From Cercis canadensis (lineage: Eukaryota; Streptophyta; Magnoliopsida; Fabales; Fabaceae), in assembly GCA_003255065.1 (NCBI GenBank), contig QAOA01000890.1, forward strand, positions 122,297 to 186,296: 64,000 nucleotides of DNA, written 5' to 3'. The position numbers and the translations under genes are program-made. Positions 1 to 64,000 of the stretch are shown piece by piece (positions within the stretch are counted from its first letter, which is position 1; every line of letters begins with the position of its first letter). Below the pieces are notes generated by a model. It searched no databases. It saw only the letters and a program-made list of their open reading frames with translations, and was not told the origin of the DNA.

Positions 1-255
1 AATACGCATTTATATATAAAACAAAATAAAGTAAAATAAACATCAGGCAGCAGCAAAAATTAAGTGTGGCAGAAGAGGAATTAGAGTTGAATCATCATAT
101 GATTATATATGATATATGCATATAAAACGAAAGATAAAAATATTCACAAATCAAAAAGTTGAATGATTACAAATCAAACAAAAAGAAAAAACGAAATTCA
201 GATTAACAGAAACAGAACAGAAGAGGAATCAAAGCAAGAAGAAATGAAAAATTAC

Positions 256-597
256 CTCGTTCCCACGACCACGGTACTTGAATGCGCCAGGAAAGTAACG
301 GAGAACATAACCAAGACCATCATCGGAAAGAAGAAGATCGGGAGTAAGTTTTGGCCTGGATCTTGGGACCTTCTTTGGTTTCTCGATTGGCTTCGGCACA
401 AACTTCGAAGCACCAACACCGGCTCCTCCTCCTTCTCTGCTGCCTCCGCCACCACCATCGTTGCCGCCAGCAGCAGCCTTGAAAGAAGAATTAAGAGTGG
501 GAGAAGAGGAATCAGAGTTTGGAGCAGAGAAAGGACAGTCACGGGACCAGTGGCCTGGTCGACCGCACTTGTAGCAGCCTGTTGGTCTTGCCTCCAT
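256..597 (-). CDS. TIPIN/Csm3-Swi3-like zinc-knuckle protein, first coding exon (partial)
   Basis: The visible exon encodes about 114 residues. It opens with a CCHC zinc knuckle (C8-x2-C11-x4-H16-x4-C21), then a Ser/Gly-rich linker, then the start of a Swi3 domain (KVPRSRPKLTPDLLLSDDGL and the following YVLRYFPGAFKYRGRGNE). Plant homologues of the Timeless-interacting protein combine these two parts; the family stabilises stalled replication forks with Timeless. The exon ends at a clear GAG|GTAATT donor, so the protein continues left of position 1 on the minus strand. I chose the ATG at 595-597; the frame stays open further upstream but has no earlier in-frame ATG nearby. A short out-of-frame upstream ORF beginning at 629 (MALEARKEK) may dampen translation. 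Family call is from motif recognition; fork-protection function is inferred from the family. Confidence 0.82.
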
Positions 598-715
598 TTT
601 CACTTTTCCTTTCGAGCTTCCAATGCCATGTGATCCTCTTTCATTCCCAAGGGTTTTAATTTTATTTTTTTTCTCCCTCCAATTTCGTTTGTTTCACAAA
701 TTTTATTTTTTCCGC

Positions 716-769
716 TTTGGCGGGAAATGGCGGGCAGTAGAAGATAAAACTAGATTGCCACATGGCCCA
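716..769 (-). promoter_or_regulatory. E2F sites and a site II motif upstream of the TIPIN-like gene
   Basis: About 120 bp upstream of the start codon, TTTGGCGGGAAA (716-727) matches the E2F consensus, and a second GGCGGG core follows at 729-734. At 764-769 GGCCCA reads as TGGGCC on the gene's strand, a site II/TCP-type element. E2F plus site II is typical of S-phase genes in plants and fits a replication-fork protein. The motifs are seen directly; binding is inferred. Confidence 0.6.
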
Positions 770-919
770 AAAACATTGGATAAGACGATATGATCAGCAT
801 TCATTTTTATCTTATTTTCACTTATTAGGGTACGTTTAGTAGGAGCTTATAACAGTAGCATTGTTAATAAGGCCCAGCTCTAATTTTTGGGCCCAAGTCT
901 AGCCTTATATATAAATACA

Positions 920-1131
920 CGGGGATTCTATGATATTACGTAAATATGTTATATTATACTGACATGGCAAGCATACATAATTTTTATATTTTATTATATA
1001 TAAAATATAATTTATTTAATTTTTTAAATAAATTTAAAAATAGTTAATTTGTACATATGTCATTCATTTATTGGTTATTCTTGTATAATATGACATACTA
1101 CATAAATACTAAAAGTATCTAAGAAACCTCC
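920..1131. mobile_element. 212-bp Mutator-type MITE, copy 1
   Basis: A 212-bp AT-rich element with imperfect inverted ends (CGGGGATTCTATGATA... and ...AAGAAACCTCC) is bounded by the exact 9-bp duplication ATAAATACA (911-919 and 1132-1140). A 9-bp target duplication is typical of Mutator-like elements. Two more copies of exactly the same length occur at 16963-17174 and 21999-22210. Confidence 0.8.
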
Positions 1132-1140
1132 ATAAATACA

Positions 1141-2930
1141 TCTACGTCATTTAGTTTTATTTTATTATTTTTAATAAAAAATAGAAAAAATAAAAATAAT
1201 AAAATAAAAGAAAAATAAATTGGGTCGAGATTAAAAAGCCTAATTTAAAGTGGCTTTAAAATTCAAGTTCTAGCTTAATTTTATATGCGTCAAGTCTTAA
1301 TTTTAAATAAATTGGGTCTAAATTTAACCATACTACATAAGAGTAAATATTATGAAAATAAGTTTTTACCCATAAAAAGTCATTTGACATAAGAAAAAAA
1401 AAGCTTTTAAGATCAACTTGAGATGCCTTTCAAGTTTCTAAGACGATTATAGGTTGATTCTAAAAGTTTTTTCTATTTTTAAAAAAAAAAAAGAAAAATA
1501 AAAAATCCTTAACTAAAACCACCAATTGTGTCATTTTTTGGTTACTTTCATTTCACACCCAATCAACTTTAACCAATAAAACAATATACCATACAAGCTT
1601 CAAATTCATCTAAATCCTTGAATATGAGCCTTGTCCTAAAGAGCTAAATCCTCAGTCATTTGTTGTCATATGTCATTTTGACTATCACAACTCAACAATG
1701 CTTCTATTCTACAATGCATTATTGTTGTTTTTATTTTTTTTATTTTTTTAGTATTGGTGTAAGCCCGCCCCACCCCGTTTGTTGACAGGTTGAGACAAGT
1801 CGGGACGGGTGAACTTGTTTTCACAGCTTTATTGTCATGCCCGTATTTTAATTTTTAACTTAATTTATCTTAAATTGATGATGGCAAAAGAAAATCTGAA
1901 AATAACCTCTTTTATTTTTTTTTCCTTTTTTTTAAGTTTTAAATTTCAATTTTTTTATGGTGCATAGAATAGAGTGATGATACACAACCATTTTCTAAAA
2001 AATTCTCACAATTTCCTTAAGTAATATATTCAAGTGGTCTGACTTAAAGTCGTAAAGTTTCTTATGTTTTTTTTTTTTTTTTTGTAAAAAATACTATAGC
2101 CTGGAAAAAATAACTGCCATTTTGTCAGCTAGAAGCGTCAAATATAGATCAGGTGGAGGTTGTTCATGAAACTCTCACCTTTTTTTATCGTCTAGCACCT
2201 AATTTAGCCATAAAAGTAGTTCTTTGATTTGCCTCTTTCAACATACCCTACACTTGTTTCTTTGGCTATCGGTGTCCGGGCTTCGCCCGACAATTTCATT
2301 TTCATAATTAAAAGTTGGCCACATTAGTGAGTAATGATAGTTGAATAAATATACTAGTTTAATATTTATGTATAAATCACAAGCATTTACCTACATAATA
2401 TATTTTAAATAGCTAATTATTTGAATCATGTGCCAGCACTCATAAAAACTTTTCTTTAAATGCACTAGATTAATGTGAGGGGTGTGTCTTAAGATCGCCA
2501 TGAAAAAGACTTAGTGTCTACACATAAAAGCTAACTCGATGATACATTTACTGTTAAAATAAAGAAAATTGATACATTTTTTAATACTACAAGTAGTATC
2601 TATATCACAAACAAAATCGATAGCTGCAATGATATGTGCTATTTATATTACTTATCAGATATGGAGGTCCAATAAAATAAATAACATAAATTATCATGTA
2701 GTTAATGATCTACTTGTGATATGAAATCTATGAACACTACTTATAGTATTTAATGCTGACCATTTTAAATATATTTGGATACAATCACATTAATTAATGT
2801 CCTTGATGTGGTGGATTAGGATACACACAAAAAAAAAATTATTGAAGAGGACCCCATTTTAGTGCTCAACCGTATCTCGGAGAATTAGTCTTGGGTAAAG
2901 CCTTGGAATACTTTGAGAAACCAAAAAAAG
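1141..2930. other. Intergenic, AT-rich; no gene seen
   Basis: No coding exon is supported here. Around 1757-1830 a short GC-rich piece (GCCCGCCCCACCCCG, then GTCGGGACGGGTG) resembles the inner part of the hAT-type elements found elsewhere in the window, but no ends are recognisable. Confidence 0.5.
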
Positions 2931-3108
2931 GGAATTTGGATCCGGTCATGTCACTTGAGTCATGTTGCTCAGATCTGAGCCGTCCACTCTATTAAAGCTC
3001 ATTTCAACCATTAAATATTAATGTGTTTTAATGGTTGAAATGAGTTTAAATGGAATAGACGGCTTAGATCTAAGCAACATGACTCAAGTTAACATGACTA
3101 GATCTCTT
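2931..3108. mobile_element. Short palindromic MITE
   Basis: About 180 bp reads as an imperfect full-length inverted repeat: the left arm runs through GTCATGTTGCTCAGATCTGA and AGCTCATTTCAACCATTAAA, and the right arm carries their reverse complements. Flanking A-runs (AAAAAAA) on both sides may be the target duplication. No coding capacity. Confidence 0.6.
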
Positions 3109-3240
3109 CCCAAAAAAAGGATACACAAAAAATAAATCGCTAATGTGGGCGTGTAACTGAATAAGAACAAAAATGCCCAAAATAGTGGAACGAACCATTT
3201 GATGAGCGCAGAAAATTCTGGTTTGGTATATTCTAACGGA

Positions 3241-3358
3241 GCAAAATGGACAAGTGTATAGGTGAGGCTATTCCTTATCTATTTTATAAATTGTATAGGT
3301 GAGGCTATTCCTTATCTATTTGGTGAGGCTATTCCTTATCTATTTTATAAATTGTATA
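3241..3358. repeat. Short tandem repeat
   Basis: The unit GGTGAGGCTATTCCTTATCT occurs three times, twice followed by ATTTTATAAATTGTAT. It is a local duplication without coding potential. Confidence 0.7.
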
Positions 3359-3488
3359 TTAATTTATAAATAAAAACCTACCCAAAACTTATTATTGATN
3401 TTAACACTTGATTCAACCTAATTTTTGAAAACATATTCCAAAAAACTAGATCTTGATGCAAAAGACTTTTAAATAACATTATTATTAT

Positions 3489-4045
3489 GCTTAATTGTAA
3501 TTTTGGTCTTCCTATTTTAATAACTTGAACTTTTTGGTCTCCTTTCTTTAAAAATGAACTATTGAGTCCCTCTATATTCATAAAATGTACAATTTTGGTC
3601 TTTTTGTCTTTAAGCTAAAATTTTTAGGTTTATTTCAAGGTGTAAAGTTCTTTGATTCATAGTCTCACTGTTAGGATTGNCAGATTGAAGAATTACGTCT
3701 TGTGAACCTCATCGCAAAATTTCAACTCGATCTAACGGTAAATGAGCCTAGATCTTCAGTTAGATGAAAACTTATGGTTTTGATATTTTGGGTTGAGTCC
3801 CACCGTTAGATCAAAGTGAAATTTAGTGGGGAGGTTTACAAGACGTAGCTCTTCGATATGAACGGTGAGATTATGAATCAGAGAACTTTACACATTGAAA
3901 TAAACTTAAGAATTTTGACTTAAAGACAAAATGACCAAAATTGTACATTTTATAAATATAGAGGGACTAAATAGTTTATTTTTAAAGAATGGGGACCAAA
4001 AAATTCAAGTTGTTAAAATAAAATGACCAAAATTGTAATTAAGTC
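3489..4045. mobile_element. Palindromic Mutator-type MITE, family B copy 1
   Basis: About 555 bp forms an inverted repeat over its whole length, starting TTAATTGTAATTTTGGTC and ending with the reverse complement. The same family occurs at 38237-38775 and 49380-49920, where 9-bp target duplications are exact. This copy is interrupted by an N at 3680 where a few bases are repeated, and its own target duplication is not clear. Confidence 0.75.
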
Positions 4046-4774
4046 TTATCTTTTTTACAATGCATTTTCCAAATTTTTTAGTGTGAAAGCCTTTGTTCCA
4101 TTGTTAATAGAACTCTATTCTTTTCGTTTTTTAAGTCTTTCGATTTACATGTGTGCAAATAAAAAGACTACAAACTAGCTCATGATATTTTTTTCTCTCT
4201 ATTTCTTTTTTTTGTTTGGTTGAAAAAAATTTAGAGTAAGCTAACGAAAGAAAATTATCACATTTTAAAATCAGGACATGCGAGAGGTTTTCGCAAATAC
4301 TATGTTTAAGTTCCAATACAAATGCATGTAAAGATCAGATTGATCATTGTTTTAACGTTATGTGGTGGCCCTTAGTAGATTTTCAAAAATTTCAATCCAA
4401 AGCAATTGACCAACCCGCAAATCATGGCCCTTGATCGATATCCTTGGATCATACAAACTACCACTCAATATCAATTATCAAACACACAGGTGAAGGAGAA
4501 GGCAAGGTTGGGAGCTTTGAAAAGTCCAATTTTTACCCTTTATTTATAGTGGAAGCAATAATAAATACCAAAATCCTTTTATACTTCAAGGCTCCCACAA
4601 GCATGCTTCCAAAAAGGGGCATGCCAATTTCTTTGCCGTCTAAGAAGAATTGGCATAAGCAATAATAGCTAGAATTCACATGACTCTTACCTGTCATTGA
4701 ATCCCTTCTTTATTTAAACCAAGCATCGTGGCCAGCATGACTGTTTCAAAGAGAGAGAGAGAGAGTGTATGTGA

Positions 4775-18194
<13,420 letters not shown>

Positions 18195-19452
18195 CAATTT
18201 GTTTCTTGATTCAATAGTTTATCAGTGCTAATTAATTTCCATCTATTTTTGTTGGCTAGATTTATTTCATTTTTATTTTGTCATTGAGAACTATAAGTTG
18301 TATCATATTTTGTTTTCAAGTCATCACATATTTCTCATTGTTTTCAATCGTTTACAATGTGTTGAAAGATTTTGTATCTGTCATGACCAACCTTGGGTCA
18401 AAACCAGCGTAGAAATTAAGCTAGATGTTTTTATTTTGGGAGACTCTATCATACCTCATCCATATGAGAGGTAAAAAGGGAAAGAAAATTTTACTGAAAA
18501 TTTCGAGTAAAATAAACTTTTGATTTTGGTACCATTACCAAAATCTTAAAAAATTGAGTCCGAATATAAAACTTACAAGTCTGGAAGACGACTTGAATAT
18601 CACTCAGCTTCCGCTGTTTGGTAAATTAAGCCAGATGTTTCCTCCCTCACATTTTGCATCTATTTCCTCCAAACATGAAAGGCACCCAAAATCTACAGCT
18701 CTCATCACAAAACTTGATAGATTCACAACTTTTTTATTAAACAATGAAATTTTACTGGACTGGACTGAAACTTTAATCTTATAAATTACATTTGCTTTAC
18801 ACTTTTTACACCTTTGCTATGGTGTGAATGTATCTTCTGAGATAATAAGCGCAGCCAATAAGTGTAGGCAGTTTCTTGTAATAGTTGATAAATAGGAATA
18901 GCAATGGAAGCTCAAGTACACAAAGACAAGTAGTATCTTTTCTCACTTTACATGAAGTAATGTTATTTGCACACCTTACACCTTTCACCTTTCACACAAT
19001 ATTTATCATCAAAATATTACTCACTTCATTTGTTTATATTAAATCAATGGTTAAAACATGAGGTGTAAGGTTCTCAAAAACAACATTGTTGTTTAGCTGC
19101 TATCCATGGTATATATCAGCAATGATATTGAAATCTTATGTCCTCAGACATACAGTAAACTACTGAAATCACCACATGAATAACATAAATTAGACAACCC
19201 AGATTTAGACAACAATTAGATTGAGAAACAGCCATTAGCCATCAGTACACAGTAAAATGCTACATGCTAAACAACAATTAGATTGAGACATAGCCATTAG
19301 CCATTAGTAATGAAAAATCATAGCTGAACTAACTCCAAGAAAGTATTTCTACTTATGCTCAAATATAAAGTAACACATTTACAATGGTTATTATCACTCA
19401 ACCTTTTCTAAGACAAATTCTAATTGCCTCAACCCGATAATTTACATGATAC
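18195..19452. other. Intergenic region between SCPL and YLS8 3' ends
   Basis: The two genes are convergent, so this stretch should hold both 3' UTRs. I see no coding exon. A phrase near 18583 (GGAAGACGACTTGAATATCA) is a diverged copy of one at 11097 and 14041. Confidence 0.5.
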
Positions 19453-21502
19453 TTAGTAGCGGTACTTAGTGGAGTAATCTTTAGGAGAAATTACCAGACC
19501 ACGTCCTTTCCTTGCGCCCCGGTAGATAGTCTCAACAATATCAATGAACTCTTGCTTATCCCTGAGAGCCCAATTAATCTTATTGTTGTTTCCAGTTCCA
19601 AGATCTATCATAATATGCTTGTTCCTAAAGAAGAACATAACTGTGCATGGATCATACAGCTCATACATTGTGTTGAAATCAGGCACTTCTGTAATGTCCA
19701 CAAGGTAAATCACAGCAAAATTTTTTATTGTCTCAGCAACTGATGCCAGCACCTCATCCATCTGATTTCAACACAAATTAGTCAGTTGACTAGATAATAC
19801 TACTGATGCAGCTTTAAATCAGAGAGTTGTCAAGAGATATCAACTACTCATCCAAATAGGGGGAATGAATCAGTAAGATTTTAATTTGAAAGAAGGAAAA
19901 AAATAATAACTTCCATACTCCATAATTAAGTTTATGATAATCGCATGCAACCAATCCTAAATTGCATTTAAAGAAATTTAGAGATAAATTTTGAAGCATG
20001 AAACATGTTAATACATGTAAAATATTGAAGTTGATCTAGAGCATTATACATAATGAAAATACTTTAATTCAGATAAAATGCAGACCTAAATAGAAATCCC
20101 AGACCCTCTCAAGGTCCATGCCGATTTAGTGATCAGAGAGAGAGACAGAGGGTAAGGCAGTGATGCTTTTAGTGAGAAGATATGCAGAATAGAAGGCAGA
20201 TAAAATTAAGGTAATTTAACTTAGAATAAGTCTAAACAGGTATTAAAATCACAAGATCCAATAAGAAGTACAGAAATACAAATTAGGTTCAATCGACAAC
20301 ATGCAATTTAATTTTCAATTGCAACATGTTCCACCTGGTTTTTCTTTTCAAAAGAACAGGGAATAAACACCACAATTTCTCATCATTATAAACATCCTTC
20401 TATCATTCTTTTCTTTACCTTATCTTCAGCATTTTTTTTTTCCTTTTGAAAAGGGGAATGTCGGAGAGGGCAGTGGCTTAAAATTGATAAACCTATACAC
20501 AACACAATGGTTACAATGAAAATGTCTTATCAGACAAAAACTACCCATTAAAAAGATAACAGGTTATCATCAACCATCAAGCCTAATACAGGGAAGTGCC
20601 TAAATAAACTTACAAAGTTAAATTTGATCCACAACGAGTAAAATTCTATTTTTTTTTTCATACATGACAACAAGTGATTCAATAATTGTGTAAAATTCTT
20701 TTACGCTGTTGGTAGATCGAAATTAGATCCTAAACTTAACCTATCTCATTTAAGGAATTCGAGCCGGCAATTTCATAAATGAGTGAAAATTGTATGCAAT
20801 TGTACTCAGAATGCAATTCATCCTGTGATCCTTAGCTATCGCATCAGGACATGACATTAATTCTTATCTTATATATACAAATACAGATTGCAGAGTAATA
20901 AATCTAATAACTAAACAGCTTTTAGCTGAGTGGTACCAAGGAGCTTGTGATCCAGTGTGCATAACCAAAAGTACCAAATAGAAAAAAAAATAAATTAAAT
21001 ACATATGATCAAAAAGGTAAGCTCTGCATCTACCTTATTTCACATTAAGGCTTCCTTCAACAATTGTCATCCTTCAAAACATAAAACAAAGAAAGATGAA
21101 CCAAAGATATACATATGAAAATTCTTCTATTAAATCACAATCAACTTCATCCAACTGATTCAATAATTTAATTATAATACCTTAATCGTTGGTATAGAAA
21201 ATGGGATTTTAGAACATATTCAATCCATCCAAAAACGATTTGGCGAAATGGGATTTCACTACTGTCCCCATTTGATTGAAAAAGGTTCCCATTTCTGTTT
21301 TTTTTTTTATTCCTTTAATCTGATTATAAAAAGAAATGGTTCAAAAAGAATGAATTAGATTGAAGAAGACAATAGTTGATACCTGCATACAGGTGTCATC
21401 CCAATCATGGCCGAAGCGGATGACGACGACGCGTTGTTCCTCGGCGAGAATGGCTTGATCGACGGCCCACCCAGAGTGCAGGTGTGGTAGCAAGTACGAC
21501 AT
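19453..21502 (-). CDS. YLS8: DIM1/YLS8 thioredoxin-like U5 snRNP protein, complete, two exons
   Basis: Exon 1 (21383-21502, 40 codons: MSYLLPHLHSGWAVDQAI...) joins exon 2 (19453-19761) in phase 0 across a 1.6-kb intron with a CAG|GTAT donor and CAG|ATG acceptor. The product is 142 aa, the usual length of this almost invariant eukaryotic family. It has the thioredoxin-like fold without a redox CxxC (family phrases VVVIRFGHDWDDTCMQ, VDITEVPDFNTMYELYDP, FFFRNKHIMIDLGTGNNNKI). Family members are part of the U4/U6.U5 tri-snRNP and are needed for pre-mRNA splicing in the nucleus. The Arabidopsis relative was named Yellow-Leaf-Specific 8. It is convergent with the carboxypeptidase gene. Nothing looks abnormal in the reading frame. 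Confidence 0.97.
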
Positions 21503-21998
21503 CGTTTCCCTCCCTCTTTGGTTTCGTGATCTCTTCGTCTTTGGTTTCTGGCTTTGGGAACCATTGTTGGAGTGATATAAGAAAGCGCCAAAAGCGAAGT
21601 GTCTAGAAAGACATTCTCACACTCACACCGTCACACGGTTACCCCAGTAAATGCGACTCGTCAGTGGTGTGTCATGCGTGAATAAAACGCAATCGTTTTA
21701 GGCCACGTATTCACACATTATTGAATTGTATTTGCAGAAGAAATTGTTGGGTAGAGAGGAGAATTTTTTGCAGTGCAAAATGACTCAAAAGATCAGGAGA
21801 TCTAAGATATGGCCTCTTGCTATGAAACCAAAATTAATTTAATTTCAGATACCTTTGGAATTTGAAATTCACAAGCTCTGGAAGGGATTCTAGCAAGGGT
21901 TGGTATGAAACTTAGGTGAGTGTTTTAATATACGGATTTTTTTTTTAATTTTTTGAGAATCTTAAGTAAGATTCTTATATTTGGTATATTTTTTTAAA

Positions 21999-22210
21999 CG
22001 GGGATTCTATGATACTACATGAGTATGTTATACTACATTGACGTGATAAATATACATAATTTTTATATTTTATTAGATATAAAACATAATTTTTATATTT
22101 TTTAAACAAACTTAAAAATAGTTAATTTGTACACATGTCATTCATTTATTAATTATTCTTATATAATATGACATACTACATAAATACAAAAAAATATCTA
22201 AGAAACTTCA
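21999..22210. mobile_element. 212-bp Mutator-type MITE, copy 3
   Basis: Starts CGGGGATTCTATGATACTAC, is exactly 212 bp long and is bounded by the 9-bp duplication TTTTTTAAA (21990-21998 and 22211-22219). It lies about 500 bp upstream of the YLS8 start codon. Confidence 0.82.
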
Positions 22211-22261
22211 TTTTTTAAAAAATAACATTTAAACTAACTACAAAGATAAAAAGAAAAAAAG

Positions 22262-22680
22262 TAAGAGATTTCTTAAATATTTTTAGTATTTATATAATAT
22301 ATGAGATTTCTTAAATATTTTGTTGTATACTATACTACATAAAAATAATTAATGAGTGAATAACATGTGTAAAAATTAACTATTTTTAAATTTATTTAAG
22401 AAAATAAGATAAATTAATTTTATATCAAATAAAATATAAAAATTATATATGATTACCATGTCAGTATAATATAACATATACTTATAATATCATAAAATTC
22501 TTGTATAATATATCATACTACATAAAAATTATCAATGTATAAATGACATGTATATAAATTAACTATTTTGTTTAAAAAATAAAATAAATTATATTTATAT
22601 CTAATAAAATATAAAAATAATGTATATTTACTATATTAGTGTAATATAATATACTCATATAATATCATATAATATCCGTA
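22262..22680. mobile_element. Two decayed relatives of the 212-bp MITE
   Basis: Two further, more diverged copies follow directly: about 22262-22500 in the opposite orientation (GAGATTTCTTAAATATTTTT) and about 22501-22680 (partial). Clear target duplications are not visible. With 21999-22210 they form a local cluster of three. Confidence 0.6.
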
Positions 22681-23056
22681 AAAAATATTATCTTACATAG
22701 TTACATTTCTAAAAATATTTAAGATCAATCAAATATAAATTATAACATTCTTAAAGAAAGATATTCTTGGAGAATGAAAAAAAAATCTTATACCATACAC
22801 CACAGTAATTTAACACCATCGTAAAAGTTACTTTAATCTAACACTATAAAAAAGGATTACATAGAATTTAAAATTACAAAATGACGTCTACCTTGTACCA
22901 AACACCTCCGTAAAAAGTGGACCTCATATCTTCTTGACCTTTCCTTTCCAAAAAAAAAAAAAAAAAGTGCAAAAGAACTGATTCTATTGTGTAATGGAAT
23001 ACTGTACAACGTGAAGAGTTAACGAAGTTGGATATGAATTATTTACAGCAGAACAC

Positions 23057-26000
23057 TCAGGTTAAGTACCGAGGCTTTCTGTTCCAGGATTTATTTTGCA
23101 CTTCTGACTCAACTTTCCTTACATTTTCTATAATGACTTGAATTTTTGTCGACAGTTCCTCTGTTTGCTCCTCAACATTATTCATGAAACTGAGTACTTT
23201 TTCTCGATAAGTAGCACATAGTTTATCTTGTCGCTCTAACTCCATAGTAAGTTCTTCAATTTTTTTATCTTTATCACCCTGCATGTAGAGGAAAATTCAT
23301 CATTTATCCAAAAACTGTAGAAATCAAAGATAAAGACTTAGAAAAGGGGAGTAAAAATAAAGAGGGTAATACAAAAAAGAGAAGAAAAATAATAACCCTC
23401 AAATTGATTCATATGAACTTAGCATCTAACTCCTTGCCATCAAACACTAAAAGCCCTCTGTAACCTCTTGATCCCTAACTATCATCATTACTTCCCAATT
23501 TCCAGGCATCTTACCCCTTTTTCCTACATGGAGATTTGGAGTAAAGCTTGTGTATACTTGGCTCTCTGGATTCTCAAGTTTGATTATTGCACTACTAAAA
23601 TTTAGTTTTCTTTTTTATATGTACACTGATAAAAAATAAAAAATAAATAAAAAGGGATTCAAGATGAATCAAGCTATGCTCGACAACCAAAATCAACATG
23701 AAGAACAAAAAATAGATAACAAAAGCATGAAAAAGAATTATCCCAACAAGTAGGTTAGTATGAATAATAAATACATAATGGATATTGAACTGCACTAGCA
23801 AAAAGAAAAGATTGCACTTAATTTAATAACAGACAAACTCATCATTCTCCCAGCAATCAACTGTGCTAACCATCAAACTGGAGCCTCAAAATGTATCAAA
23901 AACTATAGATCAAAATTGAAGTATATAGCCAGGGAGTGCCAGCTTCATTACTACCACCAAATCAAAACTTGGGCAAATCCCTTTTACTTCTAGAGCCTTC
24001 TAAAGCTTGATTTCTATTACAAACTTCAGATATCAGAATAAAATGGGGTGGCTAAAAAATAATTTTATTGAAACAGAACATCCTTTTGATGTGACTTAAA
24101 CTACATTAGTTTCCAGGAAGAGGTTGTTATCCGTTGTTACCGTGATAACAATTCCTAAATTTGACAGTTAATTCCGACCATTACCATCTTGTGTACTTCA
24201 TATAAGGAAGATCCTAAGATCTAGGCTTTATTAGAAAGTTTGAATAAGTCTATTTTGTAGTCTTGTAATAAGTAAGATGTGATAAAAAGTAGAACTTTTA
24301 AGTTCTTTAAGTAATTATGAGAGTACCCTTGGCTAGACTGCTGTATATGCAAAGGGCTACAGGAAAAGACCTCTACCAAAAATTCTCACTGGTATTAAAC
24401 TCATTTCTGTTCTCTCCACTGGCTCTTCTCAATTTCATTCTCTTTGTTTCCCATCATCTACCACTTCTGTATGGCTAGGTCCCAATAGTATCATGTTCTG
24501 AGTGACATACTCTGAATTCTGAAATTGGTATCAAAGCCTTGTTCTAGTCTTCAATTTCATGGAAGACTACAGGCTTTATTGCTAAGACCAGAAGCAAGCA
24601 TAACACTTGATAGTCCCTTGGCTCATTCACCTCAATAATGTAGTTTGTAAAACAAATTCCGCAAATATTGCAGTTTGGAAACGATTTCCACAAATACTGC
24701 AGTTTGGAAACGATTTCCACAAATACCATTGCTTTTAATATTTTATTATTTTCTGTAATGAGGCAAAAAGAGCTGTAGAATCTCTGTGATACTGATCACG
24801 TCATATACCATATGGCTTGACCAAGAGGGAAAGAGAAATAAAGAGAGATTACATGAAGAGGTAAAGAAAGAGAAATATGAAGAGGAGGGGGAGAGAGGAA
24901 GCAAAACATATGCCATATGGCTTGACCAAGAGGGAAAGAGAAATAAAGAGAGATTACATGAAGAGGTAAAGAAAGAGAAATATGAAGAGGAGGGGGAGAG
25001 AGGAAGCAAAATCTCTTCACATTTCTTTTTTTTTACCTCTTCACGTAATCTCTCTCTATTTATCTTTCCCTCTTGGTCAAGCCATATGGCATATGGCGTG
25101 ATCAGTGTCACAAAGATTTTGCAGCTCTTTTTGCCTTGTAATAATAAAATATTAAAACTATGGTATTTGTGAAAATAATTTCAAAACTACAGTACTTGTG
25201 GAATTTGTTTTGCAAACTACATTATTTTGGTCAATGACGGAAAAATAGAAGAGAAAGAATAACTACTCACACATACACATGGGAAAGGAGGAAAAATGTT
25301 TTCAATATATGCTTCACTCCAAAATATTAATACATGTGGTGCATGGTTTGCAAGCCTTACACCACCAATTGATGAGGAGGAAAAGAAGAAGTGGAAGATT
25401 AGAGCTGGGAAAGCCATGTATGTGTTGTCTGTCACCGTGGAGGACCCCAGTTCTTGCAGCGAATTAAGGACTTATCAACACCGAAGGAGGTCTGGGATAC
25501 CTTGGCAACACTATTCACGAGGAAGAATGATGCAAAGTTGTAACTGTTGGAAAATGAGCTCATGTCAGTGAGTCAATATTTCACCAAAGTGAAATAAAAA
25601 ATGGATTCGGAGAGTGCAATCAGTGAAGTGAGGAAACGGAGAATTATTATTCATGGATTAAATTCCAAATACCATGGAATAGTTACAGCTACTCGAGGAT
25701 GGGCCAAAGAACCAACTTTGATGGAGCTAGAAAGTATCTTGGCCAACCAAGAAGCTTTAGATAAGCAAATGTCTAAAGTTTCAATAAAAGAGGAGGATAG
25801 GGCTCTTTTTGCCAAAAAGAGAATGCCTAGAGAAGACATGACAGCTGCAAAGTCTAGCAATGAAGGTGAAAACTCGAGTAGAAGACAACAAGGTTGGCAA
25901 AGAGGCCGACGTGGGAGAGGACGAGGTCCACAGCAAGGGGGAGCTAGACAACCCCGATACAGAGATGACAGCGAAGAAAAGAAATATCGACGCAAAGATG

Positions 26001-29000
26001 ACCAGTGTTAGAAGTGTGGCAGGAAAGGCCACTTTGCACGAGATTTCCGAGCTGAAAAGGTAGAAGGTAATGCCGCTTCACTCCACAAGAATGAAAGTGA
26101 GGAAGAATGGGATTTTCAAGCATCGTTAGTTGTAGAAGAGTCTAACTAGATCATGGAGGACAACAGTGAAGAAATTACCACAGTATGCATAGACAAACCA
26201 GTAACGGAGATGACACTTGCTACGGTGAGTGACAAATCAATTAATTATGATGATGACTGGATTGTTGATTCTGGCTGTTCCAACCATATGACTGGCGACG
26301 AGGAAAAACTCTCAAACATGTCAGAGTACAAGGGAGAATGAGCCGTGATGACAGCGAACAACTCCAGGTTGCCAATTGCCCATATTGGCAAGTCGGTTAT
26401 CTTCCCTTGTTTCAGTTCACATCAGGTGCAGGTGGACCAAGTTAATCATGTACCCAGGATGAAGAAGAACCTGTTGTTAGTCTCGCAATTAACATCTTTA
26501 GGCAATTATGTGGTGTTTGGACCTAGAGACATGAAGGTGTACCGGAGCTTGAAGCCTACAAGTCCACCGCTTATGGAAGGAAGACGACTTGAGTCTGTCT
26601 ATGTAATGTCAGCACAAGAGGCGTACGTGGATAAGACAAGAAAGAATGAGACAGCAGATTTGTGGCACGCAAGGCTTGGACATATCGGCTATAATCGATT
26701 AAAGGCAATGATGAAGAAATCTATGTTAAGAGGCCTACTAAATTTAGAGATACGTGATAACATTATCTATGCAGGTTGTCAGTATGGCAAAGCTCATGAG
26801 CTACCATATGAAGAATCAAAATACAGAGCAGAGATACCATTGGAGCTGGTGCATTCGGATGTTTTTGGACCTGTGAAGCAGCCATCAATTAGCAGAAGCC
26901 GGTACATGATCACATTTATTGATGATTTCTCGAGGTCTATGTGGATAGACTTTATGAAAGAGAAGTCAGAAGCTCTAATGAAGTTCAAGGAGTTTAAAGA
27001 AAAGATTGAAACCGAAGTTGGATACAAAATATGGTGGTTGCGTACAGACAATGGAGGAGAGTATACTTCCAAGGAGTTTACTCAATATCTATAGAAATAC
27101 GGCATAAGGCGACAGTTAACCTGTCCAAATACTACACAACAAAATGGAGTCGCAAATAGAAAGAATCGACATTTGGCAAAGACGTGTAGGAGCATGTTGC
27201 ATACAAAAAATGTTCCACCATGATTCTGGGCAGAATGTATGAAAACAGCTGTTTATGTCACCAATAGGCTACCCCAAGCCAGACTTGGGTTAATTTCACC
27301 ATAAGAGAAATTATGAGGCACAAAGCCATCAGTAAGGTACTTCCGAGTATTTGGGTGTGTTTGCTATGTGTTTGTGCCGAGTCAGGAACATAGCAAATTT
27401 GACAAGAAAGCGATCCGTTGCATATTTGTTGGCTACGATAGTCAGCAAAAAGGGTGGAGATGCTGTGATCCAACAACTGGACGTTGCTATGGGTCTAGAA
27501 ATGTGGTGTTTGATGAAGCATCATCATGGTGGTCCCCGCAAGCTGTACTGTTGCCAGACTCTAAAGAAATTGAAGAGCAAATGCAAAAGCAAATGGAGGT
27601 GCAATCAAAAGACAAGGAAGTACCGCCAACACAAGGAGAAGTTGTTGATGTTGAACCATCATCAGGTCAAGACAAAGCAAGATCTTCAGATAAAGAGAAA
27701 AGTCCTTGGCAGACAGGAGTACACACTAAGTCTCCAGAGGAGGAGAGACCAAGTCAGATAGAAGAAGTAGAGGAGGAAATTCCTCAACCACAGCCGAGAA
27801 GATCTAAGAGGATTCGGAAGCCAAATCGGAAATATGCCAATACAGTGCTAGTAGAAGACAATGGTATAAAGGAGCCACGTACTTACGAAGAAGCAACTTA
27901 GTCCAAGGAATGGAGAGACGCAATGGGAGAAGAGATGAAGGTGCTAAAACAAAATGAAACTTGGGAACTAGTGCCACAACCTACCATAATAAAACCCATC
28001 TCATGTAAATGGGTGTACAAGATGAAGACTCGTCCTGATGGATCAGTAGAGAGGTACAAGGCTCGTTTAGTGGCACGAGGTTTTTCACAAAAATAGGGAC
28101 TGGACTACGATGAGACATTTAGTCCGGTGACTAAAATCACTACAGTTTGTGTTCTGCTAGCACTTGCAGCTAGTAAATCATGGAGGCTCTGGCAGATGGA
28201 TGTCAAAAATGCATTTCTGCATGGTGAATTAGATTGAGAAATATACATGGAACAGCCGAAAGGTTTTGAGAGCAAGATCACTCAGGATATGTGTGCAAGT
28301 TGAAGAAAGTATTATACAGGTTGAAACAGGCACCAAGAACATGGTACGGGAAAATAGCAGAATTTCTAATACAAAGTGGATATTCTGTGGCACCAGCAAA
28401 TTCAAGCTTGTTCACGAAGGTACAAGATGGCAAGGTAGCTACAGTACTAGTGTACGTGGATGATCTTATTATTACCGGAGATGATGAAGAGATTTGTTGA
28501 ACAAAAGGTAATCTATCTGTGCGTTTTCAAATGAAGGAGCTTGGAGAGTTAAAATATTTTCTGGGACTTGAGATTTAAAGAGCCAAGGATGGGTTATTTC
28601 TGTCTCAACAAAAATACGCTCAAGATCTATTGCAAACCAATCTCAACGCCCATGGAAATTAATGTTAAATTGTGTTCAGCAGAAGAAAAAGAATTGGAGG
28701 ATGCCACGATGTATAGGCAGCTAGTAGGTAGTTTAATCTACCTCACTTTGACTCGACCTGACATATCACATAAAGTTGGCATGGTAAGTCAATTCATGCA
28801 GAAGCCGAGAAAACCACATTTGGATGCAATTCGTCGAATTTTGAGGTATATTAAGAGGATAGTTTACAAGAAAGATGTAACATGTGAAGTCGTGGGATAT
28901 TGCGATGCTGACTATGCTGGTGACCATGACACTCGTCGTTCAACAACTGAATATATATTTACTTTGGGATTAGGAGCAGTGTCCTGGTGCAGTAAGAGAC

Positions 29001-32000
29001 AACCCACTGTGTCACTGTCAAGTACAGAAGCAGAATATAGAGCAGCAACTATGGCAGCTCAAGAATGTACGTGGCTGATGCAACTATTGCAAGATCTACA
29101 TCAACCGACCAACTATGCAGTAAAGTTATATTGTGACAATCAATCAGTAGTTCAATTAGCTGAAAATCCTGTTTTTCATGCCAGGACCAAACATGTGGAA
29201 GTACACTATCATTTTATCAGAGAAAAGGTATTGCAAGAAGACATCCAAATAAAATATATTAGAACTGAAGACCAAGTTGCAGATATATTTACCAAAAGGC
29301 TTGGTGGTTCGAAATTTGAAGAATTTAGAAGACAACTTGGTATGGCTACAAGGTCCGAAATAAAAAAATGTTGAGGGGGAGTATTGAGAAGTCACCGTTT
29401 TTTATTGTGAATAAGAGATAGCCACACAAGATAGCTATGCAGCCCACAAAGTTGACTATAAAAGGATAAGCTTTGAAGTTTTACAAGCTCTAGAAGATAA
29501 GGTAAAAGATAAGCACAAACCGAAATTCAAGTTGACAAGGAAGCTAAAAGATAAGCACAAGCCGAAATCCAAGTTGACAAGAAAGCCGAATTTTTTAACT
29601 ACATCAATATTCTAGTTTCTTCTAAAGTGGGTTTGTAATATTATGGCGCATGGTCTGCAAGTCTTTTATAGCCTAATTTAACTAATATAATATTACAAAC
29701 CCACTTGAGAAGAAACTAGAATATTGGTGCAGTCAAAAAATTCGGCTTCCTTATCAACTTGGATTTCGGCTTGTGCTTATCTTTTAGCTTCCTTGTCAAC
29801 TTGAATTTCGGCTTGTGCTTATCTTTTACCTTATCTTCTAGAGCTTGTAAAACTTCAAAGCTTATCCTTTTATAGTCAACTTTGTGGGCTGCATAGCTAT
29901 CTTGTGTGGCTATCTCTTACTGACAATAAAAAAAAGGTGACTTCTCAGTTAATTGGCCTAGTCCCTTTGTCCTTCACTATGAGTTAGAATGCTCCGTCTC
30001 TGCAATTGCCAAGATGACTTGGATCCTCAACACCAGAAAACTCGTGTGATATTATTTGTCATTGTTGTGATAAGCCTTTAGCCTACTTGTTCCTGTGTGG
30101 GTCAGTGCTTCAAGATTGTTGTGCCTAGAAGTGGCATTGTATCTCAGCGAAGGACCCATAATGGCACTTCTTGGTTAAGGATAATGGCTCATAAGCATAA
30201 AGTTTTCTCAGCTTTGAGCTTGAGTCTGAGAAATATCAGCTTTATGCTTTAGCACTTCTTTAGCTACTGTTACGTCTATCTTAATTTAGAAAAGTACTAC
30301 TAAAAAACTTACCTTATTTGTATGAAACAGATTATGTGGAAGAAAATTCCAAAGAAATGACATGGATAAGAGAGAACTCAATGGAGAGAACAAAAAGGAG
30401 TTTATTACCAAGGTGTCGGGATAAATGGCTTCTAGCCCTTTACCTCTATTTGTACAAAAGTAGAAACTAAGACTTATCCAAGTTTGCTAATAAAGCCTAG
30501 ATCTTAGCTGCTTGCTTCTACCAAGTACACAAAATTATAATGGTCAACTAAAGAATTGTGACCATAAAAGTAGTAACAAATAAAAGTTATGTACTTAGCT
30601 GAATGCTGTCTTGTTGGGTAATAAGTATTAAAGTACATAACTTTATTTGATACAGCTTTTTGGGACACTATTCATTAGTTGGCTACCGTCATTGTAGTAG
30701 AAGCGTAATCCTAAGGAGGCATTTGGTATATGAGTTGATTTTTTATTCCTGTATTCTCTATTTCTATGCTTGGTTGAAAGGTAGCATTCCTAAGAATTTG
30801 GGGTACTTTCCCCCAAAAAAAACCCTGATAAATTTAAACAGAAAAAATCCAGAATGCTTTTAAATTGAAGAATATTCTATTGTAACATATTCATATTACA
30901 ATTTCCAGCAATTATACTATATTTCTTTTTTCTTGTTTCTTCTCAGTAAGAAAATTTAAAAAAATAAATAAAATTGAAAAGATGATTTTGTTCCAAACAT
31001 CACTCTTTGGCTTCCCATCCTCAAATCATCCCCAAAAGGCTCCACTGGTTCTGTATCAGAACAACAAAAATGGCTTCAAAACCACAGATGCGGACGATGG
31101 CAATGGCAACGGCTCACCTCACTGGCCATAGAACAACTAATGGCAACGATAACTCACCTCACCGGCAATAGAACAACCAATGGTGATGGCAATGACTCAC
31201 CTCACTAGAGGAGTAGACAATGCCAGAAACAGCGAGGGCAGTGCAGCACTGGTACTCCTTCTTGAGCATCACAGTTGAGGCAGGTTGATGAGTGCTAAGG
31301 TTGGGCAAACTTGTCCTTTCACATGAGAGAAACATTCCCATGTCCATGGGAATCCAACATTCCCACCTCCTCCATAGGAATCAATTTATAGGAATCTTGG
31401 CAAAAAATAATTTCCCAGAATGCCATTTACCCAAGAATAGTTTTTTCAAAACCTGTACCAAATGTGTGGGAATTAAGTTAACATTCTTAGGAATGTGAAA
31501 CCATTCCCCATAAGATCTAGGCTTTATTAGAAAGCATGGATGTGATTGAAAGTACAAGTGATAAGGTCTTGTACTTTAGGGGGCGTTTGGTACACGGAAT
31601 TTGGAATATGAACTTGGGAATGCATCGTTTGCAACAAGTTTTGAAAAAAAAATTCCCAAGTACATGGCATTCCAAGGAATAGTGTTTGGCCAACATCCCA
31701 CAAAATCATTTCTATGGAAGGGGTGGTACTGTTGGATTCACATGGGCATTGGAATGTTCTCATGTGAAAAGATAAGTTTACCCACTTGTGTCCCTCATCT
31801 TCCTCAAACACCCAACTCCCTCGCAATACTCTATCTTTGCCTCTCCACTATCACACACAAGAAGGAGCACAGCCACCTCTGCCGCTGTCCTCGCCGTTCA
31901 TCTGCATCTCTAGTCACCACCACTAACAATCGTGCAAGGAAGAACCTAATATTTTTCTGTCTCTATTATCATCCCCTATTATTTTCTCAACGAACAAACA

Positions 32001-33848
32001 GAAATTGAGCACTGAGTATAAACCCGATTGCCTTTCTCTATTAACAAGAATGTTTTAACAATAGAGTAACTCCATTTGCCAAAGAGAATTTCTTTGGTTT
32101 TAATAATTGTGGTATATGGTTGCAAGTCCCAAACCCGCTGTGAATGCCCTGAAAGCATAATTCCCTGCCTTACTCACTATTCCCATTCTCTCTCTTCCTC
32201 TTTCCCTCTAATTCTCGGTCATCTTCATCTTCGTCTATACTCAACCGAGATTGTTCAGTTGACATTAGGCAACTTTTACTCAAACATCTTTTCAAATTTT
32301 TTTTACTTTTTTTATTTAGAAGAAACAAGAAAAAATATACAGTATTATTTTTTTAATGCTAAAAAATGCTTTACAAATATCCAAGATTCCTAAATATATT
32401 GCCTTTGAACCAAGCATAGAAATAAAAGATTCCTGAGAATATTGTCTAACATTCCCAAGAATAAGGCCAACCAAAGATTATTTTGCACATTCCCAAGAAT
32501 GGCATTCCTAGGAATGAAAAATCAACTCTTGTACCAAACACCCCTAGGTGTATCATTGTCACCAAGGTAATTATGATATTAATCTGGGATACACTACTAT
32601 AAAATGAACAAAATCTTGTCATTTCTACTTTTCGTTACATCACACTTATTACAAGAGTACAAACTAGATTTGTCCAAGCTTTCTAATAAATCCCACATCT
32701 TAGGATCTTACTTCCACTAAAGTAGATGCAATGATAGTGACCAACCTATGACCAGTTACCCAAATACTAAGACAAGGCTGAAAAAGAAAACATACAAACT
32801 ACACATTACATTATTATGTGGATATCAAAACTAACAATCCTTCCTACTAAAATGAAACTAAAAAACGAAAAAAAAAAAAATTCAATAACACTTCCTTCTT
32901 TTATCTTTTCTCTCTTTGCTAAACCCATTTATTTCTGCTATAAAATAAATTTTGCTCAACTTGAGCGACTTTGCAAAACATTTGATGAGACTCCAATTAT
33001 GCAAATTACTAGAAAGTATGACCATAAGAGTTATTATAATTATATCCAATGCCTCTAGTAAGGAAAGATTTTTATTAATAGAACAACAAAAAAATAAATA
33101 AATTCTTCAGATTTGGTTACTATAATTATAAATGTTGACTGGTGTAAAATTTATGAAGTTTACCTGAGTGCCTTAGCTACAAACATGCACACACACACAC
33201 GGTTACTCATTGATTCACACACAAGCATACACAGGAAAAACAGGGAAATATATTTTCACAATCAAATTGTATGTTATAAATTAATACCACTTGAACAATG
33301 CAGAGTTACTTAAACCAGTAGAAAGCCTTAATGAACAATGTAGAGTTACTTAAACCAGCAGAAAGCCTTAACAAACAATGTAGAGTTACTTAAACCAGCA
33401 GAAAGCTCACCTCTGTGCTGAACCCATTTGCTGTAATAATTAGAGGATGGTTGTGATCCTTTACAAATCTTGTAACAACCCACTTTCCAGATTTTTCCAT
33501 CTTCACCAAAATTGTTGCCTTGCAACCTTCTCGTCCACTTGGTCTTGGCTTTTTATCTGGTCCAAACGTGCCCTTATTATTTGGAGAGAAGCCTTGTTTG
33601 TTACATCCAAGTCGACGGGCAAGGGTCCTCCCATCAATCCCTGAACGGCGACGTTGCATGATCCGTACAACAAATCCTACCCGCCTGGCATATTCAACAT
33701 AAAATTTCCTGGCAGCTTCTTCAGAATCAAATTCCATGCCCACAAATGGTTCTTGAACCTCAACTCCATCTAATATACTGCTACTCACTTCCACAGTGTT
33801 ATGTTCAGCCTCATTTCCCTTGTCCAAATCCACTACCACAAAATCCAT
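23057..33848 (-). CDS. Short FAR1-domain transcription factor (FRF type), two coding exons with a 10.1-kb intron
   Basis: Exon A (33411-33848) encodes an acidic N-terminus, then the FAR1 zinc-binding DNA domain from about residue 40 ([55 protein letters not shown]). It ends at GAG|GTGAGC in phase 0. Exon B (23057-23278) begins after CAG in phase 0 and encodes the coiled-coil tail [20 protein letters not shown] that short, transposase-less FAR1-related factors carry at the C-terminus. The joined product is 219 aa from Met at 33848; in-frame ATGs at 33869 and 33945 are alternatives. Such factors lack the MULE transposase core of FHY3/FAR1 and are thought to modulate FHY3/FAR1 targets in light signalling. 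The intron carries a copia fossil, two palindromes and a nest of smaller elements, so correct splicing over 10 kb should be confirmed. Confidence 0.85.
23279..24123. other. FAR1-factor intron, 3' part: no gene
   Basis: AT-rich intronic sequence between exon B and the copia element. I see no further exon or clear repeat. Confidence 0.5.
24124..29384 (+). mobile_element. Decayed Ty1/copia element in the FAR1-factor intron (fossil)
   Basis: Copia order is recognisable on the plus strand, antisense to the host gene: a probable LTR ending just before a methionine-tRNA primer site (TGGTATCAAAGCC, 24526-24538), gag (about 25290-26060, with a zinc-knuckle remnant), protease (about 26255-26330, [13 protein letters not shown]), GAG-pre-integrase and integrase (about 26640-27500), reverse transcriptase (about 27900-28560, [11 protein letters not shown]), RNase H (about 28900-29360, [12 protein letters not shown]) and a polypurine tract (about 29371-29382). 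It is broken in roughly ten places and is not functional. A foldback element sits in its leader and a palindrome follows the polypurine tract. The left LTR limit is uncertain, and the left LTR does not obviously match the sequence right of the polypurine tract. Moderately old. Confidence 0.85.
24623..25237. repeat. 615-bp inverted repeat with an internal 103-bp tandem duplication
   Basis: The ends (TCATTCACCTCAATAATGTA and the complement of TTTTGGTCAATGA) and most of the two arms pair with each other. At the centre of the left arm a GA-rich 103-bp unit is present twice (from about 24810 and 24913). It looks like a foldback element inserted in the copia leader. Several apparent open frames here are by-products of the repeat. 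Confidence 0.75.
29385..29947. repeat. 563-bp near-perfect palindrome after the copia polypurine tract
   Basis: Arm 1 (29385-29643) and the reverse complement of arm 2 (29688-29947) differ at about a dozen of 260 positions; the loop is about 44 bp. Arm 1 begins TGAGAAGTCACC straight after the polypurine tract and includes a TATA-like CTATAAAAGG, so it may be the copia 3' LTR followed by an inverted second copy. Alternatively it is a separate foldback element. Confidence 0.85.
30300..32790. mobile_element. Nest of inverted-repeat DNA elements and old LTR pieces
   Basis: An element of about 1.83 kb (30715-32544) has related ends, GGAGGCATTTGGTATATGAG and the complement of TTGTACCAAACACCCC, with TAA/TAG next to them, which suggests a PIF/Harbinger-like element. 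Inside, 31290-31460 and 31579-31800 are inverted relatives starting GGGGGCGTTTGGTACAC. LTR pieces related to 24124-24525 occur at about 30330-30600 and 32550-32780 (antisense) and at 31508-31575 (sense). No intact transposase is present; the order of insertions is only partly readable. Confidence 0.55.
32800..33410. other. FAR1-factor intron near exon A: small direct repeats
   Basis: Just before exon A a 43-bp unit containing GTAGAGTTACTTAAACCAGC is repeated about three times (33290-33403). No coding sequence is seen in the rest. Confidence 0.6.
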
Positions 33849-34388
33849 AAAAATATCCCCATGTTGCATGTTAAGATAAACAAATTCAATTAATCTAGCT
33901 TTTTGTACAAAATGAAATTCGTAGCTTTTATTCAGAAGATGCATCATGAATCCACCAAGTAAGCCAAAATCTATTTTCAGAGGCAAGTAGAGACATAAGC
34001 AGAAACCTAGAAGGGAAAAACACAACATAGAAACTTAAAGGGAAAAAAAACACAAAATAGCAGAAACCTATATGCACATTCAACCTGAGTCCAGATTTTT
34101 TGATGAAAACACGGATACACACGTCTCGTGCTAGACTAACTACAAAAGGCTTACAACATTTAGTCATAATGCATAGTCATCATACAAGCTATTCAATGTA
34201 TTATCTATCCCAGCCCCTTCATCCCTCCCTCTCCTTAATTCCCTCTAGGGTCAAAAAGGCCAACAGACAAACCTTTTAAGTTAATTAAAAGCTTACAGAA
34301 CTTGCCAAGGCAGCAACACAAGTTGCTTTCATTAGTTTTATGCTCTCTAGACGGGAAAGAATAGTCTAGTGTTCTCTAAAACCACGCT

Positions 34389-34990
34389 TTTTTTTTTTTT
34401 TCATTTTTTGGATAAAGAAGAAAATTGTATTAGAAGGGGAAGTACAAGGAAGAAGGATAAGAAATCCTCCCAACACAAAAATAAACAAGAAAAGAGAAGG
34501 ACAAGGAAAAAAGATACATAAGCCCAAAAGAGCTTCCCAATCCCTTTGCAAGGATGTCAAAGAAAATCCCCTAACAAAACCATGTGTTTTAACCCCTAAA
34601 GAAGCCATAAACACAATCGTATCCTAAAAGAGATGAATAGGCTCAAATGACTTTTTAAAGACTAGCATTATACCCCCAATCATTAACACCTCAATATAGC
34701 AAAACGTGAAGAATTCCATAAAGCTTTTTTTTCCGTACTCTTCCCAAAACCCTAGTAACTCCAAGGTAATGAGGCAGCTCCAATTGTCTCCAAAAATAGC
34801 AAAAAGCTTATTTCACAATTCCAGGCTGTATTACAATGTAAGAATAGGTGCCTGCTAGATTCTGAACTCTGTAGACACAAAATACAAATGTCAGCATACA
34901 ATGTCTTATGAGGCCTATGCACCTTTAATAGACCATTTGTGTTAATCATATCAAGGATAGTTTCAATAATGGTTTATAAGCACCCATCTG
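34389..34990 (-). mobile_element. 5'-truncated LINE tail with zinc-binding RT-associated domain
   Basis: On the minus strand 34752-34949 reads NGLLKVHRPHKTLYADICIL followed by CLQSSESSRHLFLHCNTAW, the zf-RVT domain found after the reverse transcriptase of plant L1-type LINEs. About 360 bp of 3' region follow and end in a run of T on the plus strand (34389-34401), i.e. a poly(A) tail of the minus-strand element. The 5' part, including the reverse transcriptase, is missing. It lies in the probable 5' UTR intron of the FAR1-type gene, in the same orientation. Confidence 0.7.
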
Positions 34991-34999
34991 AAAGACATT

Positions 35000-37790
35000 T
35001 TGCTTTTCATTTCTAATTTTTCATAATTTTCAACAAAAAAAATTGAAAATAGTTCGCACAAATACCACAGAGCTTTCTATGTATAAGCTTTTCTTCTCTT
35101 GATGCTCTTCCTCCATAAACCCTCCTCAAGACACAAGAGAGTTAGCTATATCATGACTAGTCACTAGAAAGATTATCCCCATCAGAGAAGCTAAAACCAG
35201 TAAAACAGTGGAAAAAAAAATCAGTAAAGTCTTTACTGTAGATTCCTTAAGGAAGGCCAGCCACATACAGAAATTAAACCATAAAGAAAGTTATCTTTAT
35301 AACTCCACAAAAATGCAGCCAGCTAAGCTTGATCATTGGCTGAGCATCCCATGGGACCAGGTGAAGAGCATTTATTAATGGTTAGTCATGGTCATATTTC
35401 TTCGACATCCTGTACAAGACAGCCTACAAATCTAGAGATTTAAAAGAGCCATGTATTTATAGCTAGAAAGTTACCAACTGGAAAGTGGGGGGCATGCATT
35501 TTCTCCCTTCTGACCATACAAGCTATGGTTAACGCACTTATATCTCCAATCATTTGAAACACAGACACCTGTAATAAATTCTAGATCCACGTGTCATGCA
35601 AAAAGGCATCCTACTGCCCAGGCGACCCAGACTCATAACTACATGCCAGTAAGTTATTGATTTTCTAGTGTTCCCCATTTATACCAGGCCAAATAACATA
35701 TATATATATATATATACATAATATATATGTATATATCATAAAAAAGTAAGATGTATTATTAGGATTTTAATTTGAAATATTAGGTTTATAAATAGAACAA
35801 CTAAGGTTAATTATAATAATTTAAAATCTTTGACAATGTATATGTATCTTGAATGCAATTCTACCAAACCAAATTACCAAGTTTTGGTCATATGGGTGGT
35901 GTTGGATTGCCAATTCAAAATGGTGGTTTGGTATCTAACATGTTTCTCAAAAGAGTGCCATCGAGGGATGGCTTAAGCAGTTTATAACACAGAGAGAGAG
36001 AGATGTAAAAGCACTAAGGATGAAAGCGCTTTGTTATAAAAATGGTAAGGGCAGAAATGATTGGATGGCTCTATGTCCATGCACTATCAAGGTGTAGAGA
36101 CTTTGGATTTTGGAACACCCTTTAAGAAATACATTTTGTACGGCATGATTATCCCTGCAAACATTAGAACTAAGATTATTAATTATTAAATCTAAATCAG
36201 CAGGCCCCTAATGCCATGTAATATATAAGGAATCTATGGAAACTTGTTTTCGCCAAAGACTTCGTAGTCTAAATCTTCCCCAGTGGTAAGCGGAACTATA
36301 CTTCAAGTGATGCAATATCTAGAAGAGGCTCCTACTTTTCTATAGAACTTTCTAATTTCTGGATTGGGCCTTATACATCCAGAGGTGAAATTATAATCTC
36401 AGAAAAGATAATGCACTGATTGGCATTTAAGAATTATGTCAGAAATATTTAATATTAAAAGATCAGGTTTCCAATATATATAGCAAGTTAATCATCAAGT
36501 AACTCCTGCTTAAACTGTCCTAGTCCTAGCTGGAAATGTTTAGTCAAAGAGACCTCATTTAATACTAGGTAAATAATAAGCTTACAATTACAAATAAATC
36601 TCCTAAAACTTATTGATTTAGTAGAGAACTGAATTGAGAATTGAAAATTGAGATCCGACATTAGTTCTGTTAACACTTGCGCTTGAAAGCTTTGAAGTCA
36701 TGTTTCCTTCTTTCTGTCCTTTAATCTAATCTACTCTTGCTAATTTCTGCTAAAACTGCTGTCCGTTCATATTTTGTTGACAACATAACAATGGTGTTCT
36801 AAACTTTCGATTCTTGCCATCTTAGATCTTACAACTCTGGATAATATCCAACCTCAAACCTATTTGAAATCCTAAATCTCCACTTGCTTTGGCACCCCAA
36901 AGTTAAGCACTCAAATTCCTTGGATTGGCTTTGCCGAAAATTATCAACATTTGACCATCTAAACCCCTATCTTATCACTCATTAATCAATCCCTAAATGC
37001 CATAATAGCTATTCTTCAAATTTGGAAACCGGTAAGATACCCAAGAAAAATATTTCAAAACCAGAAACCAACCCGACCTTAATTAGAAAATCAGATCTTT
37101 TTCCCCAATCACTTCCCACCTGATAATTCAGATATGCATACAAATATAACAATCACATATTACAGCATTACGCCAGAAGATAAAAATGCAAGAATTGCTC
37201 ATGCCCCAGAGAGCATAACAGATACCTCAAACATAAAATTTAACTTTATTGGACTTCTCTTACCCTGGAACCAGAACAGATTATAAAAACATAATAAAAC
37301 TGAGTACAGGATAAAAATGCTGCAATAAGCCAAGTAGTAGAACATCCTAAACACCCGGAAAGCATAAAAGAATAAAAGCTATCAAAGAGAAAACCAACAG
37401 GGAATCCAATGAGGAAATCCATCAGAAAAAAAAAAAAAAAAAAAAAAAAAATCTTTAACACAGAGAGTGTAGGATTCTTCCCTAATACCAAAATGTGAGC
37501 CCTAAAACAGAAAATAGAGCATACCAAAACATGAACCCTAACTAGAACAGATCCATGCCAAAAATACTTTGACGAAAATTACTAGCAATGGGAACAATTA
37601 GCAACGACAACCAGCAAAAGAAAGCAAACATGATATTTGATCCATACAAAGACCCATTGAACTAAAAATCAAATCTAAGAAGAACAATTGGCAACGAGAC
37701 CTAAAGTGTGACTAAAGAAGAGCAACTCCTTTGCGAGCAAATAGAAAACGCCCTAAACGAAGGTTTAAAAGAAGACGAAGAAGAGGACTT
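35000..37790. other. Probable 5' UTR intron of the FAR1-type factor: no coding exon
   Basis: AT-rich sequence with a TA microsatellite at 35699-35716, GA repeats near 35991 and a 25-bp A tract near 37427. I see no exon with coding support. Confidence 0.5.
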
Positions 37791-37792
37791 AC

Positions 37793-37910
37793 TGGTTGGA
37801 AAACGGTGATAGTGGCAACTTGTGGTGAGTGACGACGTTCCGAAACGGCATGCTCGCTGGGGTGACGAGTTCGGGCACCGAATGTAAAAAGAAACTAGGA
37901 CAGCTCTTTC
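37793..37910 (-). other. Probable non-coding exon 1 and promoter edge of the FAR1-type gene
   Basis: The GC content rises sharply here, and on the minus strand a good donor (CCA|GTAAGT) ends at 37793. An acceptor candidate (CTGAAAATAG) lies at 33971, just before the coding exon. This fits a 5' UTR intron of about 3.8 kb. No transcript evidence is available to me. Confidence 0.45.
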
Positions 37911-38041
37911 GGTTTTCGTCGTCAGATAGTATGATCTTCTTTTTTCTTTTACATTTCTTCGTCAGTTTGTTATGACTCCCGAGTGCTCTTTACAAAATTT
38001 AACATCTCTGTTTTTACAAAAAGAAGATTTTAAATGTTTTT

Positions 38042-38961
38042 GGTTTAATTGTAGCGTAGGTTTTCATAGTTTTTTTTTGGTTTTTTATAGTTTAAATTTT
38101 TGTAATTAGTCTTTTCCGTGACTTTCTCTTGAAATTGATACGGTGTTAAAGTGGTATAAAAATTATTTTTTCCTCATCTTTCCTCTTGAAATAAAGTGAT
38201 AATTTTTATGTCACTTTGGTGTTACGTTAATTTTTTGGATTAATTACAATTTTGGTCCCCTTATTTTAACCACTTGAACGTTTTGGTCCTCCTTTTTTAA
38301 AAATGAACTATTGAATCCCTCTATATTTATAAAATGTACAAGTTTAGTCTATTTATCTTTAAGTCAAAATTTTTAGGTTTATTTTAAGGTGTAAAGTTCT
38401 CTGATTCATAATCTCACCGTTCAGATTGAAGAGCTACGTCTTGTGAATCTTCCCATTAAATTTCAACTTGATCTAACAGTTAATAAGCCTAAATTTTAGG
38501 TTAGATGAAAATTTATGGTTTTGGTATTTGTGTTGAGTTAGATTGAGCTCAAATTTAGTGAGGAGATTCACAAGATGTAGCCCTTCAATCTGAATGGTGA
38601 GATTATGAATCAGAGAACTTTACACCTTGAAATAAACCTAAAAATTTTGACTTAAAGATAAATGGACTAAATTTGTACATTTTATGAATATAGAGGGATT
38701 CAATAGTTCATTTTTAAAAAAGGGGACCAAAACGTTCAAGTGATTAAAATGGGGGACCAAAATTGTAATTAAACCTAATTTTTTTTATTATCACATAAAC
38801 AAATTGTTAATCATATGAACACTAAAATGACAAAGTTATAATTTAGGGTGACGGCAAAAACTCAATTAAAAAAATTTAATCATAAGAATTCTAAAAAAAA
38901 AAAAACTATAAGAACATGATTTAAAATTTGTCCATACTATAGACCTACAATACATTTAAAC
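38042..38961. mobile_element. Family C Mutator-type MITE carrying a nested MITE
   Basis: Outer element: ends GGTTTAATTGTAGCGTAGG and CTACAATACATTTAAAC, flanked by the direct repeat AAATGTTTTT (38032-38041 and 38962-38971). It is related to 11922-12383 but is split by a family B element at 38237-38775. Without the insertion its length would be about 370 bp. Confidence 0.82.
38237..38775. mobile_element. Family B Mutator-type MITE nested inside a family C copy
   Basis: A 539-bp full-length palindrome begins GGATTAATTACAATTTTG and ends with the complement. It has an exact 9-bp target duplication TAATTTTTT (38228-38236 and 38776-38784) made of the host MITE's own sequence. Relatives: 3489-4045 and 49380-49920. 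Confidence 0.9.
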
Positions 38962-39199
38962 AAATGTTTTTCATATAAAGTTATACTTGTGGGTGCTTGA
39001 CGGCTTGAGCTTTAAAGCATTGATGACTCACCTTAAATTTAATAACTTTAGCTCCATCCAAAAATTAAGATTAGGTTATAAATCTTGAGTTAAAAAAAAA
39101 AATTAACGCCTCATCCTTCGACACATCCAATTAGAGAGTGACGACACAAAAACATAGGACCCACATTAAATAGGATAGGTTGTCAAGCATAGCTGCATA

Positions 39200-39480
39200 G
39201 GGATGTCAAAATCTCCCATTCAGACGGGGATCCGAGGGGAATTTCCCAAGTAGGTGGGAAACGGGAGGAGGAATTTTCTGGTGAGGGTGAGGGTGAGGGT
39301 GAGGGTAGGGGTGGGGGTGGGGGTGGGGATGGGGATGGGGATGGGGAGAGATTTTTCCATGTTTGAGGTTCGGGGATGGGGATGGGGAGAGATTTTTCCA
39401 TGTTTGAGGTTCGGGGACGGAGACAGGAATGCTACTCTTCGCCCCAGGATCCCAAAATTAAAAAACCCTATCCCTCTCTA
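39200..39480. mobile_element. Truncated hAT-type element with GGGGAT/GAGGGT runs
   Basis: The left end TAGGGATGTCAAAAT matches the hAT-type ends seen elsewhere. The interior contains repeated GAGGGT and GGGGAT hexamers and a 50-bp duplication ending CCATGTTTGAGGTTC. The right end is lost; the sequence passes into a fragment of the 212-bp MITE family (about 39487-39535). Confidence 0.6.
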
Positions 39481-39589
39481 TAGTATATTTGTTACGTCAG
39501 TATAACATGACATATATATCTGATATTATAGAATCCTCAATAAATTATAGGTAATAGAATCTTATCTTCTATTACATATGTCATGCCAC

Positions 39590-40385
39590 TAATTAGTATA
39601 TTTTATCTTGATTTGAAAGTTAATTTGATAATACGAACAAACATTATCATGGTAATAGAAATTGTCTCTACCAAATACATTACATAATATGTCACTAATT
39701 AAGTATTTTTTTCTTAATTTTAAAATTAAATTGATTAGATGAACAAAATCATAAGTACTTTATCATGGTAACTTAAACCATGCTTTATACATTTAGCGAT
39801 TAATTAAGGATTTCTTCTTAATTAGAAAATGAATTTGATAAGATGAACAATGATTAAATTCAAGATAATAGAAACTTATCGTCTAATATATACATTATTC
39901 CACTGATTAAGAATTTTAGCTTAATTTAAAACTTAATTTGATAAGATGAATAAAAGTACAAATACTTTATAACAATAACTTAAGACATTATGATCCTATT
40001 AAATTAAAAGTGATTTTGATAAGATACATAAAAGCATAAGCTATTGATTGACTTAATCTAGACTTTTTACATTAAGTCACTAATTAAAAATTTTATCATA
40101 AATTGAATGTCATTTTGATCATAGCAACACAAGTATGAATAGTTGATCATATTAATTTAATGTACACTTTATACATTAGGCTATTAATTAAGAATTTTAT
40201 CTTAAATTGAATGTTATATTGATCATAGTAACAGAAGAATAAGTTGTTGGTCATGGTAATTAGTAACTTAAGTTATACTTTACATGCCACTAATTAAGGA
40301 TTTACTCTTAATTTGAATGCAAATTTCATAAGATAGACAAGAGCATTACTTATACTTAATTTATACATAAACCTCCAATATAAGG
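39590..40385. repeat. Degenerate tandem repeat, about 110-125 bp period
   Basis: Blocks such as CACTAATTAAG, TTGATAAGATGAAC and ATCATGGTAACTTAA recur about six or seven times in the same order with strong divergence. It is an old minisatellite; no coding potential. Confidence 0.65.
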
Positions 40386-41030
40386 ATAAGATAGTATATA
40401 GCAGAGGACCAAGATTAATCTTCTTTTAAGTCTTTGTGACATAAATATATCTATGTTTTTAGTAGTGATGACATTTAGATTTAGCTTTAACATAGTTGAA
40501 GACAATTTTTTTTTTTTTTAACAATGCACGTGATGAGTAAGAGCTTTAATAAGCATCATTAACTTCTATTTCACACTCAATACTTGTATCTCTTTCAATA
40601 AAGAATCATCTCTACTAATTAGAAGATAATTCAAAAGATAAAAGTTTAAAATCTTAAATTATCCATACCTCTAGAACCAAGAAAGAAATAAATTCCTAGT
40701 GGTTGTTTTCATTGTTCTGATTTGAAATCATTTCTGGCTTCTCCATTTTTAGATAACTATCTTCAATTCCCTACTGTTAATCTGCGCCACCGATGGATAG
40801 TTTTTCTATTACAATGGGAATGACAGTGAAAGGAAGCAGCATTTTGGATCCCAGGAATTCATTTCACACTTGAGCTTCAGAAAATGCTGAGGCAATGAAT
40901 CATGATATTCTTAATGGAAAAACTTATAAATATAATACATCATTTGCTGTGTTCTTCATGTATTTCCTTGCTAAATACATGTGTGTGTGCTTATCTTTTC
41001 AATTAAATTTGTAAGCATCTATTTTGTACT

Positions 41031-44000
41031 CTATCTTTTTCTACTTCCAAAAATGGCCACAAGTTCTATAATGGCCATTCCAATCATATACCATGTAGCT
41101 GCTGCTAGAATACCTTGTGACCAAGGGCTATTAACAATCTCCAATGCTAGAGAGCCACCTACATGTTCTTTCAACTCATGAATTGACTCTCCACCATGTA
41201 ATCTAACTGTAGCTACTGCAATCAATGCAGTGACCATTGGAAATCCCCATCTAATAGGGCTATTTTGATTCTCGTAGTTTCCATAATCTCTATCATTTTC
41301 TTCTACCCTTTCCTTGGTGGATGAAGGCTCTGCTGGTGCTCTTGGAGAAGCACTTCTCCTAGTTGAAGATGGAAGAGCATAAGTTGATGGAACCCAGTAG
41401 TCCTCAGGATATCTGCTATTTAATGGGAGTTTTTGGTTGCTCCTTGTGCTCTCTCTTACTCGTTTCCTTGCTGCTGCATCTCTCAGCTTATTGATATTTG
41501 GTTCAGGCAATTTGTAAGCGATGTGTGTCAAACTTGTGTCAGTTCCTGATGGTACCCCATTTGCATTGGGTGATTGCCAATACAACCAATTGGAAACTGA
41601 TCTAATTGTCTGAATTGCTGACATTCTTGCTTGTCTTTGAAGGTCTGTTTCCTACAAGAGAATGAGGAATAACAATGAGTAGATTTTGAACAAATAACAC
41701 AATTTTTTATCTTGTTAGTTCTATGTTCAAATCCAAACTAGTAGCCAAAAATATCAAAAAAATAAAGATATGCATGCTTTATTTGTAACCAGCATTTTAT
41801 GTTCAACTGACCTTGGAAGACTCCCTTGAAGCTTTTCCCATTTCTTCCTGAAATCTATTCTGGAATTTCTCAACATCTACGAATATGTTAGAGACACGAA
41901 CACCACCTGTATTACCTGCACCTACTCTTACATTGCCTCGTGGTTGCTTGGACATCAAGAATTCTAGAGCTGCCAGGTTGGACCTCTCAACCATCCTATG
42001 TTTTTTCAAGCCAGAAAAAATTTGAGTCATAAAGTACAAAAAGAGAGTTGCAATCAGTGACAAATCCAGAAATAACTCAATGGGGGCAAAGACAATGGCT
42101 GGGGGCTAATCACATAATTTTGTAAAAATTTCTGGCATTCTTCTCCAACCAATATAACATTGGCTTAAAACTTTATTTCTAACATAGCAGTTCCTGAATG
42201 AATCTTTCCATTCTTATTACTTGGAAAACTCATAAGGATATCAAAAACTTCTCCATAATTTGTGGACAAGTCTAATGCTCACAGGATACAAAAACAACCT
42301 ATTCTAGATATTTTCTCACAAAGAAGACAATATCAATATAGATATGCTTGTCAACCAGCAAGAAAAGTAAACATATATATAAAGATTTGAGGTGATGCTG
42401 CAGCAAGAAAAGTAAGCTTTGTAGGAGAGAATTTTGAATTAATATATGAAGATTGTTCTGCCTCTTCACATTTCCCAACCAGTTAACTCACTTCTATGAT
42501 GCTGTAAAACAGTTTTTTGTTATATCAGTAATGCTCTTTTTCACTCAGTAGTTATATCCCAACAAGTGGCTTATTCTTGTAAAGGATTTGGGACACTAAT
42601 TGAGAATTTTAAGGGATAGTGTGTTGTTTAACATGATAAGCCACTGTCTTTTTGGGGATTAACAACAAACTAAACAGGAGAAATTTACCAAAGAATTGGT
42701 GTTCCTTTTATCACTGAAACACACATCAATATAGGCACTAACAACAAAATATTTTGCAATATCAACAATTTAGGAGAATCAAATGTCAGTAAATTCCTAA
42801 GAAGCTGTGTAACATAAAGAAAATTCATATGACCTTGAAAGTGTTTCAAGTCTATGCAGGTTGAGATTGAAAGCAGAATATAAAAGAGTTTAAAAATAAA
42901 GCTCCATCTTTATAGTCTATTTGAAACACCAGGATGTTTAAAGCTAAGCAGCACTGCTTCAGAAGAAGTAACCTTAAGGTATATCAAGTATATATAATAA
43001 CTCATATATATCAATCATGATGGATGATTAATTTGTAAAATTCTAGAGGAATTCAAAGGAGAAGGTTACAATACACAACTCAAGAGTTGTGTACCGGTGC
43101 AAACTCATCAAGGACCTCTGGATATGATAACTTGCAAACTGGTCTCCTGTGCTTGCCCAATCCAAAGGTCACAAACTCTGCAGCACCGGTACACAACTTC
43201 ATTTAGGTGTATTGTAGACGCTGCCCCCCAAGAAAATCAAGCCAAATGCAAAATGATATGCACACTTACGAAATGCAATTGACAGGACAAGATTCTATTG
43301 CCTCTTGGATTTTGTGTTCATGATCAGCCCACTGAGCAACAACCCTTGCTCTACCATACACTGATTCAATGGCAAAAGTCTTCTCAGCTAACAAAGCACA
43401 TTTTAAGCAACCAACACATTTCACCTCATCAACGAATATTGCCCTTTGCTCACTTTCTGAACCCAACCAAATTGAGTATATAGGTCTACCATTGAAACCT
43501 CTGAACTCTGCAATCTTTGCTTGATCCTGCACCATATTTACTCATAGTAAGCAACTAATCAAAATAGAAAAATTATTTGCTGCTACAAAAGCATAGATGC
43601 GCTTCAAGTTCAAACAGTTCAAATGGCACACTATCTTGTGGTTTTCTATTCTTTGTTTACTTTATTTTTGCTCTATAATTGAAGATTGCAACTTGGACTA
43701 GTACCCTGTTTGGATGAGTTATTGAAATAAGTGCTTATATGATAAGGGCTTGTCAGGCGTCAACCAAACACTTATGCAAATTCATAACATCTTATTCTTT
43801 AAAAAAGCCCATACCTTGCACTAGCTTATGACAAAGTGCTAATATGCTGAAAACAGCTTATTTGGGTCTTACTCTGATAAGCTTCTTTAAACATTAAAAA
43901 AAAAAAAAAAAAAAAGCAAAATTTCAATAAGCACTTATGAGCCAAAAATAAACCTAACACAGCCTAAAAGTTGAATTTGACAAAACTCATTAACAGAAGC

Positions 44001-44793
44001 ACAAGTCAGTTGTCACCTGCACAAACCAATGAAACCATAATTGTTTCGGCTCTACAGCTCACATGAATAAAGCATTTCATAAGGTTATTCAAACATGCCC
44101 AAAATTTCCAATAAGCACTTGATAAGTAGAAAATAAGCTCATCCAAATCGGGCGTAGAAGTTGAATTTGATTAATTAACACCAACACAAGTCAGTTCTCT
44201 TATCATAGGCCAAACGTGAAATGAGCTTAATTATTCTTAACGATTTTAGCTTATATTTAACAATCTTCATTTATTAAACGTGCTGAAAACAGCTTACTTG
44301 GATCTGATAAGGTACTTTTACAAGCTTCTTAAACATAAAAAAAAAATTCAATAAACACTTACAGTATCCAATGTCACTTATCTCATCCAAACAGAGCCTT
44401 AGGCCCATACTTAGGCTCTATAATCTATTGATCACAAACCTTATCATAGGCCAAACGTGTATTTGGATCAGAAAGAATAGCATAAGCTTCGTTGAGTATG
44501 ATAGCCATGTCATGGCCGGTGGGCCCCGCGATATCCGGATGGCAACGCTTCTGAAGAGAACGATATGCTATTTTAATCTGTGATTGATCAGAGCAGCTAT
44601 CAATACCCAGAAGGTCATAGAGGTCAAACTCTGTGATGGAAGAAGGTGCAGCTCTGCATGTGACAGTGGACCCATTACAAGATTTACGCAGAATTGAAGG
44701 GTGAAATCCCAGTGTTCTTGGTTTTGTTAACTCTGTTCTTATGATGGATGAACAAGTTGGAGTGTAGAGAGGAAGAGATGCAGCAGTGGACAT
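41031..44793 (-). CDS. DJC76: DJC76-type chloroplast J-domain / 4Fe-4S protein, complete, four exons
   Basis: Exons 44440-44793, 43270-43526, 41812-41995 and 41031-41651 join in frame to 471 aa. Residues 1-48 look like a chloroplast transit peptide (Ser/Thr-rich, few acids). The J domain spans about 55-116 with HPD at 85-87, so it should stimulate an Hsp70 partner. A ferredoxin-like segment follows with Cys155, Cys158, Cys161 and Cys198 (CVGCLKC...CP), able to bind a 4Fe-4S cluster. The C-terminal third has two hydrophobic segments (about WGFPMVTALIAVATV and GILAAATWYMIGMAIIELVA). This J-plus-ferredoxin layout is the plant DJC76/77/82 group, located in plastids. From memory the Arabidopsis DJC76 gene lies close to SCPL34, as here. 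The exact paralogue is not certain. Confidence 0.92.
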
Positions 44794-46970
44794 TTTTGAT
44801 TCTTCGTTACCAAAGAGGATAAGAAAATATAAATGGCTCCTCTAGTCTTATATGTTGGGACAAATTAAGTATAAGATATTTTCCTTTCTTTTCTACGCCA
44901 AAGATATTTTTCTATTTTGACTTTTCAATAAAGTATATTTTACATTCTTAGCTTTCTTAGAAATGATATTTGTAGTGAAAAGGATCCCAATCTTCTAGGT
45001 GTCAAATTCAATTCCATCGCAATTAAAAATCTGGCTTGATGAGCAACCCTTGACAAGGAGATCCCTAGTGTTAAAAAGCTAGTTGAGCAACCTCATATAA
45101 GAGGGCGTTTGATAAACAGATTCTTTTTAACTTTTTGAGAATCTTAACTTGGAAAACTTTGACTGGTTTGCTTTGGCCATTTTCTATTTTCATTTTTAGT
45201 GAAAACAAAAAACGGGCTTGAAAATGCATTTGGTCTAGTTTAATAAAAATATTTCTTAAATTAGGTCCAAATCTGAAAATGAAAAGAAGTTATTTCTAGT
45301 GTTTCTTTTCCAAATTTTTGAAAACAAGAAATGAAGTGAAAACACTGTGACAATTTTAAAATTATAATGAAACAAGTGAAAAGGCTATGACAATCTTGTA
45401 ATTATAATGAAAATGGGTTTTATGTGAAACCTTCTCTTCTCCGTCCACGATGGGCAAGCGCTCTTCTCTTCCTCCACGAAACTAGGAGCAAGCAAGCGAA
45501 GGTAACAAGTTTTGAGTTTTTGTGCTTTGTTCCAAGTTTTTCTCATATCTTTTTATTACCTTTAGTATAAGTTGGTTTAACATTAATGCTTTGTGAGCTG
45601 AATGGAGAGTAGATTTTATAAGATTCAATTCATTCTACTCTTTTTGCTGTAAACAGAGTATATTAGTTTTTTATATATCAATTCTGCTATTTTTTATGAA
45701 AATTTCCAATGAATGAGGTTCTTATTTTGTATATGATGAACATATCAAAGTGTTCCATCACACAAAACTATAGTTATAGGTGTTTCGATAATGAAACCCA
45801 TGAAAAAGGGAAGACTCGCCCTAAGTTTAGTAAATCTGGTTTCATTCTCAAATTGAAGTTAAATCTTGATTCCTAGATTATTAAAAAAAAAAAAAAAGAA
45901 CCAAAATAATATAAAAACAACTTAAATGCAACCTAAATCACCTTAAAAAAGGTGTAGCATAACAACACTCAATAATAATTTGCATCTTTTAACTTATTTT
46001 TCATCTTTTTGCATATGTTCTTTTCAGGGACCACTGATTTCTTTGGCTCATCATTATCTCCATCCACCATCGATTGAGATGATTGTCGGATGATTTATAC
46101 ATCTTCATTACTAAACCTATTATATGTTACTAAAAAAAAATGTTTAGTGATATGCATAGTATTTTATACTAATAGTGCATGAAATTTAAACTCATAGTAT
46201 ATTCACTTTAGTTACAAATCATTTTTTAAGTGGTGTTTGGGTTTACATATTAGTCATTAGAAATATCATTCTTAGAAACAATGGAAATATTGCAATAACA
46301 TGTTTTAGTATCATCATGAAGATCTTGAAAAACAGAGTCATTTAGTATATTTATATATATTTTTAAGTCACCAATAATACTACCATATATTCTTTTACAC
46401 TCATAATTATATTGCTATAATAAGAATCTACCTATGAACATTATTAGAGTAAACCTTTTACATTTTAGCATGCAGTTGATAATTGCCTATGTACATTATA
46501 AGACTAAAATATTATTTTTGTCCTTAAATTATTTGTTAAATATCACTTTAATCATGAATTTATTTTTTAGTGTATCTATAGTCCTCAAATTATCAATCTA
46601 TCTACTAAATTAGTCACTTGTCTAGTTCAGTTAGTGATGGTGGATGAAAAAATTCAATTGGCTCGTTAAGTAATGACATAACTATTAAGTACTTATGTGG
46701 CGTGCATGATAAGATATGTGTGGAGACTGAGTTAGTTGGCCTAAAACGACGTGGTTTCAGCCTTTTAATTTTTTTTTTTAAAAAAAAAACCCTCAAAAAC
46801 TACTGTGTTTTGGTTTTGGAAAATAAATTAAATAAATTAAAAAAAAATCGCCTATCATTTCTTTGAGTTAGACGCTGAATTAAGCTTGGCCTGGTTTCTC
46901 CTCTGTTTGCTTAGCTCTTCGCTGCCGCCATTCTCTCTCTCGCGTGTTGCCCCTCTCCCTTCAAAAGCAT
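44794..46970. other. Intergenic, upstream of DJC76; no gene
   Basis: A TATA-like TTTATATTTTC lies about 30 bp upstream of the DJC76 start. Further out I see AT-rich sequence and half of a family D palindrome (about 46500-46620), but no supported coding exon. Confidence 0.5.
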
Positions 46971-46972
46971 CA

Positions 46973-47272
46973 ATGGTGGGGGGAAAGATCAAGAAGGATG
47001 AGGGAAAACCACGCCTTGTACAGAAGGTATATCTTTTCACAAATTAAAAGGTCAGCTTATCCTTAGAACCCTTTACTGGTTGACTCCATAGTGCAGAAAT
47101 CTGGTATAAAAAGCACCAATGTCATCCTCGAGATTGGTCCCAGTATCGATAATCTCACAAAGAAGCTTCTGGAAGCTTGAAAGTAGGTTGTTGCTGTTGA
47201 AATTGACCCATGTATGGTTCTCGAGCTGCAAAGAGGATTCCAAGGCACGCCTTATTCTACCCGCCTCCAGGT
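46973..47272 (+). pseudogene. 18S rRNA dimethylase (DIM1A/KsgA family) pseudogene fragment
   Basis: The plus strand reads MVGGKIKKDEGKPRLVQK, then KGQLILR, then (one frame over) NPLLVDSIVQKSGIKSTNVI and LEIGPSIDNLTKKLLEA, then after two stops VVAVEIDPCMVLELQRGFQG. This is the N-terminal part of the nucleolar m6,6A rRNA dimethylase, about 100 of some 350 residues. It is broken by a frameshift near 47070 and by stops just after KKLLEA (about 47180-47187), and the SAM-binding GxGTGN motif has become GPSIDN. No intron interrupts the visible stretch. It ends at CTCCAG|GTATGG; the next 400 bp belong to something else. Function lost. Confidence 0.8.
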
Positions 47273-47690
47273 ATGGCTCTTCCATTACTTGCTCATTCTC
47301 ATTCTCAATGGACCCACCACCATCGCCACCGCCTTCCGCCGCCGCTTCTCATGTTCTCCATCCCCTGCAACCTCCCGCATCCGAGTATTCCTCTTCCCTC
47401 AAAGCCCGGTTTATTGGATTGTGCCTCATTCGGAGCAGATTAATTTATGGACATACCAGATTATCAAAGTTGTAGCTTCTAATTTGGAAGAACCCGTAGT
47501 TGTGAACAAATGGGAAGAAACTCACAGATTAATTTCTGAACATAGAGTGAAGAAGGGTGAAGAAACAGAGACCAAGATGCCAGTGGCCAAGGCCAAGCAA
47601 ACAGAGGAGAAATATATAAGAAGAATTAATTTCATATATTACAACTCAACTTATTTTCAGTGAGCCAACACCATATTGATAGAATGGCTT
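47273..47690 (+). other. Unclear chimeric sequence with an open frame
   Basis: From 47308 an ORF starts MDPPPSPPPSAAASHVLHPL; its C-terminal part overlaps a phrase (AGAGTGAAGAAGGGTGAAGA, 47544-47563) that is repeated at 51618-51637 after the RING gene. I do not recognise a protein family. It may be pieces of two broken genes. Low confidence that it is expressed. Confidence 0.3.
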
Positions 47691-47769
47691 GTACTTTGAA
47701 TGATATAAATGTATACTATATTGAATCAATTATATCCCAAAATAATGATTATTGTTAATTTTTTTTTTT

Positions 47770-48720
47770 TGGTTATAAAAGGAAAAGAAAGAGAAAAACT
47801 ACACTCTAGAGAAGAGATAGCCATCCTATCAGCCAAATAACTTGCCCACATCACAGGGGGAGGTTGATCATAAAAAGACCAACCTTCACTCCTTAAAGCT
47901 CCCCGTTTTTGCCAAAAAAACTGCCCCTTGATTGGCTTCTCTCAGTACATGAGACACTTGCACTTGTCAATTTCTTCTTAAAAGATGTCTGATATCACTA
48001 ATGATACATAAAGCTGTCAAACGGGCCGGCCCGCCCCGGCCCGCCTCAACCCGCCACCCAAACGGGGCGGGGCGGGCTGAGAAAACCTCAACCCAACTCA
48101 ACCTACTGTGGGTTGTGGGTTAGGCGGGCCAGTCCGCCAAAAAAAAAAATAAATTAGTGACTAATAACAATTTAAATCAATGTTAAACACTAAATCAATG
48201 ATAAATAATTTTTCATCACGTAATTTAAATTATTTAAGAGGACTAAAATTAATTAAATAGTCTAACAAAGTAATAAACAATCATTAAAAAATAAGTCCAA
48301 GAAGATTAATACCAATATGACAACATAATTTTTATAATAAAGATTAAAAATTTAAAAAAAAAAAAAAAAGACTGGCGGGCCAGCCCGCCCCGCCCCGCCA
48401 CCAACCCACAACCCAAACGGGGCGGGCTCAGAAACCCGCTTCCAAACGGGCCAGCAAAACCTTAACCCAACCCAACCCTTTTGCATGGCGGGGCGGGCCA
48501 ACCCAACGGGCCCAACCCATTTTGACACCTCTAATGATACACCCATACATATAAAAATTAGCATCCGCGTTCTTTAACAATCTAGTCACCTCTAAAGAGT
48601 ATGTTTCACAGATAATGTGTTATTCCTCTTTCCCACCACACTTGTAAGCCATTTCTAATAACAACGAGCCCAGCTTTTAGGTTAGTGCCAACTCCAATGA
48701 AACCAGAAAAATCCCTATGC
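47770..48720 (-). mobile_element. RNase H remnant of a LINE, split by a hAT element
   Basis: On the minus strand, ISDIRHLLRR and VSHVLREANQGAVFLAK (about 47900-48000) match the end of the plant LINE RNase H domain, and FSGFIGVGTNLKAG (about 48670-48710) lies upstream of it. In-frame stops are frequent. A 525-bp hAT-type element (48009-48533) separates the two pieces. Confidence 0.6.
48009..48533. mobile_element. Non-autonomous hAT-type element, copy 2
   Basis: Begins TAAAGCTGTCAAACGGG and ends GACACCTCTA, with an exact 8-bp target duplication ATGATACA (48001-48008 and 48534-48541). GC-rich ends (GGGCGGGC and complements) enclose an AT-rich centre. It is inserted in the LINE remnant. Confidence 0.87.
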
Positions 48721-49379
48721 CACAGCCCCTGACTGTCACGTATGATTCTTTTTATAATTTTTTATATGAAAATTATTTATTTATTGATGTTAACAGACAT
48801 AAGCTAATAATGAGGCCCATCTTGCAGTATTGCAACTTAATGAAAGAAAAGGGCTTAATTAATAAACAACTTTTAGGTGAGATGAACTTTGTAGAATTAA
48901 AAAGAGAATTACTTTTTTATTCATTCTCTTAAATAATTGTGAATACTAATAGTCATAGCCACTTCTAATTAATTTCAAATGTTCTCCTATATTGGCACTC
49001 TTAATTAATCTCTCAATATTATATATATAATTAACTTGTGCTAACTCACCTGTAATAAACTTCACTGCTACTTTCACTTGGGCTTCCACTCCATGCTGCT
49101 GTGAGTTCCCAATTTCTGCAAATGCATTCAAAAACAAATGTATGTGATAATTTGCTGCAACGAAATTGGCGGCAGCCAAGCCACAAAAGCAGCATTAAGT
49201 TAGTTAAGCTAGTACTCATGTAATTAAAATTGTGAACCTATGAAGGCATATTCTTCTCAAGCATTCGGAGTAGGTAATCTAACAAAACTCTGGTAAAATA
49301 AAAAACAGATAAAGAATTTGATTGAAATTCTGAGAAATCCCTATTTGAAGACTAACTCTCAAAATAATAATAATAATAA
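48721..49379. other. Low-complexity intergenic region with small unassigned ORFs
   Basis: ORFs at 48717-48932 (plus) and 48946-49179 (minus, starting MAAANFVAANYHIHLFLNAF) have no family I recognise. The second has slightly protein-like composition but no splice or promoter support. I would not call either a gene. Confidence 0.3.
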
Positions 49380-49920
49380 GGCTTAATTGTAATTTTGTTA
49401 ATTATATTTTAACAACTTGAATTTTTTAGTCCCTCTATTTTAAAAATGAACAATTTAGTCTCTCTATATTTATAAAATGTGTAATTTTAATCCTTTTGTC
49501 TTTAAATTAAAATTTCTTAGGTTTATTTCAATGTGTAAAGTTCTCTAATTCATAATCTCACAATTTAGATTAAAGAGTTATATCTTGTGAACATCCCTAC
49601 AAAATTTTAACTCAATCTAACAGAAAATGAATCTAGATCTTTGGTTAGATGAAAACTTTTAGTTTTGACATTTTGGGTTAAGTCCTACCATTGGATTAAT
49701 CTGAAATTTTATGGACAGATTCTCAAGACGTAACTGTTTAATTTGAATTGTGAGATTGTGAATTGAAAAACTTTACACCTTAAACTAAAGCTAAGAAATG
49801 ATGAAATGATCAAAACTATACATTTTATAAATATAAAATGATTAAATTATTTATTGTTAAAATAGAGGAACCAAAAAGTTTAAGTTGTTAAAATAAAAAT
49901 ATTAAAATTACAATTAAGCC
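49380..49920. mobile_element. Palindromic Mutator-type MITE, family B copy 3
   Basis: A 541-bp palindrome begins GGCTTAATTGTAATTTTG and ends with the complement (ACAATTAAGCC). The exact 9-bp target duplication is TAATAATAA (49371-49379 and 49921-49929), although the left one lies in a TAA microsatellite. Confidence 0.85.
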
Positions 49921-50069
49921 TAATAATAAAATAATTTAGAATTTAAAAATAAGATAAAGAATTTGATTGAAATACAAATACTTTAATTAGAAGTGAATTT
50001 GAAGATTGAAATTATATTATCACAAGCTAAGCCATTTTCAGTCTCTTTATCTCTCTCTTGTGTTGTGTT

Positions 50070-50641
50070 TAAAGGTGAGAAACGGGCCGCCCCGGCTCGA
50101 TCGGGCTGCAGGCTAAAATAGGCCATTTTTATTTGAGCCAGCCAAAGTAAAACCCAGCCCAGCTCTCCTCGGGCTACAGGCCAAAATGGGCTGGCCTACT
50201 TTTTTTTTTTTACATATTTTTAATTATGTTAAAATCTAATAAATATTTAAATTTTTTTCTTTAGTGATTTTATTTCAATTGTTAATGAATTTAATTAAAA
50301 AAAATAAAATATGTATAAAGTAATAAATAAAATTAAAACAAAGAATTAAAGATGTATAAAAAAAATGTATGTAAATATATATTTAAAATAAAGATGTCTA
50401 ATTAACTAAAAAAATTATGATAATCATACTTTAAAACTTAAAGTTAAAAAATATATAGTAATAGAATTTAGTAATCTTAAAAAAAAAAAAAAAGGCCAGC
50501 TGGGCCGGCCCAAACCCAAATGAGCCACGGGCTAAAACGGGCAGGGCCAAATCAACCCGTTTTTATTCAGACCAGTATTATAGGAACCTAGCACAACTTT
50601 TTTTCAGGCCAAAATAGGCTCGGTCCATTTCCCCACCTCTA
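50070..50641. mobile_element. Non-autonomous hAT-type element, copy 3, upstream of the RING gene
   Basis: A 572-bp element starts TAAAGGTGAGAAACGGGCC and ends GGGGAAATGG on the complement strand (CCCCACCTCTA). It has an exact 8-bp duplication GTTGTGTT (50062-50069 and 50642-50649). It ends only about 240 bp before the RING start codon and may have altered that promoter. Confidence 0.87.
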
Positions 50642-50878
50642 GTTGTGTTGGATCTAAAAGACTAAAACCTAGCCGTTACCCCAAGGACAGCCTATCAAGA
50701 TCTCCCTCCCCAGTTTCTAGTCTCCCCCGCCCCCTTCTTCTCGGCAAGTTTTTCCACAATATCCCTTAATCTGAGCTATGCTGTGTAGCTGGTGCCACCA
50801 CCCATCCCCTTCACTTGTCCACCAAACCCCACCGCCACATTAATTGGTGTCTCACTCTCACCCAATTGGTGAAGGGAA

Positions 50879-51265
50879 ATGCTTGATTCAGTTCTTGCGG
50901 CACTTTTCCTGCCCTGCGTTGGCATGAGCACCGTTATCATAGTCTACATGTGCCTTGTCTGGTACGCCACAACCCACCGGCCAGATGTTACGCTATCGGT
51001 GAAGTCCCTTTCTGAGAAAGGCTTGACGCCTTCGGAGCTGGAGAAGTTACCCAAAATCACCGGAAAAGAACTGATCATGGGCACTGAATGCGCCGTCTGC
51101 CTTGACGAGATCGAGAACGAGCAACCGGCTCGACTGGTTCCTGGTTGCAACCACGGGTTCCATGTGGAATGCGCCGACACTTGGCTTTCCAAGCATCCGC
51201 TATGTCCGGTTTGTAGAGCCAAGCTTGATCCTCAGCTTCTCAATTCATCTGAAAATCCATGCTAG
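50879..51265 (+). CDS. ATL23: ATL23-like RING-H2 E3 ubiquitin ligase, intronless, complete
   Basis: The 128-aa product has one N-terminal membrane helix (about residues 5-29, MLDSVLAALFLPCVGMSTVI onward) and a C-terminal RING-H2 finger with Cys71, Cys74, Cys90, His92, His95, Cys98, Cys109 and Cys112 (TECAVCLDEIE, CNHGFHVECADTWL, CPVCRAKL). Between them a GLTPSELEKLPKI stretch is the ATL GLD-like region. Zinc ligands and the conserved Trp102 that contacts the E2 are intact. The N-terminal phrase and short length resemble ATL23/ATL24. Members are membrane-anchored E3 ligases; the substrate is unknown. ATL genes are usually intronless, as here. Codon use is GC-richer than its surroundings. The start codon follows a leader ending GAAGGGAA. 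Confidence 0.93.
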   Translation: MLDSVLAALFLPCVGMSTVIIVYMCLVWYATTHRPDVTLSVKSLSEKGLTPSELEKLPKITGKELIMGTECAVCLDEIENEQPARLVPGCNHGFHVECADTWLSKHPLCPVCRAKLDPQLLNSSENPC

Positions 51266-51589
51266 CTGAAGATTAGTTGAATTTAATCATGGTTTATTAT
51301 CCCCCTTTCCTCGTTGAGATTGTAGTGGTGATGGTAGAGAGAAGCCAACATTGTTCTTAGCTTAATTTGTTAGCATACAGCTATGTGTCGTGTGTTAGGG
51401 TTTGGAGAATGTAGTGCAGAAAACGCTCCGTTTTGCTTTTTGGGATTCTCTCATTGATATGCTATTTTTGGGGGTAGGGGTAGGGTGCGGCGCGGCGGAG
51501 GGTGGATGATCCATATTTTGAGTTCATGATTTGAGCTGTTTCAACTTTCAGGTATTCATATAGATGACTTTTAATTCTTAATTAGTGGG

Positions 51590-51660
51590 TAATTAACTTA
51601 GATTAATTTTTGAACATAGAGTGAAGAAGGGTGAAGAAACAGAGACCAAGATGCCAAGCT
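51590..51660. repeat. Partial direct repeat of 47520-47585
   Basis: About 55 bp around GAACATAGAGTGAAGAAGGG is nearly identical to a stretch at 47520-47585. It lies downstream of the RING gene and seems to be a copied fragment of the unclear sequence upstream. Confidence 0.6.
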
Positions 51661-51929
51661 CGAGTCAAAATTGTTAATTTTTTACTAAAGTACATAAATA
51701 GGTCATACTAAAAAATACAAGAAAGAGTCAAATAAGAAAAGTCAAATTGTTTGAATTAACCACAACCCTACTCAATTTTCGTAAGCTTCCAATTGAGCAT
51801 AATATCTAAAACTTGTGTTACTTTCTAAAAGGAATAGCATACCCTTTTATTATTTATATATCTATATTATTACAAAGTGATATCTATTTACACAAGCACA
51901 CATTATACAATTGGTCTAACTCAAAGAAG

Positions 51930-52074
51930 TTAGGCTGATTGACCGTAATATTATAATTTTATAATTTATTTACACATTTATAATAGTTTTAAATTTATTT
52001 ATCTTAATATTATATTTTTTTAAAAATGAAAAACTTAAAAAAAAAATAGTTTATGGAGCCCACTTTGCATAAAT

Positions 52075-52162
<88 letters not shown>

Positions 52163-52290
52163 TTTCATTTTTTTAAAAGTATAATATTAAAGTAAATAAA
52201 TTTAAAACTGTTATAAATATGTAAATAAATTGTAAAATTATAATATTTAGATCAATCAGCCAAAAAGTTGAGGTTTCAAATTCATTCTCT
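51930..52290. mobile_element. Inverted-repeat MITE with an 81-base T tract at its centre
   Basis: The left arm (TTATTTACACATTTATAATA, ACTAAAGTAAATAA-like blocks) pairs with 52150-52290 over about 120 bp. The middle is an uninterrupted T run at 52077-52157. A related pair of arms flanks 53011-53512. Confidence 0.65.
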
Positions 52291-53010
52291 CATTTTTTCC
52301 GTTAGAAAGTCTAGCTATATTTTTCTAATGACAAAATGAAAAAGAAAACACCCGTTTATTGTATACTTCATGCTTTTCATTCTATGCAAAAGGATTATCA
52401 TGTTGTTAAGAATTTTATATTATACATACATGAAGTTCTCAAGGGATTACAACAATGATTGAGTATTCAATACTCTATTATAAACATTTCATGTTCAAAT
52501 ACTATTAAGATTGGGTAAATGAAATTTTAGATTATTGTGTAGCCTCCTCTAAGAAATAAATATACAGACATCTATTAATACAAATTATACAATGATGATT
52601 TTTCACTTTGGTATCAAATTTTGTCTTCTCCAAAAAGCCCACATCCCCACCCCACCTACCTTCAAATTAAAATAAGGGCATCTCTTTAAATTTGACAACA
52701 CAAAGAAAACCTTTTCGTACCTACTCCTTCACCTTTTACTCAAGTAAGGCATGATAATCCCAACATGCCTTATTTATAGGTGTTGACCGCAACACCTGTA
52801 TTTGTATATTTACTAGGCGGTTGTGTACTTGTTCAATATTTCTTAATTCTAAGATTATCTCCATACGCGGTTGTGTTTAGCTTATTTTTGAAAATATTTA
52901 ATGTTTTATTAGTAAGAGTTTTAATTGAGTTGGAATCTTTTTCTTTTTTTAACATACGTTGTTTTGCTTAAATTTTTGTAACTTTTTTTTGGCATCTAAT
53001 CGGACTCTTT

Positions 53011-53512
53011 GACTGAAATATAGTATTTTAGAAATAATTTATATATTTATTACACTTTTTAATTTATTTACTTTAATATTATATTTTTTAAAAAAATCAA
53101 AAAACAAAAAAATATAATTTAATGTGTGAAGACTACCAAATATGCCGTATGTCATTGTGCGCATCTAGTGGGTGACAGATGGCGTGCCCGTTCTTTACAC
53201 TTTGCAAATGAGAAGTCAAAGAAGTCTTTGGAAAAAAGAGAAAAGGAAAAGAAAATGAGGAAGAAGGGGCCACTGTGGGGAAGAAAGAGAAAAGGAAAAA
53301 GGAGAAAGAAGTGATCACGTGGAGACACGCTATTAGTTATTTGGTAGGTCTAATAGGGATATGCCGATCAGTAGACGGCGTGTCTAGTGGTCCTCATATA
53401 TCAGGTTTTTTTTTTTGTTTTATAATTTTTTTAAAATATAATATTAAGATAAATAAATTAAAAAGTATAATAAATATATAAAATTATTTCTGAATTGTTA
53501 TATTTCAAATAG
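53011..53512. mobile_element. MITE with arms related to 51930-52290
   Basis: Arms at about 53011-53100 and 53405-53512 are inverted relatives (AATTTATTTACTTTAATATT and complement). The 300 bp between are not self-complementary and contain a GA-rich stretch. It lies just upstream of the KUP pseudogene. Confidence 0.55.
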
Positions 53513-56085
53513 CCTCTTAGTTGAGTTTGAGTCTTTTAAGTGTTCTAGTCTTCAAATAGTAAGACAGAAATTTTAATTCGAGTCTACTTGCGGCTGAGAA
53601 TAATACAACTGTACAATTACTCGTAAGTCCAACTTTACTGAGAAGAGTTGTTGTTAACTTCTTTCTTCTCTGCAAAATGAATTATCAATCTCAGCACCCT
53701 CACTCTTCAATGGCTTTATCGGAGATTGTTGTCGATTCTGTTTCTTCTGATGCTCCTAGTCTCCACGACACCAAATGCTTGAAACCAAACCCAGAGGGCA
53801 AGGTATCATCATATGCATAACTTCTTTCTCATCACTCCGTTTCTCTCTATTCTAATATGCATGAATCTTTAAGTATGTAGTCTTGATGGGTTTAACGTTG
53901 ATTATACTTTTGTAGAAGCTTTATACATTCCAAGTTGTGATATCAGGAGAAAAAAACAATGCATATCTTCATATTGTATACTATACTTCCTTTTCTGCTT
54001 TGTCATTGTTCTTTGAATTTTTGGCTTGGCAATGAAGTAATTTTATTATTTTTGTATTCTGATTATTGAATTATTATACAAGCTATTGTTTGAATTTGGA
54101 TTGGCAACATTCATTGAATAAACAGATGTTTCCATGATTTCAGAGAGCTGAATCTCTAGCATATTTCACTTGCTTGACTTGTCACAATTGAATTGAATTT
54201 CCAGATATTAACTGGTGAGAAGTTGTATATTCATGCAATTTTTCTCACAATTTCTCACATTGTGGTACCTAGTTGAATATAGGCCATCCAAAAAGAAAAA
54301 ACATTTTAAATGGGTTCAATTAAATTGGGATCCTCATCAGTGAAAAACAATAAGGAGAGTTGTGGTTGATATAACATAACTCTTAGTTGATTGGGATATT
54401 GATTATGGTTCTCTGAGTAGAGAGGGAATGGAGTAGAAAAACTGAAAATGAGTAATATATGAATATAATGTAAATCTTTATACATTGTATAATTTGATTC
54501 CTTTGGCTAAAGGAAAACAATCTTTACTTTATTACAAAGCAATTCCTTTTTCTCTTTATTCCTGTTTTTCTCTATTCCATTTTTCACTTCATTGGCTTAA
54601 CACAATTGAAACTTCATGTATTAATTGATTGGTTTATTAATTATGCCTATGATCTATTTGTAACAGGGGAATGATAAAAGGGACACTCTGATACTTGCTT
54701 GCAAGACTTTGGGAGTAGTATTTGGAGGACTCTCAACATGGCCATTATATATTTTCTGTGCATTGCCATTGAAGTCTCTAACAGAAGATGACTATCTGGG
54801 CATCTATAGCATCATGTTCTGGACACTTACTCTCACTGGGGTGAAGTATGCTCTGGCTTAGCTGTTAATGCTGGTGATAATGGCGAAGGTACTATTAGAA
54901 ATGCAATGTACTATTAGCTTCATCTGTTTATTTATGAGCATTATTTTCTCCTTCTTGTGGAATTTAAATGGATTTTGAGGTGCGAATTTTCCATTATTAT
55001 GATCTCCTATACTTTATGGTAAATCATGTACAAGACTACAGAAGTGTGAAAAATATATTGGAGAAAGAACACGTGACACATGTTAGTAGATCAAGCTTTT
55101 TTAGGCATACAAGTCTATAACAAGTCATTAGTGTTAATCCTATTAAGTACCATTGACCAAATGAAAAACTCTACCTTATAGGGTTTAGATTTCAAAAGAG
55201 GCTTTTCTAGAAGGAACTTCCCTCTATTTTTCGAATTACGGGGTTCAAAAACGACACAACTTAAGGATTTTTACCCAAAGGGACCCTCAAATAAGTAAAA
55301 GTGCCTGGGAAGAGGTTTTTGCTACTTTTCGAAGCCCAAATTTGAGCTTTTTTAGAAGCTCAATTTCTTGCTTCTGCATAAACAAGTACTTGTCTGTTGT
55401 CTAGTGTCCAACATGGCATGGATTTTATATAGATTGAGAATCACGGATAGAAGTTATCCTCATTTGTCTTTATACACTGGTGTGTTTAGAATCTTGACTA
55501 TCATAGCCAATGATGAATTGCAGGTGGAACATTTGCCTTGTATTCTTTACTTTGCAGGCGTTTGAACATTGGAATCCTTCCTTCTAAACGAGGAAATTTA
55601 AACACCAGTGTTTCAGATTCAATGCCTCCTGGTGGCATTGAAAAGAAAAGTTGGCTTGCCAATTTTTTTCAAAGAAGTATTGTTGCTCGAAGGGTGTTAC
55701 TTCTCATTGCTATGTCAGGCACATGCATGATGATAGGTGATGGTATACTTACACCTGCAATTTCAGGTTTGCTTTGGAATTTATCCATTTTCTTTTACCC
55801 TCATGAAAAATAATTGGTGGCTTTTATAAATTTGAATATCTTTGATTTAACTTTGTGAAGCTCTTTTCAGTGTTGTCTGCAATGGATGGAATCAGGGCAC
55901 TATTTCCTTCTGTTACCAATAGTAAGTGCTTGAGTGAAAATAATTTTGGCATAAACTTGAAAATTTCCAAATTTGATAGTATTAAAAATACTTCTTGAAG
56001 ATTTTAATATCATTTGTTTGGCTCAGCAACATAGCGATCAGATAGGGGTCACATGGTGGATTAAGAAAGGGATAGGCCTAAGATA

Positions 56086-56757
56086 TGTTAAAGAAGGCAT
56101 GCAGCACTACCTTCTCCATTCTAGAGAAATCCTTCTCTAGAAATTTCTTCACTACAAGTTACTACATAGGAAAGTTTTAGAGTGACCTAGTGATGTCTAG
56201 AGATAGCTAGAGTTGGATGGACTCAACTCAAGACTAGAAGACTCTAGAATGTTCTAGAGTACACTAGCATGTGCTATAGAAGGTGTTGAAAAATTCTAGA
56301 ACATCCTAGAAGGTGTTGGAAGGATGTAGAAGCTTCTAGAAGATTCTGGAGCATCCTAAAACCTGGATGAAGGAACTAGACAATCCTAGAGGACTCTAGA
56401 GTCGGCTAGAAGGTTCTAGAAACCTTGAGACATGTTGTAGTTTATTCTAGAACTTTGTAGTTTATTCTACATATGCCTAGGCTAGTAGTTCCCACCTCCT
56501 CCATCACCTATAAATAGGAGTAGCTAAGCTTGTTTTGTGTGTAAGAGAGAAAATGAGGCATCTCTTTACAAGTAAGTGGTGTCTTGAGTGTGAGTTGTGA
56601 GCTTTCTTTTGAGAGTTTGTATTTCTCTTCAAATTGTGAGTGGTCTTTAAAAGTGTTGTAGTCTCTTTCATTGTGGGTATAATGCAAGTAATTTGTTTAC
56701 TTGTTTGGGTCCAATATTAGTAAGTTTAGAGTTGTGCACTCTAAATTTTTCTCAACA
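56086..56757 (+). mobile_element. Solo LTR with heat-shock-element-like cluster (fossil)
   Basis: A 672-bp LTR begins TGTTAAAG, ends CTCAACA, and has an exact 5-bp target duplication AGATA (56081-56085 and 56758-56762). No internal retroelement region is present, so it is a solo LTR left by recombination. Upstream of a TATA box (TATAAATA, 56509-56516) lie many TTCTAGAA-type motifs; 56334-56351 and 56294-56311 each have four alternating GAA/TTC units and 56409-56421 has three, the layout of plant heat-shock elements. This recalls heat-activated copia families such as ONSEN; family membership is inferred only from these motifs. It lies in intron 4 of the KUP pseudogene, same orientation. Confidence 0.85.
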
Positions 56758-56762
56758 AGATA

Positions 56763-57565
56763 TGGAGAGTGTACTCTAGAAAGAATAAGAAGGGCAGGGG
56801 GTGAGAGTATATGATGAGGTGGCAGGTTGTTATGCCACAAGGATTAGTTTGTTACGTAAATGGGAGAGGGCACTGATGCTTGGGGAGTTAGTTATAGAGG
56901 GTCTGGTGTGAGGTGAGAGGGGTATCTAGAGGATCATTCTTAGAAGGGTCGGTTGATAGCCTGGGCAGAGAAATTCTCTGAGGAGCTTCAGCTCTGGGGT
57001 AGAGGTTCAGAAGGTTCCTCTATTGTTCTCTATTTCTATTCCATAGTATAATCATTCTAGTTTATTTTTCTGGACTCTATCACGATCTTAGGTTTTTGAC
57101 AAGTAAGCTTGCGTAAGTTAAGAACTGGTAGTTGTTGCATTGCTTATAAGACTTTTTAAAAGTATGTTGAAATGTTCATCACACAACGCTCTTAAATCCT
57201 TAGGTAACTGGCTACTAGGACACAAAGATAGGGTGACAAATCTCTTCTTATTGATGCATTTTTAAATAAGAGTTAGAATTGCTTCAGGACACAAAAATCC
57301 AACATTGGAGGCAAAAATATTGTGAGAGTAAATGTTGTCTCCAAATCTGTTTTGAATTTCCGAGGCAATTCTAACACCAATTCAGACATGCTAAAGTGTT
57401 GTGAATGACATGATTCAGTATAAATAGGATATAATAATAATGTATGTTTATAGTTTACAATGCTATGCTAAATATCTTAAATCCATCAAGAGATACTTTC
57501 TGAGGTTATCATCATAAATAACACTGTGTAGGCCGAGTTTGCTAACTTTGTCATGCAATTTGCAG
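56763..57565. other. Rest of KUP intron 4; probable older repeat
   Basis: Sequence on both sides of the solo LTR (about 56030-56080 and 56763-57070) is G-rich compared with its surroundings and has no coding role in the transporter. It may be an older repeat into which the LTR element was inserted. No family recognised. Confidence 0.35.
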
Positions 57566-59347
57566 CACATGCGGAAATTCTTTCTGCAGTTGTCTTAGTC
57601 ATTTTGTTTCTGTTGCAGAGATTTGGTACATCTCGTGTGAGTTTCCTGTTTTCCCCCATCATGGTGGCATGGACCGTGACTACCCCACTTGTAGGAGTTT
57701 ACAGGGTCATACACCACTACCCAGCTGTATTTAAGGCCATATCACCACACTACATAATCCATTTCTTTATAAGTAGTGGAAAAACTGGCTGGCTTTTACT
57801 TAGTGGTATAGTCCTTGTCATTACAGGTATGTATCGTATCCTTACTGCATGTCATTGTTATAGAAAGTGGGAAACCTTTGAAGGACTGCTATCTTTCTGA
57901 GTCTAACCAGATTCATATATGGTGCTGACATTAATATATTGATTAGTTTTAAAAGTTTGATAAATTTTTGTTCCATTTGGTTTTGTTAATTCAATTTCCT
58001 GACTCCGAACAGGTTCTGAGGCAATGTTTGCTGATCTTGGTCATTTCAACCAGCGTTCCATTCAGGTTCATTACCATGAATTTGACCTATATTTTTAACT
58101 TATGCTTCTTTCTCACCTAGCAAGCTTCTTTATCTTCTCTTTGTTCAACTTCTTTCTTTTTTTGCAGATCGCTTTTTTGTTTGCAGTCTATCCATCTCTA
58201 TGTTTATTATATCATCATTGACTACAATTGTTGCCAGCCAATCACTGATATCTTCCACGTTTTCTATAATCAAGCAATCTGTTGTGCTGGATTATTTTCC
58301 TAGGGTAAAGATTGTACACACATCTTCACAAAATGAAGGACGGTTTACTCCCCAGAAGTTAACTACTTTCTCATGGTTCTTTGCGTGGCCGTCATACTTA
58401 TTTTTGGAGATGGACAAAAAATTGGAAATGCTTTTGGTATGTTGATAAAGTCCATCATTTCTTTATAGCTTTCAATATATAGTTTCAAAATTGGCTACCA
58501 TATTATCTACACTACCAAATACTTAGGGAATTATTCATGCTAATATTCTGAAGTTTCATCACTCATGCAATGTAGATGTCAAGTTTCCAACTCTTTAGTC
58601 TGTTAATGTATAAATTTAACCTTAATATATTATATTTCATTATTTTTTTTTTTTGCAGGTATTGTTATGAGTTTAGTTATGCTGATCACCAGTACACTAC
58701 TTACATTAGTGATGATTTTGATATGGAGAACTCATCCTTTGCTGGTTGCTCTATATGTTTGCATTTATTTCGTTATGGAAGGAGTTTATGTCAGTGCAGT
58801 TATGACTAAATTTGTTGAAGGTGGATGGGTTCGTTTTGCCATATCATTTATGCTTGCTGTCGTCATGTTTGGCTGGTTCTATGGAAGACAGAAAAAGATG
58901 GAATATGAGTTAGCCAACAAGATAACCTCAGAAAGACTTGAAGAGCTTTTAGCAGACCCCAAGGTTCAAAGGATTCCTGGAATATGCTTCTTTTATACAA
59001 ATATTCAAGATGGCCTCACTCATTTTCTTGAACACTACATTAAGAACATGAAATCCCTTCATCAAGTCACGATATTCACAACACTTCGCTACCTGTTGGT
59101 CCCCAAGGTTACTCTACATGAGAGGGTTGTTATCAAGAAATTGGGGCCCCAAGGGGTATATGGATGTGTGATGCAGTATGGAAGTGATATCTTCTTTGGA
59201 AGAAGCAAGTCCTGCTGGTTTTGTAGAAATAGAAAAGAAAAAGCAATAGAAAATAGAAAATGCAAGAAGCGAGTACAGAAACTTTGGATAGTTGTACTCT
59301 AAAAAAAAATGTTCTCCATTAGTTGTATATAGGGATATGCGATATAA

Positions 59348-59424
59348 CATGATTATTATTAGTTAGTCATTCATGAAATACAATTGGTGTGGTCTTGTAA
59401 CTCCTTCAATGTAACTTAGTCAAG
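59348..59424. repeat. Direct repeat, copy 1 (partner 61567-61640)
   Basis: About 75 bp including GAAATACAATTGGTGTGGTC and TCAATGTAACTTAGTCAAGT follows the end of the KUP pseudogene and recurs almost unchanged at 61567-61640, just before the chlorophyllase pseudogene. Confidence 0.85.
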
Positions 59425-59569
59425 TTGATGTTGCTTAGGTTGGTTTCATAAAGGTATATCCATAGAAATAGCAGCTAATGAGCAATCCCTACTTGAAGAC
59501 TTGTTAATTTCTCTTAATATTTCAAGTCTAAGTAGCAATTAGAACTGAGGCAATGTTATCTTAGGATTA

Positions 59570-61270
59570 TTCCAGGATCCATCAAGTAGCTTGGATATAT
59601 AGAAAGATAAGGGAGCAATGAAGATCAACCTTAAAAGCTGACGATGCCTAAGTTGAACTCGAAGTTGGTGAATCTCATGGGTTGGATGGATCTCGAAGGT
59701 CGGATAAGATCGAGCTAATTTGCATAAATAAAAAGGGTTGGACTCTTGTTTTCGGGCTCCGAAGATTAAGTTAAGTCGATCTGAGCTAAAAATGGTCATT
59801 AATGGTATATGAGTCAAAAGTCCTATACCTATAACGGAGGGGTTATTTATAAGGGTGCTGAGGAAAACGAGAGTGACATACTGATAGGTTTGATTTGGGC
59901 CTTTGATGTAATGGGCCTTCGGTCCAATGAACCTTTGGAATTTGGGCTTTAAGATAAGGCCTCTACACTTACCCCTCCCCCCCCTCTCCTTGAAGCTCAG
60001 AGTTTGATGTGACTGATCTCCGAGCTAAAAGACGGGTTAAAAATGATTGTTTTACGATGATTGCTCATTACTCAGTGTAGGGCCACATGGTGTAACATGA
60101 GTGGTTACTAGGATGGTCGCAATGATAACCACTACGATTTGCGCTTCTTGAGGCAAAAGGCTGTTGTGGACGTGATGTTTGGACTTCCCGAGCTGTGAGG
60201 CGGCTGCTCTCTATCCGTTGGATGCAATTAAGTCAGATCGTTAGATCAGCCATGATGGCCGCTATATATAGGAAGTTCTCAGATTTCATTCTACTCTTTT
60301 ACGAAATCTTCAAAGATCGGTAATTAGGTTGGTGAAAGTTTTAGCAAACTTTGCTTTGTTTGAAATTTCCTGCTCGGTCATTTGTTTATCAAGTAAAGTC
60401 TAGACCCTTTTCTTGTATGGATTAGGTTAATCTTAGATTGGGTCACCAGAAATGAGTTCGTCTAGTAAGTCTTCTAGTTGATCCTTTGAGTCTTCTAGTG
60501 AGTGTGTGAGGAAATCCCTCCAGCGGGATTCCACTTTTTGTTCATAGAGGTATTAGGTCGATTAACTGGTCGATCCGACCCAGTTATACTAGGCAAATGA
60601 AAGAGAAATATAGTAATATTAATTGGGACTATCATGATTTTGACTCAGAAGCTTGTCCTCAGAGTTCCCTTGTCTGTGAGGACGTTCCGAATAATAATTT
60701 TTTTACTTTTAGCATAGCATACATAGAGAGAATGGGGGCCGAGCTTCCTCTTACTGAGTTCAAGATGGAGTTCTTCTGTGTAGTGAACGCGGCCCTTACA
60801 CAACTCCATACTAATGGGAGGGGCTTTCTCCGGGCTTTCCAAGTTTTGTGTAATATGTTATCCATAGATGTCTGAGTAGATGTATTCTTTCATTTTATTT
60901 TTTTACTTTAAAAGATACTAAAGAGTCCGAGCAGAAGTTTATGTATATTGCTAATCATCCTTGATTGTACTTGATGAAACTCGTCGAGGAATCAACGAAA
61001 GGATGGAAGGATCGGTTTTTGCGAGTGACGTTCCAACTTGGGATTGGGTACCCAGGCCAGCCAAGGCTTTTTTCTTGCACGAGGACAGAAGACCTTGGTT
61101 TCCCTTAAGATGGAACCATTATGTTAACAGAATCCGAGCTCAGGTTCTGGGTGAGTACGACTAGGAAGCTCGCCGAATCATATGAATTATTTATGAGCTT
61201 ACTTACGAGAAATTCAAGTTGGTCAAACTGAGAGCCAAGGATTTGATTGGTCATGTAGCCTCCTTCTTTA
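59570..61270 (+). mobile_element. Gypsy-type retroelement remnant (fossil)
   Basis: Frames at 60690-60870 (ELPLTEFKMEFF, AALTQLHTNGRGFLRAF) and 60961-61160 (TWDWVPRPAKAFFL, PWFPLRWN) match the protein domain Pfam calls 'putative gypsy type transposon', common in plant non-autonomous LTR elements. The 59570-60440 stretch before it has the look of an LTR/leader (GGGCCTTCGGTCCAATG) but I cannot set its ends. It is broken in several places and lacks reverse transcriptase and integrase. Confidence 0.6.
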
Positions 61271-61566
61271 TCATGTATTTGTATTTGTATATTAGTTGCA
61301 ATCTTTGTATTTCAATCAAATTAAGCAAGTAGCCTCCCTCTTTATCAGGAACACAAGTTTGGGCAGTTCCGAATCCAACTACCCAGTTGAGGATGACAAG
61401 AATTATGACACAACCATCAGCTTATTTTATGCAACACAATGAAAGTCACGCCTATTTGAATAATTTGCAAGAGATCAATAGTTTAAATATCCATGTTATC
61501 ATCTACTTAAAAAAAAAAAAAANAAAAAAAAAAAAAAAAAAAAAGAAAGATGGAAGTTACTTGACT

Positions 61567-61640
61567 AACATGATTATTATAGTCATACATGAAATACAAT
61601 TGGTGTGGTCTTGTAACTCCTTCAATGTAACTTAGTCAAG
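61567..61640. repeat. Direct repeat, copy 2 (partner 59348-59424)
   Basis: Near-identical to the segment after the KUP pseudogene. An A-rich run with an N at 61523 lies just upstream. Both copies lie in the same orientation, 2.2 kb apart. Confidence 0.85.
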
Positions 61641-61679
61641 TAAATTTGGCCTTCAAGCAAGAGCTTTTGTGTGAGAGTT

Positions 61680-63046
61680 ATGACCTTGTTGCAAGCTACA
61701 CCAGCTTCAGGCACCACTAATGTTTTTCAAGAAGGAGATATCAAATATACACATTTCAACCTTGATAAATCAACCACTCCTTCACTCCCAAAACCACTAC
61801 TAATCTTCACACCAACTATGCCAGGCTCGTACCCAGTCATATTGTTTTGCCATGGCTTCTACCTTCGCAATGACTTCTACAAGAACCTCCTTGGCCACTT
61901 AGCTTCACTTGGATTTATAGTTGTTGCTCCTCAGGTACTATCAGATTTATCCTGCTTATTGTACATTTTTTCTTTGGATTATCAATTTAAACAAATAATT
62001 AATTTTATTAAATTGCTATTGCATTCTCATTTCCCAAATATTAATTTCTGATTTTAAGTCTTATTAGTTCTATGAGTTCCCTTGCTATATGCTTGGACCC
62101 ATAGAAGTACAATGCGCGGGGAAAGTAGCAGACTGGATAGCCGAGAAGCTTCAATCAGTGCTGGCAGAGAACGTGTAAGCAAATTTAGAGCAATTGTTCT
62201 AGCAGGTCAGTAGAGGTGGAAAAATAGCATTTTCTGCGGCACGAGGGCATGCTCAAACCAAGCTTAAATCTTAGTGCTTGTAGGCATAGACCCAGTGGCT
62301 GGGGTGAGTAAATGTAAGCTTGGCAGGACATTTCCTCATATTCTCAACTATGTCCCTCGCTCTTTCAATTTAAGCATACCCGTTGCTGTAATTGGCACTG
62401 GGTTGGGCCCAGAGAAAGCAAATAGGTGTTCAATAGCTTGTGCTCCCGATGGTGTGAACCATAAGGAATTCTTCAAAGAGTGTAAACCTCCTCGTGCTTA
62501 TTTTTTAGCAAAGGATTATGGTCACATGGACATGTTAGATGATAATCCACCAGACATTATGGGGAAAATGTCAAGCTGTATGTGTAAGAATAGGATCCAG
62601 GGACCTTATGAGGAGAACTGTGGCTGGCCTAGTTGTTGCCTTCTTGAGGGCTTACTTGAATGGTCAACGTCAGGATCTGGAAGCCATGGGTATGTTTGAT
62701 TTCAATTTTTAAAAATTATTTTTTGTTTTTGAAAAAAATAAAACAAAAAAACTTGTTTGATAAAGCTGTTTTTGTTTACATGTTTTAAAAACTTATTCTA
62801 AAAACATTGTTCTAAAAACAAAAAAATAAAAAAAGAGATGATTGTTTTTGTTCCCAAAACAAGTAAAAGGCGGAGAACATGTTGTTTTCATTAATGATAC
62901 AATGGTAATTATCAGACAAATTTTTTTGTACTTTTGTTCTGCAAAACAATTTTTAAAAACAAAAACAGAATCAAACACGCCCCATATTTCTGGATCCTAG
63001 TCTTGCTCTTGCCAAGCTCCATCCAGTTGAGAATGTAGCAGCATAA
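61680..63046 (+). pseudogene. CLH: Chlorophyllase pseudogene with a MITE in its last exon
   Basis: Exon 1 (61680-61934) is intact: MTLLQATPASGTTNVF to SLGFIVVAPQ, ending at CAG|GTAC. Exon 2 starts at 62068 (FYEFPCYMLGP) and runs to a stop at 63044-63046. Chlorophyllase is an alpha/beta hydrolase of about 310-320 aa that removes phytol from chlorophyll. The catalytic-serine elbow, normally GHSRGG, reads GQ-stop-RGG at 62205-62219, as if two bases were lost; stops or frameshifts also occur near 62175, 62272 and 62605. VGIDPVAGVSKCK and YGHMDMLDDNPP (the His region) remain readable. A 295-bp MITE splits the codon for Ile in EAIFLDPSLALAKLH. The active site is destroyed, so function is lost. Confidence 0.88.
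62688..62982. mobile_element. MITE inside the chlorophyllase pseudogene
   Basis: A 295-bp element begins GGGTATGTTTGATTTC and ends AATCAAACACGCCC, with a 3-bp target duplication CAT (62685-62687 and 62983-62985). Removing it restores an uninterrupted exon reading there, which fixes its limits. Ends and duplication size suggest a PIF/Harbinger- or CACTA-like element. Confidence 0.75.
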
Positions 63047-64000
63047 GTCATCTAGCTTTGTTTCAAAATTCAATTTGTACCATTTTCTTCATGATTTTGA
63101 TATCCTATAATAATTTCTTCTTGTTTTCTTTTAGTTAATCATAATTATATTCCTTGTTTTGAAATTGGTATTTCTACAAGGTTCTATAATTTGGAGCATG
63201 GAACTGAGCTAAGAATTGGAGGACAAAATTGGAATTCAAAATCTTAATGTCTGTAAAGAAATAGATTTTATCTGCCGAAAAGAAAAAAAAAAAAATAGAT
63301 TTTCAATTTCACACACCAATTCCATAAAACTATAATATACTTAGTTATACCTTGCCACAATTTTGAACCAAGACCTTACAAATTATAATTCTACTGTTCT
63401 AACTTATCTCTATCAAGCACTTGCAACGTGCTAGTTGGAAACTATATTCACAAGCCTTTTGAGATTTTCAAAAGCCTCAAAAATGGCAAAAATGAAAAAT
63501 AAATAAATAAATGAATTATACCCAAAAAAAAGTTTCAATTTAAAGTAAGAAGGTAATTTATTTATTTTTTTGGTAAATAAGTGAGAAGGTAACTTGAACT
63601 TTTATATAAACTTAAGTTGAAGAAATTCAATTTGAATATTTTTTTCATAAAAGTTTTGAGTTCATTCTCATAAGAAAAATTAAAATTGAGTCACATGGAA
63701 ACACCCTAGGAGTACAAAGAATCAATTAAACATTTCAATACACTTGAGTATATATTTGTCACGCATTTGCCTTGAAATTACAGAAATGAACAGAACATAT
63801 ATGGACAAGAAAACCAAACAAAGTGTACTATATGTTGTGCAAAAGGTTAACAACGTTGGTCCAGGGTGAACAAGACAAATCGCTTTACAATTAATGTAGG
63901 GATCACAAAGGACAATAATGTGTAAATTAAAATGAATTTATTTGATTATTATTTTTTATGTATTGCCATTCAAATACTGATTTATCTGTTTGTTGTGTTA
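63047..64000. other. Intergenic, AT-rich; nothing recognised
   Basis: No coding exon, RNA gene or delimited repeat is apparent to the right edge of the window. Confidence 0.5.

Follow-up and report, generated by a model that had tools for sequence, protein, structure and literature searches.

A Putative Copia-Type Solo LTR with a Long Ladder of Heat-Shock-Element Half-Sites in an Intron of a KUP/HAK Gene Copy

Results

The LTR and its boundaries

In the 64-kb stretch of DNA analysed here (the window), we found a 672-bp LTR-like unit with TGTT...AACA ends (Table 1). Judging from its letters, the unusual point of this unit was a long ladder of heat-shock-element (HSE) half-sites. The unit was probably, although with considerable room for doubt, a remnant of a heat-responsive, ONSEN-like family of Ty1/Copia retrotransposons whose U3 promoter would have been a docking array for HSF. 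Around it, the window contained intron-containing genes for a KUP/HAK transporter, a FAR1-type protein and a serine carboxypeptidase together with Copia fragments, from which we inferred that this was plant nuclear DNA.

The unit showed the organization of a solo LTR. Namely, it had TG...CA ends with terminal inverted bases, was flanked on both sides by AGATA (target-site duplications of solo LTRs being 4-6 bp), and was adjoined by neither an internal region nor a second LTR. As expected for a solo LTR, no second copy of the 672-bp sequence was found within the window and no priming site was found downstream of its right end. Transcription was predicted to start near 56540. The identification as an LTR was read from a single copy. 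We searched for relatives in collections without plants, where the TATA region, the 5' end and the 3' end with a tRNA-Met priming site had none among viral contigs, the 3' end with the priming site had no match among prokaryotic genome contigs, and blastn of the LTR against plasmids gave no match; a literature search with the letters of the array returned nothing. It has been reported that TGTT..AACA is the commonest end pair of plant Copia LTRs (PMC11656987). The ends thus supported the Copia part of our explanation, and they only favoured the assignment of the solo LTR to this superfamily. An earlier note on this DNA had described the TG...CA ends with an exact AGATA duplication, a TATA box downstream of GAA/TTC arrays, and the position of a solo LTR in a potassium-transporter intron; we recovered all of these features at the positions given in Table 1.

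Table 1. Positions of the LTR, its sequence features and the surrounding gene copy within the window
Feature	Position	Strand	Remarks
KUP/HAK potassium-transporter gene copy, probable pseudogene	54664..59302	+	Pfam K_trans/K_trans_C pieces; lesions
KUP/HAK intron with the LTR, GTAAGT...TTGCAG, phase 1	55922..57565	+	joins FPSVTN to THAEILSAVV
Target-site duplication AGATA, left	56081..56085	.	exact match to right copy
Solo LTR, 672 bp, TGTTAAAG...CTCAACA	56086..56757	+	
Degenerate 10-bp tandem array, CTAGAAGnnT type, most of U3	56187..56425	+	autocorrelation, CTAG spacing
Second-register HSE, four units, GAAGACTCTAGAATGTTC	56237..56254	+	11/12 letters
Ladder of 26 alternating TTC/GAA half-sites, single 5-bp register	56294..56421	+	12 perfect, 9 one letter off
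Perfect four-unit HSE GAAGCTTCTAGAAGATTC (4P class)	56329..56346	+	
Perfect three-unit HSE GAAGGTTCTAGAA (3P class)	56409..56421	+	separate from the four-unit array
TATA box CTATAAATAG	56508..56517	+	~88-163 bp downstream of perfect HSEs
GTAAGT donor-like site	56572..56577	+	downstream of predicted start
GTAAGT donor-like site in U5	56720..56725	+	
Target-site duplication AGATA, right	56758..56762	.	

The tandem array and the half-site ladder

The array had the core CTAGA. Its autocorrelation reached 0.53, 0.50, 0.47 and 0.45 at lags 10, 20, 30 and 40 (about 0.15-0.33 at other lags), and its CTAG motifs were mostly spaced by 10 bp. The strongest 10-bp periodicity score of the window, near 52.0 kb, came from a poly-T run and was rejected as an array. 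The ladder scored 59 of 78 letters, while shuffles of the LTR and the rest of the window reached maxima of 41 and 40, respectively, which supported the reading as an HSF array. Further support came from the column profile together with the TATA box downstream of the perfect HSEs. By position, the letters of AGAAn were kept in 22, 22, 19, 18 and 10 of the 26 half-sites. It has been reported that HSF prefers AGAAN, with a lesser effect of positions 3 and 4 and no effect of position 5 (PMC2871787), and the conservation of the ladder, as far as its letters tell, followed this preference with a free fifth position. The repeat unit of the array was itself an ideal HSE unit. Since the ladder was one degenerate tandem repeat, its half-sites derived from a single repeat unit and were not independent evidence. 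Moreover, much of the ladder may bind HSF weakly because wheat HSEs tolerate single-letter changes at some positions only (PMC3904712).

When GAA and TTC were strictly required to alternate every 5 bp, the entire window contained one four-unit array, which was inside the LTR, and shuffles of the window gave 0.027 on average; this rarity also supported the HSF-array reading. In 3,000 dinucleotide shuffles of the LTR, its pair, triple or quadruple HSE counts were never matched, and each of 621 other 672-bp windows had at most one triple. Outside the LTR, a perfect three-unit HSE occurred only once in the window, at 47162-47174 (GAAGCTTCTGGAA). HRE-bearing LTRs are defined by at least three adjacent nGAAn motifs (3P or 4P), and the perfect four- and three-unit arrays fell within this class. 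The earlier note had counted at least two four-unit arrays and one three-unit array, and had named random controls with as many four-unit arrays as an outcome against it. The three-unit array stood and the shuffles of the LTR gave no such controls, but the four-unit count came down to one perfect site, with candidates at 56237, 56294 and 56334 matching 11 of 12 letters each. The pattern in that note was real but incomplete: the U3 array, the few CG and CHG sites and the ladder in its single register had been overlooked. Perfect five-unit HSE patterns that were found in two viral contigs were discarded as chance occurrences inside coding sequence: ORFs of one contig (L002) looked like phage capsid and prohead-protease genes, and an ORF of the other (L001) looked like a sugar-epimerase gene.

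Scarcity of CG and CHG sites

The LTR contained one CG and three CHG sites in 672 bp, compared with window medians of 7 and 13. Counts this low (CG at most 1 and CHG at most 3) occurred in three of 342 GC-matched windows, all of which overlapped the LTR, and this restriction supported the ONSEN-like reading, since the ONSEN LTR is without CG and CHG, a property proposed to hinder silencing (PMC3907296). TAG and CTA were in excess in the LTR (33 and 29 occurrences, where 9.4 and 10 would be expected in 672 bp), and CAG and CTG were scarce outside the array as well. Decay of methylated CHG sites was therefore a possible source of the CHG scarcity. On the other hand, TG and CA showed no excess (observed/expected ratios of 1.02 and 0.92), which argued against a decay of CG sites. 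The HSE letters did not depend on whether evasion or decay was the answer.

The host gene copy and other elements of the window

Exon pieces of the KUP/HAK copy matched K_trans positions 2-58, 70-114, 135-217, 287-325, 326-358 and 358-450. The LTR was in sense orientation within a 1,644-bp intron with intact splice sites, 164 bp past the donor. The copy had a premature in-frame TAG at ~54858. Near 58220, about 31 residues of chain 25mk_A, a solved structure named "Potassium transporter 5", had no counterpart and the frame changed; near 58340, the frame was broken by 1 nt. The C-terminus was truncated, being out of frame after ~59183. Because these lesions were several and independent, a pseudogene was the better reading, and the copy was probably one, although the small lesions could be errors of a draft assembly in which some single Ns stood between direct duplications. 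Namely, near-identical direct duplications flanked single Ns at 5196 (5012-5195 and 5197-5380) and at 7553 (7375-7551 and 7554-7730). These were probably draft-assembly gap artefacts, of which one fell within the gene for the serine carboxypeptidase.

A degraded Copia element at 24526-29374 had integrase fragments and a priming site for tRNA-Met that was near-perfect, TGGTATCAAAGC. Since we found no direct LTR pair for this element (~24.5-29.4 kb), it could not be used as an LTR control. Right after its 3' coding end, a long inverted repeat was seen by eye at 29380-29960, in which GCAGCCCACAAAGTTGACTATAAAAGGATAAGC recurred reverse-complemented about 450 bp on. Additionally, a repeat of about 560 bp was present at 3467-4057, 38227-38791 and 49362-49941. 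Its copies matched both directly and inverted with 73-83% identity, and it was perhaps a nearly palindromic, MITE-like foldback element.

Discussion

Proposed mechanism

We propose that recombination between the two LTRs of a Ty1/Copia-type retrotransposon would have left the solo LTR. Upon heat, class A HSF trimers would bind the ladder cooperatively with the perfect four-unit site as the core, and the filled ladder would drive transcription that starts at about 56540. The heat-driven transcript of intact relatives would be the genomic RNA for transposition. The copy in the KUP/HAK gene would yield at most a chimeric RNA that joins the donor-like site at 56572 or 56720 to the KUP exon at 57566, and such RNA could hardly encode a working transporter because the gene copy carries lesions. 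Among the Copia elements of Brassicaceae, 4P HREs have been reported to correlate with heat induction of up to ~1000-fold (PMC5059998). In the same study, none of the A. thaliana ONSEN fragments and solo LTRs was heat-responsive, which questions the heat response of our solo LTR, although HREs had been lost in those copies (PMC5059998).

Alternative explanations

It was a serious possibility, somewhat short of an even chance, that the family was once heat-responsive but that this LTR copy is old, silenced, decaying and inactive, its scarcity of CG and CHG being a scar of methylation rather than evasion. This is compatible with our explanation for the family and differs from it in the present activity of the LTR copy. 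An old silenced copy was conceivable since the excess of TAG and CTA and the scarcity of CAG and CTG, beyond the array too, are compatible with CHG-methylation decay, and the host gene had decayed as well. However, a loss of CG by decay left no trace in TG and CA, the target-site duplication was exact, and the perfect four-unit HSE persisted.

We considered it unlikely, but worth weighing, that the array arose in a Copia U3 simply by minisatellite-like expansion, with no HSF acting and an HSE likeness that is coincidental to CTAGAAG. In line with such an expansion, TRF reported short 10- and 20-bp tandem repeats, and all half-sites came from one unit in which CTAG was the best-kept core. Nevertheless, a random 10-bp unit would rarely give a perfect alternating HSE (well under 1% by our estimate), the column profile with its free fifth position would have to be fortuitous, and the array was located directly upstream of a TATA box.

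That there is no LTR, and that a TG...CA pair and a 5-bp repeat lie by chance around a regulatory tandem repeat, was very improbable. Such pairs were common, as 46 of them started within a 4-kb stretch, so TG...CA ends with a 5-bp duplication were not significant and were rejected as the sole proof of an LTR. When TGTT...AACA ends were required with the duplication, only two pairs were left in this stretch, the 672-bp LTR and a pair of 1,876 bp, and between the boundaries of the former the U3 array, the TATA box and R/U5 followed each other in the right order. Finally, it was scarcely credible that the potassium transporter had acquired the LTR as an alternative, heat-responsive promoter: the sense orientation, the intact splice sites of the intron, the two donor-like sites past the predicted start and the precedent of the ROMANIAT5 LTR controlling APUM9 (PMC5059998) were outweighed by the stop, frame breaks, missing segment and lost C-terminus of the gene, even if the small ones among these might be assembly errors. 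Of the earlier interpretation, we thus retained a solo LTR of Copia type in an intron with intact splice sites, its predicted heat-response element being strong, of the 4P class (Pietzenuk 2016, PMC5059998) and upstream of a TATA box, whereas the idea of a stress-responsive promoter for the host locus was weakened by the KUP/HAK lesions. As read from the sequence, the LTR was unlikely to serve the host gene.

Comparison with known heat-responsive systems

Our preferred reading, the HSF docking array of a heat-responsive Copia family, resembled what is known of ONSEN/ATCOPIA78 from Arabidopsis, which is also a Ty1/Copia element and has a 4P element upstream of the promoter (PMC5059998) and an LTR with hardly any CG or CHG sites (PMC3907296, PMC5059998). 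However, ONSEN has four nGAAn motifs, while the 672-bp LTR had a 10-bp tandem array with as many as 26 half-sites in phase, and the absence of CG and CHG was nearly but not fully reached in the latter owing to its one CG and three CHG sites. Membership in the ONSEN family is defined by more than 80% nucleotide identity of the reverse transcriptase (PMC5059998), and our comparison was one of LTR features, the solo LTR being without a coding region. It was plausible that the parent family was ONSEN-like in mechanism, by which no kinship to ONSEN is implied.

TERESTRA / Alesia.FAM.7, a Ty1/Copia group of Brassicaceae, similarly has a cluster of nGAAn in the LTR and is found inserted close to or within genes (PMC5059998, PMC10881000), but with four to six motifs and unlike the 10-bp array found here. 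An LTR able to confer heat-responsiveness on a neighbouring gene is known from ROMANIAT5-2 and APUM9 (PMC5059998). There, the LTR has a 3P/gap element, is the 3' one of a larger element and lies next to a functional gene, whereas the gene copy around our LTR looked broken. Many consecutive alternating 5-bp units are also found in animal heat-shock genes such as Drosophila Hsp68, where HSF binding is cooperative (PMC2871787), but this is the promoter of a cellular gene, and the ladder of the LTR belonged to a retrotransposon and was longer and more degenerate. The longest HSEs in these systems have four units in ONSEN, six in TERESTRA (PMC5059998) and eleven in Drosophila Hsp68 (PMC2871787).

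We put forward only tentatively, and with more doubt than belief, that selection in this Copia family stretched the HRE into a helical HSF ladder as long as U3, with about two dozen in-phase half-sites, while purging symmetric methylation sites. The ONSEN strategy would then have evolved independently and in a more extreme form, possibly in a different lineage of plants.

Significance

The best-known retrotransposons activated by heat are those of Brassicaceae, with four to six HSF half-sites. If our explanation is true, a family whose ladder is far longer and whose LTR has almost no CG or CHG sites would provide a second test of whether HSF capture together with the loss of methylation sites is a repeatable escape from silencing. 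Moreover, such a family would probe whether the length of the ladder determines the strength of heat induction.
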